From contig NZ_FPEJ01000001.1 in the NCBI RefSeq assembly GCF_900117445.1, positions 124,001 to 188,000 of the forward strand: a stretch of DNA of 64,000 nucleotides, written 5' to 3'. This DNA is from Hyphomicrobium sp. NDB2Meth4. GTDB taxonomy: Bacteria > Pseudomonadota > Alphaproteobacteria > Rhizobiales > Hyphomicrobiaceae. The first letter of the stretch is position 1; every line of letters begins with the position of its first letter. A program made the position numbers and the translations under genes. Positions 1-64,000 of this stretch are shown one piece after another. Under the pieces are notes generated by a model. It saw only the letters and a program-made list of their open reading frames with translations. It searched no databases and was not told where the DNA came from.

Positions 1-2133
1 TGCTCCGACATCCGCACTGTTGACGGTCGCGGTGATATCGGCCGGGGCCGCCCGCCATCCGTCGAGACCGCCATCGAGAAGCGCGCTCATCACCAGCCGG
101 CCACCGCTCTGCACGCTGCCATCGATGGAAACATCTGCTGACTGCGGCAGGCGCCTGCCAAGCTCGACGGAGCCGGCAAGACGCAATGGCGTTAGCGCGG
201 AAAGCGCGTCTGCCTGACGGCGCGTTTGATCGTCAAGATCGAACAGCGCAACGAGCGTGGCGAACGCCTCCTTACTCGGCGCAGCGATGGTCCAGTGCAG
301 CGACCCGCGTGGATCCTTCATCGTTTCCGCGACGCTACCGTCGATCTCCACGTTGAGATCATTGTCGGACGCGAAAGCCGCGCGCCGCACATCGAGACGA
401 CCGCCATTGATGCCGATGTCCATGTCGACGTCGCGCAACCGGTCCTTGCCCGCCAGCAGGGACCCAGCGCGCAGCCGCAGCTGCACGTCGGTCGCAGCCG
501 GATCCAGCCAGGCGAATTTCGGCTTTTCAGGCGCAGCGTCTGCCTCGCCGCCCGCTAGCACGCGCTTCAGCCCCGCGATCCCGGCAGGCCACAACTCCTC
601 AGCGTCCATCTCGACGCCTTCGAGAGCCAGCTCGAAACGCGGTCTCTCTTTCTTGCTGTAATGCACCGCGCCTGTCATGGCGCGCCCGCCGATCTCGGCG
701 CCCGCATCGGTCAGGTCGATGGCGTTCTCGCTCATGGCGAAATCGCCCTGCAATGAAAATGGCCCCTCGTTACGCACCACCTCGGCGACGGCCTTGTCCT
801 TCACCGCCCAGTTCAGAAAGCGGGCCAGACTTGTCCCGTACAGCGTCAGGTCCCCCCTGAACGCTTGGCCCTTTGCACCCGCCGCATCGACCGCGCCGTC
901 CAGCGCGATACGCGCGCCGCCAGGCATGCCCGCGCGCAGGTTGCTGACCCCTAGCACGCCACCGTTGCGCATCACTTCGAGTTTGATGTCGCTTACCGCC
1001 TCGCCACCGAGCGTTGCCTGATCCAGGTCGAAGGCAACGCGGCTATCCGCGTTCTTCGGCAGCGCTTCCATCATCGCGAGGATGAAGTTGCGCGCAGTCT
1101 CGAACGGCGCACCGGCCGCGGACGGTTTCGCCACCCGATCGAGGTCGAGCCACCGCGACGAGAGCCCCATGTCGATCTTCAAAGCATCAGTCCACGTCGC
1201 CGTCGCCGACCCTGCAATGAGCTGCGGCTGACCGATGTGCTCGAACGAAAGCGCAATATCATCGACGCGCAGACCTTCGGAGTTGCCGTCGATCCGCGCC
1301 TTGAAATCGACGAGCGGGGCCTCCGCCTTGGCACCCGGAACAGCAGGCGCCGAAGTCAGCGCCGCTTCATCCGCAGGCAGTGTCAGCTTGGCCGTAATCT
1401 CACCGTCGACCCGCGGCTTGCCCTTGGCATCCTGCAGGCGCCCATCGATCGCATAAAGATTGGCGCCCGCGCCCGTGCCACGGACCGTCGCCTTGAACCG
1501 GATGCTCCCGTCCGCATCAGCAGCGCCGGTTGCGATGCGAACGTCGCGCGCACCATCATCCCAGACGGCGACGCCCTTGAACGAAAACGGCCCTTCGATC
1601 GATTCGGCCTTCAGCTCGCCATTGAGGCCGCCGACCTCGGCAAATCCGATGCCCTTGGGTCCATGCAGGGCAATAGTGCCATCGTTGATCTTCACCGATT
1701 GCAGCGTGACACCCGCCGGAACGAACGGCAGCGACCCGGGCGCGATCGAAAAGCTGCTCCAGTTGCCCTCGCCATTGGCATCGACCGCAAGCCGCACGAA
1801 CGGCTTCTCGAGAACGATTTCATTCGCTTCGATCACGCCCTTGAGCAGTGGCGGCGCCGACAGGCGCATGGTGAAGCTTTCGGCGCGGAAAAACGGCTCA
1901 CCCGTCGAACCGGTCGGATCGGCAATGCGCAGCTTCTCGAAGCTGACGTAGGGCGAAGGCAGGAAGCGCACGTTGACGTCCCCGCCGACGCGGACCTCGC
2001 GCCCCAGGATGCGAGTTGCCTCTTCCTCGAACACGCCCCGATAGCCATTCCAATCGACGAAATAAGGAACGGCGAACAGCGCGGCGAGGGCGAGCGAGAT
2101 CAGCCCCGCAATATAAAGAAGCCCGTTGCTCAT
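1..2133 (-). CDS. AsmA family protein (partial, C-terminus outside window)
   Basis: An open minus-strand frame runs from ATG at 2133 to the window edge (711 codons, no stop). The N-terminus has one hydrophobic segment (LLYIAGLISLALAALFAVPYF, about residues 5-24) followed by the VDWNGYRGVFEEEA and ILGREVRVGGDVNVRFLPSP patterns typical of AsmA-like proteins. The rest is beta-rich with repeated 'NGEGNW'-like stretches. AsmA/TamB-type proteins are inner-membrane anchored, extend into the periplasm and are implicated in outer-membrane lipid homeostasis. AAAGG lies about 5 nt upstream of the ATG. Several plus-strand frames across this region are shadows. The family call rests on the N-terminal pattern and overall composition. 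Confidence 0.8.
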   Translation of the reverse strand, partial: MSNGLLYIAGLISLALAALFAVPYFVDWNGYRGVFEEEATRILGREVRVGGDVNVRFLPSPYVSFEKLRIADPTGSTGEPFFRAESFTMRLSAPPLLKGVIEANEIVLEKPFVRLAVDANGEGNWSSFSIAPGSLPFVPAGVTLQSVKINDGTIALHGPKGIGFAEVGGLNGELKAESIEGPFSFKGVAVWDDGARDVRIATGAADADGSIRFKATVRGTGAGANLYAIDGRLQDAKGKPRVDGEITAKLTLPADEAALTSAPAVPGAKAEAPLVDFKARIDGNSEGLRVDDIALSFEHIGQPQLIAGSATATWTDALKIDMGLSSRWLDLDRVAKPSAAGAPFETARNFILAMMEALPKNADSRVAFDLDQATLGGEAVSDIKLEVMRNGGVLGVSNLRAGMPGGARIALDGAVDAAGAKGQAFRGDLTLYGTSLARFLNWAVKDKAVAEVVRNEGPFSLQGDFAMSENAIDLTDAGAEIGGRAMTGAVHYSKKERPRFELALEGVEMDAEELWPAGIAGLKRVLAGGEADAAPEKPKFAWLDPAATDVQLRLRAGSLLAGKDRLRDVDMDIGINGGRLDVRRAAFASDNDLNVEIDGSVAETMKDPRGSLHWTIAAPSKEAFATLVALFDLDDQTRRQADALSALTPLRLAGSVELGRRLPQSADVSIDGSVQSGGRLVMSALLDGGLDGWRAAPADITATVNSADVGA

Positions 2134-2506
2134 CTAACCTTTCAGGCACCGAATCGGTATTCGGCCCTCTCTCAAAGCAGCGTGGAGCATACCGCTCCAC
2201 AGTCCACCGGTCGGTCCCCAACAAGCCAGCAGGGCACGCGCGAGCAAATTGCGCCCGCCGCACCCCCCAGGTTTGCGCGCACTCTAACTTATTCGCGCTC
2301 GTCAGTCTTGATCGCGATCGGAGCACAATCACACGTCAGCGCAACAGAAAAATGGCGCATCGCCAAGCCTGGAAAGCGCCTCTTACCGCCCAAACATTGG
2401 GCGCAAAGCCCCGTTATGGCGGCTGTGTCCGCTGGCCCCCATATCTGATGTGGGTTGCCCGACCGCGGGCGTTGCCCGCAGAGGCCGGGTGCTATAGTCC
2501 GAAACC
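2134..2506. other. intergenic region between divergent asmA-like gene and uvrD
   Basis: These 373 bases separate two divergent genes and must hold both promoters. No convincing coding frame is visible. A perfect 6-bp GC hairpin (GCGGGC-gtt-GCCCGC) sits at 2465-2479, and a TATAGT hexamer at 2493-2498 lies only 8 nt before the uvrD ATG. I recognise no operator. Confidence 0.4.
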
Positions 2507-5041
2507 ATGGTGCACACGAGAAAACATTTGGCGAACGCGGCATCTTCGGAGGACGCGGACGAGTTGCCGTTCGACCTGCCGGCGGCCCCCGCGCAGCCTG
2601 CATCTGCAGCGCCGTTGAACGCCGGCCACGAGCCCCCATTCGACCTTCCCGAAGCAGCGCCGCCAGCGCCCGCGCCCACGGCACCGCGGCAATCGATATC
2701 CGCCCGCGCCCTGCAAAGCGCAGGCGTCGCGCCGATGGCCGCCGCGCCCTATCTCGACGGCCTCAACCCTGAACAGCGCGCCGCCGTCGAAGCCGTTGAT
2801 GGCCCCGTGCTCGTCCTCGCCGGCGCCGGTACCGGCAAGACCCGCGTTCTGACAACACGCATCGCCCACATCCTCGCCACCGGGCGCGCCTATCCCGGCC
2901 AAGTGCTCGCCGTCACGTTCACCAACAAGGCCGCGCGCGAGATGAAGGAGCGCATCGGCCTCCTCGTCGGCGGCGCTGTCGAAGGCATGCCCTGGCTCGG
3001 CACTTTCCACTCTATCGGCGTCAAGATCCTGCGCCGCCACGCCGAGCTTGTCGGCCTCAAGTCCGGCTTCACCATCCTCGACACCGACGACCAGATCCGC
3101 CTCCTGAAGCAGGTGATCGAAGCCGAGAAACTCGATAAGGACCGTTGGCCTGCGCGCCAGCTCGCTGGCCTGATCGACAGCTGGAAGAACCGCGGCTTGA
3201 CGCCCGACAAGGTTCCGGCCGGTGAGGCCTACGGCTTTGCCTCCGGCAAGGGCGCCCAGCTCTACGCCGCCTACCAGCAGCGTCTCAAAGAGCTGAACGC
3301 GTGCGATTTCGGCGATCTGCTGCTGGAGACCCTGCGCCTCTTCACCCAGCACCCCGACGTGCTCGCCGACTACCAGCGCCGCTTCCGCTACATCCTCGTC
3401 GACGAGTATCAGGACACCAACGTCGCGCAGTACCTCTGGCTGCGTCTCCTCGCCCAGGGTTCGCCCAACATCTGCTGCGTCGGCGACGACGATCAGTCGA
3501 TCTATGGCTGGCGCGGAGCCGAGGTCGACAACATCCTGCGCTTCGACAAGGACTTCCCCGGCGCGACCGTCATCCGCCTGGAACGCAACTATCGCTCCAC
3601 CGGACACATCCTCGGCGCCGCCTCCGGCCTCATCACCGCCAACACCGGACGCCTGGGCAAAACCCTCTTCACCGACGGTGACCTCGGCACCAAGGTCGCC
3701 GTCACCGCCGTCTGGGACGACGAGGAAGAAGCCCGCACAATTGGCGACGACATCGAGACGATGCAGAAGCGCTCGAACCAGCCGCTCAACGAGGTGGCGA
3801 TCCTCGTGCGCGCCTCGTTCCAGATGCGCGCCTTCGAAGACCGCTTCATCACCATGGGCATGCCCTACCGCGTGATCGGCGGCCCTCGCTTCTATGAGCG
3901 CCAGGAAATCAAGGACGCCATCGCCTACCTCGAAATCACCGCCAATCCGGCCAACGACCTGAAGTTCGAGCGCATCGTCAACGTCCCCAAGCGGGGCATC
4001 GGCGATACCTCCGTCAAGCGCGTACACGAGCTTGCCCGCGCCCGCTCCATGCCGATGTATCAGGCCGCGCAGCTCATGGCCGAAACCGAGGAGCTTCCCG
4101 GCAAGGCGCGCAAGGCGTTGGCCGATCTCATCGCCAGCTTCGAGCGTTGGCGCGGCCAGATCCGCACCATGAAGCACACTGAGCTTGCCGAGCTGATCCT
4201 CGATGAGTCCGGCTACACCGCCATGTGGCAGGCCGACAAAAGCCCGCAGGCCCAGTCGCGGCTCGAAAACCTCAAGGAACTCGTGCGCTTCATGCACGAG
4301 TTCGAGACGCTCGAAGGCTTCCTCGAGCACGTCAGCCTCGTCATGGACGTCGACCAGGCTGGCGACGGCGAGCGCGTCTCGCTGATGACGCTGCACGCCG
4401 CCAAGGGCCTCGAATTCGAGATCGTCTATCTGCCCGGCTGGGAGGAAGGCCTCTTCCCGCACCAGCGCTCCCTCGATGAAAGCGGACAGGCCGGCCTCGA
4501 AGAAGAGCGCCGTCTCGCCTACGTCGGCATTACGCGCGCCAAGCGCATCGCCAAGGTTTCCTTCGCTCAGAACCGCCGCAACCGCGGGCTCTATCAATCC
4601 GCTTTGCCCTCGCGTTTCGTCGACGAGTTGCCCGAAGCTCACGTCGAGGTGACGGAAGCCAAGATGCCTTTCGGGGGCGCCTACCAGAACTTTGGCGGCA
4701 CCTTCGGCCGTTCCGGCTATGCGAAAAGCCGCTTCGATGACGCCGAACCGTTCGAGGGCCACTACGACACGCCCGGCTGGCAGCGCGCACAAGAGCGCAC
4801 ACGTGTTGAGCCGAAGAAGTGGTCGCCTTCCGATCACCGCAAGAAGCGCGGGCCCCTCACCATCGAAGGCGAGCTTGTCGCTTCGTCCTCAGAGCCTGCG
4901 AGCTACAAGCGCGGCGAGCGTGTGCTGCACCAGAAGTTCGGTCTTGGCACTGTCACCGACGTCGACGGCAACAAACTCACCATCGAATTCGACGAAGCCG
5001 GCCGCAAACGCGTCGTCGACAGTTTCGTCGACCGCGCCTGA
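2507..5041 (+). CDS. uvrD: ATP-dependent DNA helicase, UvrD/PcrA family (SF1A)
   Basis: 844 aa SF1 3'-5' helicase that would act in nucleotide-excision and mismatch repair and in removing stalled complexes. Visible motifs: Q-motif region LNPEQRAAVEA (about 86-96), Walker A AGAGTGKT (105-112), motif II DEYQD (299-303), GDDDQSIYGWRGA (motif III), LERNYRST (motif IV), LMTLHAAKGLEF (motif V) and YVGITRAK (motif VI). The C-terminus GERVLHQKFGLG...TIEF matches the Tudor-like tail that contacts RNA polymerase in PcrA/UvrD. An N-terminal extension of about 80 residues is Pro/Ala-rich and carries PFDLP twice (21-25 and 44-48). No Shine-Dalgarno precedes the ATG. An internal Met before PYLDGLNPEQ is an alternative start giving the usual family length. 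Confidence 0.95.
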   Translation: MVHTRKHLANAASSEDADELPFDLPAAPAQPASAAPLNAGHEPPFDLPEAAPPAPAPTAPRQSISARALQSAGVAPMAAAPYLDGLNPEQRAAVEAVDGPVLVLAGAGTGKTRVLTTRIAHILATGRAYPGQVLAVTFTNKAAREMKERIGLLVGGAVEGMPWLGTFHSIGVKILRRHAELVGLKSGFTILDTDDQIRLLKQVIEAEKLDKDRWPARQLAGLIDSWKNRGLTPDKVPAGEAYGFASGKGAQLYAAYQQRLKELNACDFGDLLLETLRLFTQHPDVLADYQRRFRYILVDEYQDTNVAQYLWLRLLAQGSPNICCVGDDDQSIYGWRGAEVDNILRFDKDFPGATVIRLERNYRSTGHILGAASGLITANTGRLGKTLFTDGDLGTKVAVTAVWDDEEEARTIGDDIETMQKRSNQPLNEVAILVRASFQMRAFEDRFITMGMPYRVIGGPRFYERQEIKDAIAYLEITANPANDLKFERIVNVPKRGIGDTSVKRVHELARARSMPMYQAAQLMAETEELPGKARKALADLIASFERWRGQIRTMKHTELAELILDESGYTAMWQADKSPQAQSRLENLKELVRFMHEFETLEGFLEHVSLVMDVDQAGDGERVSLMTLHAAKGLEFEIVYLPGWEEGLFPHQRSLDESGQAGLEEERRLAYVGITRAKRIAKVSFAQNRRNRGLYQSALPSRFVDELPEAHVEVTEAKMPFGGAYQNFGGTFGRSGYAKSRFDDAEPFEGHYDTPGWQRAQERTRVEPKKWSPSDHRKKRGPLTIEGELVASSSEPASYKRGERVLHQKFGLGTVTDVDGNKLTIEFDEAGRKRVVDSFVDRA

Positions 5042-5070
5042 TTACGCCACGAGACGTCGGCTGCCGGTAG

Positions 5071-5829
5071 CTAGCCTGGCAAGGTAACGACCAGAGGCCC
5101 GTTGCGGGTCGCAACCACGGTGTGCTCGTACTGCACCGTCGGCGCCCTCGGGCTGCCGAAGAGCGTCCACGCATCTCCAGCGCGCCCGCTATCCTCCGCC
5201 CATTCCGCACCCAACGACAAAAACGGCTCGACCGTGAACACGAGCCCTTCGTTCATGATGCGCCGCTCGGATGCATCGAACCAAGTCGCAATCTCTGTAG
5301 GCTCCTCGTGCAACGAATGCCCGACGCCGTGGCTGGCGAGGTTCTGAACGAGCGTGTAGCGGTTGCGGCGTGCGAATTCGCCGATCGCCTTTCCGATGCC
5401 ACCGAGCGGCTTATCGGCACCGACCTGCCTGATACCCGTCCACATCGCTCGCCGTCCATCGCGACACAGCCGCTCGATCGACTTGGAAACCGGCGGCACG
5501 GCGAATGACGCACCCGTATCGGCGAAAACGCCATCCTTCTGCGCGGAAACGTCGATGTTGATCAGGTCGCCTTTGGCAATCCTGCGTTCGCCCGGTATGC
5601 CGTGCGCGATCTCCTCGTTGACGCTGATGCACGTGGCCCCAGGGAATCCGTAGCAGAGTTCGGGAGCAGACGTAGCCCCTGCCTTCTCCAGCAGAGCTCG
5701 GCCAAGCGCGTCCAGCTCGCCAGTGGTCATACCTGGCTCGATCGCAGCGCCCATCGCAGTGAGCGTGTTCGCGACAACGCGGCCAATCTCCTTCAGGCGA
5801 TCCAGCTCTTCTTCGTTTGAAATCGTCAT
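5071..5829 (-). CDS. map: type I methionine aminopeptidase
   Basis: 252 aa from ATG 5829 (MTISNEEELDRLKEIG), the start that aligns with the family; the frame opens further upstream without similarity. The enzyme removes the initiator Met from nascent proteins using two metal ions. The five metal ligands are recognisable: Asp in NIDVS, Asp in DTGAS, His in SHGVGHSLHEEP, Glu in TVEPF and Glu in QYEHT. It has no N-terminal zinc finger, so it is a compact type Ia form. It converges with uvrD 29 nt away. Its upstream gap towards folC contains a dispersed repeat. Confidence 0.93.
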   Translation of the reverse strand: MTISNEEELDRLKEIGRVVANTLTAMGAAIEPGMTTGELDALGRALLEKAGATSAPELCYGFPGATCISVNEEIAHGIPGERRIAKGDLINIDVSAQKDGVFADTGASFAVPPVSKSIERLCRDGRRAMWTGIRQVGADKPLGGIGKAIGEFARRNRYTLVQNLASHGVGHSLHEEPTEIATWFDASERRIMNEGLVFTVEPFLSLGAEWAEDSGRAGDAWTLFGSPRAPTVQYEHTVVATRNGPLVVTLPG

Positions 5830-5920
5830 TCGCAGCCCTGTCCGTTCCCGCGAATTGATAGCACAGGTTCGCCGCCACCCGCACATGCCGCGCCCTGTGC
5901 GACGAAGCGATCATCAGGGG

Positions 5921-5992
5921 GAGCCCGGCGCAAGCCGGCCATCAGCCCGCGAGCAGCCAGCCGCAAACAAGCTTCTCTCAGCCCGTGTCAGC
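5921..5992 (-). repeat. dispersed element, copy 1 (3' of folC)
   Basis: Directly after the folC stop codon on the minus strand lies a segment containing GCTGAGAGAAGCTTG, then TTTGCGG and GGCTGATGGCCGG. A second copy with the same blocks in the same order lies at 57655-57732, also directly after a minus-strand stop codon (trcR). The core can fold as a hairpin with an 8-nt loop; arms are imperfect here and near perfect in copy 2. It could be a transcript 3'-end structure or a REP-type mobile repeat. Confidence 0.6.
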
Positions 5993-5997
5993 AAACT

Positions 5998-7341
5998 TCA
6001 ATTAGCCTGCGGCTCGACGCCTTCCTGCAGGCCGAGCACGTGGCCGGCGAGATAAAGCGACCCGCAGATCATCACCCGCTTCGGCCCGGGCTCTACAGCA
6101 TCCGTGCGCTTCAGCGCAGAGATGATGTCATTGGCGCTCTCGGCATCGAGGCCCACTTCGCGCGCGGTCTCGGCCAGCGTCTCCGGCGCATGCGGCGCCT
6201 CGTGCGCACCCGGGATCGGCACCGTAACGACGTGGCGTGCAAGCCCACGGAACGGCGCCAGGAAACCGGCCGCATCCTTCAGCCCCATCATCCCGACGAT
6301 GAGATGCAACGGCTTTGGCGAGCGCTCTTCGAGATCGGCCAGCGTCTGCGCCAGCGCGCGCCCCGCAGCCGGATTGTGCCCGCCGTCGAGCCACAGCTCC
6401 GCGCCCGGACGAAGCAGCGACGGCAGCGGCCCGCTGTCGAGACGCTGCATGCGTGCCGGCCAGCGTGCGCTCGTCAATCCTTGCTCGATTGCGCGCTCAC
6501 CTATACCGAGGTGCGGCAGCATAGCTGCAAGGCGCAACGCCGCGGCAACAGCCGTGCCTGCGTTCACCACCTGATGACAGCCGACCAGCGACGGCAGCGG
6601 CAGGTCGAGCAGCAAATCTTCCGACTGCACGACGAGACGCCCGCGCTGCTCGTAAGCGTCGAAGTGCTCGCCCCAAACGATCAGCGGCGCGCCAACCTTC
6701 AGCGCCTCGGCGCGGATAACGTCCTCAGCTTCCGGATCCTGTTGCGCGATCACCGCCGGAACGCCGCGGCGCAGGATACCCGCCTTCTCGCCCGCGATCT
6801 TAGCTAGCGTCGCACCCAGCTTCTCCGCATGGTCGAGCGAAATGGGCGTGATCACATCCAGCGCCGGCCGCTCGACCACATTCGTCGCGTCGAGCCGCCC
6901 GCCCAGACCGACTTCCAGCAGCAGCACGTCAGCAGGATTTTCCGCGAACGCTAGGAACGCGGCAGCCGTCGTGATCTCGAATTGCGTGATGTCGTCATGC
7001 CCGTTCACCGCTTGCGCGCGCGTCAGCACGTCGACCAGCTCGGCTTCGCCGATCGGCGCCGCCTTGCCGTCCGCGCCGGCGAGTTCGATGCGCTCGTGGA
7101 AGCGAACGAGATGCGGCGACGTATAGACGTGCACGCGCGCGCCCGCCGCCTCCAGCATGGCCTTGAGATACGCCGTGACTGAGCCCTTGCCGTTGGTGCC
7201 CGCAACATGCACGACCGGCGGCAGCTTTTTTTGCGGATCGCCCAGCTTTGCGAGCAGCCGCTCGACGCGGCCGAGCGACAGATCGATCAGCAGCGGGTGC
7301 AACAGCTTCATTTCGGCGAGGAGCTTTGCGCTCGTCGGCAT
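5998..7341 (-). CDS. folC: bifunctional folylpolyglutamate synthase / dihydrofolate synthase
   Basis: 447 aa Mur-ligase-fold enzyme that adds glutamate to dihydropteroate and to folates. The ATP loop is GTNGKGS (48-54); ITPISLDH and IAGEKAGIL are the conserved ATP/folate-site segments, and LWLDGGHNPAAGRAL is the C-terminal domain signature. ATG 7341 (MPTSAKLLAEM) is chosen because GGAGGG stands just upstream and it matches the family N-terminus; the frame extends to 7413. It follows accD with about a 100-nt gap, the conserved alphaproteobacterial accD-folC pair, and is probably the last gene of the trpFBA-accD-folC unit. Confidence 0.93.
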   Translation of the reverse strand: MPTSAKLLAEMKLLHPLLIDLSLGRVERLLAKLGDPQKKLPPVVHVAGTNGKGSVTAYLKAMLEAAGARVHVYTSPHLVRFHERIELAGADGKAAPIGEAELVDVLTRAQAVNGHDDITQFEITTAAAFLAFAENPADVLLLEVGLGGRLDATNVVERPALDVITPISLDHAEKLGATLAKIAGEKAGILRRGVPAVIAQQDPEAEDVIRAEALKVGAPLIVWGEHFDAYEQRGRLVVQSEDLLLDLPLPSLVGCHQVVNAGTAVAAALRLAAMLPHLGIGERAIEQGLTSARWPARMQRLDSGPLPSLLRPGAELWLDGGHNPAAGRALAQTLADLEERSPKPLHLIVGMMGLKDAAGFLAPFRGLARHVVTVPIPGAHEAPHAPETLAETAREVGLDAESANDIISALKRTDAVEPGPKRVMICGSLYLAGHVLGLQEGVEPQAN

Positions 7342-7441
7342 CGGGCCCTCCGCCGCTAAGCTCGGCGCGCCAGTGGTGGCGGATTGAGCAGCTGTCCCCC
7401 GGCACTGAACCACCCGGGAGACCGCAATGGGTTAGCAGACA

Positions 7442-8524
7442 TCAATGCTGTCTGTCTTTGGGAAGCGAACGCTTCGTCGCCTCCTCGGTGCCGCCTTCGC
7501 TTTCGTGATGCTCGATGCGCGCCGGATCGAAACGCTCCTCCGGCTCGACGATCTCCGGCTCGATCACCTGCACCGTTGTGGTGCGCGTGGTGATGAGGTG
7601 AGCTTCGCTGGCGTTGCCATTGAGGTGCGTCTTGCCGTTGAGCTTCTTCTTGTCGACGTGCTTCGAGGGCTGCTGGTGCATCAACAGATGGCAGATCCGG
7701 CTCAGCGTCTCGCGCATCTGATGGCGATGCACGACCATGTCGATCATGCCATGCGCCAGGAGGTATTCGGCGCGCTGGAAGCCCTCCGGCAGGTTCTCGC
7801 GGATCGTCTGCTGGATCACGCGCGGTCCGGCAAAGCAGATCAGCGCGCCCGGCTCCGCAATGTGGATGTCGCCCAGCATCGCGTAAGATGCCGTCACGCC
7901 ACCGGTCGTCGGATCGGTCAGCACCACGATATAGGGCAGCCCAGCTTCGCGCAGGCGCTCCACCGCAATCGTCGTGCGCGGCATCTGCATCAGAGACAGG
8001 ATGCCCTCCTGCATGCGCGCGCCGCCCGAAGCCGCAAACAGAATGAAAGGTGTCTTCTTCTCGACCGCGCGCAGCATACCGGCGATCACGCCCTCACCCG
8101 CCGCCATGCCGAGCGATCCAGCCATGAAGCGGAAGTCCTGGGCCGCCGCCACGATCTCCATACCGTCGAGCTTGCCCTCGCCGACCAGCACCGCGTCTTC
8201 CAGGTTGGTCTCGGCCTTGGCATCGCGCAGGCGGTCGGTGTAGCGCTTTTTGCCGTCGCGGAACTTCAGGGGGTCGAGCGGGACGGACGGGATCGGCACG
8301 CGCGCAAACTGGCCGCCATCGAACAGCAGCTGCAGGCGCACATCCGACGCCATGCGCATATGGTAGTCGGACCCCGGCACCACGAATTGGTTCGCCTCGA
8401 GGTCCTTGTAGAAGACCATCTGCCCGCTTTCGGGGCACTTGATCCACAGGTTGTCGGGGACCTCGCGCTTCGTCGTCAGAAAGCTGCGGATCTTCGGCCG
8501 GACGACGTTGTTAATCCAGTTCAC
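7442..8524 (-). CDS. accD: acetyl-CoA carboxylase carboxyltransferase subunit beta
   Basis: 360 aa. With AccA it transfers the carboxyl group from biotin to acetyl-CoA for fatty-acid synthesis. The crotonase-like core is clear: [48 protein letters not shown]. The N-terminal zinc ribbon normally has two CxxC pairs; here only Cys30 remains (KCPESG) and the second pair reads PGSD at 50-53. I recall this degeneration as common in Rhizobiales, so it is probably a lineage trait. A tail of about 70 residues after the core is polar, low in complexity and rich in Glu and Thr. It lies 163 nt downstream of trpA in the same orientation. Confidence 0.95.
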
Positions 8525-8687
8525 GCTCTTTGGCCTCTCGACATGGCCCGACTATTCGGCAGTGTATGCTTGTATTTCAAGGGGTTCAGCCTAACACACA
8601 GGCGAGAACATCCCCCTAATTATGGCGCTTATAGGCCTCTTGCCGCACTGCGGCAACGAAGCGGTTAAACCGCGGCATCGGCTGGGC

Positions 8688-9515
8688 TCAAGCGCCCCGC
8701 ACCGCAGCCGCGAGTGCGCCAACCAAATCTAGGACAGCCGGCACCGTCTCGCTAGTGGAGCGACCATCGGCACCAAGGCTCTTCTCGATAGCACCAACAA
8801 GCGCCGAGCCAACCACGACAGCGTCGGCGACCTTGCTGAGCGCCTTCGCCTGATCGGGGCTTTTTACGCCGAAACCGACCGCGACGGGAAGGGCCGTCGA
8901 CTCTTTGATCCTCGCGATCTGCTTTTGAACATTGTTAACATTCGGGGCTGCCGAACCGGTGATCCCGGTGATCGACACGTAATAGAGGAAGCCAGAGGTG
9001 TTCTTGAGAACCGCCGGCAGCCGCCTGTCGTCGGTGGTCGGAGTGGCGAGGCGAATGAAGTTGAGCCCCTTCTCGGTGGCCGGCACGCAAAGCTCGTCGT
9101 CCGCCTCCGGCGGCAGGTCCACGACGATCAGCCCGTCGACACCAGCAGCCAGCGCGTCGGCAATGAAGGCCTCGCCCGGGTAAACGTAGATCGGGTTGTA
9201 GTAACCCATCAGCACGATCGGCGTTTCGTCGTCCTGGCGGCGAAATTCCGCGACCATAGCCAGCGTATCGCGCATTTTCTGCCCGGCCTTTAGCGCGCGC
9301 AGCGACGACGCCTGGATCGCCGGACCGTCCGCCATCGGATCGGAGAACGGCATGCCGAGTTCGATCACGTCCGCACCCGCCGCCGGCAAGCCGTTGAGGA
9401 TCTTCTTCGAGGTTTCGAGGTCCGGATCGCCCGCCGTGATGAACGTGACGAGTCCCGGCCGTCCCTCGGCTTTCAGCTTGGCGAAACGCCGATCGATGCG
9501 TGTCTCTTTGCTCAT
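8688..9515 (-). CDS. trpA: tryptophan synthase alpha chain
   Basis: 275 aa TIM barrel that cleaves indole-3-glycerol phosphate and channels indole to TrpB. Conserved features: the catalytic Glu in [16 protein letters not shown], the second acidic residue in VVDLPPEA, and the phosphate loop [12 protein letters not shown] 9515 ([18 protein letters not shown]) fits the family; 38 more codons are open upstream but run back into the repeat that separates it from trpB. No clear Shine-Dalgarno is visible. The 79-nt gap to trpB is filled by a 7-nt-periodic inverted repeat, unusual for a gene pair that is often tightly coupled. Confidence 0.95.
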
Positions 9516-9523
9516 GCGTGAGA

Positions 9524-9592
9524 AGGCAGTAGGCAGTTCGCAATCGGCAGTTTTGACACCGCCTATTGCCGACTGCCGACCGCCCACTGCCT
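9524..9592. repeat. 7-nt-periodic imperfect inverted repeat between trpB and trpA
   Basis: Left arm 9524-9551 and right arm 9565-9592 (28 nt each, 22 of 28 matching as reverse complements), with a 13-nt loop. Each arm consists of four 7-nt units: GGCAGTA, GGCAGTT, CGCAATC, GGCAGTT on the left and ATTGCCG, ACTGCCG, ACCGCCC, ACTGCCT on the right. The element fills almost exactly the space between the trpB stop and the trpA start. It would form a long hairpin in the trp mRNA. Confidence 0.75.
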
Positions 9593-9594
9593 CC

Positions 9595-10836
9595 CTAAAT
9601 ATCCATGCCGAGATAGCCGGCGACGGCAAACACGTCCTTGTCGCCGCGCCCGCACATATTCATGACCAACAGATTGTCCTTCGGCAGCGTCGGCGCGAGC
9701 TTCTGCACGAACGCCAGCGCATGCGCTGGCTCCAATGCCGGAATGATGCCTTCGAGCTGCGCGCAGAGCTGGAAAGCATCCAGTGCTTCCTTGTCAGTTG
9801 CCGGCACGTAGGTGACGCGCCCGGTATCCTTCAGCCACGAGTGCTCAGGGCCAACCCCCGGATAGTCAAGGCCGGCCGAAATCGAATGGCCCTCGAGGAT
9901 CTGCCCTTCGGCATCCTGCAGAAGATACGTGCGGTTGCCGTGCAGCACACCGGGGCGCCCGCCCGTCATAGAGGCCGCGTGCCCGTTCTCGACGTCGACG
10001 CCGTGACCGCCGGCTTCGACGCCGTAGATCTTCACGCTCTCGTCGTCGAGGAACGGATGGAATAGGCCGATCGCGTTCGACCCACCGCCGATGCAAGCAA
10101 CGAGCGTGTCAGGCAGCCGCCCTTCCGCAGCCTGCATCTGCTCGCGCACTTCCTTGCCGATGATCGACTGGAAATCGCGCACCAGCTCTGGATAGGGGTG
10201 CGGGCCTGCCGCGGTGCCGATGATGTAATACGTATCGTGCACGTTGGTGACCCAGTCGCGCAACGCCTCATTCATCGCATCCTTCAAGGTGCCCGCGCCG
10301 CTCGTCACCGGGTTCACCTTCGCCTTCAGCATGTGCATGCGCGCAACATTCGGCTTCTGCCGCTGCACGTCGGTCGCGCCCATGAAGATTTCGCACGGCA
10401 GTCCGAAGCGCGCGCACACCGTCGCCACCGCAACGCCGTGCTGCCCCGCGCCCGTCTCGGCGATGATGCGCGTCTTGCCCATGCGCTTGGCCAGCAGGAT
10501 CTGGCCGAGGCAGTTATTGATCTTGTGCGAGCCGGTGTGATTGAGCTCGTCGCGCTTGAAGTAGATCTTCGCGCCGCCGAGGTGTTCGGTAAGCCGCTCG
10601 GCGAAATAGAGCGGGCTCGGCCGCCCCGAGTAGTAGGTATTGAGATAGGCGAGCTGCGCGTGGAACGCCGGATCCGCCTTCGCCTCGTTGTACGCTCTCT
10701 CCAGATCGAGGATCAGCGGCATCAGCGTCTCGGCGACGAAGCGGCCGCCAAAAATGCCGAAGTGCCCGCGCTCGTCGGGCCCGCTGCGTAGGGTATTAAG
10801 TTTGGCGTCCTTCGACTTGTCGTTCGCGCTCGCCAT
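9595..10836 (-). CDS. trpB: tryptophan synthase beta chain
   Basis: 413 aa PLP enzyme that joins indole and serine to tryptophan. The PLP lysine is in [10 protein letters not shown] (Lys105); the phosphate-binding [10 protein letters not shown] and the gating segment [11 protein letters not shown] are intact. Length is normal for TrpB1. It lies 38 nt downstream of trpF and upstream of trpA on the minus strand, so trpF-trpB-trpA should be one transcript. Confidence 0.97.
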
Positions 10837-10874
10837 GGTCGATCCTTTGCGGCCCTTTGCACGCGGGCCTTCGT

Positions 10875-11534
10875 TCAGGGGGTCTGATTAGCCGTCTTTG
10901 CCGCGCTAATAAAGCGGCGGATGAGTTCGGGGTCCTTTTCGCCGGGTCTCGTCTCGACACCCGAGGAAACGTCGACCGCGGGTGCCCGTGTCAACCGTAC
11001 TGCCTCGGCGACGTTGAGCGGAGTAAGTCCGCCCGCCAGCATGAAATCGAGCCCGGCTTCGAGGCCCGCCAACGCCTGCCAGTCGAACGCGATGCCGTTG
11101 CCGCCCGGTAGTGCGGCTGCCTCGCCCGGCAGCGCCTTGGCGTCGAACAGGATGCGCTCGGCAACACCCCGATAGCTGAGCGCGGCGGTGACATCGTCAG
11201 CGCTGGCAACAGCAACCGCCTTCATCACCGGCTTGCCGAACCGCCGCGCCACCTCGCCAACTCGCGCCGGACTTTCGGTGCCATGCAGTTGGATGATGTC
11301 GGGGTCAACCACGCCCACAACCTGTTCCAGCAGCTGATCGTCCGGATCGACCAGCAGCGCCACGATCTTCGCATGCCCGCGCGCTCTGTCGGCGAGCACA
11401 CGCGCCGTTGCCGGCGCGATGTTACGCGGACTGCGCGGAAAGAACACGAACCCGACGTAGTCGGCACCCGCGTTCAGCGCAGCTTCGAGCCCCGCTTCAT
11501 CGCGCAGCCCGCATATTTTGACTTTCGTCGTCAT
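10875..11534 (-). CDS. trpF: phosphoribosylanthranilate isomerase
   Basis: 219 aa TIM barrel that catalyses the Amadori rearrangement of phosphoribosylanthranilate. The N-terminus [13 protein letters not shown] carries the general-base Cys8; the aspartate end is [18 protein letters not shown] 11534 is chosen to match the family; nine extra codons are open upstream. First gene of the trpF-trpB-trpA-accD-folC series. Confidence 0.95.
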
Positions 11535-11650
11535 CGTAGCAATGGCTCGCTGGCGCCTCACTGGACGCCTGATCGCATATAACCCGGATAGATAATGGCT
11601 TCGGCCGCGTCATGCGCGGTGCAAAGAACTCGGCTGTCGCGAATTTGCTT

Positions 11651-12016
11651 TTACGAGCCGGTTGCCGCAAGCCGCGGGCGGCGCGTAGAGGGCAACTTCG
11701 TGGCGGCAACCGCATCGCGCTCGCGCGTAAGACGGTCAGCCTCGGCGTGCCATCGTGCAGCGGCACGGCCCTGTTCGCGGGCAGTGCGGCGCCATCGGCC
11801 CTGCGTCAGCCACACGGCAGTCCCGCCCAGCACCACGCCAACCAGCATGGCGACGAAGAGGTAGACGTAAAACGGCAGCGCCAGCGAGATGACGGGGTTC
11901 TCTGGCCGGAACGGGTCGAGCACGAGGCGCACTTCGTGGCGATTGACGACAGCAAGCGTCACCAGCAACAGCCCTGCGGGAAGGGCGATGAGCAGCCAGA
12001 CGATCCGCTTCAACAC
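11651..12016 (-). CDS. LapA-domain inner-membrane protein
   Basis: 121 aa with two transmembrane segments (about 5-25 and 45-68) separated by a short loop containing NRHEVRLVLDP, then a charged, probably coiled cytoplasmic tail. This topology and the 'N...V.L.L.P' loop match the LapA (lipopolysaccharide assembly protein A, YciS-like) domain. It lies 21 nt downstream of ihfB, as often seen in alphaproteobacteria and enterobacteria. Function here is inferred from family and context only. Confidence 0.8.
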   Translation of the reverse strand: MLKRIVWLLIALPAGLLLVTLAVVNRHEVRLVLDPFRPENPVISLALPFYVYLFVAMLVGVVLGGTAVWLTQGRWRRTAREQGRAAARWHAEADRLTRERDAVAATKLPSTRRPRLAATGS

Positions 12017-12037
12017 TTGCGCGCCTCGACGTTTGAG

Positions 12038-12331
12038 TTAGTGGCTTTCCTTGCCGTGGTTGAGCCTATCGCGCAGCTCTTTACCGGTCTTGAAGAAGGG
12101 CACGAATTTCTCAGCCACAGAAACCGATCTTCCAGTGCGCGGGTTGCGACCCTGTCTGGCGGCACGATGCTTCACCGTGAATGCGCCAAAACCGCGGAGT
12201 TCGACGCGATCACCTCGCGCCAGTGCCTCTACGATCTCATCGAACACAACTTTGACAATGCGTTCTACGTCACGATGGTAAAGATGAGGATTGGTGCTTG
12301 CAATCTTATGGATCAACTCGGATTTAATCAT
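12038..12331 (-). CDS. ihfB: integration host factor subunit beta
   Basis: 97 aa DNA-bending protein of the HU/IHF family; with IhfA it bends DNA at specific sites. It starts [11 protein letters not shown]. Conserved features are the body [16 protein letters not shown], the intercalating arm around GRNPRTGR and [15 protein letters not shown]. The order rpsA-sppA-ihfB-lapA is typical, and it is 31 nt downstream of sppA. Confidence 0.95.
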
Positions 12332-12362
12332 CGCTGCCCCGCCAGCAAATTACTGTAATCTA

Positions 12363-13322
12363 TTAGTTTTCCGAAGGGTGCCAAACCGAGATAAGCCCGT
12401 CAAGGCCAAGACCGGCCATAGAGGGTGCCCGGCCAAGCATTTGGGCCAAATAGGTGTGGTTGAAAAAGCTCGCCGCCGCAGACCCGACTGAGCTGAACAG
12501 CCCAAGTGAAGCCTCAGAACTCGGCTTCCAGTCCACGACCTTTAAACCCTTATCGACGTTGCGGGCGCTCTGCAGCCACGCCACCGCCTCGTCTTCCCCG
12601 CCGATAGAGTCGGCCAATTTCAGCTGAACCGCCTCCCGGCCCGTGAACACCCGGCCCTGCGTCAGACCCGGGATCTGGTCGGGTTTAATGCCACGCCGCG
12701 CCTCTACGAGGCCCAGGAACCAGCGGAAACCCTCGTCGATCATCGACTTGGTGACCTTCTGGCCCTCCTCGCTCAACGGCTCGAACGGCGACGGAACGGC
12801 CTTTAGGTCGCCGCTCTTTATCTCGTTGAACTTGACGCCAATCTTATCCAGCATCTGGCTAACTTCCGGCCACTGGATCAAGACGCCGATGGAGCCCGTG
12901 ATGGTATTGGCGCGCGTCACGATATGGTCCGCACCGAGCCCGACGATATATCCGGCCGATGCCGCCACCGTACCGAACTGCGCAACTACTGGCTTCTTCT
13001 TGGCAACGTCGCGCAGCGCGCCGAACAGCGCTTCGCCGCCCGTCGTGGTGCCACCCGGGCTGTTGACGAACACCAGCAGCGCCGCTGCCTTGTCGGAATC
13101 CGCGATCTTCTTCAGCATCTCGAGCTGATCGCGATCTTCGGTGATCGTGCCGGTGATCGTCACCCGCGCGATCTGCTTCGCGCCGATCTCCGACCACTCA
13201 CCCGTGCTGGCGCCAAGCGCAAACACGACGCCCACCAGCGCCGCAATGGCGAGGCCGCGCCAGATAGTCAGCCGTCGGCGCAAACGCCGACGATCCAGCA
13301 CGGTATCGATCTCTGCCGTCAT
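12363..13322 (-). CDS. sppA: signal peptide peptidase SppA (short form)
   Basis: 319 aa membrane-anchored serine protease of family S49 that degrades cleaved signal peptides. ATG 13322 (MTAEIDTVLDRRRLRRR) has GGAG upstream; the longer frame to 13421 lacks similarity. One TM segment follows the basic start (IWRGLAIAALVGVVFALG). Core motifs: GTITEDRDQ, FVNSPGGTTTGGEAL, the serine nucleophile in VAASAGYIVG, ITGSIGVL, and the general-base lysine in KSGDLKAV. A single protease domain, as in most alphaproteobacteria, rather than the duplicated E. coli form. Confidence 0.93.
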   Translation of the reverse strand: MTAEIDTVLDRRRLRRRLTIWRGLAIAALVGVVFALGASTGEWSEIGAKQIARVTITGTITEDRDQLEMLKKIADSDKAAALLVFVNSPGGTTTGGEALFGALRDVAKKKPVVAQFGTVAASAGYIVGLGADHIVTRANTITGSIGVLIQWPEVSQMLDKIGVKFNEIKSGDLKAVPSPFEPLSEEGQKVTKSMIDEGFRWFLGLVEARRGIKPDQIPGLTQGRVFTGREAVQLKLADSIGGEDEAVAWLQSARNVDKGLKVVDWKPSSEASLGLFSSVGSAAASFFNHTYLAQMLGRAPSMAGLGLDGLISVWHPSEN

Positions 13323-13418
13323 CCGACACTCCGACCACAACTGGGGCGTGCCCCAGGGCAACCGCGACGTTAGGCAAGGATAGCGCGGTCGACAAGAGAA
13401 CTGATGGACAAGCCTTGC

Positions 13419-13458
13419 CAAAAACCTAGCGCGGCAGAAGGAAGCCCTCCGCCGCGCT
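13419..13458 (-). terminator. rho-independent-type terminator of rpsA
   Basis: Downstream of rpsA on the minus strand, AGCGCGGC pairs perfectly with GCCGCGCT (13451-13458 and 13428-13435). The intervening GGAGG/CCTTC can extend the stem, and the hairpin is followed by AGGTTTTTGG. It would end transcription between rpsA and sppA. Confidence 0.7.
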
Positions 13459-13493
13459 GTAAGTTGCCGAGACCGCTATTCCTGTAGCGGCTC

Positions 13494-15227
13494 TTATTCC
13501 TTGTCTTCCTTGTCGTCCTCGCCCTCTTCACGCTTGCGGATCGCAGCCTTGAAGATGTCGCCCAGCGAGGCACCCGAGTCAGACGAGCCGTACTGAGCCA
13601 CGGCCTGCTTCTCCTCGGCGATTTCCAGTGCCTTGATCGAGAGCGACAGGCGGCGTGCAGCCTTGTCGGCGGAAACGACGAACGCGTCGACCTTGTCGCC
13701 CACATTGAAGCGCTCAGGGCGCTGCTCGGAGCGATCGCGCGACAGGTCGGAGCGCTTGATGAAGGCGGTCAGTTCGCCATCGGCGGTCTTCACCTCGATA
13801 CCGTTCTCCTGAACAGCAACGACGCTGCAGGTGACGGTGTCGCCCCTCTTGTACTTCGACAGCGAGTCGATCGGATCGCCGGCGAGCTGCTTGATGCCGA
13901 GCGAGATGCGCTCCTTCTGGCTGTCGACGTCGAGCACGACGGCTTTGACGTTGTCGCCCTTCTTGTAGTCCTTGATCACCTCGTCGCCCGGCTTCGTCCA
14001 GTCGAGGTCGGACAGATGGACCATGCCATCGACGCCACCCTCGAGGCCGATGAACAGGCCGAACTCGGTGATGTTGCGGATCGGGCCTTCGACTTCCGAA
14101 CCCTTCGGGTGGATGGCGAGGAACGACTCCCAAGGATTGTCCTGGGTCTGCTTCAGGCCCAGCGAGATACGGCGCTTGTTGGCGTCGACCTCGAGCACCT
14201 GAACTTCCACCTGCTGGCTCGTCGAAACGATCTTGCCTGGGTGGATGTTCTTCTTCGTCCAGCTCATCTCCGAGACGTGGATCAGGCCTTCGACGCCCGG
14301 CTCCAGTTCAACGAACGCGCCGTAGTCGGCAATGTTCGTGACCGTACCCTTGACGCGCGCGCCAACCGGATACTTGGCCTCGATCGACTGCCACGGATCG
14401 GCCTGCAGCTGCTTCATGCCGAGCGAGATGCGCTGCGTCTCCGGATTGATGCGGATGATCTGCACCTTCACCGTGTCGCCGACGTTGAGGATCTCGGACG
14501 GATGATTGACGCGGCGCCAAGCCATGTCGGTCACGTGCAGCAGGCCGTCGATGCCGCCGAGGTCGATAAACGCACCGTAATCGGTGATGTTCTTGACGAG
14601 GCCGTCGATGACCTGGCCTTCCTCGAGGCGGGCGACGATGTCGGCGCGCTGCTCAGCACGCGTCTCTTCGAGCACCGAGCGGCGCGAAACGACGATGTTG
14701 CCGCGACGGCGATCCATCTTGAGGATCTGGAACGGCTGCGGCTGATGCATCAGCGGACCGATGTCGCGCACCGGACGGATATCGACCTGGCTGCCTGGCA
14801 GGAACGCCACGGCGCCGTCGAGGTCGACAGTGAAGCCGCCCTTGACCTTGTTGAAGATGACGCCCGAAACCTTCTCACCCTTCTCGAACTGCTTCTCGAG
14901 GCGGGTCCAGCTCTCTTCGCGGCGAGCCTTGTCGCGCGAGAGCACAGCTTCACCGAGCGCATTCTCGACGCGCTCCAGGTAAACCTCGACCTCATCGCCG
15001 ATCTTGATCTCGGACGGCTTGCCGGCGACGGAGAACTCGCGCAGCGCCACGCGGCCTTCGGTCTTCAGACCGACGTCGATGACAGCGAGGTCCTTCTCGA
15101 TGCCGACGACCTTGCCCCTGACGACGCTGCCTTCAAACAGGTCTTCCTTGGCGAGGCTCTCGGCCAGCAACGCAGCGAACTCGTCGTGCGTCGGCGTAAA
15201 CTCTTTCGGGATGGCGGTTTCGGGCAT
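13494..15227 (-). CDS. rpsA: 30S ribosomal protein S1
   Basis: 577 aa from ATG 15227 (MPETAIPKEFTPTHDEF). Six S1/OB repeats are readable, beginning near GSVVRGKVVGIEKD, GEKVSGVIFNKVKGG, GQVIDGLVKNITDYGAF, GARVKGTVTNIADYGAF, GSEVEGPIRNITEFGLF and GDTVTCSVVAVQENG. Repeats 3 and 4 are the most alike. The protein unfolds and recruits mRNA to the 30S subunit. The C-terminal tail is strongly acidic (EEGEDDKEDKE). The frame is open upstream to 15389 but without similarity. It lies downstream of cmk, the usual partner, with a 187-nt gap. Confidence 0.97.
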   Translation of the reverse strand: MPETAIPKEFTPTHDEFAALLAESLAKEDLFEGSVVRGKVVGIEKDLAVIDVGLKTEGRVALREFSVAGKPSEIKIGDEVEVYLERVENALGEAVLSRDKARREESWTRLEKQFEKGEKVSGVIFNKVKGGFTVDLDGAVAFLPGSQVDIRPVRDIGPLMHQPQPFQILKMDRRRGNIVVSRRSVLEETRAEQRADIVARLEEGQVIDGLVKNITDYGAFIDLGGIDGLLHVTDMAWRRVNHPSEILNVGDTVKVQIIRINPETQRISLGMKQLQADPWQSIEAKYPVGARVKGTVTNIADYGAFVELEPGVEGLIHVSEMSWTKKNIHPGKIVSTSQQVEVQVLEVDANKRRISLGLKQTQDNPWESFLAIHPKGSEVEGPIRNITEFGLFIGLEGGVDGMVHLSDLDWTKPGDEVIKDYKKGDNVKAVVLDVDSQKERISLGIKQLAGDPIDSLSKYKRGDTVTCSVVAVQENGIEVKTADGELTAFIKRSDLSRDRSEQRPERFNVGDKVDAFVVSADKAARRLSLSIKALEIAEEKQAVAQYGSSDSGASLGDIFKAAIRKREEGEDDKEDKE

Positions 15228-15414
15228 GCGAATAGTGCTCCTCAAATCGTTGTCGCGGACCGCGGCTACGGCCCAGGGATACGGATTGCGGCAAAGCCCT
15301 CCGCCACGACACGCGTGTGCGGACAGTCCCCTGCCGGCGGTGTGTTGAGATCTAGTGCCGCTGTGATGGGCCTTCCGCCCTGCCAACACGAATTTGGGAC
15401 CCGTTTCGGGCCCC

Positions 15415-16041
15415 CTATTGGCCGATCTTCCTCTTGATCAATCCGACAGCGGCGTCGAATGCCGCCTCTATATCCAACTCCGATGTATCGAGCAAGTCGG
15501 CGTCGGCCGCTGCCCGCATAGGAGCGCTTTCCCGCGATGAATCCCTTTCATCGCGCTTCAGGATATCGGCCAGGACGGCCTCATAGACCACGGGCTCCCC
15601 GCGGCACACGTATTCGTTGTAGCGGCGCTTGGCGCGCACTTCCGCGGTCGCCGTCACATAGATTTTGGCGTCCGCCCAGGGGCATACGACGGTGCCGATA
15701 TCGCGGCCATCGAGCACGGCGCCCCCCGGTTGCGCCGAAAAATTGCGCTGGTAGGCGAGCAAAGCACCCCGCACCATAGGCATCCGCGCCACGATCGACG
15801 CCCCATCGCCGACCTTGGGGGTACGCAGTTCCGGATCGCACAGCTCGCCAGCATTGATGCTGCGCGCCAGCGCCAGAGCCGCCCATGGATCATCCAGCCT
15901 GAAGCCGCGCGCGGCCACGTCGCGCGCAACGGCCCGGTAGAGCAGCCCGGTGTCGAGACACGGCAGCCCCCATAGATCGGCAATGCGCTTTGCCAGCGTG
16001 CCCTTGCCCGAGGCCGCCGGCCCGTCGATGGCGATGATCAT
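15415..16041 (-). CDS. cmk: cytidylate kinase
   Basis: 208 aa (d)CMP kinase. The P-loop GPAASGKGT spans residues 7-15, LDTGLLYRAVA is the CMP-binding segment, LDGRDIGTVV is conserved, and KRDERDSSR is the lid. The start overlaps the aroA stop by 4 nt (ATGA type), indicating translational coupling in aroA-cmk. Confidence 0.96.
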   Translation of the reverse strand: MIIAIDGPAASGKGTLAKRIADLWGLPCLDTGLLYRAVARDVAARGFRLDDPWAALALARSINAGELCDPELRTPKVGDGASIVARMPMVRGALLAYQRNFSAQPGGAVLDGRDIGTVVCPWADAKIYVTATAEVRAKRRYNEYVCRGEPVVYEAVLADILKRDERDSSRESAPMRAAADADLLDTSELDIEAAFDAAVGLIKRKIGQ

Positions 16042-17390
16042 CCGCGCGCCTCCGCGCCCATGCCGAAGCGCGCCCCCAAGCTCTGCATCAGTGATAGGAA
16101 CTCAGGGAAGCTGGTGGCTACCATCGCAACATCGTCGACCGTCACCGGCTCTTTGCTGGCGAGCCCCATCGTGAGGAACGACATTGCCATGCGGTGATCG
16201 AGGTGCGTCTCCACCAATCCGCCGCCGCGCACAGCCCCGCTGCCCCTGACGATCAAGACATCGCCTTCCGAAGCGGCATCGACTCCATTGGCGATCAGTC
16301 CGGCAACCGTGGCCGCCAGCCGATCGCTCTCCTTGACCTTCAATTCCGCAAGGCCGTCCATCCGCGTCTCGCCCTGGGCAAACGCAGCAACGACTGACAG
16401 AACCGGATATTCGTCGATCATGCTCGGCGCACGATGTGCCGCGACGTGAACGCCCTTCAATGGCGCCTGCTGCACGCGAATATCAGCCACCGGCTCGCCG
16501 CCCTCGTCCCGCTCGTTGAGAAACGACACGTCAGCGCCCATCTCGCGCAGCACTTCGTAGAAACCCACGCGCGTCGGGTTGATCAGCACCCCTTCGATGG
16601 TGACATCCGATCCAGGCACCAACGCCGCAGCCGCTGCCAGGAATGCCGCCGAGCTTGGATCACCTGGAATGACGACGTCGCAACCTTTGAGCTCGGCATC
16701 GCCTTTGACCGTGATCTTAGTCTTGCCGTCGAGCGTATCGACGCTCAGCTCCGCACCGAAGTGGCGCAGCATCCGCTCAGTGTGATCGCGCGTTGCTTCC
16801 TTCTCGATCACGCTCGTCTCGCCGGGCGCGTGCAGCCCCGCCAGCAGCACCGCGCTCTTCACCTGCGCCGACGGCACCGGCAGTTCATATGTAATTGGTA
16901 TGAGGTTCGACGAGCCGCGCGCAACGAGCGGCAGCCGATCGCGCGCGCCTTCGATCTCGAGGCCCATCTGCTGCAGCGGCCCCAGCACGCGCCCCATCGG
17001 CCGCCGACTAAGCGACGCATCGCCGATGATCTCGACGGTCATGTCGTGCCCGGCAATGATGCCCAGCATCAGTCGCGTACCGGTACCGGAATTGCCGAAA
17101 TCGAGCGGGCTATCTGGCTGGCTCAACCCGCCAACGCCACGGCCTTTGACGTGCCATTCCCCACCGGCTTTCGTCACCGGCGCGCCGAGCGCGCTCAGCA
17201 CCTTCGCGGTGTTGAGAACGTCTTCTGCCTCCAACAAACCTCTGAGACGCGTCGTCCCCGTGGAGATCGCACCGAACATCAGCGCCCGGTGCGAGATGGA
17301 TTTATCGCCGGGCACGCGCACCCGTCCCTTGAGAGGACCTGAGGCAAGAGAGGCCAAGGGCCTGGCGGCAATAGCAGGATCGGCGGACAA
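16038..17390 (-). CDS. aroA: 3-phosphoshikimate 1-carboxyvinyltransferase (EPSP synthase, class II)
   Basis: 450 aa shikimate-pathway enzyme joining PEP to shikimate-3-phosphate. The four patterns that mark class II EPSP synthases are present: GDKS (28-31), SAQVK (174-178), RDHTE (201-205) and NPTR (271-274). In the PEP-site loop LDFGNSGTGTRL, position 102 is Gly, where the well-known CP4 enzyme has Ala. It is the first gene of aroA-cmk-rpsA and diverges from the FYDLN-acid gene at 17572. Confidence 0.96.
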   Translation of the reverse strand: MSADPAIAARPLASLASGPLKGRVRVPGDKSISHRALMFGAISTGTTRLRGLLEAEDVLNTAKVLSALGAPVTKAGGEWHVKGRGVGGLSQPDSPLDFGNSGTGTRLMLGIIAGHDMTVEIIGDASLSRRPMGRVLGPLQQMGLEIEGARDRLPLVARGSSNLIPITYELPVPSAQVKSAVLLAGLHAPGETSVIEKEATRDHTERMLRHFGAELSVDTLDGKTKITVKGDAELKGCDVVIPGDPSSAAFLAAAAALVPGSDVTIEGVLINPTRVGFYEVLREMGADVSFLNERDEGGEPVADIRVQQAPLKGVHVAAHRAPSMIDEYPVLSVVAAFAQGETRMDGLAELKVKESDRLAATVAGLIANGVDAASEGDVLIVRGSGAVRGGGLVETHLDHRMAMSFLTMGLASKEPVTVDDVAMVATSFPEFLSLMQSLGARFGMGAEARG

Positions 17391-17571
17391 GAGGACTTAG
17401 CTCCGGCGTTGGCGGAAACCGCGAATGCGGTGCGGGATGCGGCTGCGATAGAGCCGACGGGCCGGGCCCGTGTCAACGATACCCAAGCCGGCCAAGGTTT
17501 GTTTTTGACAAGCCTCCAGCCATGTGGCATGCCGCGGAAAATTCCCCTTATCGACGATAAAGGTTGGCTCC

Positions 17572-17937
17572 ATGGCGACCAATAAAGACCGCGGGACCAA
17601 GCGGACCTGCCAGAACAGCGATTGCAGCGCCCGCTTCTACGATCTCAACCGCAATCCAATTGTCTGCCCGATCTGCGGATCGAAGTACGCCATTGCCCAC
17701 GCGCCTGCCGGCAGCCCACTTCCCACCGAGGAAAAGGCTCCGCGCAAGGCCAAGAAGCCCGAGTTCGAGGCTGAGGGCGCCGAGGCCGAGGCCGAGGACG
17801 TGCTGGTCGATGTCGATGACGACGCCGATGACGCAGCTGCCGATGACGCCGACGAGACCTTCCTCGAGGAGGAAGAGGACGAAGGCAATGTCTCCGATAT
17901 CGTCGGTGGCAGCGTCGAGGGTGAAGAGGAGCCATAA
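17572..17937 (+). CDS. TIGR02300/FYDLN-acid family protein
   Basis: 121 aa. It opens MATNKDRGTKRTCQ and contains the family signature RFYDLNRNPIVCP inside a short zinc-ribbon-like N-terminus with four cysteines (TCQNSDC and CPICG). The second half is almost wholly acidic and alanine-rich (runs of EAEAEDVL, DDDADDAA, EEEEDEG). The family is restricted to alphaproteobacteria and its function is not established. ATG 17572 is chosen because the conserved N-terminus begins there. It is divergent from aroA with a 181-nt shared promoter region. Confidence 0.9.
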   Translation: MATNKDRGTKRTCQNSDCSARFYDLNRNPIVCPICGSKYAIAHAPAGSPLPTEEKAPRKAKKPEFEAEGAEAEAEDVLVDVDDDADDAAADDADETFLEEEEDEGNVSDIVGGSVEGEEEP

Positions 17938-18000
17938 GCCCTCGCGTCGCGTAGCTTTTGCGCCTCTCCGGCCCACCGCCGCGCAGCGCTAATTTCGCCC

Positions 18001-18029
18001 TTGCAGTTTTGTGGCGAAGGCACTAGAGA
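18001..18029 (+). promoter_or_regulatory. candidate sigma70-type promoter for tRNA-Ala
   Basis: TTGCAG (18001-18006) and TAGAGA (18024-18029) are separated by 17 nt and lie about 48 nt upstream of the tRNA 5' end. Spacing is ideal; hexamer matches are moderate. Confidence 0.3.
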
Positions 18030-18077
18030 GGCCAACTCGTTCGGGGGCGTCATCGCCCTCGGACCTTCCCAACGGTA

Positions 18078-18153
<76 letters not shown>

Positions 18154-18343
18154 ACTCAATCAACCGCTTGAGTCCGCACTAATCCTGGAGTTTGCAGGGC
18201 TCCCTGCTTCCCGCGCGGTGCACAACTTTCCGATCATCTCATCGCCGAATTCGGGCTCTGCAGTCGCCTGACCGCCGGCGAGCCCGCGTGAGCGGGAACC
18301 CTGGCGCTCGCGATGCGTTTGCCTGCATTGCGATCATGAGCAG

Positions 18344-18523
18344 GTGGCGACGGTGATCCCAGTCCCAAAAGATCCCCAGGGCAAGGTGCACTCCTCTAGT
18401 GAGTCATTCGAAGTGTTCACCGCCAGCCAAGTTTGGCGCGACCTGCCGCTCAAGATCAAACTGATGATCGTGCACATCTGGCGCCGCGAGAACGACACGC
18501 CACCCCCGGAAAATAAGCGTTGA
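18344..18523 (+). CDS. possible small protein or gene remnant
   Basis: 59 codons from GTG 18344 to TGA 18523, reading through FEVFTASQVWRDLPLKIKLM and ending HIWRRENDTPPPENKR, a composition that looks coding. The same frame stays open upstream to a TGA near 18269 and there encodes CVCLHCDHE, a zinc-ribbon-like cluster, but has no ATG, GTG or TTG before 18344. Either the real start is a weak codon or this is the end of a decayed gene. I do not recognise it. Confidence 0.3.
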   Translation: MATVIPVPKDPQGKVHSSSESFEVFTASQVWRDLPLKIKLMIVHIWRRENDTPPPENKR

Positions 18524-18662
18524 ATCTGCGGCTTTGAGTGCTCGCCGGCAGAGCTTATCGGCCTTGCCTGGCCTCACGCGCCCGGTCGGCCATGCACGAA
18601 GCGAGGAACGCGGAGTTCAAAGCGTGCGTTATCCACGTGCATCAGCAGAAGGCCGCGCCAAC

Positions 18663-18902
18663 ATGCAAGAACATCTCTCAACGCCGTCGTCGTCGCGAAC
18701 GATACTCGATCACGCCGCGGTGGACCCGCAGACCCCCAAGTCCACCGACACGAACTATCAGCACGAGCTTGAACGGGTTACGCGAGCGCGCACCTACTTC
18801 GACGACCACGATCCGGTAAACCGGGCTATTCGCCAGTCTCCAACGAAGGCCATGCTCGTCGCGGCAGGCATCGGCTTAGTTGCGGCGCTTCTCGTGCGCT
18901 AG
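18663..18902 (+). CDS. small protein with C-terminal membrane anchor (ElaB/YqjD-like)
   Basis: 79 aa from ATG 18663 (MQEHLSTPSSSRTILD); AGAAGG lies about 10 nt upstream. A soluble acidic and basic helix (YQHELERVTRARTYF) is followed by DDHDPVNRAIRQSPTK and one C-terminal TM segment (AMLVAAGIGLVAALLVR). This layout resembles the DUF883/ElaB-YqjD class of tail-anchored proteins, some of which bind ribosomes in stationary phase; the similarity is of layout, so function is inferred weakly. The frame is open to 18534. Confidence 0.6.
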   Translation: MQEHLSTPSSSRTILDHAAVDPQTPKSTDTNYQHELERVTRARTYFDDHDPVNRAIRQSPTKAMLVAAGIGLVAALLVR

Positions 18903-18965
18903 GAAGCGCCCGGAACGCTTAGCCGCGCCACGGCGTTATTCGCACTCCGGCAAAAAGGTGCGGCT

Positions 18966-19175
18966 ATGGACGCTAAAAATCGATTGACCAAGAACGAGCA
19001 AGACGCAGAGCTGAACGAGGCCTTGCAGGAGACGTTTCCTGCCAGTGACGCCCTCGCCACCGGGGACGCCACTGCCACCGAACCCGATAGGCCCATCCAC
19101 AGACGGCCAGCGAAGATCGATAAAGCCCTGGTGGAGCAGCTCGCCAAGAACGTCGGCGCCAAACACGCCAAATAG
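18966..19175 (+). CDS. small hypothetical protein with EALQETFPASD motif
   Basis: 69 aa, hydrophilic and Ala/Asp-rich. The segment LNEALQETFPASDALA matches a short motif (E..ESFPASDP) that I recall in many small, probably stress-related proteobacterial proteins of unknown role. It has no signal or TM segment. It sits 63 nt after the tail-anchored small protein and upstream of lanM. Confidence 0.65.
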   Translation: MDAKNRLTKNEQDAELNEALQETFPASDALATGDATATEPDRPIHRRPAKIDKALVEQLAKNVGAKHAK

Positions 19176-19566
19176 CGCCGAGGCCAATTCTAGCGCGTGA
19201 CGGAAAAGCTTTCGCTTCCGGGCCGGAAATCGCCGACGCGGTCAAATCCGGCCCGTCCGCGTTTCCCGATCCATTTCGGGTTCGAATCCCGGTCGGGCAA
19301 TTCCACGAATACATCTCGTTGGATAAGCGCGGCTCACCCCAAAAAGTTCATGCTGGGATAGCTTGCAGCGGGTAACACATTAAGAAAATTGCAGAAATAC
19401 GGGCCCGAATTTATCGGACTAGGGGCCTCGCAAGGCGTCGCCGATTCCCGAAAAGTTATAGGATTTTTTCCCGTTACACTTTGCCACGCTTTCCTAGAGT
19501 GACGGGAGTGACAAGGTAAATCCCGGAGCCACCTTGTCTTGGCGCCACAATCCCAGGAGGAAGACA
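19176..19566. other. intergenic region upstream of lanM
   Basis: 391 bases. It contains the T-arm-like fragment at 19265-19303. From about 19380 on it is notably AT-richer than its surroundings (poly-T near 19465), and it ends in a strong AGGAGGA ribosome-binding site for lanM. The lanM promoter must lie here, but I cannot place it. Confidence 0.4.
19265..19303 (+). other. tRNA T-arm-like fragment
   Basis: CGGGTTCGAATCCCG at 19277-19291 is a perfect tRNA T-stem and loop. It is flanked by CCCGAT (19265-19270) and GTCGGG (19292-19297), which pair with one G-T. There is no D-arm or anticodon arm upstream, so this is not a tRNA gene. Confidence 0.45.
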
Positions 19567-19959
19567 ATGAAATTTGCGGCAAAGCTGATTGCGTCCGCCC
19601 TTTTTCTCGCCGGCACGGCCGTCGCACACGCCGACGTTGATGCCGCCCTGAAGGCGCTCGATCCCGACAACGACGGAACGATCGACATGCCCGAAGCCTT
19701 GGCCGGTGCGAAAGCCAAATTCGCCAAGCTGAACCCCGACAATGACGGCACGCTCGACGAGAAGGAGCTCAGCGGCATTCTTGACGCAGCTGCCCTGAAG
19801 GCAGCCGATCCTGACAACGACGGCACGCTCGACGAGAAGGAATACGCCGCGGTCGTCGAAGCCAAGTTCAAGGCCGCTAACCCGGACGACGACGGCACCG
19901 TCGATGCCAAGGAGCTCGCCTCCCCGGCCGGTCAGGATCTGATGAAGCTCATCCACTGA
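19567..19959 (+). CDS. lanM: lanmodulin (periplasmic lanthanide-binding EF-hand protein)
   Basis: 130 aa. A signal peptide (1-22, cleavage after AHA) exports a mature protein of 108 aa. Four 12-residue EF-hand loops lie at 32-43 (DPDNDGTIDMPE), 56-67 (NPDNDGTLDEKE), 81-92 (DPDNDGTLDEKE) and 105-116 (NPDDDGTVDAKE). All have Pro at position 2 and Asp at position 9, and the loops are only 12-13 residues apart; these are lanmodulin hallmarks, whereas calmodulin-type hands are about 24 apart. The ending KFKAANP...ELASPAG is nearly that of Methylorubrum LanM. The family binds lanthanides with picomolar affinity in the periplasm of organisms using XoxF-type dehydrogenases. EF2 and EF4 begin with Asn. 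AGGAGGA precedes ATG 19567. It is monocistronic, with its own terminator. Confidence 0.93.
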   Translation: MKFAAKLIASALFLAGTAVAHADVDAALKALDPDNDGTIDMPEALAGAKAKFAKLNPDNDGTLDEKELSGILDAAALKAADPDNDGTLDEKEYAAVVEAKFKAANPDDDGTVDAKELASPAGQDLMKLIH

Positions 19960-19986
19960 TCCAAGATCGGTCCACGCGATAATTCC

Positions 19987-20016
19987 AAGGGTCGGCCAAC
20001 ATGAGCCGGCCCTTTT
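19987..20016 (+). terminator. rho-independent terminator of lanM
   Basis: AAGGGTCGGC (19987-19996) pairs with GCCGGCCCTT (20005-20014, one G-T pair) around an 8-nt loop, and TTTT runs through 20016. It stands 28 nt after the lanM stop. Confidence 0.75.
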
Positions 20017-20243
20017 CCATGCGCCATGATCCGAGCGATGCCTTCGAGCAAAGAGGGCGCCCCGGCCCGATTCGGCGCTCGGCCGAGGCGCCCACGGCTG
20101 AGGGGAGAGGGATCGCCCCTACCCCGCCGATCGTTTGAGGCCGCACACCCGCGCGTTCGCATGCCAGGGCGTTTCAACGCCCAACCAGCGATGTTCACGA
20201 GAAGGTGTGCGCACCAGTCCCCACCTCGTATAGACAGCCCTCT

Positions 20244-20269
20244 GGATAAGTTCTAATCGTATATTATCC
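20244..20269 (+). promoter_or_regulatory. candidate operator dyad upstream of oxyR
   Basis: GGATAA and TTATCC form an inverted pair separated by 14 nt in an AT-rich stretch 22 nt before the oxyR ATG. LysR-type regulators commonly autoregulate through such dyads. It does not fit the four-tetramer OxyR consensus well. Confidence 0.25.
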
Positions 20270-20290
20270 GGCATCAGATCAGAGATTCTT

Positions 20291-21253
20291 ATGCCTCCGC
20301 ACGTCACCCTCAAGCAGCTTCGCTATTTCGATGCACTCGCACGCGAGCAGCACTTCGGCCGCGCCGCCGAATCGTGCGCCGTAACTCAGCCCGCGCTGTC
20401 GATGCAGATCCATGAGCTGGAAGAGCAGCTGGGCCTGCTTCTCGTCGAACGTACGCGCGCCGGCGTTCTGCTGTCAGACAAAGGGCGAGAGATCGCCACC
20501 CGAGCCGCACGCATCCTCGGCGACGTGCACGAGATGATCGAGTACGCCCAGCACTGCAATAATGTCTTGTCGGGCTCGCTGCGCCTCGGCGTCATTCCCT
20601 CGATCGCGCCGTATATGCTGCCCCCGCTCCTGCCTCTGCTGCGCGAGGGCTACCCCACGCTCGAACTGCACGTGCGCGAAACGCAGACACTGCCGCTCGT
20701 CCAGGAACTGATCGACGGCAAGCTAGACGTGCTGCTGCTCGCGCTCCCCATCATTCAGCCCGAAATCGAGACGCGCGCCTTGTTCGACGATCGCTTTCTT
20801 CTGGCGTTGCCGCCGGAACGCAAGCTCTCGAGCCGCGTACGCGCCACCAAGGATCTTCTTGAGCACGAGCGACTGTTGCTGCTCGAGGAAGGCCACTGCC
20901 TGCGCGAGCAAGCGCTCACCTATTGCAGCCTGCAACAGGCCTCGACCATCAACACCTTTGGCGTCTCGAGCCTGTCGACCATCGTCGAGATGGTCGCCGC
21001 CGGATACGGCATTACGCTGCTGCCCGAAATGTGCCTCAACGTCGAGCTGCGCGGACGCGATCTCGGCTTAACGCGCTTCGCCGACCCCGAGCCCTCTCGA
21101 TCGGTCGGGCTAGCCTGGCGATCGACCTCGCCGCGCACCGCAGATTTCGAAGCGCTCGCGCGCCTCATTAAGCTGGCATGGTCACAGGGATGCGTTCCGC
21201 CCGGCCGCAAGCATCCACGCCACACGCGCCCGCTCAGCGAGCCGTCGTCCTGA
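20291..21253 (+). CDS. oxyR: LysR-family peroxide regulator OxyR
   Basis: 320 aa. The N-terminal winged helix-turn-helix (QLRYFDALAREQHFGRAAE, then TQPALSMQIHELEEQLG) is followed by a LysR substrate domain. Cys203 and Cys212 in GHCLREQALTYC match the redox pair of E. coli OxyR (Cys199/Cys208) in context and in 9-residue spacing, so it should form the peroxide-triggered disulfide. There is no catalase or peroxidase gene adjacent. The C-terminal end overlaps the convergent DUF882 gene by 20 nt. Confidence 0.9.
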   Translation: MPPHVTLKQLRYFDALAREQHFGRAAESCAVTQPALSMQIHELEEQLGLLLVERTRAGVLLSDKGREIATRAARILGDVHEMIEYAQHCNNVLSGSLRLGVIPSIAPYMLPPLLPLLREGYPTLELHVRETQTLPLVQELIDGKLDVLLLALPIIQPEIETRALFDDRFLLALPPERKLSSRVRATKDLLEHERLLLLEEGHCLREQALTYCSLQQASTINTFGVSSLSTIVEMVAAGYGITLLPEMCLNVELRGRDLGLTRFADPEPSRSVGLAWRSTSPRTADFEALARLIKLAWSQGCVPPGRKHPRHTRPLSEPSS

Positions 21254-22793
21254 CCGACCGTGATGCGATGCCCGACGCATGCGCGACTTCATCGGCATGC
21301 TGTGCGGTGAAGTCCACTGCCCCGCCCTGGAACTGCTGCGCCCACATCACGTGCGAGACCTGATTGCCGGGCCGCAGCCGCATCGGCAGCACGATCTCCT
21401 TGTCTTCCAGAAGATCGAGCGTGCGGCGCAGATCGGGGTGTACGAGCTTCACCAGCGCCTCGTCGTCCGCCGATGCCGACTGCGTCAGCAATGGAGCGAC
21501 CGGGAACGGCCGGTATGACAATTCCTCGGGATGATCGTCATCGAACTCCGGCGCGGGGGCCCAATTTTCGTCGGCGCTCGGCTGCTGCTCCGCAGGTGCG
21601 GATGTATCGTGCGCAATGGCTGCTGTGCGGCCCGTATCGACCGTTGTCCTCGGCGCAGGCGCCTCGGACCCGAGCGAGGCCGTCGCCACCATGGCATCGA
21701 GCTTTCGGCGCTCCGTGTCGACTGCCGGACGCGCACGCCCCAGCGCCTCGCTGGGATCAAGCGACGCGAGCGTCACCAGCTTGTTCAGTTGACCGCGATC
21801 CGCCTCGGACGGCGGCCGCACGGCAGGGCGCGGGGCCTGCGCCAGCTTCGGCGTCGGCAATGACACCGCTCGCGGCACACCAGCCTGTTGCTCGAGCGAA
21901 GCGACACGCACTTCCGGCGCCGGGCGGGCGACAGGCATCGGCACCGCCTTCAACACTGGCGCAGGCGCCGTAATGCCCGCCTCCGCCATCATGATCTCTT
22001 GCTCGGTGCGCGGATGACTGCGGCGCTCGAAGAATGCCGCCATCTGCGCGCTGAGCTGCGAATTCTGACGCGCATTTCTCACGTCGTCGCGCGTAAGGTC
22101 ACCACCGCTGGAGGGATGATGCTTTGTCCGCCCACTGGGGAACAGCATTGCCAGCTCCTGGCGCGGCAGGCGCGGCCACGCACGGACCGGACCGGTGTCG
22201 ACGTGCACGAACGGCACGCCCGATGTCGGATAATAGCCGATGCCGCCGACCTCACGGATGGCCGCGGACCAGCGCAACTGCTTCAATGGGATATCCGGGA
22301 ACGTGGCGTCGATCGCCTGCCCGGTCATGTGCTTGCTTTTCTTCGCCTGGCCGCCACGCGTCTTGCGCAGCATGCTGTTCGTCGCTTCCGAGCGATATCC
22401 GCAGATGATGTCGATCGGCACCTTGCTGCCAAGCTCGGTGTGCATCTCCCACAGCAGGTCGATTGTCTTGGGGTCGATCTCGATCGCTTTGTTCTGGCGC
22501 CAGTCGCGCAGGAACCAATTCAGCTTCTTCAGCGCTTCTGGATCGTACTTGCCGTTCTTTTTGTAGGTGATGGTGATGGTCTCATCCGTATGGATGTGAT
22601 GCATCGATATCGTGCGCGTCGAGCCGAAGGCTGCGACGACGTCGGGCGAGCCTGCGCTCATGCCCAATAGCGCGGCGGTCAGCGCGCCGAGGATAGCCTT
22701 TTTACGCGATACCAACGTGCCACCCCGTGTTCTGACCGGTCGTGGCGTTCCAGCGGCGCCTGGCGCTGCCGAACCCCGGTATGCGACCGGCAT
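21234..22793 (-). CDS. DUF882 / peptidase M15A-like exported protein
   Basis: 519 aa. GAGGGA lies 7 nt upstream of ATG 22793. After a basic stretch (VSRKKAILGALTAALLG) comes a hydrophobic export segment, then the DUF882 domain (about 60-230): LNWFLRDWRQNKA, IICGYRSEATNSML, SKHMTGQAIDA with zinc-ligand His and Asp, and PFVHVDTGPVRAWPR with the last His. The fold is that of D,D-carboxypeptidases acting on peptidoglycan (YcbK/MepK-like). The remaining 290 residues are Pro/Ala-rich and probably disordered. A TTG at 22715 with GGGGTGG upstream is an alternative start. The neighbouring L,D-transpeptidase suggests joint cell-wall work. Confidence 0.8.
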   Translation of the reverse strand: MPVAYRGSAAPGAAGTPRPVRTRGGTLVSRKKAILGALTAALLGMSAGSPDVVAAFGSTRTISMHHIHTDETITITYKKNGKYDPEALKKLNWFLRDWRQNKAIEIDPKTIDLLWEMHTELGSKVPIDIICGYRSEATNSMLRKTRGGQAKKSKHMTGQAIDATFPDIPLKQLRWSAAIREVGGIGYYPTSGVPFVHVDTGPVRAWPRLPRQELAMLFPSGRTKHHPSSGGDLTRDDVRNARQNSQLSAQMAAFFERRSHPRTEQEIMMAEAGITAPAPVLKAVPMPVARPAPEVRVASLEQQAGVPRAVSLPTPKLAQAPRPAVRPPSEADRGQLNKLVTLASLDPSEALGRARPAVDTERRKLDAMVATASLGSEAPAPRTTVDTGRTAAIAHDTSAPAEQQPSADENWAPAPEFDDDHPEELSYRPFPVAPLLTQSASADDEALVKLVHPDLRRTLDLLEDKEIVLPMRLRPGNQVSHVMWAQQFQGGAVDFTAQHADEVAHASGIASRSVRTTAR

Positions 22794-22904
22794 TCACGTT
22801 CCCTCAGGGTTAATCGCCAACCATTAATGATCGGTAACTGAGCTTCCTAAGGGTCGAATGGGGGCGCAAATTGGCCCCCCAAGGGCAATACGGTGGCAAC
22901 GGAG

Positions 22905-22939
22905 GATTCCGCTAACCCACGCTTAGAGTTAACGGAATC
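22905..22939. repeat. inverted repeat between L,D-transpeptidase and DUF882 genes
   Basis: GATTCCGCTAAC (22905-22916) and GTTAACGGAATC (22928-22939) match as reverse complements at 11 of 12 positions around an 11-nt loop. It stands just downstream of the ldt stop on the minus strand. No T-run follows, so it is not a canonical terminator. Each arm contains a GANTC site. Confidence 0.55.
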
Positions 22940-22948
22940 GCTATGATT

Positions 22949-24784
22949 TTAGAAACCGCCCAGCGCCTGGTTGATGAAATCGCCGACGCTGTTGGGCGAT
23001 TTCTTGCTGCTGCCCCAGCCCCACGACCAACCCGACGAGGCGACGGCCTCGGGAGCGCGCACGGGTGCTAGATGGTCGATACCCTTGTCGATCTCGGACC
23101 AGCGGCCTTCGAGCGCCAGCGTAATGCGCTTCTCGTGGCCGTAGACATCGCGCGCGGTCTGCAGTTCCCCGGCGTCGTCCACCCACGCGGTGAAATAGGT
23201 GATGTGCACGTCGATATGCTTGTCGATCGGCACCTCGTTATTCGGCGGACCATTGGCAATCAGGTCAGCGATCTTCTCCGGTCCCCAGCCCTTGTCCTCG
23301 TTCATCAGGATCTCGGCCATGCGGCGCGGATTGCGCACGCGCACGCAGCCATGGCTGAACGTGCGGTTCGCCTCTTCGAACAGCCCTCGCGCGTTGGTGT
23401 CGTGCATGTAGACGAGGTGCTTGTTGCGGAAGTTGAACTTCAGTTCGCCCAGCACATTGCGCGCACCCGGCGGCTGATAGACGTCGTAGGCGCGGATGTC
23501 CGCGTATTCCCAATCGACGCTCTCTGGATCGATGTCGCGTCCATTCTTCGACACGCGCAGGCCCTGCCGCTGGAAGTAGGTGCCACCACGCGCCAAGCTC
23601 GGCCACAGCTCGTTGACCTTGATCGAATTGGGCACGTTCCAGCGCGGCTGGAAGGCGATCGACGTCATCAGTTCGGAGAAGACCGGCGTCTGCTTGGCAG
23701 GCAGACCGGTGATGACGCGCTCTGAGTGGATGACCTTCCCATCCTTCACGATCCGCATCATGAACTCTGGAATATTGGCGGTCACGTAGAGGCTGCCGAG
23801 ATCTTCCGGCATCCAGCGCCACTCTTCCATGTTGGCCAGCAGCTTCGAAGGGCTCAGTGTCTCGACGTTGTTCAGCAGCGCGCGCGTGGCGTTGCCGACA
23901 TAACCGTCGGGGCGCGTGCCCGCTTCCGTCTGAAACGCGATCACCGCCGCCTTCAGCTGGTCGTCGTAAAAATTCTCATCGACCGGCTTGTCCGCCGTTG
24001 CAACCGGGAGTGCCACTTTAAGGCGCTTGCGCAGCAGCGCGACCTGCGGGTCGGTCTTGCCCGGCCCGAGCACCGGCCCGTTCGGAAGTCGGATGACTTC
24101 CTCGGCTGCCTTGGCTGCACGCATTTCCAGATACTTCTGACGCAGCTTCTCGAACTGCGGATGCTGCGGATTGAAACCCCTCAGCACCGCGTCCGGCGCG
24201 TCAGCCGCCGCCAGCTTCCCGATCACCACCTTCGGATCGACCAGCTGCGGCTTGCGATCGAGGTACGAGGACAACTGCGTGGCCGGATCGGTAATCCGCC
24301 CGCCACGCGCATAGCGCGCATACTTGAGCGCCGACAGCGACAGCGTCATTTCCGCATCGGCGAGCGCATCCGCGCTCACCTGGGCGCCTTCGGCCGCCAT
24401 CGTCGGAACGGCAAAGTCCTTCGCTTCGAGGCCCCAGTCGTTGGCGCGGCCCATCTCAGCCACGAGCGCGCGGCCCTTGTCGTTGAGGCCAGCCTGATCC
24501 ACCCACAACGCCTTGAACCCCTGGGCGGCGTAATAGTCAGCGAGCGCGCCTCGATCCCGGATCTCGCCCTCGTCGGCACGCACCTTCATGGCCAGCTTCT
24601 GCTGCAAGGCGACACCGACAGGATCTTGCGGTGCCGGTGGCGGCGCGACGGCCGGAGCGGGAGCGGCAGCTTGAATTGCATCCGCGGCGGCTACCTGCTT
24701 GGCGCCCGATTGCTGCGCCTCGGCCGCAACCCCGAATGCAAGGCTCGCCGCCATGCCCAATGCCAATGGACGCCAACGCAACAT
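22949..24784 (-). CDS. L,D-transpeptidase, YcbB/LdtD type
   Basis: 611 aa from ATG 24784 with GGGAG about 8 nt upstream; a GTG at 24799 adds five residues. The signal peptide MLRWRPLALGMAASLAFGVAAEA is followed by an Ala/Pro-rich linker, an N-terminal scaffold, a peptidoglycan-binding helix bundle (TDPQVALLRKRLKVA ... FQTEAGTRPDGYVGNATRALLNN), and a YkuD catalytic domain ending in TFSHGCVRVRNP with nucleophile Cys480. Such enzymes form 3-3 peptidoglycan cross-links, a main linkage in Hyphomicrobiales. Length and domain order match the large YcbB class. Confidence 0.9.
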   Translation of the reverse strand: MLRWRPLALGMAASLAFGVAAEAQQSGAKQVAAADAIQAAAPAPAVAPPPAPQDPVGVALQQKLAMKVRADEGEIRDRGALADYYAAQGFKALWVDQAGLNDKGRALVAEMGRANDWGLEAKDFAVPTMAAEGAQVSADALADAEMTLSLSALKYARYARGGRITDPATQLSSYLDRKPQLVDPKVVIGKLAAADAPDAVLRGFNPQHPQFEKLRQKYLEMRAAKAAEEVIRLPNGPVLGPGKTDPQVALLRKRLKVALPVATADKPVDENFYDDQLKAAVIAFQTEAGTRPDGYVGNATRALLNNVETLSPSKLLANMEEWRWMPEDLGSLYVTANIPEFMMRIVKDGKVIHSERVITGLPAKQTPVFSELMTSIAFQPRWNVPNSIKVNELWPSLARGGTYFQRQGLRVSKNGRDIDPESVDWEYADIRAYDVYQPPGARNVLGELKFNFRNKHLVYMHDTNARGLFEEANRTFSHGCVRVRNPRRMAEILMNEDKGWGPEKIADLIANGPPNNEVPIDKHIDVHITYFTAWVDDAGELQTARDVYGHEKRITLALEGRWSEIDKGIDHLAPVRAPEAVASSGWSWGWGSSKKSPNSVGDFINQALGGF

Positions 24785-25022
24785 ACGCAATACTCCCACT
24801 TGTCCTTGCCGGGCACGCTAGCCGCTCGCCAGGGCCGATTCCACCCGCGATGCCGACCTGCGGCACCGGGGCGCGAACCTGATGGCCAACTGTTGCGCAA
24901 TTACGACGTCATCCGATCGTCATTTTGACGCGGCGTACCCTCGAGGACGCGCTTTGCCCCTCGGCGAAAGGGTGACGGCCGCGCGGCGCCGCGGTATCGG
25001 CCATCGCCCCCACTCGTCCGAA

Positions 25023-26090
25023 TTACGGCTGCACCGGTTCGACGGGCGCAGCGCCTGGCCACACGTAGCCGCCACCGATGACGATCTCGTGCGATGTGAG
25101 GTGCGTCTCGATCGTGCCTTCCGCCGGAGCAGTCCCCGACCGCCAGCGCGAGAATTGCCGCCACAGATCTCCCGGCATTTCCGTCAGGCCAGCCAGTGGT
25201 TCGATCAGCCAGCGCGGCAGCCAGTCCGAACGAAGGTCCTTCAGCGACCAGGAATTGCCTCCGGTCAGCGCCGCATGGATGGCCGACCAGATGAACTTGT
25301 ACTCGACGTAATACGATCCTCGGCCAATGCGCATCTCGATTCCGGCCACCACCTGAAACGCCGGTCCAGCGTACTGATATTCGTTCGTCCACTTGTTGGG
25401 GGATTCGCCTTTGAACCGCACTTCGACATGCGGCACCGCCGCACCAAATCCGATGCCGAGATAAGGCCGCAGAGCCGGCGAAAGTGGAACGAGCCGCACC
25501 AGCGCTGTCGGAATGAGCACGTTGTGACCGTGCGTAAACTCTAGCCGCTCGAGCAGATCCGTCAGATGCAGCGGAGATGGCGCCGGCTGCCCTTTGAGAG
25601 TTCCGGTCGTTTCGACGTCCTCGATTACGCCATTCTTGATTTTGCGACCGTGCGCGCCCTTCCCGAGCCGCGTCACGGCCTTGTTGTGCAGGAAGTCGAT
25701 CATTCCCCCGAATGCGCCCGACCAGCGGATCACGCGCGCGCCGCCATCGATGGGGAAGTAGAAGGAATCTCCATCCCAGCCCATATTCTTCAGCGTCATG
25801 TCGGTGCCGTCGGGCCGCTGAAGTTTGAGGTCGCTGCGATGGTAGACCGGCGCGCCTGCGTAGGCGCTGACCACGGTCTCGCGCTGCGCGTAACGCGATT
25901 GCGACGACGCATTCCCCGCTGCGGGAGGTGCCGCGCTGCCCGCGCTGACCTGGCCGAACCACATGGCATACATGCTGGCGCAAAGAACGAGCATCGCCAG
26001 CGCCGCAGCAATCTTATCGACCGCGATAGAGGACGGCCGCGGCACCGATGCCCAGGCGAGCCGCTGTCCCGCCGTGATCAAAGTTGTCAT
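25023..26090 (-). CDS. outer-membrane beta-barrel protein, LpxQ-like (probable lipid A oxidase)
   Basis: 355 aa. One N-terminal hydrophobic segment (about 25-50) is followed by Tyr/Trp-rich alternating strands. Segments VVSAYAGAPVYHRSDLKL, GTDMTLKNMGWDG, GGMIDFLHNKAVTR, LEFTHGHNVL and LRPYLGIGFGAAVPHVEV resemble, from memory, rhizobial LpxQ-type lipid A oxidases, which convert the proximal glucosamine of lipid A to aminogluconate in the outer membrane. The protein is longer than the classic enzyme because of its N-terminal anchor and a C-terminal tail. Oxidase activity is inference; the beta-barrel nature is better supported. Confidence 0.6.
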   Translation of the reverse strand: MTTLITAGQRLAWASVPRPSSIAVDKIAAALAMLVLCASMYAMWFGQVSAGSAAPPAAGNASSQSRYAQRETVVSAYAGAPVYHRSDLKLQRPDGTDMTLKNMGWDGDSFYFPIDGGARVIRWSGAFGGMIDFLHNKAVTRLGKGAHGRKIKNGVIEDVETTGTLKGQPAPSPLHLTDLLERLEFTHGHNVLIPTALVRLVPLSPALRPYLGIGFGAAVPHVEVRFKGESPNKWTNEYQYAGPAFQVVAGIEMRIGRGSYYVEYKFIWSAIHAALTGGNSWSLKDLRSDWLPRWLIEPLAGLTEMPGDLWRQFSRWRSGTAPAEGTIETHLTSHEIVIGGGYVWPGAAPVEPVQP

Positions 26091-26443
26091 GTGGACTTCT
26101 CTCTGCGCCCCCGCCCCTGAAGTACGGCCAGTCTTCTGACACGTTGTATCCGCGTCGAACAGGCCAGCGCGCGTCGCATGGTTCGCCGCGCAAGTCGACC
26201 CTTCTCAAGGCGCACGCAGGCAACCGCGCACCCCAGGCCCCTTCATCCGCCTACACGAGCCCGGATGGCGGCCAGCAACAATGACCCCGCTCAAATGAAC
26301 CGAGACCGCTGCTCGGGTGGCCTCCACACCGCCCGAATCTTCACTTTGAGTTCTGACAGCTGTTCAATATACCTAGCTTCTCTCCATCCCGCCTCGACGT
26401 CCCTGCCGCACCCCGCCGGCAGCTCCGGAATGCCCTATTCCAC
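26091..26443. other. intergenic region upstream of the GGDEF gene
   Basis: 353 bases between divergent genes. A plus-strand frame across 26178-26443 has Arg/Pro/Ser-rich translation without family character and runs on antiframe into the next gene, so I do not call it. No repeat or recognised operator is seen. Confidence 0.35.
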
Positions 26444-27679
26444 ATGTCGCTCGACCTGCAGACGTTCATCATTGGTGTCTTCATGCTCGCGATCGCAGGC
26501 GCCCTATTACTGCTGTCTTGGCTGCACCATCGAAGTAACAAGTCACTGGCCCAATGGGCCTTTGCCTTCTTCCTCGGAGCCGTTGGAATTGCCCTCATCG
26601 GAGCAAGGGGCCGCATCCCGGACGCTTGGTCCATTCTCGCAGCCAATGCGTTGCTCACCTCGGCCTACGGAGTGATGTGGCAAGGCGTGCGCACGTTTGA
26701 GGGACATCGCTCACATCCCGCGCTCATAGGCGCTGGAGCAGTCATCTGGCTCACTGCTTGCGCTGTGCCGGCCTTCTATGCCGTGGGCACAGCCCGGGCA
26801 CTTCTGATCATGGCAATCAGCATGGCCTATTCGCTGGCCGCCGCCGCTGAGCTGTGGCGCGGACGTGGCGAACCGCTACCCGCCCGCTGGCCCCTCATCG
26901 TCATTCTCATTGTCCATGCCGCCACACTTCCGCTCCGCGTGCCGCTTGTGTCTGCGCTGAATGGTGGACCTCAGACGCACCCCCTGGTGGTCGGTTCCGT
27001 CATCTTCGAGACGCTCCTGTTCTGTATTTGCGGCGTCTATCTGCTCGGCAGTCTCAGCAAGGAGCGCCTAGCCCTTCGCCACGAGCAAACGTCGCTGTTG
27101 GACCCGCTCACGGGTGTCGCCAACCGGCGCGCTTTCCTCGGCCAGGGCGCGAAGATCATCGACCGGGCCGAGATATCCGGCCAGCCGACGGCCCTGCTTC
27201 TGTTCGATCTCGACCGGTTCAAAAGCGTGAACGATCAATATGGCCACGCAACCGGCGACGATCTGCTCAGGGCGTTCTGCCGTGTTGCAACGACCAAGAT
27301 CCGGCGGACAGATCTTTTCGCACGTCTTGGGGGCGAAGAATTCGCCTGCCTCTTGCCCAATGCCTCGCAGTCCGTCGCCATGGCGATCGCCGAAGAGATC
27401 CGCAACGACTTCGCCGCGATGAAGTTCGATGCGGGCTCGACACGGCTGGCGGGGACCGTCAGCGTCGGCATGTCGGCGACGGACCGCCTCAACTCCGACC
27501 TGCCGTCCCTATTGATTGCAGCGGACCGCGCGCTCTACCGCGCCAAGCAGGAGGGACGAAACCGCGTCGTCGCGGCAGCATTCTCTCCGCCCGTTCTGCG
27601 CGGCCGCCGACGCGGTTCCCTGCGCAGCGATAACCCGGACACGTATCCGAGCAGTAGCGACTCCCAGCAGGTCGGCTGA
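26444..27679 (+). CDS. membrane-bound diguanylate cyclase (GGDEF)
   Basis: 411 aa. About six hydrophobic segments fill residues 1-205, then a GGDEF domain: LLDPLTGVANRRAF opens it, LLFDLDRFKSVND binds metal, and the active-site loop is GGEEF (296-300), a catalytically competent variant. VSVGMSA and ADRALYRAKQEGRNRV close it. It should make cyclic di-GMP from two GTP at the inner membrane. No RxxD inhibitory site is evident five residues before the loop. The N-terminal sensory part is not a domain I can name. Confidence 0.88.
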   Translation: MSLDLQTFIIGVFMLAIAGALLLLSWLHHRSNKSLAQWAFAFFLGAVGIALIGARGRIPDAWSILAANALLTSAYGVMWQGVRTFEGHRSHPALIGAGAVIWLTACAVPAFYAVGTARALLIMAISMAYSLAAAAELWRGRGEPLPARWPLIVILIVHAATLPLRVPLVSALNGGPQTHPLVVGSVIFETLLFCICGVYLLGSLSKERLALRHEQTSLLDPLTGVANRRAFLGQGAKIIDRAEISGQPTALLLFDLDRFKSVNDQYGHATGDDLLRAFCRVATTKIRRTDLFARLGGEEFACLLPNASQSVAMAIAEEIRNDFAAMKFDAGSTRLAGTVSVGMSATDRLNSDLPSLLIAADRALYRAKQEGRNRVVAAAFSPPVLRGRRRGSLRSDNPDTYPSSSDSQQVG

Positions 27680-27711
27680 TTGCTCGGATCCCTGCAGTAC
27701 TGTCAGCGCAA

Positions 27712-28296
27712 TTACTGCGGCACGACTGAATCTGGAAAGTCGTGCCAGCGCTGAATTTTCCAGCCCTTGGGACCCTTCACCAGCCAGCCCTCGTAATTAA
27801 GGCTCGTCACATCGCCGAAGGTCTTGCCGTCCTTCGCATTCGTCAGCAACCCGACGACGCTGACGTGCGCAGTTTCAGCGGTCTGATCGAGAAACAGAAT
27901 GTTGGACATCAGATGCCGCCGGACATTTCCGGATGAGCGGAACGCGTTCAATCGCTCAGTCCAGAACGACCTGAATCCCGCGCCAGTGAATGCCACCGGC
28001 GTCTCGCCCGGAATGCCGGCAACGAACACCGCATCCGGCGTGAACAGTCCGAACCACGCGTCCGCATCCCCGTTGTCGTAGGCGAATGCATACGCATAGA
28101 TCTGATTGGCGATTGCCGCCCTATCGGTCGCGTTGAAATTCGTCTGGCCTGGATTTGTCGGCGGAGCGTACGAGCGAAGCGCTTTGACGTCCTCAGCAAG
28201 GGTTCCGCCTGCAGGAGCCGCCGTCTCGGCAAATGCCGCCCCGGTGAGAGCAGCAGCGAAATACGCGATCAAAGCAGCCAAAGCGATGCGTCTCAT
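27712..28296 (-). CDS. exported NTF2-like (SnoaL-type) protein
   Basis: 194 aa with signal peptide (MRRIALAALIAYFAAALTGA, cleaved near AFAETA). The mature part matches the SnoaL/NTF2 cone fold: ATDRAAIANQIYAYAFAYDNGD, WFGLFTPDAVF, RHLMSNILFL and GWLVKGPKGWKIQRW. Such folds serve as lyases, isomerases or binding proteins, so the reaction cannot be read. It lies 61 nt downstream of the hydrolase at 28358 and is probably co-transcribed with it. Confidence 0.75.
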   Translation of the reverse strand: MRRIALAALIAYFAAALTGAAFAETAAPAGGTLAEDVKALRSYAPPTNPGQTNFNATDRAAIANQIYAYAFAYDNGDADAWFGLFTPDAVFVAGIPGETPVAFTGAGFRSFWTERLNAFRSSGNVRRHLMSNILFLDQTAETAHVSVVGLLTNAKDGKTFGDVTSLNYEGWLVKGPKGWKIQRWHDFPDSVVPQ

Positions 28297-28357
28297 ATCA
28301 CCCTTGATAGTTTTGAAATCGTTGCGAACGCGTTCCGGCCTTCCGGCCGCAATGTCC

Positions 28358-29239
28358 TCATCTCTGATCGTTCAAGAAATCGATCACAGCATCCGCGATG
28401 TGCTTTGGCTGCTCCGGCAGCATGGCATGCCCCATGTGCGGGAAGGCGACCAGCCGCGCGTCGGCTCGCTTGGTGACGAAATCGAAGGCGTTCTGCGGAG
28501 GCGCGATCTTGTCCTCTAGTCCCTGGACGACAAGTGCCGGTGCCGTGCCGCCATTGAAGTACGGTTTGAAGTCCGTGCGCTCGGCGGCGGCGGCCTGAAG
28601 CTTCGCCGTCTTCGGATGCCAGCCGTCAATGAAGGCGTCCGGATTGTTGCCCTTGGCAAACATCGAGTTCGCCACCGCCTCGCGGTGTTGCTCCGGCGAA
28701 AGGGCGGCATCGTAGATTTTCCAGAACTCGTCCCATGTCGCCTTGTCGGGCTGAATCTCCCCGCCGCAGGCGAGCAGGATGAGGCCGATCACGCGGTCAG
28801 GATGAAGCGCCGAAACCGTTCTGGAGACGCGGTTGCCGAAGTTCTGGCCAAGCATGAAGACCCTGTCGCGGCCCAACCGGTCCGCAACCATCCAGACGTC
28901 CTCTCCGAGATTCTGCAGCTTCACGTCGTCCATCGGACCGGTGCTTGCGCCGATTCCACGCGGGTTGATGAGAACGACGTGATAGCCCGCCTTGGCCACG
29001 CTGTTGCCGAGAGCTTCGAAGTCCTGAGCTGGCCGCCCAAGCGAGGGATGCATCAAGACGGTCTTCCCGCTCCCTTTCTGGAATATCTCCAGGCGGACGT
29101 CGCCTTTCTCTACCATCGACCGCGACCAGCCCTCGAGTGCCGCTCCGAATGCAGCACTCCCGGGAACAATCGAAAGAAAGGCCACCGCGAGGATGCCAAA
29201 GGCCCAAATTCTTGTCGGCTGGACTGTGTGAAGGCTCAT
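28358..29239 (-). CDS. exported alpha/beta-hydrolase-fold protein with Asn at the nucleophile position
   Basis: 293 aa with an N-terminal export segment (IWAFGILAVAFLSIVPGSAA). The alpha/beta-hydrolase fold is clear: VLINPRGIGAST, the elbow MLGQNFGNRV, acid Asp243 in GLEDKIAPP and His271 in FPHMGHAM. The elbow normally reads GxSxG; here residue 133 is Asn (codon AAC), so ordinary serine hydrolase chemistry is not possible. The rest is intact, which suggests a binding or altered-chemistry role rather than decay. It is upstream partner of the NTF2-like gene. Confidence 0.8.
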   Translation of the reverse strand: MSLHTVQPTRIWAFGILAVAFLSIVPGSAAFGAALEGWSRSMVEKGDVRLEIFQKGSGKTVLMHPSLGRPAQDFEALGNSVAKAGYHVVLINPRGIGASTGPMDDVKLQNLGEDVWMVADRLGRDRVFMLGQNFGNRVSRTVSALHPDRVIGLILLACGGEIQPDKATWDEFWKIYDAALSPEQHREAVANSMFAKGNNPDAFIDGWHPKTAKLQAAAAERTDFKPYFNGGTAPALVVQGLEDKIAPPQNAFDFVTKRADARLVAFPHMGHAMLPEQPKHIADAVIDFLNDQR

Positions 29240-29399
29240 TTCGTTCCTTTTGACTGACGGGATCTATCGACCCGGCAGATGGTGATAACCGCCCAAGGAT
29301 ATCTGGATCGTCACCAGCCACCCGAAAACGACAACGCCGCGCACACCCCTCGGGGCGGCGCGGCGCGTCTCACCAGCCAGGAGCTGCATGCCTTACCGG

Positions 29400-30905
29400 T
29401 TAGGCACGCGGCTCGAGGCCGTATTCCTGCATCTTACGATAGAGCGTCGAGCGACCGATCTTCAGCCGTTTGGCGACTTCCGTCATGTGCCCGCGATAGC
29501 GGCCGAGCGCCAGACGGATCATGTCGGCTTCAATCTCGTCCAGCGGACGGATGTCTCCCGCCTCGGTGACGACCGGGATGCCCAGTGCACTGTCGCCCGC
29601 ACCCGCCCGCACTTCCATCGTCTGCGGAATGATGCCTTCAGCTCCCAGCACTGCCGGCCCCTTGAAGGCTGGTTGCTTCGGCGCAGGCGCCGGCGCAGCG
29701 GGAACAGCGGTGTCGAAGCCCTCGACGTGAGCGGCGATCTGCGGGAACTCCGCAACCGTCAGCTCATGACCATCGGCGAGCACGACAGCGCGGAACACTG
29801 CGTTCTCCAGTTGGCGCACGTTACCCGGCCACGGGTAGCTCTTCAGCAGCCGCAGCGCGTCATCACTGATCGCGTTGATGCGTTTGCCTTCCTCGGCCGA
29901 GAACCGCGCCATGAAGTGCTGCGCCAGTTCGGCAACGTCGCCGAGACGCTCGCGCAGCGGCGGCACCCAGATCGGGAACACGTTGAGGCGATAGTAGAGA
30001 TCCTCGCGGAACTTACCTTCGCGCACCATGTCGATCATGTTGCGGTTGGTCGCCGAGATGAGACGGAAGTTGACGCTCACCGGCTTCTTCGAGCCGACCG
30101 GATCGATCTCGCCTTCCTGCAACGCGCGCAGCAGCTTCACCTGCGCATCGAGCGGCAACTCGCCGATCTCGTCGAGGAACAGCGTACCGCCGTCCGCTTC
30201 CTGGAACTTGCCGATACGCTTGTCGGTAGCGCCCGTGAACGAGCCCTTCTCGTGACCGAACAGGGTCGACTCGACGAGGTTCTCCGGGATGGCGCCGCAG
30301 TTGACGACCACGAATGGCTTTCCGGCACGCTCGGACTCGCCCTGGATGGCCCGCGCGATCAGCTCTTTGCCGACGCCCGACTCACCCTCGATCAATACCG
30401 GGATGTTCGACGCCGCGGCGCGCTTGCCGAGAGCAACCACCCGCTCCATGCCTTCGCCACGTACAACGAGGTCGGAAAACGAGAGCGTACCCTCGACCTT
30501 CTTCTTGATGCGCGAAATCTCGCCGGCCAGCGCCTCGATCTTGAGCGCGCTCTTGATCGAAACTTCAAGCCGCTCCGGCGACACCGGCTTCACGACGAAG
30601 TCGACAGCACCGGCACGCATTGCGCTAATGGCGGTATCGATCGAGCCGTGGGCCGTCTGCACGATGACCGGCGGAACGCCCGGTCTGCCCTCGAGCTTCT
30701 CCAGCACACCCATGCCGTCGAGGCCGCCCATCACGAGATCGAGTAGAACCAGGGAAATATCTGCGCGCTCGGGCCCTTCGAGTATCTGCAGGGCTTGCTC
30801 GCCCGATCCCGCGGTTTTAGTACCGAAGCCGAGACGCTTGATTGTTTCTTCGAGAATGCGACGCTGGGTGGGATCGTCGTCGACGATAAGTATACTCTTG
30901 ACCAT
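29400..30905 (-). CDS. sigma-54-dependent response regulator (NtrC family)
   Basis: 501 aa from ATG 30905 (MVKSILIVDDDPTQRR). The receiver domain has phospho-acceptor Asp56 in LLDLVMGG, Thr in VQTAHG and Lys in VKPVSP. The AAA+ domain has Walker A GESGVGKE (174-181), the sigma-54 contact loop GSFTGA (221-226, the Ser variant of GAFTGA), Walker B LFLDEIGEL and the arginine-finger region YRLNVFPI. A Pro/Ala linker precedes a Fis-type helix-turn-helix ending in IGRSTLYRKMQEYGLE. There is no sensor kinase beside it, so its signal is unknown. It activates transcription from -24/-12 promoters. Confidence 0.92.
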   Translation of the reverse strand: MVKSILIVDDDPTQRRILEETIKRLGFGTKTAGSGEQALQILEGPERADISLVLLDLVMGGLDGMGVLEKLEGRPGVPPVIVQTAHGSIDTAISAMRAGAVDFVVKPVSPERLEVSIKSALKIEALAGEISRIKKKVEGTLSFSDLVVRGEGMERVVALGKRAAASNIPVLIEGESGVGKELIARAIQGESERAGKPFVVVNCGAIPENLVESTLFGHEKGSFTGATDKRIGKFQEADGGTLFLDEIGELPLDAQVKLLRALQEGEIDPVGSKKPVSVNFRLISATNRNMIDMVREGKFREDLYYRLNVFPIWVPPLRERLGDVAELAQHFMARFSAEEGKRINAISDDALRLLKSYPWPGNVRQLENAVFRAVVLADGHELTVAEFPQIAAHVEGFDTAVPAAPAPAPKQPAFKGPAVLGAEGIIPQTMEVRAGAGDSALGIPVVTEAGDIRPLDEIEADMIRLALGRYRGHMTEVAKRLKIGRSTLYRKMQEYGLEPRA

Positions 30906-31058
30906 GAGGCACTCGAACTCAACGTAAAAGCGGGACTGCCCCCGTCTCAGCCGAGTTCGAAATACCCTGATTGCGTCAGGATCGGACACTCGGCCACCGG
31001 CGGCTCACTCAACAAGGGCAAGACTGCCCAACAAGGGTAAACAAGCTGTTGCGAGAAA

Positions 31059-31078
31059 GCTCAGGTTGAGCCTTTTTT
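31059..31078 (+). terminator. short hairpin with T-run upstream of pepF
   Basis: GCTCA-ggt-TGAGC (31059-31071) is followed by TTTTTT (31073-31078). It stands about 85 nt before the pepF start, with no gene upstream on the same strand, so it could be a leader attenuator or the end of an unannotated short RNA. The stem is only 5 bp. Confidence 0.35.
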
Positions 31079-31161
31079 GCGCCCCACGAGTCTTTGAGGT
31101 CACTTTCAGTGTCCCGTCGCGAGGCACTTCAGAACGGTTAATTCTCTCAAATACGGAGCCA

Positions 31162-33015
31162 ATGATGCGAGTCAGCGCCACAAAACTGCGAGCAACCTTC
31201 ACCGCGCAGGACGGCGCGTCGGCCAACGCGGCCGCGGCACTCGGCCCCATGCCGGAGTGGAACCTCGCCGATCTTTATCCTTCGCCGACCTCCCCAGAAA
31301 TCGCGCGCGACCTGGATAAGGCTGCCGCTGAGGCAAAGCGGCTGAAGGAAACCTACTATGGCAAGGTCGCCGCCGTTGCCGCAGACGGCGCCGCACTCGC
31401 CAAGGCGATCGAAGAGTTCGAACAGTTCGTCGAACTGACCGGCCGCCTCGGCTCGTTCGCCGGCCTTCACTACGCCGGCAACCAAGCTGATCCCGCGCGC
31501 GCAAAATTCTACGGCGATATCGCCGAGAAGCTCACCGCCATCTCCACCGACATCATCTTCTTCGAGCTCGAGCTGAACCAGATCGATGATGCTGTTCTCG
31601 ATGCAGCGCTGAAAAACGAGAAGCTCGCGCACTACAAGCCGTGGATCGAGAACGTCCGCAAGGAGAAGCCCTACCAGCTCGAAGAAAAGCTGGAGCGCCT
31701 CTTCCATGAAAAGAGCCAGACGTCTGCCGGCGCCTTCAATCGCCTCTTCAATGAGACCATCGCCGCGTTGCGCTTCCCCGTCGAAGGAGAGACAGAGCCA
31801 CTCGCGCTCGAAATGACGCTGAACCTTCTCTCCAGCCCGGACGAGAAGAAGCGCCAGGCCGGCGCCGAAGCGCTCGCCAAGGTCTTCAAGGACAACGTGC
31901 GGCTGTTTACGCTCATCACCAACACGCTCGCTAAGGACAAGGAGATCTCCGACCGCTGGCGCGGCTTCAAGGACGTCGCCGACTCGCGCCACCTCGCCAA
32001 TCAGGTCGAGCCCGAAGTTGTCGATGCGCTGGTAACGAGCGTGCGCGCGGCTTACCCGCGCCTGTCGCATCGCTATTACGCGATGAAGGCAAAGTGGCTC
32101 GGCAAAGACAAGCTTGCCCACTGGGACCGCAACGCGCCACTGCCGCAGCGCCCCGATCGCACATTCGCCTGGTCTGAAGCGCAGCGCCTCGTCCTGGGCG
32201 CCTATCGTGACTTCGCTCCGCAGATGGCTGACGTCGCCGGCGAGTTCTTCGACAAGAATTGGATCGATGCACCAGCGCGTCCCGGCAAGGCACCCGGCGC
32301 ATTCGCAGCTTCGACCGTGCCGTCAGTGCACCCGTACGTGCTGCTCAACTATCTCGGCAAACCGCGCGACGTGATGACTCTTGCACACGAGCTTGGTCAC
32401 GGCGTGCATCAGATGCTGGCCCGCCCGCAAGGCGCGCTGCTGGCTTCGACACCGCTGACGCTGGCCGAGACGGCATCCGTATTCGGCGAGATGCTCGCCT
32501 TCAAGGCGATGCTGAAGCAGACCGAAGACGCCGGCGAGCGAAAGGCGCTCATCGCCGGCAAAGTCGAGGACATGCTCAACACCGTCGTGCGCCAGATCGC
32601 GTTCTATACTTTCGAGCGCAAGGTGCATGAAGCCCGCCGCCAGGGTGAGCTGACACCCGATCAGCTCGGCGAGATCTGGATGGGAGTGCAGGTCGAGAGC
32701 CTGGGTCCGGCGATCGACCTCAAGCCTGGCTATGAAGTGTTCTGGGCCTACATCCCGCACTTCATCCATTCGCCGTTCTACGTCTACGCGTATGCCTTCG
32801 GCGATTGCCTGGTGAACTCGCTCTACGGCCTCTACCAGGAGGCTCACCCCGGCTTCGTCACCAAGTACTTCGATATGCTCAAAGCAGGTGGTTCGAAGCA
32901 CCATACCGAGCTGCTTGCCCCGTTCGGGCTCGACGCCTCCAAACCCGAATTCTGGAATAAGGGCCTGAAGGTCATCGAGGGAATGATCGACGAGCTGGAA
33001 ACGGAGAGCACCTGA
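31162..33015 (+). CDS. pepF: oligoendopeptidase F (M3 family metallopeptidase)
   Basis: 617 aa from ATG 31162 (MMRVSATKLRATF) with GGAG upstream; the longer frame to 31066 includes the hairpin region. The zinc motif HELGH is at 409-413 within MTLAHELGHGVHQ, and the third ligand follows in ETASVFGEML. SPFYVYAYAFGDCLVNSLY is the conserved C-terminal segment. It is a cytoplasmic peptidase cutting short oligopeptides, the M3B/PepF subfamily by length and by the N-terminal PEWNLADLYPSPTSP pattern. It is followed by a strong terminator. Confidence 0.93.
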   Translation: MMRVSATKLRATFTAQDGASANAAAALGPMPEWNLADLYPSPTSPEIARDLDKAAAEAKRLKETYYGKVAAVAADGAALAKAIEEFEQFVELTGRLGSFAGLHYAGNQADPARAKFYGDIAEKLTAISTDIIFFELELNQIDDAVLDAALKNEKLAHYKPWIENVRKEKPYQLEEKLERLFHEKSQTSAGAFNRLFNETIAALRFPVEGETEPLALEMTLNLLSSPDEKKRQAGAEALAKVFKDNVRLFTLITNTLAKDKEISDRWRGFKDVADSRHLANQVEPEVVDALVTSVRAAYPRLSHRYYAMKAKWLGKDKLAHWDRNAPLPQRPDRTFAWSEAQRLVLGAYRDFAPQMADVAGEFFDKNWIDAPARPGKAPGAFAASTVPSVHPYVLLNYLGKPRDVMTLAHELGHGVHQMLARPQGALLASTPLTLAETASVFGEMLAFKAMLKQTEDAGERKALIAGKVEDMLNTVVRQIAFYTFERKVHEARRQGELTPDQLGEIWMGVQVESLGPAIDLKPGYEVFWAYIPHFIHSPFYVYAYAFGDCLVNSLYGLYQEAHPGFVTKYFDMLKAGGSKHHTELLAPFGLDASKPEFWNKGLKVIEGMIDELETEST

Positions 33016-33066
33016 GGCTTGAAGCGCCTCATGGTTGGCCATACCTAGTGAGCGGATGCACAAGAA

Positions 33067-33100
33067 AAGGGGCACGATGGAAAATCGTGCCCCTTATTTT
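33067..33100 (+). terminator. rho-independent terminator of pepF
   Basis: AAGGGGCACGAT (33067-33078) pairs perfectly over 12 bp with ATCGTGCCCCTT (33084-33095) around a 5-nt loop, followed by ATTTTCC. It is one of the best terminators in the window. Confidence 0.9.
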
Positions 33101-33243
33101 CCTTGCGCTTCAGAATATTCGGCTAAAGTCAAGGCTGTAAAGCTCGGCCGTGACCTATTAAGGGACACCCCGATACGGGGCGTTAGGGAATCGAAGCGCT
33201 CGCCATCTGCTGCACTGCAGCCTAGCAAATTGTGAGGTGCCGA

Positions 33244-35157
33244 GTGGCGCAATCGCAGTCGGCGGCTCGGGGCGCCGACCAGGGCTCCGTCGACGGAGTT
33301 CCGAACGAGAAGTTCTGGGCCCTCGTCGTTGGATCGATCGGCGTCGTCTACGGCGACATCGGCACGAGCCCCCTCTATGCTTTCAAGGAAGCGATCGTCG
33401 CCGCTAAGGGCGCGAGCTTCGCCGGTCGCGAGGCCGTGTTCGGAGTCCTGTCGCTGATCACTTGGGCCCTCCTGCTCATCGTGACGCTGAAGTACGTCTT
33501 CATCTTGCTGCGCGCAGACAACCGCGGCGAAGGCGGCATCTTCGCGCTGATGGCGCTCGGTCAGTCCGTCGCCAAGCGCAGCACGACCGTAATCATGGGA
33601 CTGGGCATCGCCGGAGCGGCGTTCTTCTACGGTGACGCCGTCATTACGCCGGCAATCTCGGTGCTTTCCGCCGTCGAAGGCCTGCATCTGGTCTCACCCG
33701 CCTTCGACCATCTCGTTTTGCCGCTCGCGATCGTCATCATCATCGGTCTTTTTGCCGTTCAGTCGCATGGCACCGCCAAGGTCGCCGCCTGGTTCGGCCC
33801 CATCACCGTCGTCTGGTTTGTTGCGCTCTTCGTGGGCGGCATCATGAGCATCGCCACCAATCCCGACGTGCTCGTCGCGCTTAACCCGCTCTACGGCATC
33901 AAATTCGTCCTCAAGCACGGCGTCGTCGGGCTCACCGTGCTGGGCCTCGTGTTCCTGGCCGTAACCGGCGCCGAGGCGCTCTACGCCGACTTGGGCCACT
34001 TCGGCCGTAAGCCCATTCAGACCGCCTGGCTCAGCTTCGTGCTGCCCGCTCTCGTCGTGAACTACTTCGGCCAGGGCGCCCTCGTCCTCACCAATCCGCA
34101 GGCGCTCGAAAGCCCGTTCTACCTGCTCTACCCGGAGTGGGCACTGGTGCCGATGGTCATTTTGGCGACGGCCGCAACCATCATCGCCAGCCAAGCCGTC
34201 ATCACCGGCGCCTTCTCACTGACGCGCCAGGCCATCCAGCTCGGTCTCTTCCCGCGCCTCGGCATCAAGCACACGTCCGAGAGTATGGCGGGCCAGATCT
34301 ACATGCCGCGCGTCAACTGGATGCTGCTCGTCGCCGTTCTCTTCATGGTGCTGCTGTTCAAGTCGTCGAGCAGCCTGGCAGCAGCGTACGGCGTCGCCGT
34401 CACGGCCGAGATGGTCATCACCTCGCTCATCGCCTTCTTCGTCATCTGGCGCATGTGGGGTTGGAAGCTCTGGCAGACCGCCCTGCTGATCGTCCCACTG
34501 CTACTGATCGAGCAAGCTTTCTTTGCCGCCAACATGCTCAAGATCCTCGAGGGCGCCTGGGTGCCGTTGCTGATGGCCGGCTGCGTAGGACTGATTATGG
34601 TCACCTGGGTGCGCGGCTCTCGCCTGCTTGCGAGACAGACCCGCAAGAACGAGGCCGATCTCGACTGGCTGCTGCGAAAGCTCGAAGCCAAGCCGCCCCA
34701 TCGTGTCGCCGGCACCGCGGTATTCTTCACCGCTGATCCGACAGCCGCACCAACAGCCCTGATGCACAACCTGAAGCACAACCGCGTGCTTCACGAGCGC
34801 AACATCATCCTCTCCATCCACACCGAGGACGTACCGCGCGTACCCCGCTACGAGCGAGTCAGTGTGGACCGCGTCTCAGATTCATTCGTGCGCGTCGTTG
34901 CCCGCTACGGCTTCATGGAAACGCCCAGCGTCCCGAAAATCCTCGACGTCTGCCGGCGCAAGGATCTCAATATCGACATCGGGGCAACATCCTTCTTCCT
35001 GTCGCGGCGCAACCTCAGGACAACGCCGAAGTCAGAGATGCCAGGCTGGCAGGACAGGTTGTTCGTCGCATTGGCGCGCAGCGCGCAGGATGCAACGACC
35101 TACTTCCAGATTCCGACCGACCGCGTCGTCGAAGTGGGAACCCAAGTCGCCGTTTGA
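33244..35157 (+). CDS. kup: KUP-family potassium transporter
   Basis: 637 aa from GTG 33244 with GAGG 5 nt upstream; a GTG at 33232 is also open. The signature VVYGDIGTSPLYAFKE opens about 12 transmembrane segments, with GGIFALMALGQSV and FFYGDAVITPAISVLSAVEGL conserved. A cytoplasmic C-terminal domain of about 150 residues contains VFFTADPTAAPTAL and SFFLSRRNL. It is a low-affinity K+:H+ symporter of the inner membrane. Confidence 0.95.
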   Translation: MAQSQSAARGADQGSVDGVPNEKFWALVVGSIGVVYGDIGTSPLYAFKEAIVAAKGASFAGREAVFGVLSLITWALLLIVTLKYVFILLRADNRGEGGIFALMALGQSVAKRSTTVIMGLGIAGAAFFYGDAVITPAISVLSAVEGLHLVSPAFDHLVLPLAIVIIIGLFAVQSHGTAKVAAWFGPITVVWFVALFVGGIMSIATNPDVLVALNPLYGIKFVLKHGVVGLTVLGLVFLAVTGAEALYADLGHFGRKPIQTAWLSFVLPALVVNYFGQGALVLTNPQALESPFYLLYPEWALVPMVILATAATIIASQAVITGAFSLTRQAIQLGLFPRLGIKHTSESMAGQIYMPRVNWMLLVAVLFMVLLFKSSSSLAAAYGVAVTAEMVITSLIAFFVIWRMWGWKLWQTALLIVPLLLIEQAFFAANMLKILEGAWVPLLMAGCVGLIMVTWVRGSRLLARQTRKNEADLDWLLRKLEAKPPHRVAGTAVFFTADPTAAPTALMHNLKHNRVLHERNIILSIHTEDVPRVPRYERVSVDRVSDSFVRVVARYGFMETPSVPKILDVCRRKDLNIDIGATSFFLSRRNLRTTPKSEMPGWQDRLFVALARSAQDATTYFQIPTDRVVEVGTQVAV

Positions 35158-35246
35158 TGCGTTCTGCCCTACGGCACGCGTCACAGTCTGACCCGCGTCG
35201 GTGCAAGCGCCTTGCCAACGCGCATGTTTGTGCCGATATGCGTGCC

Positions 35247-36602
35247 ATGGCCAACGAGGAAAACCGCTTTTCGGCACGCGCCGCCCGCTACATGAAGGTC
35301 GGCGCCAACGTCGGCAGCATCGCCGCTCGCGTTGCCGGGGAACGGCTATTCGGCGTAGAGCATGACCGCTCGCGTGCTGCCGCCGATCTCGCCGCTGCAC
35401 TGGGAGGGCTCAAAGGCCCACTGATGAAGGTGGCCCAGCTTCTCTCTACCATTCCCGAAGCGATCCCTGCCGAGTATGCGCGCGAGCTGACGCAGCTCCA
35501 GTCGGCCGCGCCGCCGATGGGGCCGGCATTCGCCAAGCGCCGCATGCAGGTCGAGCTCGGCCCCGATTGGGCATCGCGCTTCGCCGCGTTCGATGTCGAA
35601 GCGGCAGCGTCGGCCTCGCTCGGCCAAGTGCACCGCGCCACTTCCCTCGATGGCCGCGCACTGGCGGTGAAGCTGCAATACCCAGACATGGCCTCCGCCG
35701 TCGAAGCCGACCTGACGCAGCTCAGGGCGATCTTCGCCATCCATGCGCGTATGAGCCCCGCGGTCGAGACGGGCGAGATCCTCAAAGAGATCGCCGCCCG
35801 GTTGCGCGAAGAGCTCGATTATGAGCTGGAAGCGCACCACACTCAGCTCTACGCCCTCATCTTCGCGGACGATCCTCTCATCCGCGTACCAGAGATCATC
35901 CCCGAGCTGTCGACCAAGCGCCTGCTCACCATGACCTGGCTCGATGGCGCTAAGCTGCTCGACTACAAGGACGCGCCGCTCGACGACCGCAACGCCATCG
36001 CTCGCGCCATGTTCCGCGCCTGGTGGTTCCCCTTCAGCCACTACGGAGTCATCCACGGCGACCCGCACCTGGGCAATTACACCGTATTCGAGCAGGCGGG
36101 GCATCCGGCGGGCATCAATCTGCTCGACTACGGCTGCATCCGCAGCTTCCGCCCGCAATTCGTCCAGGGCGTCATCGACCTTTATCAAGGCCTCCTTGCG
36201 GGTGACCGCGAACGTGTCGTGCACGCTTACGAGACGTGGGGCTTTGCCGGCCTGTCGAACGAGCTGATCGACGGCCTCACCATCTGGGCCCGCTTCATCT
36301 ACGGGCCGCTCCTTGACGACCGCGAGCGCGCCATAGCCGAGCACACGAGCCCCGGCGAATACGGCCGCAAGGAAGCGATGACCGTGCACCAGATCCTGCG
36401 CGACAAAGGACCGGTGAAAATCCCGCGCGAGTTCGTATTCATGGATCGCGCCGCCATCGGCCTCGGCGGCGTTTTCCTGCACCTGGGCGCGCGTCAGAAC
36501 TGGTATCGCCTGTTCAACGAGACAATCGACGGCTTCGACCTCGACGAACTCACGAGCCGCCAGCGCGCCGCGTTCACCGCGAGCCACGTTCCGCTCCCCT
36601 GA
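35247..36602 (+). CDS. ABC1/UbiB-family atypical kinase-like protein
   Basis: 451 aa from ATG 35247 (MANEENRFSARAARYMKVG); ATG 35238 is possible and neither has a Shine-Dalgarno. UbiB/COQ8-like features: the N-terminal motif LKGPLMKVAQLL where KxGQ reads KVAQ (61-64), the Ala-rich nucleotide loop AAASASLGQVHRA, the lysine in LAVKLQYP, catalytic VIHGDPHLGN and the DFG-equivalent LLDYG. UbiB proteins support ubiquinone biosynthesis, probably as ATPases, at the membrane. This is a soluble-looking member of the family, and a role in ubiquinone synthesis is not shown by context. Confidence 0.82.
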   Translation: MANEENRFSARAARYMKVGANVGSIAARVAGERLFGVEHDRSRAAADLAAALGGLKGPLMKVAQLLSTIPEAIPAEYARELTQLQSAAPPMGPAFAKRRMQVELGPDWASRFAAFDVEAAASASLGQVHRATSLDGRALAVKLQYPDMASAVEADLTQLRAIFAIHARMSPAVETGEILKEIAARLREELDYELEAHHTQLYALIFADDPLIRVPEIIPELSTKRLLTMTWLDGAKLLDYKDAPLDDRNAIARAMFRAWWFPFSHYGVIHGDPHLGNYTVFEQAGHPAGINLLDYGCIRSFRPQFVQGVIDLYQGLLAGDRERVVHAYETWGFAGLSNELIDGLTIWARFIYGPLLDDRERAIAEHTSPGEYGRKEAMTVHQILRDKGPVKIPREFVFMDRAAIGLGGVFLHLGARQNWYRLFNETIDGFDLDELTSRQRAAFTASHVPLP

Positions 36603-36725
36603 TCCACGCATCGGCGAAAGCGAATTGTTACCGCGGTAACAGCGGCAGCCGTCTCGATCCGCAAATCTCCTTGGGCGTTGCGAATGACAAGCAGCGCCAT
36701 TGCAGAAACGCCAAGGAGATTGATC

Positions 36726-37049
36726 GTGATTTCGTCTTTGAAAATTTCTCGACTGACTGCCTTTGTCGCAGCCGCTTTTGTGGCGGCTGGCGTCCTGTTG
36801 GCTCCGCCCGCTCAAGCGGGCGCATCGCAGGACGCAATGCGCCAGGGCACCTATCAAACAGTAAAATCGCCCATCAGCCCGGTCGCAGCCAAACTGAAGA
36901 CACCTGGCAAGGGCGCCCGCAAGCAGTGCAATGGCAAGACCACATCCGAGTGCTGCGAGGGACTGTCCTATTGCGGCTGCTTCTATTTCCCCGGCAGCTC
37001 CGACGCCAACCATCCGACCTCGTGCGTGTCCAGCCCGCCGAAAGGCTGA
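36726..37049 (+). CDS. small exported cysteine-rich protein
   Basis: 107 aa from GTG 36726, chosen because AAGGAG lies 7 nt upstream. A signal peptide (ISRLTAFVAAAFVAAGVLLA...PAQAGA) is followed by a basic stretch and a tail with six cysteines (CNGK, CCEG, YCGCFYFPG, TSCVSS). All six Cys lie in the last 40 residues, which suggests three disulfides in the periplasm or outside. I do not recognise a family. Confidence 0.65.
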   Translation: MISSLKISRLTAFVAAAFVAAGVLLAPPAQAGASQDAMRQGTYQTVKSPISPVAAKLKTPGKGARKQCNGKTTSECCEGLSYCGCFYFPGSSDANHPTSCVSSPPKG

Positions 37050-37116
37050 ACGCACGATCGACCAACGCGCGCAGGCGGTCCGCCCGGATCGCCTGTCGCT
37101 TTTTGCGCCGTTCGCC

Positions 37117-37317
37117 TCAGGGCTTGCTGCACGTATTGATGCCCAGCAGCGAGTAGGCCGGACAACGGCCAAAAATCCCGGTGATCAGGGGCACGATACC
37201 GATCCATCCCCAGATCGACTGATACTCAGGACCATAAAGTCCGAGCGCCACACCCACGAGCAGCAATCCGGCGATGATCCGCACAGCTCGATCGAGGCCG
37301 CCTTCGTTGATTGCCAT
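37117..37317 (-). CDS. DUF2892 inner-membrane protein
   Basis: 66 aa with two transmembrane helices (RIIAGLLLVGVALGLYG and GWIGIVPLITGIFGRCPAY) and a C-terminal CPAYSLLGINTC. This matches the DUF2892 domain found alone or fused to rhodanese in YgaP. The paired cysteines may take part in sulfur or redox chemistry; the function of stand-alone forms is unknown. Confidence 0.85.
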   Translation of the reverse strand: MAINEGGLDRAVRIIAGLLLVGVALGLYGPEYQSIWGWIGIVPLITGIFGRCPAYSLLGINTCSKP

Positions 37318-37462
37318 CGCACCATCTCCAATCTCAACTTGACCTTCGAGGCATTATCCTAGGGTGATCACTACGCGCCGTTGTGATCTGTATCAACGCG
37401 CAGTCACCGCAAACCGCAAATCTTCGGCGGCGTCTTGCTGCAAACCATACGGGGATAGTTCA

Positions 37463-37801
37463 ATGCTGCCGACCCGCGCGCTGATGGTAATGGCGGTGGC
37501 GCTGTTCCTCGCACCGCTACAGCCTGCGTGTGCGGACGTGGGCGACGCCAAGAAGGGCGAGACGCTCGCTCGTACACTTTGCGCCGAATGCCATCTCAAT
37601 CCCGCACAGGGTGAGAAGCGTGGGCCGATGGGCGTTCCTGGCTTCGTTGCGGTCGCCAACCGGCCGCTGCAGACGGAGGAAGGCGTCGTCGAATGGCTGC
37701 AGTCGATCCCGCCGATGATGCCCAACCACCACCTCACGCAGGACGAGATGTACGACATCGCCGCGTTCATCATGTCGCTTCGTCAGGAGCCTTCGAAGTG
37801 A
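37463..37801 (+). CDS. periplasmic class I c-type cytochrome
   Basis: 112 aa. A signal peptide (LMVMAVALFLAPLQPACA) is followed by one haem site CAECH (40-44). The distal Met ligand is one of MM at 85-86 in PPMMPNHHLT, and the C-terminal helix is YDIAAFIMSLR. It is an electron carrier of about 9 kDa after processing. The partner enzyme is not evident from neighbours. ATG 37463 is chosen because the signal peptide begins there. Confidence 0.88.
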   Translation: MLPTRALMVMAVALFLAPLQPACADVGDAKKGETLARTLCAECHLNPAQGEKRGPMGVPGFVAVANRPLQTEEGVVEWLQSIPPMMPNHHLTQDEMYDIAAFIMSLRQEPSK

Positions 37802-37846
37802 TCGCTGCCTAGGCAACCGCCCCGGCGTGTACGCCGATGCGACGTG

Positions 37847-38578
37847 TCACAGACCGGCCAACGTGCACGCCGCCGGACTTCTCGTCGCCAAACTGATCCC
37901 CTTAACTTCACGTCGCAGACGGCAAATGCGCGCCAGCTCCGCCTGCGGCAAGGGCGGATGACTGATTGTCATAGGCCGGTCGACCAAGCGCGCCGCAAGA
38001 TCCTTATTGAGCGACGACCTCGGGTCACTCTTTAGCTCCGTCACGTGCGAGACATAGACATAACGGGCGGGCTGCATGAATGAGGGTTGATTGGCGATAA
38101 CCTCGATGATGATGAGCTTTCCAAGATTGACGACTTCACCCGCCGCAACGCTGAAAGTCGCAAAACCTTTCGGGTCGACAGATACGACATTCAGCGTTCC
38201 GCTCTTGTCCGGACGACTGCACGATGCCTCGACCACCTTGTAGGTTCCCGGAGCAATCTGGACCGAGCCCGTAACCTCGGCACCGGGATCCAGAATGGTT
38301 CCGGTGCCGAGCTTCACGTCCGATACCTTTTTCCCGCTCACTGAGCGCGGCATCTGGTTGTCGAGGGTACGCAGCGCGACCGACTTGCAGGACATCTCCT
38401 GATTGCGATCGATCACAGCCGTCATCAGAATGACGGCATCGCCGCTCTGCGTGAGCGCATCCATGTTGAGGTCATCAGATACGTGGCTGGTGCACGCGGC
38501 CAGCACCGTAGCCAACGCGAGGGCGATGCCCGCGGCAGCCGACGCGATCCAGCGCCTCGACCGTTCACCAGAGGCCAA
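37847..38578 (-). CDS. putative lipoprotein, paralogue 2 of a tandem pair
   Basis: 243 aa. The signal peptide ends in a lipobox (ATVLAAC), so the protein should be lipidated. The mature part shares with its upstream neighbour a conserved core: an early cysteine (SCKSVAL), APGTYKVVEASC, and FATFSVAAGEVVNLGKL. I recognise no family. The start overlaps the end of the neighbour by 14 nt, so the two are translated from one message. Confidence 0.7.
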   Translation of the reverse strand: MASGERSRRWIASAAAGIALALATVLAACTSHVSDDLNMDALTQSGDAVILMTAVIDRNQEMSCKSVALRTLDNQMPRSVSGKKVSDVKLGTGTILDPGAEVTGSVQIAPGTYKVVEASCSRPDKSGTLNVVSVDPKGFATFSVAAGEVVNLGKLIIIEVIANQPSFMQPARYVYVSHVTELKSDPRSSLNKDLAARLVDRPMTISHPPLPQAELARICRLRREVKGISLATRSPAACTLAGL

Positions 38579-39206
38579 TCTGTGCCCTCTCGATCCTGTA
38601 GGCTTTCCCCGGCGACGTTACCGTCATCAACCGCGTAACGAGGGAGGACGAAAGCGCCGGAGCTTCGGCTCGCAACTGCTGCATCACGTCTGGTGCCATG
38701 TCGGCGACCGATATCCTCGCGGCGTCAGCCAGATAGTCGGTCGGCTCCAGGTTGAGCTTCCCAACGTTGACGGCCTCTCCAGCCGAAACCGTGAACTTGG
38801 CGAGCGATTGCCTGGGATTGCCCAACACAACAGAGCCGTCATGCTCGCCGACTCCCATCATGTACTTCATCTCGCCGACGGATTGGCAGGCCACGTAACC
38901 GATATGGTACGTCCCCGCGGGCAGGGAAACTTGACGAGGCGCCAAAGCGGCGGAGGCAGCCATGCCGCCCACCATAAGCGTCTTGTAAAGCTGGAAACGT
39001 CCGGGCGCAGCCTCGGTCGCCAAAGCGACGTTGCCAGTCCTGCAGGGCAAACCACCGTAGCTGATCTGCAAGAATGCGGCACCTTCGTTGGCGCTCTTGA
39101 GCGCGCTCAACGATTTGCTGTCGTCAATGCCTGGCGCACAAGCTGCAACGACGCTCGCGCATATAACGACCACGCAGCACCAGAGTATTCTTTGGAGCAG
39201 AGGCAT
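38565..39206 (-). CDS. putative lipoprotein, paralogue 1 of a tandem pair
   Basis: 213 aa. The signal peptide ends in the lipobox SVVAAC. The core reads PCRTGNVAL, PAGTYHIGYVAC and LAKFTVSAGEAVNVGKL, each aligning with the downstream paralogue, so the pair arose by duplication. The beta-rich pattern with the shared 'GTY' and 'AGE.VN.GKL' elements suggests a periplasmic or surface sandwich domain. Function unknown. Confidence 0.7.
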   Translation of the reverse strand: MPLLQRILWCCVVVICASVVAACAPGIDDSKSLSALKSANEGAAFLQISYGGLPCRTGNVALATEAAPGRFQLYKTLMVGGMAASAALAPRQVSLPAGTYHIGYVACQSVGEMKYMMGVGEHDGSVVLGNPRQSLAKFTVSAGEAVNVGKLNLEPTDYLADAARISVADMAPDVMQQLRAEAPALSSSLVTRLMTVTSPGKAYRIERAQIGLW

Positions 39207-39404
39207 CGGGCGAGCTCATCCATGCAATCATCGCCGTCTACTCCACCAATCAGAAGCTGCACAACTCCGCATTCTACGTTGTCGGCAGAACAGTCCGCAT
39301 TTATCGCTCCGTGTGTCCCTGCTGCTAAGGCGTTTGCGCCGGATGAAAGCCGACGGGCGCTGCTGGGTTTTCGCGGTTGCCAACCGGCCGAGACAAGCGG
39401 CGGC

Positions 39405-40679
39405 TCACCACGCCATCGACACCCAGAAGCCCGCCCCGAGTGCAACCAGCGTTGCCGCCAGCGCCGGTCCGAGCAGCCTGCCGAAGCGCAGCCCGCCCGC
39501 GCTGATCCCAAGCCCCACTTTCGAAATGGAATTGACGCCGACCGCGATGAGAATGGCGGTAGCCGCGCTTGTTGCCGAGAGGCTATGCGGAGCAAGGCGC
39601 GCCATCGACATGCTGATCGCGTCGACGTCGAGGATGCCCGAGACGGCCGCCAGCGCATATGCACCGATTGCCCCCGCCCAAACGGCAATGCCATTCGCCA
39701 GCGCCATGATCACCGCCAGCAGCGCGCCGTACTGCAGCACCGACACGAGATCGAACGGATTCTTGAGGGTGAGAGGCGCCGTCTCCTCCTTGTCTGCGCC
39801 CGCGCGCCACGCGGAGAGCGCCGCAAACCCCGCCTGCACTAGCGCCCCCAGAACCAGGGGCAGCGCCAGCTTCACCAAGAGGGTGGCGTTGACCACTGCC
39901 ACGACAGCCGCCACGCGCACCATCATCATCGCCCCGGACACCATCGTCGCCGCAGCGAACATCTCACGATGCGTCGGATATGCCCGCGCCATCTGCGCCA
40001 TGTTCACGGTCACAGCGGTTGAAGAGACGAGACCGCCCGCAGCACCCGACAACAGCGCGCCGAGCTCCGGCCCGGCAACACGAATAGCGAGGTAGCCCGC
40101 GAACGAAAGCGTCGCGATGAAGATCGTCAGCAGCCACACTTCGCGAGGGTTGACCGGGAACCACGGCGTCACCACTCGGTCCGGCAGCAGCGGTAGCATG
40201 ATTACCGTCATCGCCAGCAGGACCAGCCCCGAGCGCAACTCCTCCCATGTCAGCTTGGCGAGCGAAGCATGCAGCCATTGCTTGAGGGCCAGAAGCAGCG
40301 CCGTGGCAACGCCGGCCGCAGCGGCAAGGCCAGGATCGCCGAGCACCGCGAGCGCTCCAAGGGCAAACGCCAGCATCGCGGCAACCACCGTCGTTGCCCC
40401 GAACGTGCCCTCGTGCACCATTTCGCGATAGCGAAATGCAGCGATGACAACCGTGAAGCAGACGAACGCCAGGGCCAGCGCAATGCTCCCCCAGGCACCG
40501 GCCCCATAGACCAGCGCCCCCCAGACGCCGCCGAGCAGGCCCGACAGCGTTAGCGTGCGCAGACCGGCCGCCCGCTCCCCCTCGGGCTCGGCGCGTTGCT
40601 TCCAGCCCCGCTCGATGCCGATGATGAGGCCGATGGCGAGGGCGACTGCCAGACGCTGGAAAAGCTGATAGGGGTCCAT
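39405..40679 (-). CDS. MgtC/SapB-DUF4010 membrane protein
   Basis: 424 aa from ATG 40679 (MDPYQLFQRLAVALAIGLIIGIERG). The N-terminal half carries the MgtC-type signature LIIGIERGWKQR and AGLRTLTLSGLLGG. The C-terminal half is the DUF4010 domain with more TM segments (LSGAAGGLVSSTAVTVNMA). About 11-12 hydrophobic helices in total. The role is unknown beyond being an inner-membrane protein; MgtC itself modulates Mg2+ and ATP homeostasis, but this fused form may differ. Confidence 0.85.
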   Translation of the reverse strand: MDPYQLFQRLAVALAIGLIIGIERGWKQRAEPEGERAAGLRTLTLSGLLGGVWGALVYGAGAWGSIALALAFVCFTVVIAAFRYREMVHEGTFGATTVVAAMLAFALGALAVLGDPGLAAAAGVATALLLALKQWLHASLAKLTWEELRSGLVLLAMTVIMLPLLPDRVVTPWFPVNPREVWLLTIFIATLSFAGYLAIRVAGPELGALLSGAAGGLVSSTAVTVNMAQMARAYPTHREMFAAATMVSGAMMMVRVAAVVAVVNATLLVKLALPLVLGALVQAGFAALSAWRAGADKEETAPLTLKNPFDLVSVLQYGALLAVIMALANGIAVWAGAIGAYALAAVSGILDVDAISMSMARLAPHSLSATSAATAILIAVGVNSISKVGLGISAGGLRFGRLLGPALAATLVALGAGFWVSMAW

Positions 40680-40837
40680 GATGAACGCGTCCGCCTTGCG
40701 TATCACCAGACTAGCACCGCCCCCACTAACAACCCGTACGATGGGACAGGTTTACTAGGCCCTTCGGGTGCTTGATAGCCGGCGCCCACTGAGGTACCAA
40801 GTCAAATATAAAGAATACGCATTGGGGAGAGAAAACT

Positions 40838-40981
40838 GTGGCGATCGATTTGAGCGGCGGTAATCCCAACATGGATTACGGGCAGGCTGAACACACCTAC
40901 AAGCAGTTCCTGCTGTTCGCGAAAGTGGGAGTTGTCTTCCTGGTGCTCCTGCTGGCCGGCATGGCCTTCTTCCTCACCTAA
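40838..40981 (+). CDS. aa3-type cytochrome c oxidase subunit IV (short)
   Basis: 47 aa from GTG 40838 with GGGGAG 9 nt upstream. A hydrophilic N-terminus containing MDYGQAEHTYKQF is followed by one TM helix (FAKVGVVFLVLLLAGMAFFL). This matches the tiny bacterial aa3 oxidase subunit IV, a single helix bound to the oxidase core. The gene lies 92 nt upstream of pntAA, a location I recall from rhizobia, far from the other oxidase genes. Confidence 0.85.
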   Translation: MAIDLSGGNPNMDYGQAEHTYKQFLLFAKVGVVFLVLLLAGMAFFLT

Positions 40982-41073
40982 GAAATTCGCGCCGCGCGCT
41001 GCAGTGCTCGGCGCCAATTCATTCTGGCGCTTCGCACCGGCGGCGAGAGAAACCCCTCTCGATCGGACGATGC

Positions 41074-42210
41074 ATGGTCACTATTGCGGTTACGGCCGAA
41101 CCGGCGGATGAGCCGCGCGTTGCGGTCTCCCCTGAGACGGTCAAGAAGCTCGCGGCCCTCGGCGCCACTGTGAAGGTGGAAGCCGGGGCAGGCACGCGCT
41201 CACGCTTCTCTGACGAAACGCTCCGCGCTGCCGGCGCCGAGATTGCGGCCACGGCCGCCGATGCGCTGCGGGACGCCGACATCCTGCTTAGCGTACGCCG
41301 GCCCGCGGCCTCGGATGTCGCCGAGCTGAAGCCCGGCGCCCTCGTTATCGCAATGCTCGACCCCTACGGCGACAAGGCCGCTTTAGCCAACCTCGCCGCA
41401 TCGAAAGCATCTCTTTTCTCCATGGAATTCATGCCGCGCATTACCCGCGCGCAGTCGATGGACGTGCTCTCGAGCCAGGCCAACCTCGCCGGCTACAAGG
41501 CTGTCGTCGATGCTGCGGCCATGTTCCAGCAGGCCATGCCTATGATGATGACGGCGGCGGGCACGGTTCCCGCCGCAAAAGTTTTCATCATGGGCGCCGG
41601 GGTCGCCGGCCTGCAGGCCATCGCCACCGCCCGCCGCCTCGGTGCTCAAGTCTCCGCCACCGACGTTCGCCCTGCCGCCAAGGAGCAGGTCGCCTCGCTG
41701 GGTGCCAAGTTCATCGCCGTCGAGGATGACGAGTTCAAGCAGGCGCAAACAGCCGCCGGCTACGCCAAGCCTATGTCGGTGGAATACCAGGCCAAGCAGG
41801 CAGAGCTCGTCGCCAATCACATCAAGAACCAGGACATCGTCGTCACCACGGCGCTGATCCCCGGCCGCCCGGCGCCGCGCCTCATCACCCGCGCCATGGT
41901 CGAGAGCATGAAGCCCGGATCGATCATCGTCGATCTCGCCGCCGAGCGCGGTGGCAACTGCGAGCTGACCAAACCCGGCGAGATCGTCGACCACGGCGGC
42001 GTGCGCATCTACGGCCCGCTCAACCTCGCTGGCGACCTCGCAATCAATGCCTCCAGCCTCTACGCCAAGAACCTCTATGCCTTCCTCGAGACTCTGATCG
42101 ACAAGAAGGAAAAGAAGCTGGCGATCAATTGGGACGACGAGATCGTCAAGGGCACGCTTCTCGCCCGCGACGGTGCCCTCGTTCACCCCAGCCTGCAGGG
42201 AGCGGCCTGA
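41074..42210 (+). CDS. pntAA: NAD(P) transhydrogenase subunit alpha, part 1
   Basis: 378 aa soluble NAD(H)-binding domain I of the proton-translocating transhydrogenase. It has an AlaDH-like fold: N-terminal [15 protein letters not shown], the NAD-binding loop [22 protein letters not shown], the mobile-loop region [18 protein letters not shown], and [15 protein letters not shown]. The stop overlaps the pntAB start (TGATG). In this three-gene form typical of alphaproteobacteria, alpha is split into pntAA and pntAB. Confidence 0.95.
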
Positions 42211-42623
42211 TGCGAACCCCGTTGCTCAAACTCGCGCTCCTTGCCGGCATGACGGCATCGGGAGCTGTCCCGGCATTCGCTGCCGGCGGCATCGGCGGCA
42301 CGGTCGACCCGATCGTGCACGAGCTGATGGTGTTCGTAATGGCGATCTTCGTGGGCTACTACGTCGTCTGGAGCGTCACGCCCGCGCTGCACACCCCGCT
42401 CATGTCCGTCACCAACGCCATCTCCTCGGTGATCGTCGTCGGCGCGTTGCTGGCCGTCGCGGTCGAGCACGGCGCGGTCGACGGCTTCCTCTCGGGCGAC
42501 ACCCTCGCTTCCAAAACGTTCGGTGTCCTCGCTCTGATCATGGCCGCAATCAACATCTTCGGCGGCTTCCTCGTCACCCAGCGCATGCTCGCCATGTACA
42601 AGAAGAAGGGCGACAAGAAGTGA
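42210..42623 (+). CDS. pntAB: NAD(P) transhydrogenase subunit alpha, part 2
   Basis: 137 aa from ATG 42210, overlapping the pntAA stop by one base. After a hydrophobic start ([20 protein letters not shown]) it has three membrane helices of domain II and the conserved [20 protein letters not shown] segment, part of the proton channel. It ends in a basic cytoplasmic tail (YKKKGDKK). Confidence 0.95.
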
Positions 42624-42657
42624 TGACGCTCCACAGCGCCCACGGGGATCGCCTGCC

Positions 42658-44064
42658 ATGCTGACACCCAACCTCACCGCCATCCTCTATCTCGTCTCCG
42701 GCGTGCTGTTCGTCCTAGCGCTGCGCGGATTGTCGAGCCCCGCCACATCGCGCCAGGGTAACTACTTCGGCATGCTGGGCATGCTGATCGCCATGGCAAC
42801 GACGCTTGCCGTCGCCAACCCGCAGACGACGCTCACGTGGATCCTGCTGGCCATCGGCATCGGCATCGGCGGCACGATCGGCGCCGTCACCGCCCGCCGC
42901 ATCGCCATGACCTCGATGCCCGAGCTGGTCGCCGCCTTCCACTCGCTCGTCGGCCTTGCCGCCGTGTTCGTCGCCGCGGCCGCCCTCTACGCGCCCGACG
43001 CCTTCGGCATCGGCGAAACCGGCAACATCCACTTTGCCTCGCTGATCGAGATGTCACTCGGCGTCGCCATCGGCGCCATCACGTTCACCGGCTCTGTCAT
43101 CGCCTTCTTGAAGCTGTCGGCGCGCATGTCCGGCAAGCCCATCATCCTGCCCGCGCGCCACCTCATCAATATCGCCCTCTTTGCCGGGCTCATTTACCTG
43201 ATCTACCTGTTCTGCCAGTCGGGCGGCGATCCCACCCTGTTCTGGGCCATCACCTTCGTGTCGATGCTGTTCGGCGTGTTGATCATCATCCCCATTGGCG
43301 GCGCCGACATGCCCGTCGTCGTGTCGATGCTGAACTCCTATTCCGGCTGGGCCGCCGCCGGCATCGGTTTCACGCTGTCGAACATCGCCCTCATCATCAC
43401 CGGCGCACTCGTCGGCTCTTCCGGCGCGATCCTGTCCTACATCATGTGCAAGGGCATGAACCGCTCCTTCATCTCCGTGATCCTCGGTGGCTTCGGCGGC
43501 GAGACCGCTGGCCCTGCGGGCGGCGGCGAGCAGAAGCCGGTTAAGCTCGGCTCGGCTGAGGACGCGGCCTACGTGATGAAGAACGCCTCCAAGGTGATCA
43601 TCGTCCCCGGCTACGGCATGGCCGTCGCCCAGGCACAGCACGCGTTACGCGAGATGGGCGATCAATTGAAGAAGGCGGGTGTCGAGGTGAAATACGCCAT
43701 CCACCCCGTCGCCGGTCGCATGCCTGGCCACATGAACGTACTGCTCGCCGAGGCGAACGTCCCCTACGACGAAGTCTTCGAGCTCGAGGACATCAACTCC
43801 GAGTTCCCGCAGGCTGACGTCGTCTACGTCATCGGCGCCAACGACGTCGTCAATCCGGCAGCCGAGACCGACAAGACTTCACCGATCTACGGCATGCCCG
43901 TGCTGCAGGCGTGGAAGGCCGGCACGGTGCTGTTCAACAAGCGCTCGCTCGCCTCGGGTTATGCCGGCATCGACAATCCGCTGTTCTACAACGACAACAC
44001 GGTGATGGTGCTCGGCGACGCCAAGAAGATGACAGAAGAGATCGTCAAAGCCCTCGCCCACTAA
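42658..44064 (+). CDS. pntB: NAD(P) transhydrogenase subunit beta
   Basis: 468 aa. About nine transmembrane helices of domain II (conserved PELVAAFHSLVGLAAV and GGADMPVVVSMLNSYSGWAAAGIGF) are followed by the soluble NADP(H)-binding domain III with VIIVPGYGMAVAQAQHALREM, HPVAGRMPGHMNVLLAEA, VIGANDVVNPAA and KRSLASGYAGIDNPLFY. It completes the enzyme that uses the proton gradient to make NADPH from NADH. It lies 34 nt after pntAB. Confidence 0.96.
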   Translation: MLTPNLTAILYLVSGVLFVLALRGLSSPATSRQGNYFGMLGMLIAMATTLAVANPQTTLTWILLAIGIGIGGTIGAVTARRIAMTSMPELVAAFHSLVGLAAVFVAAAALYAPDAFGIGETGNIHFASLIEMSLGVAIGAITFTGSVIAFLKLSARMSGKPIILPARHLINIALFAGLIYLIYLFCQSGGDPTLFWAITFVSMLFGVLIIIPIGGADMPVVVSMLNSYSGWAAAGIGFTLSNIALIITGALVGSSGAILSYIMCKGMNRSFISVILGGFGGETAGPAGGGEQKPVKLGSAEDAAYVMKNASKVIIVPGYGMAVAQAQHALREMGDQLKKAGVEVKYAIHPVAGRMPGHMNVLLAEANVPYDEVFELEDINSEFPQADVVYVIGANDVVNPAAETDKTSPIYGMPVLQAWKAGTVLFNKRSLASGYAGIDNPLFYNDNTVMVLGDAKKMTEEIVKALAH

Positions 44065-44215
44065 GGCTTGCGGCTGGTATTCCCGGTGGGATCGACCGAG
44101 TCTGGCGCTTTTCGCCGCGCTTTACCTGTGCCAACTTGATGTGGCACCTCCGCTCAGATCGGCTGGGCGGAGCAAGAGTGCATTTTCCATCTCTCCTTTT
44201 TTCAGGGGACCACAC

Positions 44216-44365
44216 ATGACAACCGGCAAATCATTCTTGGTCCATTCCGTTCTCGCGGCGATCGTGGCAGGCACCGCGCTAGTCGCATCGCTTGCGGCCC
44301 AAGCGAGTCCTGGCCCCTATCACTGCTACGTCATCAACGGCAGCGTCATCTGTCACGGCTACTGA
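44216..44365 (+). CDS. very small exported peptide
   Basis: 49 aa with AGGGGA 6 nt upstream of ATG 44216. A signal peptide (HSVLAAIVAGTALVASLAAQA) would release a peptide of about 18 residues, SPGPYHCYVINGSVICHGY, with two cysteines spaced to form one disulfide loop. There is no family I can name. The good ribosome-binding site and clean signal sequence support it being real. Confidence 0.55.
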   Translation: MTTGKSFLVHSVLAAIVAGTALVASLAAQASPGPYHCYVINGSVICHGY

Positions 44366-44430
44366 GCTGTCTCGCGACGCCAGCGACTGCAGCCGGGTTG
44401 CCTACATTCTGAGATCTCCTCCTGCGCTCT

Positions 44431-44465
44431 TCTACCGGTCGTGACCTGCGGCGACGACCGGTAGA
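44431..44465. repeat. perfect 12-bp inverted repeat upstream of the exported HAD gene
   Basis: TCTACCGGTCGT (44431-44442) and ACGACCGGTAGA (44454-44465) are exact reverse complements around an 11-nt loop, ending 36 nt before the GTG start at 44501. There is no following T-run, so it looks more like an operator or 5' leader hairpin than a terminator. Confidence 0.6.
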
Positions 44466-44500
44466 CAGTCGGGCGCAGTTTGACACCTCTAGGAGGGATC

Positions 44501-45262
44501 GTGCGCAAGTTCTCGATATTCCTATTGGCCATTTGCGCGCTCTTCTCTGCCGCAAAGGCCAACGCAGCCCCGCGCTTTAAAGCTGTCGCCTTCGACTACT
44601 TCGTCCTCTTCAACGCCAACTCCGTCATTCCCAAGGTCGAGAAGGAATTCCCTGGCAAGGGCGTGGCATTCACCCAGGCCTGGCGCGCCCGCCAGTTCGA
44701 CTACGGCTTCCTGCGCTCCATCACCAATCGTCAGAGCAATTTCTTCAAGGTCACCGAAGAGGCGCTCGTCTACACCGCCGAGGCCATGAAGCTGCCGTTG
44801 CCGCCCGACGTTCGCGCGCGCCTGCTCGACGCCTATCTCGCGCTCGATCCCTGGCCCGACACGGTCGACGCGTTGAAGAAGCTCAAAGCCGCCGGCGTGC
44901 GCATCATCACCATCGCCAACTTCTCTCCGCTGATGCTCCGCTCCAATGCCGATCGCGCTGGCATCACCGGCCTTTTCGACGAGTTGCTGTCGACGGAGGT
45001 CAATCACAGCTACAAGCCCGAGCCCCGGGCGTACGCCCTCGGAATGGAGCGGCTTGGCCTGAAAAAGAATGAAATCGCCTTCGCTGCGTTCGGCGGCTGG
45101 GACGCGTTCGGCGCCAAGAGCTTCGGCTATCCAACCTACTGGGTGAACCGCTTCAATCTTCCGGCCGAGCAGCTAGACCTCCCGCCCGACGGCACGTCGA
45201 ACGACATGACTGGACTGTTACAATTCGTGCTCGGCGATGCTCCCGGCGAGGACAAGCAATAG
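44501..45262 (+). CDS. exported HAD-superfamily hydrolase, haloacid dehalogenase type II-like
   Basis: 253 aa from GTG 44501 with AGGAGGG just upstream. A signal peptide (MRKFSIFLLAICALFSAAKANA) precedes the HAD domain: nucleophile Asp32 in VAFDYFVLFNANS, motif II IITIANFSPLML, lysine in NHSYKPEPRAYALGMERLG and acidic motif FAAFGGWDAFGAKSFGYPTYWVNR-like end. The pattern follows L-2-haloacid dehalogenases, but the usual FDxYGTLFD reads FDYFVLFN. Export is unusual for this group. Substrate unknown. Confidence 0.78.
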   Translation: MRKFSIFLLAICALFSAAKANAAPRFKAVAFDYFVLFNANSVIPKVEKEFPGKGVAFTQAWRARQFDYGFLRSITNRQSNFFKVTEEALVYTAEAMKLPLPPDVRARLLDAYLALDPWPDTVDALKKLKAAGVRIITIANFSPLMLRSNADRAGITGLFDELLSTEVNHSYKPEPRAYALGMERLGLKKNEIAFAAFGGWDAFGAKSFGYPTYWVNRFNLPAEQLDLPPDGTSNDMTGLLQFVLGDAPGEDKQ

Positions 45263-45333
45263 CGTCTGGACAAGCCGCTGCAATGCCCGCATGCTCCCGG
45301 TCGTTTGATCACAGACGATCCAATTGCAAGAGC

Positions 45334-45603
45334 ATGGCGCGCGTCTCCTTCACACCAACATTGCAGCGGCACATCGCCTGTCCGCCCGTTGACGTAGCCG
45401 CTGCGACGGTGCGCGAAGCGCTCGATGCCGCCTTTGCCGGAAATGCTCGCGCTCGCGCTTACGTCCTCGATGACCAATCCGCGCTGCGCAAGCACATGGT
45501 GATTTTCATCGACGGCAAACGTGTCCAGGATCGCGTGAATCTCTCCGATCCCGTCCTCGAGAACGGAGAGATCTTCGTATTGCAGGCCCTGTCGGGCGGC
45601 TAG
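45334..45603 (+). CDS. MoaD/ThiS-family ubiquitin-like protein
   Basis: 89 aa from ATG 45334 (MARVSFTPTLQRHIACP). The beta-grasp pattern is clear: VREALDAAFAGNARARAYVLDD, HMVIFIDGKRV, LSDPVLENGEIFVLQALSGG, ending in the C-terminal Gly-Gly needed for activation as a sulfur carrier. It lies 37 nt before a BNR-repeat protein gene, and no molybdopterin or thiamin genes are nearby, so it may serve a separate pathway. Confidence 0.85.
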   Translation: MARVSFTPTLQRHIACPPVDVAAATVREALDAAFAGNARARAYVLDDQSALRKHMVIFIDGKRVQDRVNLSDPVLENGEIFVLQALSGG

Positions 45604-45640
45604 CTCGGCGCATTGAGGCAAAGCCACCCGAAGAGGCAGC

Positions 45641-46747
45641 ATGTCCGACCGCATTTACGTCGCAACGCGCAAAGGTCTTTTCACACTTGCTCGCCAAGAC
45701 GGCACCTGGCAAATCTCCGGCACCGACTTCCTCGCCGACAACGTGTCGATGATGCTCGCCGATCCGCGCGACGACACGCTCTACGTTGCGCTCGATCACG
45801 GGCATTTCGGCGTAAAGCTCCACCGCAAGTCGGGTGACGGCGCGTGGGAAGAATGCGCCACGCCCACCTTTCCCGAGAAGCCCGAGGGCCAGGAAGACGA
45901 CGTCGACATGTGGGGCAGACCCATTCCCTGGTCGACCGTGCGCGTCTGGGCGCTGGAAGCAGGCGGCCCCGATCAACCGGGCTTGCTGTGGTGTGGGACA
46001 ATCCCGGGCGGTCTCTTCCGCTCCAGCGACCACGGCTCGAGTTGGGAACTCGTGCGCTCCCTCTGGGATCATCCAAAGCGCCGGCAATGGGTCGGCGGCG
46101 GCGCCGACCTTCCCGGCATACACTCCATCTGCATCGACCCGCGCGATTCAAAGCGCGTTCAAATCGGCGTCTCGTGCGGCGGCGTATGGAGTTCGCTCGA
46201 CGGTGGCGACACCTGGGACTGCTCTGGCGAAGGCATGCGCGCCGCATACATGCCGCCCGAGCAGCAATATGATCCCAACCTTCAGGACCCCCATCGCGTC
46301 GTGCAGTGCCGCGAGAGCCCTGATCGCCTCTGGGTCCAGCATCACAACGGCATCTTTCGGTCCGACAATTGCGGCGCCCGCTGGGAGGAAATCACCGAAG
46401 CGGGCCCCTCCGTCTTCGGCTTTGCCGTGGCCGTGCACCCATCCGAACCCGATACCGCCTGGTTCGTCCCCGCCATTAAGGACGAAAAGCGCATCCCCGT
46501 GTCCGGCGAGATCGTCGTGACGCGCACCCGCGACGGCGGCCGCAGCTTCGAAACCCTGCGCAACGGACTGCCGCAGAAGCACGCTTACGATCTCGTCTAT
46601 CGCCACGCGCTCGATATCGACACCACCGGCAATCGCCTATCGTTCGGCAGCACCACGGGCAACCTTTGGGTGACCGAGGATCAGGGCGACTCCTGGCAAT
46701 GCGCGGCTCAGCACCTGCCGCCGATTTATGGCGTGCGCTTCGCCTAA
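45641..46747 (+). CDS. BNR/sialidase-like beta-propeller protein
   Basis: 368 aa. Repeated Asp-box (BNR) motifs are seen: SSDHGSSWE, SLDGGDTWD, SDNCGARWE, TRDGGRSFE and TEDQGDSWQ, which mark the blades of a six- or seven-bladed propeller related to sialidases and YCF48-like proteins. The sialidase arginine triad is not identified, and no signal peptide is present, so it is probably cytoplasmic. It starts 37 nt after the MoaD/ThiS-like gene, a pairing I remember from other proteobacteria. Confidence 0.8.
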   Translation: MSDRIYVATRKGLFTLARQDGTWQISGTDFLADNVSMMLADPRDDTLYVALDHGHFGVKLHRKSGDGAWEECATPTFPEKPEGQEDDVDMWGRPIPWSTVRVWALEAGGPDQPGLLWCGTIPGGLFRSSDHGSSWELVRSLWDHPKRRQWVGGGADLPGIHSICIDPRDSKRVQIGVSCGGVWSSLDGGDTWDCSGEGMRAAYMPPEQQYDPNLQDPHRVVQCRESPDRLWVQHHNGIFRSDNCGARWEEITEAGPSVFGFAVAVHPSEPDTAWFVPAIKDEKRIPVSGEIVVTRTRDGGRSFETLRNGLPQKHAYDLVYRHALDIDTTGNRLSFGSTTGNLWVTEDQGDSWQCAAQHLPPIYGVRFA

Positions 46748-46788
46748 ACCGCAGGCAACCCCGCTCTCGCTGGACGAGCGTTACCCGA

Positions 46789-47676
46789 ATGCTCCATATC
46801 GATGGGTCGATGGGCTCAACCGGTCGGGGGCAGCGCTTGCATATTTGGGAACGCAGAAAACGCCTCTGCGGGTATCTCCTTGCTCTCACCTTCGCGCCGC
46901 TGCCCTCGGCAGCCGATGAAGGCTTCTTCGTCGGCAAGCAACCAGCCGCCGTGCGCGCCGCGTGGAACTCTGTGTACGCTTTCGTATGCGAGGGCCGCGG
47001 CGGCCGCTACGTCGCCAGCGCCTTCCTCGTCGGCAAGCGCGAAAACGGCAAGCGCGCCGACTTCTACTTCATCACAGCGGGCCACGCCGTCGACGATTGT
47101 CGGCAGCCGAACCGCTACCTCACCGCCGACATCAACCAGCCGCGCTTTGAGTCCGACGGCATCACACGCGCGCCCCGCCCCGCCCGCCTCGGTGACGTTC
47201 GCCCCGTCCAGGTCGACGATGCCTATGACATCGCCGTCGTCAAAGTAACGGCCCCCACCAGGACGCCGATAGGTGCGCCTTTGCAGATCGGCCACAACTG
47301 CAACGACGCTTTGCGCAAGGAGATCTACGCCATCGGCTTTCCCGGTGTCACCCAGCGCAAATCGCTGAAGGGCATGAGCGAGACGAAGCGCTGGAGCCGC
47401 GGCAAATTCGTCGGCCTCGGCCGCGCCGAATTCCGCGGTGCGCCGTATACCTACATCGCCTCCACCGTCGATTCCCTGCCCGGCAGCTCCGGCGGCCCCG
47501 TGATCGACGAGAAAGGCAATTTGATCGGTGTCATCGCCAAGGGTGCCGCCGCCCCCGAAAATGGATTTCGTTATGATGTCGACCCGAAGAACCCAGGCGA
47601 CTGGCAGACATTTCTCGTTCCCTGCCAGGCTGCGCTGCGAATTCTTCAACAAAGCGGGCTATCGTCCGCCGGCTAA
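46789..47676 (+). CDS. trypsin-like serine protease (S1 fold)
   Basis: 295 aa if started at ATG 46789; ATG 46810 is also possible, since the signal-like hydrophobic segment (LCGYLLALTFAPLPSAADEG) comes later. The catalytic triad is visible: His in FITAGHAVDDC, Asp in DDAYDIAVVKV and Ser in DSLPGSSGGPVID. No PDZ domain follows. It is a secreted or periplasmic protease; its substrate is unknown. It lies 41 nt after the BNR gene. Confidence 0.82.
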   Translation: MLHIDGSMGSTGRGQRLHIWERRKRLCGYLLALTFAPLPSAADEGFFVGKQPAAVRAAWNSVYAFVCEGRGGRYVASAFLVGKRENGKRADFYFITAGHAVDDCRQPNRYLTADINQPRFESDGITRAPRPARLGDVRPVQVDDAYDIAVVKVTAPTRTPIGAPLQIGHNCNDALRKEIYAIGFPGVTQRKSLKGMSETKRWSRGKFVGLGRAEFRGAPYTYIASTVDSLPGSSGGPVIDEKGNLIGVIAKGAAAPENGFRYDVDPKNPGDWQTFLVPCQAALRILQQSGLSSAG

Positions 47677-47798
47677 AACGCCCTGCGCATGGCTCGGTTG
47701 CTGCAGTCTGCTCCACAACGGCACCGAACCTTGCAAAGGTTTCACCAACACCACCAGCTTATGCGCTAAGCCCACCCAGCAACGATATATCTGACGCC

Positions 47799-48140
47799 AT
47801 GATCAAGCTTCGCCTGAGTTTGCTCGTCGCCACCGCCGCCGCTACGCCGGTGCTGGCCGAACCGGTTACATCGACCTCGCCGTCCCCCATCACGGCGCCG
47901 TCGCTGACCGATCCCCTGCTCAATTCACCCTCGACTGATCCGCTGCTGACCGAGCCCGGCGTCCGCAAGGGCACGCGCAATTATAAGGCCGGCGCGGAAA
48001 CCGTGTCCCCTGACACCGAGTCGAAGGGACTGAGCAACAAAGAGAAGCTCGCCCAGTGCATGGATACCTGGGACACCGGCACCCACATCACCAAGAGCAA
48101 GTGGCGCGAGATCTGCCAGCGTCAGCTCAACGAGCGCTGA
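47799..48140 (+). CDS. exported hypothetical protein
   Basis: 113 aa. A signal peptide (LRLSLLVATAAATPVLAEP) is followed by a Pro/Ser/Thr-rich region with the partial repeat LTDPLLNSP / STDPLLTEP, then a charged end with two cysteines (AQCMDTWD and EICQRQ). I recognise no family. Its 3' end overlaps the convergent gene at 48127 by 14 nt. Confidence 0.6.
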   Translation: MIKLRLSLLVATAAATPVLAEPVTSTSPSPITAPSLTDPLLNSPSTDPLLTEPGVRKGTRNYKAGAETVSPDTESKGLSNKEKLAQCMDTWDTGTHITKSKWREICQRQLNER

Positions 48141-49011
48141 CGTCGGACCGCTGCTGCTGCTCGCCGCTGCTCGTCTTCTTCCCATCCCCTCCGGGCGAGC
48201 AGCGCTCCATCGGCAGCGCTGTCGTCAACCAGCCGTCCTTCGACACCGTGACGACGTAGCGGCGACACCCCAGCACCGCCCCCTTCACGAATTGCACGCG
48301 AAATAGCGCCTGCTCCGGCTTGCGCTGGCGCGGCCATACGAACTCCGCTCCATTTGCGGTCTTGGCAATTGCAGTGTCGACGGCATACGCCGCATTTCGA
48401 TAGTCCGCCGCCGTCAAACGCGCCAGCAATGCGCGCGAAAGATCGGGGTGCAGCCCCGCCGCCATCGCCCGCCGCTGGTAGGGATCTTTCGGATCGACCT
48501 GCGGCGGTGGAAGCGGCTGCGGATCGCCATCTTCCTCAGGCGCCGCTTCATCGATCGATGCCGTTTCGACCGGCGCCGCATCGGGCGGCACGGGCGCATC
48601 GACGGCGATCGTCGCATGCGGCTCGGCCATCGGCACCATTGCCGCATCGCCGGGTTCATCGGCTGGCGGCGGAACGGGCGCACCCATCGGCGCACTGGCC
48701 GCCATGTTGGCTTCCCCCATCACCGAGCTTCGGCTATCGAGCATCCGCATCAGCTGGGCCGCGCGCTCCCCCACCTGCGCGAGCCAATCGCCCGGTGCAT
48801 TGAGCACCAGCCAACTGCCACCGAACAGTACCAGCAGCACCAGGCTCGCGCTCAGCATGCTGCTGCCGCGCTGCCGCGGCGGGTAGATCGGCTCCCCGGC
48901 GTCGAGCGGCCCCAGTGTGTCGTCGGGTCGCTCTCGCACAAAGTCGAAGCTATAGCGTTCGGGTGAAGGCGCCTCATGGCGCCGCGCGGGAACCGGCATG
49001 CATACCCCCAT
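48127..49011 (-). CDS. hypothetical single-pass membrane protein
   Basis: 294 aa. A cytoplasmic N-terminus (about 50 residues) precedes one TM segment (LSASLVLLVLFGGSWLVLNA), a Pro/Ala/Glu-rich linker (about 95-180), and a globular C-terminal domain (HPDLSRALLARLTAADYRNAAYAVDTAIAKT ... VLGCRRYVVTVSKDGW). No known domain is recognised. Confidence 0.65.
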   Translation of the reverse strand: MGVCMPVPARRHEAPSPERYSFDFVRERPDDTLGPLDAGEPIYPPRQRGSSMLSASLVLLVLFGGSWLVLNAPGDWLAQVGERAAQLMRMLDSRSSVMGEANMAASAPMGAPVPPPADEPGDAAMVPMAEPHATIAVDAPVPPDAAPVETASIDEAAPEEDGDPQPLPPPQVDPKDPYQRRAMAAGLHPDLSRALLARLTAADYRNAAYAVDTAIAKTANGAEFVWPRQRKPEQALFRVQFVKGAVLGCRRYVVTVSKDGWLTTALPMERCSPGGDGKKTSSGEQQQRSDVSAR

Positions 49012-49226
49012 GATATCTCAAGAGATATCGTTCCCGCTCACCCCCATAACCGGACCCAGAGTTCGGCGAAATGATGACTGGCTGAAATACCCGCCGCGCG
49101 CACAAGCGCAAATTGCTTCAATTGCTGCCCGATCCCTACGTCACTTGTTCAGCCATGGCTGCAGACTATCCCGCCGCCGGCGAACGCCTCGCGTTCCGGA
49201 CCGGCGATAAACCAGGGAGATGAGCG

Positions 49227-49424
49227 ATGAATTGGGATCGCGTTGAAGGCAACTGGAAGCAGTTCTCGGGCAAGGTTCGTCAGCAGTGGGGCAAGCTCAC
49301 CGACGACGATCTGGCGCAGATCAACGGCAACCGCGAACAGCTCGAAGGCTTGATCCAATCGCGCTACGGCTTCGCCAAGGACCAGGTGAAGAAGGCCGTC
49401 GACAACTGGCTCAAAACGCACTGA
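49227..49424 (+). CDS. CsbD family stress protein
   Basis: 65 aa with the family opening MNWDRVEGNWKQFSGKVRQQWGKLTDDD and the body GNREQLEGLIQSRYG...VDNWLK. CsbD-like proteins are small, abundant general stress proteins of unknown mechanism. GGGAGA lies upstream of ATG 49227, and a strong terminator follows, so it is monocistronic. Confidence 0.92.
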   Translation: MNWDRVEGNWKQFSGKVRQQWGKLTDDDLAQINGNREQLEGLIQSRYGFAKDQVKKAVDNWLKTH

Positions 49425-49442
49425 GCGCTCTAACTCAATTGG

Positions 49443-49474
49443 AAAATAGCGCGGCCCCGCCGCGCTATTTTTTT
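49443..49474 (+). terminator. rho-independent terminator of the CsbD gene
   Basis: AAAATAGCGCGG (49443-49454) pairs perfectly with CCGCGCTATTTT (49460-49471) around a 5-nt loop, followed by TTT. Confidence 0.92.
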
Positions 49475-49613
49475 GCGCTTAGCCTTCAACCAGCTGACAA
49501 CCAAGAGCTGTATTTCGCAGCTGCAAGGTTGGGGAGAGGCGATAATCGCCGGTTGGCCCGCCTGAAGCGCCCCAATAGGCTGAGGGCCGCCAACCCAATA
49601 GAGGACTCACAGA

Positions 49614-50732
49614 ATGCGCATCGGCGTGCCGAAGGAAATCAAGGTCCACGAGTACCGCGTCGGCCTTGTCCCCGCGTCGGTGCGCGAGCTCGTCGCTCAC
49701 GGGCACGAGGTGTTCGTCCAATCGGGCGCAGCCGAGCGCATAGATATCACCGACGACCATTACCGCCGTGCAGGCGCCACCATCCTGCCGGACGCCGCCG
49801 AAGTGTTCGCCGCTGCAGATCTGATTGTGAAGGTGAAGGAGCCGCAGGTCGTCGAGCGCGCAATGCTCCGCCCCGGACAGACGCTTTTCACTTATCTTCA
49901 CCTCGCGCCCGACCCCGAGCAAGCCAAAGACCTGATGCGCTCTGGAGTCATAGCCATTGCGTACGAAACGGTGACCGGCGTGCGCGGGGGACTGCCTCTG
50001 CTCTCGCCGATGAGCGAGATTGCCGGGCGGATGTCGATCCAAGCCGGCGCACACTGCCTGGAGATGGAGCAGGGCGGTCGTGGCATGTTGCTCGGCGGCT
50101 CAGCGGGTGTCGCACCCGCGAACGTAGTCGTTATTGGCGGCGGCGTTGCCGGCGTCAATGCGGTGCGCATGGCCATCGGCCTCGAGGCCGCGGTGACGTG
50201 CATCGACGTGAACATCGAGCGCCTCTATGCGCTCGACCAGCAGTTCGCCGCCTCGCTCAACACCATCTTCTCAACGCGTCAAGCGATCGAGGACTACGTG
50301 TTGCAAGCCGATCTCGTTATCGGCGCGGTGCTCGTGCCGGGCGCCGCCGCGCCCAAGCTCATCACTAAGGAGCTGGTGAAGGAGATGAAACGCGGCTCCG
50401 TTATCGTCGACATCTCCATCGACCAGGGCGGCTTCTCGGAAACATCGCATCCGACGACACACGCCAACCCGAGCTATGTCGTCGACGGCGTCGTGCACTA
50501 TTGCGTGGCGAACATGCCAGGCGCCGTCGCGCGCACATCGACATTCGCACTCAACAACGCGACGCTGCCCTTCGTACTCGAACTCGCCGACAAGGGGACG
50601 CTCGCCGCCTTGCGCACCGACCCGCATCTGCTCGCCGGCCTCAATGTATTCGGAGGGCAGATTACCTACCCTGCGGTCGCCGCGGCGTTGGGCCTGCCAT
50701 ATGTCGACCCGGTGACCGCCCTCGCCGCCTGA
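49614..50732 (+). CDS. ald: alanine dehydrogenase
   Basis: 372 aa NAD-dependent enzyme interconverting L-alanine and pyruvate plus ammonia. Substrate residues Arg15 (EYRVGLVP), Lys75 (VKVKEPQ) and His96 (YLHLAP) are at the positions known for the family. The NAD site is VVVIGGGVAGVNAVRMA, and VDISIDQGG holds the conserved catalytic Asp. LNVFGGQITYPAVA is the C-terminal signature. Monocistronic. Confidence 0.95.
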   Translation: MRIGVPKEIKVHEYRVGLVPASVRELVAHGHEVFVQSGAAERIDITDDHYRRAGATILPDAAEVFAAADLIVKVKEPQVVERAMLRPGQTLFTYLHLAPDPEQAKDLMRSGVIAIAYETVTGVRGGLPLLSPMSEIAGRMSIQAGAHCLEMEQGGRGMLLGGSAGVAPANVVVIGGGVAGVNAVRMAIGLEAAVTCIDVNIERLYALDQQFAASLNTIFSTRQAIEDYVLQADLVIGAVLVPGAAAPKLITKELVKEMKRGSVIVDISIDQGGFSETSHPTTHANPSYVVDGVVHYCVANMPGAVARTSTFALNNATLPFVLELADKGTLAALRTDPHLLAGLNVFGGQITYPAVAAALGLPYVDPVTALAA

Positions 50733-50951
50733 GCCTCAACCTGAGCCCCCCGAGTCCACGCACGCGTTTCCCTCGCATTCGCCCGTGAGTTGCATCTCCG
50801 ATTGATAGAAATTTCCGGGTTTGGCAAAGCCTTACGCCAACTTGTTATGCAAATATCGTCATCGGGCTTCGCTCTCGGCGCCATGCCGGGCTAAATTGAA
50901 GCGGATGATCGGAACTTGGGAACCGACCTTGGCCGAGCGGATTGACAGCGC

Positions 50952-51803
50952 ATGCAGCTAATCATGATGCTCGTGACGGGGCTCTTTGCCGTCTATGCCA
51001 TCGTCGCGGTCGCGGCATTCGCCCTGCAGCGCCGCCTTATGTATTTCCCCGACGCCCAACGCGTAGCTCCGGCAACGTTCAACTTGCCCGGCGTCAAGGA
51101 GCGCATCATCGATGCACCCGACGGCGCGCGACTTATCTCGTGGTTCGCGAAAGCGGCACCCGGCCAGCCCACGATCCTCTACTTCCATGGCAATGCCGGA
51201 AATCTGGCAACCCGCGCCGAGCGCATTCGCCGCTACGTCTCGCGCGGCTATGGCGTGATGTTCATGAGCTATCGCGGCTACAGCGGATCGACCGGTTCGC
51301 CGAGCGAACGCAACAACGTCGCCGATGCGCAGCTTGCCTACAATGCGCTGATCGCCGACGGCATCGCGCCCGGTGAGATCTTCGTCTACGGGGAGTCGCT
51401 TGGCTCCGGCGTCGCCGTGCAGCTTGCCGCGGCCAATGAGATTGCCGGCCTCGTACTCGATGCGCCGTACACCTCCATCGTGGACGTCGCCGTGCTGGAG
51501 TACCCTTATCTGCCGGTGCGCCCGTTCGTATTTGATCGCTATGAAACGGTGCGCTACCTGCCGAGCGTAACTGCGCCGCTTCTCATCCTGCATGGCGAGG
51601 CCGACCGGGTTATTCCAGTCGAGATGGGCCGCGCCGTTTACAACGCAGCCAATGCGCCAAAGGAGATCGTGACCTTCCCGCGCGCCGGCCACTCCGATCA
51701 TCACATCCACGGGTCGTACGATGAGATGTTCCGTTGGATCGACGCGGTGATGAACGATGAGATGCGCGAAACCGATCAGCGCATCGAAGGCGCAGCGCAG
51801 TAA
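50952..51803 (+). CDS. membrane-anchored alpha/beta hydrolase (Bem46/YfhR-like)
   Basis: 283 aa. An N-terminal TM anchor (LIMMLVTGLFAVYAIVAVAAFA) is followed by LQRRLMYFPD, the typical opening of the Bem46 group. Fold landmarks: oxyanion ILYFHGNAGNLA, nucleophile Ser149 in YGESLGSG, Asp in LHGEADRVIP and His in PRAGHSDHH. The triad is complete, so it should be an active serine hydrolase; the substrate is unknown. Confidence 0.88.
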   Translation: MQLIMMLVTGLFAVYAIVAVAAFALQRRLMYFPDAQRVAPATFNLPGVKERIIDAPDGARLISWFAKAAPGQPTILYFHGNAGNLATRAERIRRYVSRGYGVMFMSYRGYSGSTGSPSERNNVADAQLAYNALIADGIAPGEIFVYGESLGSGVAVQLAAANEIAGLVLDAPYTSIVDVAVLEYPYLPVRPFVFDRYETVRYLPSVTAPLLILHGEADRVIPVEMGRAVYNAANAPKEIVTFPRAGHSDHHIHGSYDEMFRWIDAVMNDEMRETDQRIEGAAQ

Positions 51804-51809
51804 GCCCCT

Positions 51810-52256
51810 TCAGAACAGTCTCTGCACGCGCCGCGACAGGGAAAATCCGTGGCCGCTGCCGTTATGGCACGTGAGACCGCTCGTCTCTGACAGACACTCA
51901 AAGCCGGCCCCACGCCACGTGCCGCCATATGGCAGCACCGGGGCTGTTCCCTTGACGGTATCGCCCGCGCACATTCGCGCGCCCGGCTCGTCGCGACCCG
52001 TCACGTAGAACGCCGTGCCCCAATCTGCATCGCAGTCGGCGGGCATCGGCGGATCCGCATTGTCACGCTGCATGACATCGCAACGAAGCAGCGGCGGATC
52101 GCCTGGCTCGAGCAGCGGCTCCACCATGCAATGGATATTGTTGGACGGCGTGCGGAACGCGAGTTCCTCGGCACCAGCCGAGCCGGAGCAGACGACGCCG
52201 AGAACAGCAAAAGCCGCAACCGCCACACAAATCGAATAGGAAAAGAAATTCGTCAT
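51810..52256 (-). CDS. DUF6636-like exported protein
   Basis: 148 aa from ATG 52256 (MTNFFSYSICVAVAAFAVLGVV). A signal peptide ends near AGAEE. The mature part has six cysteines (HCMVE, RCDVM, DCDAD, RMCAG, FECLS, LTCHNG) and the segment FRTPSNNIHCMVEP, which I associate with DUF6636-type proteins. Probably disulfide-bonded and periplasmic; function unknown. Confidence 0.65.
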   Translation of the reverse strand: MTNFFSYSICVAVAAFAVLGVVCSGSAGAEELAFRTPSNNIHCMVEPLLEPGDPPLLRCDVMQRDNADPPMPADCDADWGTAFYVTGRDEPGARMCAGDTVKGTAPVLPYGGTWRGAGFECLSETSGLTCHNGSGHGFSLSRRVQRLF

Positions 52257-52523
52257 GCTCACCCCATCAATTATCCGCGGGGAGCCGCGGTGCGGACAGC
52301 GTGTAGCATCTGAGGGCGGCCGCCAAGCGTCAAACGCCAGCACGGCAAGCGAAGCGCGTCATGCTCAGGCGCCAAGTGCGCCCGGCGGGTGCCGGCCATC
52401 CGCTTGCGCGCGGTCAGCCGCATGCAAAGCTTATTTCAGCCGCGTCACTCGAAAAACGACAAATGCGCCCGTGAGCATAGGCTCAGGGCGCATCATGATC
52501 GCTCGGTCAGGAGCAGAGATCGT

Positions 52524-52772
52524 TTAGCGGCGCGGACCAGCAGCAGCCGGAGCCGCCACCTTGCCAGGCAGCAGGCCTTCACGCTGAGCGCGCTTGCGAG
52601 CCAGCTTACGGGCGCGGCGCACGGCCTCAGCCTTCTCGCGAGCCTTACGCTCGGAGGGCTTCTCGAAATAGTTGCGGAGCTTCATCTCACGGAAAATGCC
52701 CTCGCGCTGCATCTTCTTCTTGAGCGCCTTGAGAGCCTGATCGACATTGTTGTCGCGGACGAGAACCTGCAA
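52524..52772 (-). CDS. rpsU: 30S ribosomal protein S21
   Basis: 82 aa. The start is TTG 52772, with AAGGAAG 5 nt upstream: the family begins [15 protein letters not shown], and an ATG 33 nt further upstream adds only an atypical extension. The core [25 protein letters not shown] is intact, and the tail (Ala/Pro-rich) is longer than in E. coli, as in other alphaproteobacteria. S21 helps the 30S subunit pair with the Shine-Dalgarno. Downstream neighbour of purE-purK. Confidence 0.92.
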
Positions 52773-52919
52773 GCGGTTGCTTCCTTTGCCTGACCTTTTG
52801 ACCAATAAGAATACGGCATAGAGAGCGGCGGCCGAGCCACCGACATCCCGTCTGCCCTTGTGGATGGGCGCTTCACTAGCAAAAGGCGGTTAAATTGTCC
52901 ATCCGCCGCGTGAAAGGAC

Positions 52920-54008
52920 CTATTTACCCATCTCCGACCGCGCCGTGAGCCGGTTGACGTGCCCCATTTTGCGCCCGGGACGGGCCTGGTTCTTCCCGTA
53001 GAGGTGCAGGCAAGCCCCTGCCTCCCCAGCCAAATCCGGCCAGGCCGCGACGTCGTCGCCAATGAGATTGGTCATCTGACAGTCCGAATGCCGCCCCGTC
53101 GCCCCCAACGGCCAGCCGACCACCGCCCGGATGTGATTCTCGAACTGTCCCACCGAGCACGCGTCCATGGTCCAGTGTCCGGAGTTGTGCACCCGCGGCG
53201 CGAACTCGTTGAGCAGCAAGGGTTGCGGCCCCTCGCCCACGTAGAACATCTCCACCCCGATCACGCCGACATAGGCCAGCGCATCAGCCAAACTGCCTGC
53301 GATCTGGAGCGCCAGCCTCTGATGCTCCGGTGGCAGTATGCTCGGCACAGTGGACGTCCGCAGGATGCCCCCCTCGTGATGGTTCTGCGGAATGTCGTAA
53401 GCGAGGCTCACGCCATCGAGCCCACGCACCAGCAGCACAGAAACTTCGTACTTGAACGGCACCATCGCTTCGAGCGTCGCCGGGGCACGCCCGACTGCCT
53501 CGAACGCCGCCGGCAACTCGTCCGCGCTCGCGATGCGCGCCTGCCCCTTACCGTCATAGCCGAGCCGACGCGTCTTCAGGATCGACGGCGCCCCCACCGT
53601 CTCGATTGCGGCTGCGAAATCGTCAGCGCTATCGACCGCGGCGAACGCCGGCAACGGCAGCCCCAGCGAAGCAATGAAGCTCTTTTCCTTGAAGCGGTCC
53701 TGCGCCACTTCCAGCGCCTTGAGTCCCGGGCGCACCGGCCGAACACGCTCCACCGCAGCGGCCGCTTCTACGGGCACGTTCTCGAATTCATAGGTGACGA
53801 CGTCGGTCTGCGCCGCGAACTTGGCGATCTTGTCGAGGTCCTCGTACGGCCCGATGGTCGTCGCCACGGCAACGTCCGACGCGGGGCCTGCAACGTCACT
53901 GTAGATGTGGCACTTGAAGCCGAGCTGCGCGGCTGCGATCGACAGCATGCGGCCGAGCTGGCCGGCGCCGAGAATGCCGATGGTCGAGCCGGGAGGTAGC
54001 GCCTTCAT
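52920..54008 (-). CDS. purK: 5-(carboxyamino)imidazole ribonucleotide synthase
   Basis: 362 aa ATP-grasp enzyme that carboxylates AIR to N5-CAIR in purine synthesis. The N-terminal Rossmann-like IGILGAGQLGRML, VVTYEFENVP, KTRRLGYDGKGQ (ATP site), MVPFKYEVSVLLVRG and LLLNEFAPRVHNSGHWTMDAC are all family signatures. It follows purE after 13 nt. Confidence 0.96.
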   Translation of the reverse strand: MKALPPGSTIGILGAGQLGRMLSIAAAQLGFKCHIYSDVAGPASDVAVATTIGPYEDLDKIAKFAAQTDVVTYEFENVPVEAAAAVERVRPVRPGLKALEVAQDRFKEKSFIASLGLPLPAFAAVDSADDFAAAIETVGAPSILKTRRLGYDGKGQARIASADELPAAFEAVGRAPATLEAMVPFKYEVSVLLVRGLDGVSLAYDIPQNHHEGGILRTSTVPSILPPEHQRLALQIAGSLADALAYVGVIGVEMFYVGEGPQPLLLNEFAPRVHNSGHWTMDACSVGQFENHIRAVVGWPLGATGRHSDCQMTNLIGDDVAAWPDLAGEAGACLHLYGKNQARPGRKMGHVNRLTARSEMGK

Positions 54009-54021
54009 CGAACCGCAAACC

Positions 54022-54510
54022 TCACTTCGGCGCTTCGGCGACGCTCGCCGTCCGCGCCGCGCGATAGGCTTCGATGCGCCCCATCAGAGCAGCATCGGAA
54101 ATGGCGAGGATCTGCGCCGCGAGAAGGCCCGCGTTCTTCGCACCCGGCTCGCCGATCGCAAGAGTGCCGACCGGAATGCCAGCCGGCATCTGCACGATCG
54201 AGTAGAGCGCATCCTGCCCGTTAAGCGCCGTCACCGGGATCGGCACCCCGAGCACCGGTAGCGGCGTCATTGCCGCGGTCATTCCCGGCAGATGCGCCGC
54301 TCCGCCAGCCCCCGCGATGATCACCTTCAGGCCGCGCGACTTCGCCGATTTCGCATACTCATAGAGACGGTCGGGCGTGCGATGCGCCGACACGATCCGC
54401 GTCTCGTAAGGAACCTTCAGCTCGTCAAGGATTTCGGCGGCTTTCTTGAGCGTCGGCCAGTCGGACTGGCTGCCCATGATGATACCGACGACGGCGTTTG
54501 CGGTGCTCAT
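54022..54510 (-). CDS. purE: N5-carboxyaminoimidazole ribonucleotide mutase
   Basis: 162 aa class I PurE, converting N5-CAIR to CAIR. Signatures: [29 protein letters not shown] with the catalytic His, [17 protein letters not shown] and LPVLGVPI. First gene of the purE-purK operon. Confidence 0.96.
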
Positions 54511-54668
54511 TTTCGCTGCGTCCGGCCGAAAGAAAGCGCGGGATTACAGGAGCCAGACGCTTAAGACAAGCGCTTTGTCGCCCTCAAAGCCTGGCCGCTT
54601 AGCCTGTGCGACTGGCCTTCGAGCACCGCATGAACGGCCGTCATTCATAAGGACGCAGCAATGAACGG

Positions 54669-54875
54669 CTAGGCGATAATGTCAGGGAGAAGCTGGTCCT
54701 CGATCGCCATCATGCGATCCTTGATGGCGAGCTTTTTCTTCTTCAGGCGTTTCACCAGCAACTGATCCGCCGTGGACGACTCTTCAAGCAAAATGATTTG
54801 GTCGTCCAGCTCGCGGTGCTCCGCTCTGAGCCTGACCAGTTCGTCCCGAAGCTCTCTCTCGTCGATGCGTTTCAT
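54669..54875 (-). CDS. DUF465 (YdcH-like) small protein
   Basis: 68 aa, nearly all helical and charged: ELVRLRAEHRELDDQIILLE followed by LKKKKLAIKDRMMAIEDQL. This is the DUF465/YdcH pattern, a short helical hairpin of unknown function. It is divergent from a second DUF465 gene at 55138. Confidence 0.88.
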   Translation of the reverse strand: MKRIDERELRDELVRLRAEHRELDDQIILLEESSTADQLLVKRLKKKKLAIKDRMMAIEDQLLPDIIA

Positions 54876-55137
54876 TGGCCGGCTCGGTCAATGCCCCTCT
54901 TAAACACCGTGCGAGCGCGCGGACTATCGGCCTGTTCCTACTCGATAGCAAGCACTTGGCACGCCAGACGAGCGCTTAAGACGTCTTTGTCGCTGCCGCA
55001 ATAGCGATAAGCGCGGCTTGGCGCGAGTTCCCATTTTCATCAAAAATTACGCATCACCTAAATCGTTCTCGGGTTGGACAACGCCACAATCATCTGGCAC
55101 GCTACTATGTCTCTTCAACAGCTCATGGAGGACCATG

Positions 55138-55317
55138 ATGGCGCTTGCAGCTCACATCGCAGAGCTAGCGGAGAAGCACAAACTTCTCGAGCGTAGAATT
55201 GAAGAAGCGGTCACCCGCCCTGGTTCGGATGACCAAGAAATCTATCGTATGAAACTGGAAAAGCTGAAACTCAAAGACGAGATCACTCGTCTCAGCGGAG
55301 GCGAAACCCGCCACTAG
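55138..55317 (+). CDS. DUF465 (YdcH-like) small protein
   Basis: 59 aa from ATG 55138, 6 nt after GGAGG; ATG 55135 is adjacent. It reads MALAAHIAELAEKHKLLERR and ends MKLEKLKLKDEITRL, the typical DUF465 helical hairpin. It is a second copy beside the divergent gene at 54669 but only distantly similar to it. The longer frame from 55018 covers the promoter and is not used. Confidence 0.88.
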   Translation: MALAAHIAELAEKHKLLERRIEEAVTRPGSDDQEIYRMKLEKLKLKDEITRLSGGETRH

Positions 55318-55423
55318 CAAAACTCCCCCCAATGACCAGGCGAGCGGTCACCGCTCGCCTTCTCCCGGGCCGGCATAAGAGCAATCCGCGCGCAAAGCAC
55401 CAGCCGCGCGCCTTCGATTTTGC

Positions 55424-57052
55424 TCACGCGTCCTTCGCCATCTCGCGCAGCTTGAATTTCTGAATCTTGCCCGTCGACGTGCGCGGTACCTCCGCGAACA
55501 CGATGTGCCGTGGACACTTGTATTTCGCCAGCCGCTCGCGGCACCAATCCATAAGTTCGTCCATCGTCGCATCCATGCCTGGACGCAGCTCGATGAACGC
55601 GCACGGCGTCTCGCCCCACTTGTCGTCCGGCTTGGCAACGACCGCGCAATAAGCGACGGCCGGATGCTTGTAGAGCACGTCCTCGACCTCGATCGATGAG
55701 ATGTTCTCGCCGCCTGAGATGATGATGTCTTTCGAGCGGTCTTTCAGCTGGATGTAGCCGTCCGGATAGAGCACGCCGAGGTCGCCCGAGTGGAACCATC
55801 CGCCTTCGAAGGCTTCATCGGTCGCCTTCGGATTCTTCAGGTAGCCCTTCATCACGATATTGCCGCGGAACATGACCTCACCGATGGTCTCGCCATCAGC
55901 TGGCACCCGCTGCATTGTCGCTGGGTCCATCACGGTGAGATCTTCGAGCGCCAGATAGCGCACGCCTTGCCGCGTCCGCTTGAACGCCCGCCCGGCCTCG
56001 TCGAGCCCATTCCAGTCGACGTTCCACTCATTGACGACCGCCGGGCCATACGTCTCGGTGAGTCCGTAGAGATGCGTCAGGTGGAAGCCGGCCGCGGCCA
56101 TCGCGTCCATCACCGCCTGCGGCGGCGGAGCCGCAGCGTGATTGAACGACACCTTGTGCTCGATGGGCCGCTTCTCGTCCGGCGAAGCATTGAGCAGCGT
56201 CGCCATAACGATCGGCGCGCCCGAGATGTGCGTCACCCGGTGCTCGACAATCGCGTCGTACATCGCCTTGGCGCGCACCCAGCGCAGGCACACGTGCGTG
56301 CCGGCAACCGCCGACAGCGACCACGGGAAGCACCAGCCGTTGCAGTGGAACATCGGCAGCGTCCACAGGTAGACGGGATGCTGGCCCATGCCCGCTTCGA
56401 GGTTGTTGGCGTAGCACATCAGCGCCGCGCCGCGGTGATGGTAGACGACGCCCTTCGGGTTGCCGGTCGTACCGGACGTATAGTTGAGCGAGATCGCATT
56501 CCACTCGTCCGAGGGCATGGACCACTCGAATTCCGGATCGCCCGCCGCGATGAAGTCCTCGTATTCGACGTCTGACAACCGCTCGCCGCTCTGCGGGAAT
56601 TCCTTGTCGTCGTAGTCGACCACCGGCGGCTTCACGTTCGCCAGCTCCAGCGAAGCCTTCGACAGCGGCGCGAACTCCCGGTCGGTGATGAAGAACTTCG
56701 CATCGGCATGATCGAGCTGGAAAGCTACGATCGGCGCATCGAGCCGCGTGTTGATCGTATGCAGCACCGCCCCCAGCATAGGCACCGCGTAGTGCGCCTC
56801 CAGCATGGCCGGCGTGTTCGCCAGCATCACCGAAACCGTATCGCCCTCGCCTATCCCGCGCGCCGCCAGCGCCGACGCAAGCCGTCGGCAGCGGGCATAA
56901 AACTCCCCGTAAGTAAAACGCTGCGACCCGTGAATGATGGCCAGATGGTTCGGGTAGACGAGGGCCGCGCGCTGCAAAAACTGCAGCGGTGTCAGCGGCT
57001 GGTAGTTGGCGCGGTTCTTCTCGAGGTTTTCATTGAACGGATTGGAGGGCAT
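55424..57052 (-). CDS. AMP-dependent acyl-CoA synthetase
   Basis: 542 aa ANL-superfamily enzyme that activates a carboxylic acid to the acyl-CoA through an acyl-adenylate. The P-loop YTSGTTGNPKGV, the motif YGLTETYGP, the hinge SGDLGVLYPDGYIQLKDRSKD and the catalytic lysine in RTSTGKIQKFKL are intact. The N-terminus NYQPLTPLQFLQRAALVYP resembles the group that includes medium-chain and methylmercaptopropionyl-CoA (DmdB-like) ligases. The acid used cannot be told from sequence. No beta-oxidation gene is adjacent except the MaoC hydratase 1.7 kb away. Confidence 0.88.
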   Translation of the reverse strand: MPSNPFNENLEKNRANYQPLTPLQFLQRAALVYPNHLAIIHGSQRFTYGEFYARCRRLASALAARGIGEGDTVSVMLANTPAMLEAHYAVPMLGAVLHTINTRLDAPIVAFQLDHADAKFFITDREFAPLSKASLELANVKPPVVDYDDKEFPQSGERLSDVEYEDFIAAGDPEFEWSMPSDEWNAISLNYTSGTTGNPKGVVYHHRGAALMCYANNLEAGMGQHPVYLWTLPMFHCNGWCFPWSLSAVAGTHVCLRWVRAKAMYDAIVEHRVTHISGAPIVMATLLNASPDEKRPIEHKVSFNHAAAPPPQAVMDAMAAAGFHLTHLYGLTETYGPAVVNEWNVDWNGLDEAGRAFKRTRQGVRYLALEDLTVMDPATMQRVPADGETIGEVMFRGNIVMKGYLKNPKATDEAFEGGWFHSGDLGVLYPDGYIQLKDRSKDIIISGGENISSIEVEDVLYKHPAVAYCAVVAKPDDKWGETPCAFIELRPGMDATMDELMDWCRERLAKYKCPRHIVFAEVPRTSTGKIQKFKLREMAKDA

Positions 57053-57274
57053 GTTTGGGGCCGGCGCTCGGTGGCTAAGTGCACGCGGGGTATCCGCTTA
57101 TTCGCAGTGACGCTAGCGAAAGCGCTCCCGCCCGGCAATGCCGATATCCCATTGCCCAATTGCTGGGCGAAGATGGCTGTGCCCATCCTCAAAAATCTTC
57201 GCTTACCCAGCTGTTGCGACGGAAAGGAAGGCGTTAGTCTGTTCCTACCGCATGGTCCGCAGTGGGAGATGGCC

Positions 57275-57358
57275 ATGAGTGAACTCAAACAGCAGACGAT
57301 CGCATTGTGGATCCTGCTGATGCTGTTGATTGTCGTGGTGCCCCTCGCACTTGAATAG
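57275..57358 (+). CDS. possible 27-residue membrane peptide
   Basis: ATG 57275 follows GGGAG by about 7 nt and opens MSELKQQTIALWILLMLLIV, ending in VVPLALE: a short polar head and one hydrophobic helix. ATG 57269 would add two residues. It resembles small single-helix membrane proteins but is too short to be recognised. Confidence 0.4.
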   Translation: MSELKQQTIALWILLMLLIVVVPLALE

Positions 57359-57511
57359 CGTGGGCACGCGGATGTCGCTCAGTGCTGCAGCCGCCTGACG
57401 CCGCGCAATTCGCGGCGCGGGCTTTTCTGCGCTCATTGCACGGCGGCGCGGCCAATTGCCGACTGAAGGCCTCCACACTCGCCATGCCGCTCAGGCCCAT
57501 AAGGGCCTACT

Positions 57512-57608
57512 GTCATTCTCGGCTTCGTGCCGAGGATCCAAAGCGCCGCGTTTTCCGCAGCCTACCGCATTGGGTTAGCTAGGTCCTCGGGACAAGCCCG
57601 AGGATGAC
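57512..57608. repeat. REP-like inverted pair
   Basis: GTCATTCTCGGCTTCGTGCC... (57512-57539) is itself a hairpin (CTCGG/CCGAG). A related copy in opposite orientation lies at 57582-57608; its reverse complement begins GTCATCCTCGGGCTTGTCCC. The two are 42 nt apart, the layout of a bacterial interspersed mosaic element. Confidence 0.7.
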
Positions 57609-57654
57609 GTCGGGATAGTCGATACCCCTTGGCCGCAAGGCGGCAAGGGCGCAA

Positions 57655-57732
57655 GGCGCCCCGCGCCTTAGGCGCGGCCATCAGCCTGCACAGCGCTCAC
57701 CGCACACAAAGCTTCTCTCAGCTTGTGTCGCC
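57655..57732 (-). repeat. dispersed element, copy 2 (3' of trcR)
   Basis: Reading on the minus strand just after the trcR stop: GACACAAGCTGAGAGAAGCT, then TTGTGTGCGG, GCTG and GGCTGATGGCCG, then a GCGCC palindrome. ACACAAGC and GCTTTGTGT pair with one bulge. It matches copy 1 at 5921-5992. Confidence 0.6.
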
Positions 57733-57738
57733 TAAAAT

Positions 57739-58479
57739 CTACTGATCTTCTTCCTCGTCGCGGCGTTCCCCGCCCGACAGCTCCTTGAGCTTGGCGAAAA
57801 CGCGGGCCTGCTCTTCCTGTTCGGTCTCCTCGCGCTCCTCCGCGTGGCGGGGCTGCACGATCTCGACGCGGCGCTCGGCCGTCGTCTCCTCGGTCGGCAG
57901 AAGCGTGCCGGCCTGCTCCAGGTCAGGCATGTCCTTACGCTCACGCTCCACCCGGCGCGCCGCCTTCTTCACTTCGGCATCGAGATCGATCTGCGAGCAA
58001 AGTCCGAGAGTTACCGGGTCCTGCGGGGTGAGGTTCGCCGCATTCCAGTGTGAGCGGTCGCGGATCTGCTGGATGGTCGGCTTCGTCGTGCCGACCAGAC
58101 GCATGATCTGGCTGTCCTTCAGCTCCGGGTGGTTGCGCAGCAGCCAGACGACGGCGTTCGGACGGTCCTGGCGGCGCGACACCGGCGTATAGCGCGGGCC
58201 CTTCCGGGTGGGGGTCTCCGGCACCACCACTTTCGGCTCGGCGAGGCGAAGCGCCCGGGCCGGATTCTCCTCCGCTCCCTCGATTTCCTCGCGCGTCAGC
58301 TGACCCGAGGTGACAGGGTCGAGGCCCTTGATGCCCTGAGCCACATCGCCGTCGGCGATACCCTTCACTTCCAGGACGTGCAGCCCGCAAAACGAGGCAA
58401 TCTGGTCGAACGTCAGCGAGGTGTTCTCGACGAGCCATACGGCCGTCGCCTTGGGCATCAGGGGTCTACGGTCGCTCAT
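57739..58479 (-). CDS. trcR: cell-cycle transcriptional regulator TrcR (DUF1013)
   Basis: 246 aa. The start MSDRRPLMPKATAVWLVENT and the body LTFDQIASFCGLHVLEVKGIADG, then VVWLLRNHPELKDSQIMRLVGTTKPTIQQIRDRSHWN, are the strongly conserved DUF1013 segments with two predicted helix-turn-helix units. The C-terminal third is a charged coiled region. TrcR is an alphaproteobacterial DNA-binding factor linked to cell-cycle transcription. Confidence 0.9.
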   Translation of the reverse strand: MSDRRPLMPKATAVWLVENTSLTFDQIASFCGLHVLEVKGIADGDVAQGIKGLDPVTSGQLTREEIEGAEENPARALRLAEPKVVVPETPTRKGPRYTPVSRRQDRPNAVVWLLRNHPELKDSQIMRLVGTTKPTIQQIRDRSHWNAANLTPQDPVTLGLCSQIDLDAEVKKAARRVERERKDMPDLEQAGTLLPTEETTAERRVEIVQPRHAEEREETEQEEQARVFAKLKELSGGERRDEEEDQ

Positions 58480-58707
58480 AGGGGCTTAACCTCCGGCTTC
58501 CTGCGTCGGTCCGCAGGGCCAAATCTTTTCTGGGGCAACTGGGGAATGCGCGCCTTATAGACCCTAGGGCCTCCGACGGCAACATGGCCGCCCCCGGTTG
58601 CAGATCCTTCCAACCTCCGCTCGTCCGCCCGAGTTGCCCCGCTGGTGCAGCGCAGATAGTGTGCCGCCGGCCGCGGGGACGGCACCACGAACGGGAAGGG
58701 ATTAAGC

Positions 58708-59142
58708 ATGGGCACGACGCCGAAGAGCGTTTATTTCGAAGACCTTAGCGTCGGGCAAGAGGCGAGCACCTCCAACACGGTGACCGCCGACGTCATCCGT
58801 GCCTTCGCCGACGTCTCGGGCGACCGGAACCCCGTTCACATCGACGCGGACTACGCCGCCGGCACTATTTTCAAGGAACGCATCGCCCACGGCATGCTCT
58901 CCGCCGCGTTCATCTCCGCCGTGTTCGGCATGGAGCTGCCGGGCCCTGGGGCGATCTACATTTCGCAGACCCTGAACTTCAAGGCGCCGGTCAAAATCGG
59001 CGACGTTGTCGTCACTACGGTCAAGGTGGCTGAGCTGATCCCCGAAAAGAAGCGCGCCCGCTTCGACTGCGTCTGCGCCGTCAACGGCAAGGCCGTCGTA
59101 CAGGGCGAGGCCGTGCTCATGGTTCCAACCCGCCCGGCTTGA
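58708..59142 (+). CDS. MaoC-like (R)-specific enoyl-CoA hydratase
   Basis: 144 aa single hot-dog domain. The hydratase motif VSGDRNPVHIDADYA has catalytic Asp39 and His44, and RIAHGMLSAAFISAVFG follows. The length fits PhaJ-type (R)-enoyl-CoA hydratases, which feed polyhydroxyalkanoate or related pathways. GGGAAGGG precedes ATG 58708. It lies 50 nt before ribF in the same orientation. Confidence 0.9.
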   Translation: MGTTPKSVYFEDLSVGQEASTSNTVTADVIRAFADVSGDRNPVHIDADYAAGTIFKERIAHGMLSAAFISAVFGMELPGPGAIYISQTLNFKAPVKIGDVVVTTVKVAELIPEKKRARFDCVCAVNGKAVVQGEAVLMVPTRPA

Positions 59143-59192
59143 AGCTGCGATAAGCCCTGTCCATCTGAGCAATCTGGTCCCGCCGAGGCACT

Positions 59193-60119
59193 ATGCTCAT
59201 CGTCCACGGCTATAACGAGGTGCCGGCGCAAGCGCGCGGAGCCGTGCTCGCCATCGGTAATTTCGATGGCGTACATCGCGGTCACCAGGAGCTGCTGCGC
59301 GTCGCCGCCGCAACTGGGCGGCAGATCGGCGCGCCCTCCGGCGCGATCCTGTTCGAACCGCACCCGCGCGAGTTCTTCCATCCCGAAGAGCCACACTTTC
59401 ACCTGACCCCGCTACCGCAGAAATTGCGCCTCCTCGAAGCGGACGGACTCGATCTCGCCGTCGTGCTCGACTTCAACAAGGCCCTCGCCGGGCTATCGGC
59501 CGTCGACTTCATTGACGATGTCATCGTCAATGGCCTTGGCGCCCGCCATGTGGTGATCGGCTATGATTTCTTCTTTGGCCACCAGCGCAGCGGCACACCC
59601 GAAACGATGCGCGAGGTCGCAGACCGGGCAGGCTTTGGCGTGACCATCATTCCGCCCGTCGCCGAAGGTGGAGAGGTGTTCTCCTCGAGCGCCATTCGGC
59701 TGCGTCTTGCCCAGGGTGACGTCAAAGGCGCGGCAGAGCTTCTCGGCCGCACCTGGCGCGTTGAAGGAACCGTCGTTGGCGGCGCCCAGCGCGGCACCGG
59801 CCTCGGCTTTCCCACCGCCAACATTCCGCTGCCCCGTGGAACCGCCCTCGGCCACGGCATCTATGCCGTCCGCGTCATCGTCGATGGCGCGCGCCACGAC
59901 GCCGCCGCCTACCTCGGTACGCGCCCGACTTACGATAATGGCATGCCGGTGCTCGAGGTTTTCCTGTTCGATTTCGATGACAATCTCTATGGCAAGGTCA
60001 TCGAGGTCGAGTTCATCGACTTCATCCGCGCCGACCGGAAGTTCGATTCGAGCGAGGCCCTCGTGGAGCAGATGCAAAAGGACGTCGCCCAGGCCCGCGA
60101 CATCCTCGCCACCACGTAG
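59193..60119 (+). CDS. ribF: bifunctional riboflavin kinase / FAD synthetase
   Basis: 308 aa. The N-terminal FAD synthetase (nucleotidyltransferase) has AIGNFDGVHRGHQELL and HVVIGYDFFFGHQRSG, with SSSAIRLRLAQGDV; the C-terminal kinase has GTGLGFPTANIPLP and VEFIDFIRADRKFDS. It makes FMN and FAD from riboflavin. It is followed by a REP-like inverted pair before ileS. Confidence 0.95.
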   Translation: MLIVHGYNEVPAQARGAVLAIGNFDGVHRGHQELLRVAAATGRQIGAPSGAILFEPHPREFFHPEEPHFHLTPLPQKLRLLEADGLDLAVVLDFNKALAGLSAVDFIDDVIVNGLGARHVVIGYDFFFGHQRSGTPETMREVADRAGFGVTIIPPVAEGGEVFSSSAIRLRLAQGDVKGAAELLGRTWRVEGTVVGGAQRGTGLGFPTANIPLPRGTALGHGIYAVRVIVDGARHDAAAYLGTRPTYDNGMPVLEVFLFDFDDNLYGKVIEVEFIDFIRADRKFDSSEALVEQMQKDVAQARDILATT

Positions 60120-60142
60120 GGTGTCGCCAAAGCCAACTTGAA

Positions 60143-60284
60143 CGTCATCCCGGCGCAGGCCGGGATCCACGCAATTCTCAGCAACTAAGCTGCCAGAAGG
60201 GACAACCAGGCCGAAACCGCGCCCACCACTTCACCCGATCCGACGCTGAAGTTGGCGTGGGTGCCGGCCAGCGCCGGCATGACG
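60143..60284. repeat. REP-like inverted pair between ribF and ileS
   Basis: Two 40-nt units, 60143-60182 and (inverted) 60245-60284, match at 32 of 40 positions. Each holds a hairpin, CCCGGC/GCCGGG in the first and GCCGGC/GCCGGC in the second: the outermost pair is C-G in one and G-C in the other, a compensated change. The spacer is 62 nt. The unit begins CGTCAT(C/G)CCGGCGC, a palindromic repeat style common in proteobacteria. Confidence 0.8.
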
Positions 60285-60381
60285 GTTGGGGGCGCCGGCC
60301 CGTTTGCCTAGATAACCGTGGGCCATGTTGCTAGAACGCCGGCCAGATGACGCCGGAAGCCGAACCGGGAAGATTGAGACC

Positions 60382-63300
60382 ATGGCTAAGGACAATGGCG
60401 GCGACAACGCTGCCAAGGACAAACACAAGCAGGCCGCTGGCGATGCCGCCGCCTCCGCGCAGGCAGAGGGCGATGCCGCCGGGCGCGACTGGGGCAAAAC
60501 GCTGTTCCTGCCCGAAACGCCGTTTCCGATGCGCGCCGGTCTACCCGACCTCGAGCCGCGCCTGCTCGCCCGCTGGGCCGAAATCGGCCTCTACGAGCGC
60601 CTGCGCGAGAAGGGCCGCAACCGCGCGAAGTTCCTGCTGCACGATGGCCCGCCCTACGCCAACGGCAACATCCACATCGGCCACGCGCTCAACAAGATCC
60701 TGAAAGATCTCGTCGTCAAATCGCAGCAGATGCTGGGCTTCGATTCCAACTACGTGCCCGGCTGGGACTGCCACGGCCTGCCGATCGAATGGAAGATCGA
60801 GGAGAGCTACCGCGCCAAGGGCCGCAACAAGGACGCCGTGCCGATCAACGAGTTCCGCCGCGAGTGCCGCGAGTTCGCGGCACACTGGATCGACGTGCAA
60901 CGCGGCGAATTCAAGCGCCTCGGCGTCATCGGCGACTGGGACCATCCCTATAAGACGATGGACTATCCGGCCGAAGCCGTAATCGCAGGCGAGCTGATGA
61001 AGTTTGCCATGAACGGCACGCTCTATCGCGGCTCCAAGCCCGTGATGTGGTCGGTCGTCGAGAAGACCGCGCTCGCCGAGGCCGAGGTCGAGTACCAGGA
61101 CTATCAGTCCGACACGATCTGGGTGAAGTTCCCCATCACGAGCGAAGGTCCGCTCACCGGCGCGTCGGTCGTCATCTGGACGACGACCCCATGGACCATC
61201 CCCGGCAACCGAGCGATCTCGTTCTCATCCAAGATCAGCTACGGCCTTTACGAGATCACCGCCGCGCCCGAGGGCAACTGGGCCAAGGTTGGCGATAAGC
61301 TCATCCTTGCCGACAAGCTCGCCGCCGACGTGATGAAGTCCGCGAAAGTCGATGCCTTCGAGCGCCGCGCTGAGGTGTCAGCCAATGAGCTGGCCGGTCT
61401 CATCGCCGCGCACCCGCTCGCCGCGCTCGGCTACACCTTCGACGTGCCCCTGCTCGACGGCGATCACGTCACCGACGATACCGGCACCGGCTTCGTGCAC
61501 ACCGCACCCGGCCACGGCGCCGACGACTACATCATCTGGGTCGCCAGCCAAAAGGCGCTGCAGGCCCGCGGCATCGACACGACGATCCCCTTCACCGTGG
61601 ACGCCGATGGCGTGCTCACTGCAGAGGCGCCGGGCTTCACCGGCAAGCGCGTGCTCACCGAGAAGGGTGACAAGGGCGACGCCAACGACGCCGTCATCAA
61701 GGCGCTGGCCGACGCTGGCAACATCATCGCGCGCGGCCGCGTCAAGCATCAGTACCCGCACTCCTGGCGCTCCAAGAAGCCGGTCATCTTCCGCAACACG
61801 CCGCAGTGGTTCATCGCCATGGATAAGCCCGTGAAGGGCATCCCCAAGGGCAACAACCAGACTCTGCGCCAGCTCGCGCTCAAGGCGATCGAGGAAACCG
61901 AGTGGGTGCCGGGCACGGGCGAGAACCGCATCCGCAGCATGGTCGACGGACGCCCCGATTGGGTCGTCTCGCGTCAGCGCGCCTGGGGCGTCCCAATCAC
62001 CGTATTCCGCCACAAGGAAACGGGCGACATCATCCCTTCGCAGAAGTTCGCCAAGTCGAAGGAGCTGATCGCGCGCGTCACCAGCGCCTTCTCCGAGCGC
62101 GGCGCCGACGTCTGGTTCGAGGATGGCGCGACCGAGCGCTTCCTCGATGGCCTCGTCGACGATCCCTGGAACTGGGAGCAGGTGCGCGACATCCTCGATG
62201 TCTGGTTCGATTCAGGCTCGACGCATGCCTTCACGCTGGAAGACCCGCAGCACTTCCCGACCCTCGCCGGCGTCAAGCGCGTACGCGACGGCGGCAAGGA
62301 TCGCGTCATGTACCTCGAAGGCTCCGACCAGCACCGCGGCTGGTTCCAGTCCTCGTTGCTGGAATCGTGCGGCACCCGCGGGCGCGCACCTTATGACGTG
62401 GTGCTGACGCATGGCTTCATCCTCGACGAAAAGGGGGATGAGAAGATGTCGAAGTCGAAGGGCAACGCGCTCTCGCCGCAGGACGTGATGGCGAAATCCG
62501 GCGCCGACATCCTGCGCCTGTGGGTCGCCTCGGCCGATACCACCAACGACATTCGCTTCGGACCAGCCATCGTGCAGTCCGCCGCCGAAGCGTACCGCAA
62601 GCTGCGCAATACGCTGCGCTGGATGCTCGGCGCTCTGGCCCACCTCGACGAAGACGAGCGCGTTAAGTTCAAGGATATGCGCGAGCTCGAGCTCGAGCGG
62701 CTGATGCTGCATCGCCTGATCGAGCTCGACGAGGAAGTGCGCGCCGCCTACCTCGCCTACGACTATCGCAAGATCGTCGCCGTGCTGTCGCAGTTCATGA
62801 ACACCGAGCTTTCGGCGTTCTACTTCGACATCCGCAAGGACACGCTCTACTGCGAGCCGTATTCGAGCATGAAGCGCCGCGCCGCGCTCACCGTCATCGA
62901 CGAAATCTTCAAGGCGCTCGTTGCCTGGCTCGCACCGATCCTGTCGTTCACCGCCGAAGAAGCATGGCTCGCGCGCCAGCCCGGTCGCGAAGGCTCGATC
63001 CATCTCGAAACCTTCCCCGAGCCGGACAAGTCCTGGCGCGACGACGAGCTTGCTGCCAAGTGGAATAAGGTGCGCGACGTCCGCCGCGTCGTCACTGGCG
63101 CGCTCGAGTTGGAGCGCGCCGCCAAGCGCATCGGCTCCAGCCTCGAGGCAGCGCCCGAAGTCTACGTTGCCGACCCCGACCTCTTGCGCGCCCTCGAAGG
63201 CGTCGACCTGGCCGAGGTCGCAATTACCAGTCAGGCGCGGCTCATCGCCAAAGCCCCTCCCGAGGACGCCTTCACGCTCCCCGACGTTGCTGGCGTTGGC

Positions 63301-63450
63301 GTCGTGCCAAAGCTCGCCGAGGGCAAGAAGTGCGCGCGCTCCTGGCGCGTACTTCCCGACGTCGGCGCCGACCCGGAGTTCCCCGAGCTGTCGCCTCGTG
63401 ATGCCGAAGCCGTCCGCGAATTCGATGCCCGCGCCGAAGGTGCCATATGA
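60382..63450 (+). CDS. ileS: isoleucyl-tRNA synthetase
   Basis: 1022 aa from ATG 60382 ([13 protein letters not shown]); the frame is open to 60325. Class I signatures HIGH (98-101) and KMSKS (688-692) are intact, with the editing domain between them ([34 protein letters not shown]). The N-terminus has about 35 Ala/Lys/Asp-rich residues before the conserved start. The C-terminal zinc finger seen in E. coli is degenerate: [14 protein letters not shown] keeps one cysteine. It overlaps lspA by 4 nt. Confidence 0.97.
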
Positions 63451-63977
63451 CCGCTGAGACGTCCGCCTCGCGCAACTGGCTCTGGGGCCCCTACTCGCGC
63501 CTCGGCCTCATCGTGTTCATGGCAACGCTCGCCATCGACCAGGCGCACAAATGGTGGATGCTGCACATCTACGACATTGAGGACAAAGGGCGCGTCTTCG
63601 TCACCCCGTTCCTCGACCTCGTCTACGTGAAGAACATCGGCATCAGCTATTCCATGTTCGATCAGGAGAGCTACACCGGCCAGATCATGCTGGCGGGCTT
63701 CGGACTGCTGGCAACGCTCGCACTGTGGATCTGGCTCGCCAGGGGCGCCTCGAACCGGCTGCTGGCCATCTCGCTCGGCCTCATCATGGGCGGCGCCATC
63801 GGCAATGCGATTGACCGCCTGGTCCTTGGTGGGGTCGCCGACTTCTTCTCGATGCACGCCTTCGGCTTCTATTGGTATGTCTTCAACATCGCCGATGTGG
63901 CCATTGTGGCGGGCGTCATAGGGCTGCTATATGACTCCCTGTTGGCGAGTCGCAAAGACGCCGCAAAGTCGTTGTAG
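63447..63977 (+). CDS. lspA: lipoprotein signal peptidase (signal peptidase II)
   Basis: 176 aa inner-membrane aspartyl protease with four TM helices that cleaves prolipoproteins after lipidation. Both catalytic aspartates are seen: [16 protein letters not shown] and FNIADVAIV. The N-terminal motif [10 protein letters not shown] is the family pattern. ATGA overlap with the ileS stop shows translational coupling, the usual ileS-lspA arrangement. Confidence 0.95.
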
Positions 63978-64000
63978 CGCAGTGCATTAGCGCAAAGCGC

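Follow-up and report, generated by a model that had tools for sequence, protein, structure and literature searches.

The window analysed here, a stretch of 64,000 nucleotides from Hyphomicrobium sp. NDB2Meth4, contains on its forward strand an open reading frame (lanM1) that almost certainly encodes a lanmodulin, LanM1, predicted to bind lanthanide(III) far more tightly than calcium. The features of the locus, in window positions, are as follows.

19445..19473, + strand: core of a conserved promoter block, two TTCCCG repeats with starts 23 bases apart, 94-122 bases before the ATG
19460..19473, no strand assigned: AGGATTTTTTCCCG, a degenerate copy of GGGAA-W3-TTCCC with 8 of 10 arm bases; proposed operator, weak alone
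19555..19560, + strand: ribosome-binding site AGGAGG, ahead of the ATG at 19567
19567..19959, + strand: lanM1 coding sequence, 130 residues plus stop (profile match, PDB match, selection)
19567..19632, + strand: probable signal peptide of 22 residues, cleavage after AHA, read by eye
19660..19695, + strand: EF loop 1, DPDNDGTIDMPE
19732..19767, + strand: EF loop 2, NPDNDGTLDEKE, Asn at position 1
19807..19842, + strand: EF loop 3, DPDNDGTLDEKE
19879..19914, + strand: EF loop 4, NPDDDGTVDAKE, Asn at position 1
19987..20016, + strand: putative terminator-like hairpin followed by TTTT, after lanM1
20291..21253, + strand: LysR-type regulator gene downstream of lanM1, labelled by eye, in eight of eight genus genomes

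LanM1 scored 160.1 bits on the NCBIfam LanM equivalog model NF053806 (cut-off 135), and the four best matches in a PDB sequence search were all lanmodulins (6mi5, 8fns, 9pi2 and 8dq2, with E-values from 4.1e-38 to 3.1e-15). The first of these, 6mi5 at 4.1e-38, compares with 2.8e-6 for the best non-lanmodulin match, a radial spoke protein, and with 4.1e-5 for the best calmodulin. The profile search thus places the protein with LanM and not with the calcium EF-hand proteins, a check that the preliminary description of the locus had proposed. Membership criteria for LanM are set out in PMC10232371: four EF-hand motifs in fewer than 200 residues, adjacent EF-hands 12-13 and not ~25 residues apart, and Pro as the second residue of one or more loops. 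LanM1 has four loops in 130 residues, with gaps of 12, 13 and 12 residues in place of the ~25-residue separation of the calmodulin type, and carries both Pro at position 2 and Asp at position 9 in all four loops, as had been read from the sequence earlier.

Comparison with characterized lanmodulins places LanM1 near Mex-LanM of Methylorubrum extorquens AM1 (PDB 6mi5, 8fns), with which it is identical at 69 of 102 aligned residues. The two proteins share the four EF-hands, Pro2 and Asp9 throughout, gaps of 12-13 residues and the C-terminal ASPAG pattern that the preliminary description had likened to Methylorubrum LanM (KAANPDDDGTVDAKELASPAG in LanM1, KAANPDNDGTIDARELASPAG in Mex-LanM). They differ at the head of EF2, which is Asp in Mex-LanM and Asn in LanM1, and in genomic setting, since lanM of strain AM1 lies within the lut cluster (PMC9260416) whereas lanM1 stands alone. 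Hans-LanM of Hansschlegelia quercus (PDB 8dq2) likewise has four EF-hands, similar spacing and Asn heading some loops, but its Glu at position 9 of EF1-3 (PMC11845868), the criterion for the Hans type, is replaced by Asp in all four loops of LanM1, and the two are distant in the tree. The LanM of Methylobacterium aquaticum 22A is also encoded by an orphan gene away from lut (PMC9260416), but its first two loops have Thr and Lys at position 2, where LanM1 has Pro in all four. Between lanM1 and its closest relative (locus L015) dN was 0.072 and dS 0.97, indicating purifying selection. Model score, PDB matches, identity to Mex-LanM and dN/dS therefore establish lanM1 as a real, selected lanmodulin gene, which adds one more member to the known LanM family and whose product would be expected to share the fold and binding properties of that family. 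The N-terminus (MKFAAKLIASALFLAGTAVAHA) resembles a signal peptide by eye, and LanM1 is therefore probably periplasmic.

That the organism probably uses or handles lanthanides had been suggested from the window alone, and the whole genome (G000; 4.08 Mb, 17 contigs), when searched for xoxF, lut/TonB transporter and pqq genes, supports the suggestion. Seven PQQ alcohol dehydrogenases exceed the TIGR03075 cut-off; at the diagnostic position five carry DYD, the second Asp of which marks the lanthanide-type enzymes, one carries DWA, and one, which we take to be MxaF, carries DYA. The xoxF on contig C4 lies beside genes over the cut-offs of TIGR03871, TIGR03865, TIGR03861, TIGR03864, TIGR03866 and TIGR03863, a family set that constitutes a quinoprotein-linked ABC system and that, judging from the gene descriptions in PMC7391723, would correspond to Lut. 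Two pqqE genes exceed their cut-off, and three TonB receptors (LutH-like) are 42-45% identical to the receptor directly upstream of lanM in a Methylobacterium MAG; two of the three stand in tandem, near exbB- and exbD-like genes. All the PQQ alcohol dehydrogenases over the cut-off, the pqqE genes and the LutH-like matches lie outside the window, in keeping with the earlier remark that lanM1 has no lut, xox or pqq neighbours there; the nearest are a LutH-like gene 32 kb before the window and mxaF 57 kb after it.

A second lanmodulin, LanM2, also supports lanthanide handling, and went beyond what could be seen from the window: it is encoded in the same genome (C17:37244-37618) and scored 157.3 bits on the LanM model. 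Lanmodulins had been described as few, which does not hold up well, with 23 of 103 family genomes containing a LanM over the cut-off and 696 putative LanMs reported in PMC10232371. Within the genus (g1, eight genomes) four genomes have such proteins, two in G000, two in G033, one in G034 and three in G037; LanM2 occupies a syntenic place adjoining hemB (a neighbour labelled by eye) in four of the eight, and lanM1 is patchy, occurring in three. In the portions of the open-licence PMC literature covered, we recognised no description of a lanmodulin pair or of paralogues in one genome. The tree (36 rows) was built from an alignment in which 33 LanM proteins were kept; L019, L021, L029-L033 and further loci such as L042, L045-L047, L051, L052, L056, L059 and L060, some of them duplicates of the same contig, were left out, as were LanM copies outside the fetched loci. 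In it LanM1 grouped with five others (L015, L065, L040 and two from Methyloceanibacter; support 100/96) and LanM2 with three others (99/96). A tree with known LanMs had been suggested at the outset, and LanM1 fell in its Mex-LanM part, away from Hans-LanM; LanM2 too was nearer Mex-LanM than Hans-LanM. Two further proteins were observed on the way. G037 encodes a third lanmodulin over the cut-off (C2, L069 8083-8391), 48-50% identical to the other two types and with a copy of the palindrome discussed below ~2 kb before it. At L070 8030-8422 (- strand; G064:C5) lies a LanM 70% identical to LanM1 over its length, whose signal ends by eye in a lipobox-like LSAC-G, so that it may be a membrane-anchored lanmodulin; its upstream palindrome was not beyond chance.

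The earlier reading of the loops needs one refinement, in that loops 2 and 4 of LanM1 start with Asn, not Asp; the orthologue at L015 has Asp where EF2 of LanM1 has Asn. All four loops of LanM2 are headed by Asp; its EF2 carries Lys at position 2, and its EF4 has Ser at position 9. EF4 of Mex-LanM, a weak site (PMC10232371), is also headed by Asn in the PDB alignment, and changing that Asn to Asp raised the Gd stoichiometry from ~2.2 to 3.8 (PMC11561317). Since Asn heads both EF2 and EF4 of LanM1, the protein is predicted to have fewer tight sites, holding fewer than three lanthanides tightly. For a weaker EF2 the prediction is no more than moderate, because Hans-LanM also has Asn at loop position 1 (PMC11845868), yet La is held by EF1-3 of that protein in the crystal (PMC10232371).

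Returning to the gene neighbourhood, the LysR-type gene downstream of lanM1 is found in all eight genus genomes and so is probably outside the lanthanide system; in two of the eight, lanM1 lies within 1.2-1.5 kb upstream of it. A hairpin similar to that at 19987-20016 follows lanM1 in G037 (L098). An Rfam scan of the window returned tRNA only, and no match up to E = 1 was found in 19150-20300. Upstream of the LysR gene in eight of eight genus genomes, whether or not lanM1 is present, there is a separate GC-rich hairpin (GGGCGCCCCGGCC..GGCCGAGGCGCCC, window 20055-20093), the G037 copy of which has a paired change in the stem; it gave no Rfam match and may be a regulatory RNA or an attenuator acting on the LysR gene.

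The isolation of lanM1 looks derived. The G033 orthologue of LanM1, 77% identical, is encoded within the mxa locus. The genes there run mxaF, lipoprotein gene, NarL-type response regulator, a presumed DUF3617-like small gene, lanM1 and RGFFC (our label for a small secreted-protein gene with an RGFFCNAK motif), so that the regulator is next but one to lanM1 and mxaF is ~2.5 kb away. In G037, kinase, regulator and RGFFC genes are present at the mxa locus but lanM is not; lanM1 of that genome lies upstream of the LysR gene in the same arrangement as in the window. At the mxa locus of G000 itself, the lipoprotein and DUF3617-like genes are retained beside mxaF, and a 20-kb stretch there gave no match to the regulator, kinase, RGFFC or lanM. 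Beyond the genus, the 12 lanM loci with 1.5-kb flanks in genus g10 (L058 and L059, below the cut-off, and a second sub-cut-off copy of G048 stand outside this set) have the regulator adjoining lanM in nine cases and the order regulator-lanM-RGFFC in seven; in G040 the gene just past the regulator encodes XoxF. In Bradyrhizobium a regulator 41-44% identical adjoins lanM in five of five loci. The simplest reading is that the methanol dehydrogenase locus was the ancestral place and that the window gene moved, a direction that we infer from these arrangements. It is thus rather probable that lanM1 moved from the methanol dehydrogenase locus to its site upstream of the LysR gene, carrying with it a promoter block of ~55 bases.

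Some details of these neighbourhoods deserve separate record. The small secreted RGFFCNAK protein follows lanM in seven of the 12 g10 loci and in G033 (examples are L111 8041-8472 and L065 7457-7828), and the RGFFC gene in the mxa locus of G037 has a LanM1-type promoter block upstream. In Bradyrhizobium BTAi1 (L028 3401-11823) lanM, a NarL-type regulator and a LutH-like TonB receptor occur together; exbB/exbD lie 3-5 kb before lanM, the receptor and exbB/exbD fall within 6 kb, and the palindrome precedes exbB.

The promoter block itself, ~55 bases located 70-125 bases before the ATG, is conserved in the window, in G037 and in the non-syntenic G033 copy, that is, in two different places. A scan of 19200-20300 for the sigma-70 consensus gave no promoter-like site. 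Two TTCCCG 15-19 bases apart were also tried as a regulon marker and gave 11 matches in the genome against 7 for the reversed control; the pair therefore does not mark a regulon on its own. A longer consensus derived from the three LanM1 promoters recovered those three sites, by construction, and one new site, in the mxa locus of G037.

In the g10 loci, alignment of the regions upstream of lanM showed a longer common block with a palindrome, GGGAA-W3/4-TTCCC. At least nine of ten arm bases were present in 11 of the 12 loci, ten of them at 158-168 bases before the ATG, and 0 to 5 of 200 shuffles were equally good. Before lanM1 the palindrome has 8/10 arm bases in the window, 10/10 in G037 and 8/10 in G033, equalled by 13, 0 and 7 of 200 shuffles respectively; given the 13 shuffles, the case for the window copy rests on conservation. 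Eight of ten arm bases also arise at chance level before other lanM genes, including LanM2 of G033 and G034. In all four LanM2 genomes the best upstream match had 7 or 8 arm bases, again at chance level (26 to 170 of 200 shuffles), and the search pattern RGGAHWWWTTCCCG was absent from 16-17 kb around LanM2. The palindrome was likewise at chance level at six Methylobacterium lanM loci, and five Bradyrhizobium lanM loci had only 6-8 of 10 arm bases.

The pattern RGGAHWWWTTCCCG is the palindrome loosened to R at the first base and H at the fifth, and it matches lanM1 by construction, because it was loosened to admit the window copy. It occurs at seven distinct sites in G000, against 0.34 expected under a first-order model and 0.86 from composition, both computed from 273 kb of the genome. 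Besides lanM1, these sites are associated with LutH-like receptor 1 (~85 bases before the likely start), LutH-like receptor 2 (facing exbB), xoxF (~0.4-0.5 kb upstream) and a kinase/regulator pair, the remaining two being without a link. Within the genus there were 7, 7 and 11 distinct sites in the LanM1 genomes against 1, 1, 0, 0 and 0 in the other five, and the reversed pattern gave zero sites in all eight. G033 and G037 have the same receptor and exbB sites; the other sites inspected there (in G037, all of the eleven except C47 and C48) are beside regulators or without a known link. As to the kinase/regulator pair of G000, the site (G000:C6:15117; L134) lies just after the two genes, whose products share 32% and 38% identity with the pair at the mxa locus of G037, and the pair is a candidate for the regulator in this genome.

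In genus g10, 40 distinct sites were listed in G040 to G046; five at lanM were set aside, and ~3 kb around each of the other 35 was probed with 35 proteins, 20 windows shifted by 100 kb and drawn from four of the seven genomes serving as control (one probe, pqqE, was trimmed roughly, and its reading frame may be wrong). A probe gene was near 17 of the 35 sites against 1 of 20 controls (Fisher 0.0007), and the sole control match was ~1 kb from the lanM of G043. Six of the 17 had xoxF and four TonB receptors, one region having both; seven had a kinase or regulator only and one a single accessory gene, and 18 of the 35 sites were without a probe gene nearby. Without the kinase/regulator probes the comparison was 10/35 against 1/20 (p 0.034), and with xoxF or TonB only it was 9/35 against 0/20 (p 0.011). 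In Bradyrhizobium the palindrome stands upstream of exbB in four of five genomes, and among nine Methylobacterium and Methyloceanibacter genomes seven had no site. Across the 103 family genomes, those after G049 being assessed by counts alone, 349 matches against 47 for the reversed pattern overstate the excess, because the reversed control is not palindromic and symmetric sites were counted on both strands; the fairer comparison is that of distinct sites in G000 with the Markov expectation. Overall, the palindrome lies near lanM, xoxF and LutH-like genes above chance, and the window copy, being degenerate, is weak alone.

We regard GGGAA-W3-TTCCC as a candidate site for the control of lanthanide and methanol genes. 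It is conceivable, at slightly less than even weight, that it serves a lanthanide/methanol regulon as operator and that a response regulator of the NarL type reads it; candidates are the regulator of the C6 pair in G000 and those of the mxa loci of G033 and G037, with GGGAATTTTTCCC as a candidate target sequence. We recognised no report of such a palindromic site in the parts of the open-licence PMC literature covered. In Pseudomonas putida the LuxR-type response regulator of PedS2/PedR2 similarly acts on lanthanide-dependent dehydrogenase genes (PMC6115532), but the portions of PMC6115532 and PMC12997753 consulted name no DNA site.

In the mechanism that we propose, LanM1 would be a secreted periplasmic protein with four EF-hands that prefers lanthanide(III) over calcium and probably buffers or shuttles lanthanide between the LutH-like receptors of the outer membrane, the Lut-type ABC importer and XoxF. 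Its gene would originally have had a small secreted-protein gene and a NarL-type regulator as neighbours at the methanol dehydrogenase locus, and would have moved with its promoter block, in which the degenerate palindrome is the proposed operator; lanM2 has no such site beyond chance. More broadly, and only tentatively, lanM1 may belong to a lanthanide-acquisition regulon in which the palindrome also precedes LutH-like, exbB and xoxF genes in Hyphomicrobiaceae and exbB in Bradyrhizobium, is read by a NarL-type regulator often found beside lanM, and forms a switch carried out of the methanol dehydrogenase locus, with the two lanmodulins under different control.

These proposals have to be weighed against other readings of the same data. 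LanM1 might be an ordinary calcium EF-hand protein made lanmodulin-like by repeat convergence, and generic Pfam EF-hand models do match it over their cut-offs, as they would any LanM; yet the score on the LanM model, the gaps of 12-13 instead of ~25 residues, Pro2 in every loop, a Mex-LanM E-value 33 orders better than that of calmodulin and the scores of only 37.5 and 31.5 bits for the next two EF-hand places of the genome on the LanM model make this highly improbable. It is also improbable, if less extremely so, that lanM1 is a redundant paralogue being lost while lanM2 stays in its syntenic place by hemB. The persistence of LanM2 there in four of eight genus genomes and the relocated, patchy lanM1 would fit such a loss, but the low dN relative to dS against L015, the intact loops and the promoter block kept in all three LanM1 genomes, in two different places, argue against it.

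The role of LanM1 is a question distinct from its identity, and a function mainly in protection and homeostasis, in which free lanthanide is kept away from phosphate and membranes and the MxaF/XoxF switch is tuned, instead of delivery to XoxF, is a serious contender to which we give somewhat under an even chance. Methylobacterium can grow on methanol without lanM, and deletion of the gene in M. aquaticum 22A left methanol growth normal while causing aggregation, impaired membranes and periplasmic La deposits (PMC9260416); the occurrence of lanM1 in only three of eight genus genomes points the same way. Against this, co-purification of LanM with XoxF has been described for M. extorquens (recounted in PMC11845868), and an operator-like site is common to uptake and xoxF genes. 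That site could in turn be a general control element of methanol and quinoprotein genes, or of a broader two-component system, and not a lanthanide operator, which we hold to be a real possibility if not quite a balanced one: many sites adjoin histidine-kinase/response-regulator genes, and the palindrome is frequent in some family genomes without a LanM over the cut-off (11 matches in G068, 10 in G095). However, it also precedes LutH-like receptors and exbB, which belong to uptake and not to oxidation, and matches are commoner in the LanM genomes (mean 7.0, n = 23) than in the others (2.3, n = 80), kinship and completeness being uncorrected in this comparison.

In summary, the reading that we prefer is of a probably periplasmic lanmodulin under purifying selection, with the relocation from the mxa locus and the suggested operator as computed hypotheses. 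LanM1, with Asn at two loop heads, and LanM2 form a natural pair in which loop sequence may be related to the number and selectivity of tight sites. Bacterial sensing of rare earths and the switching of uptake and methanol genes are only partly known, and the full picture of the rare-earth switch has been called patchy (PMC9260416). If the proposed operator proves true, a palindrome common to lanM, LutH-like receptors and xoxF would offer a direct handle on the regulator.
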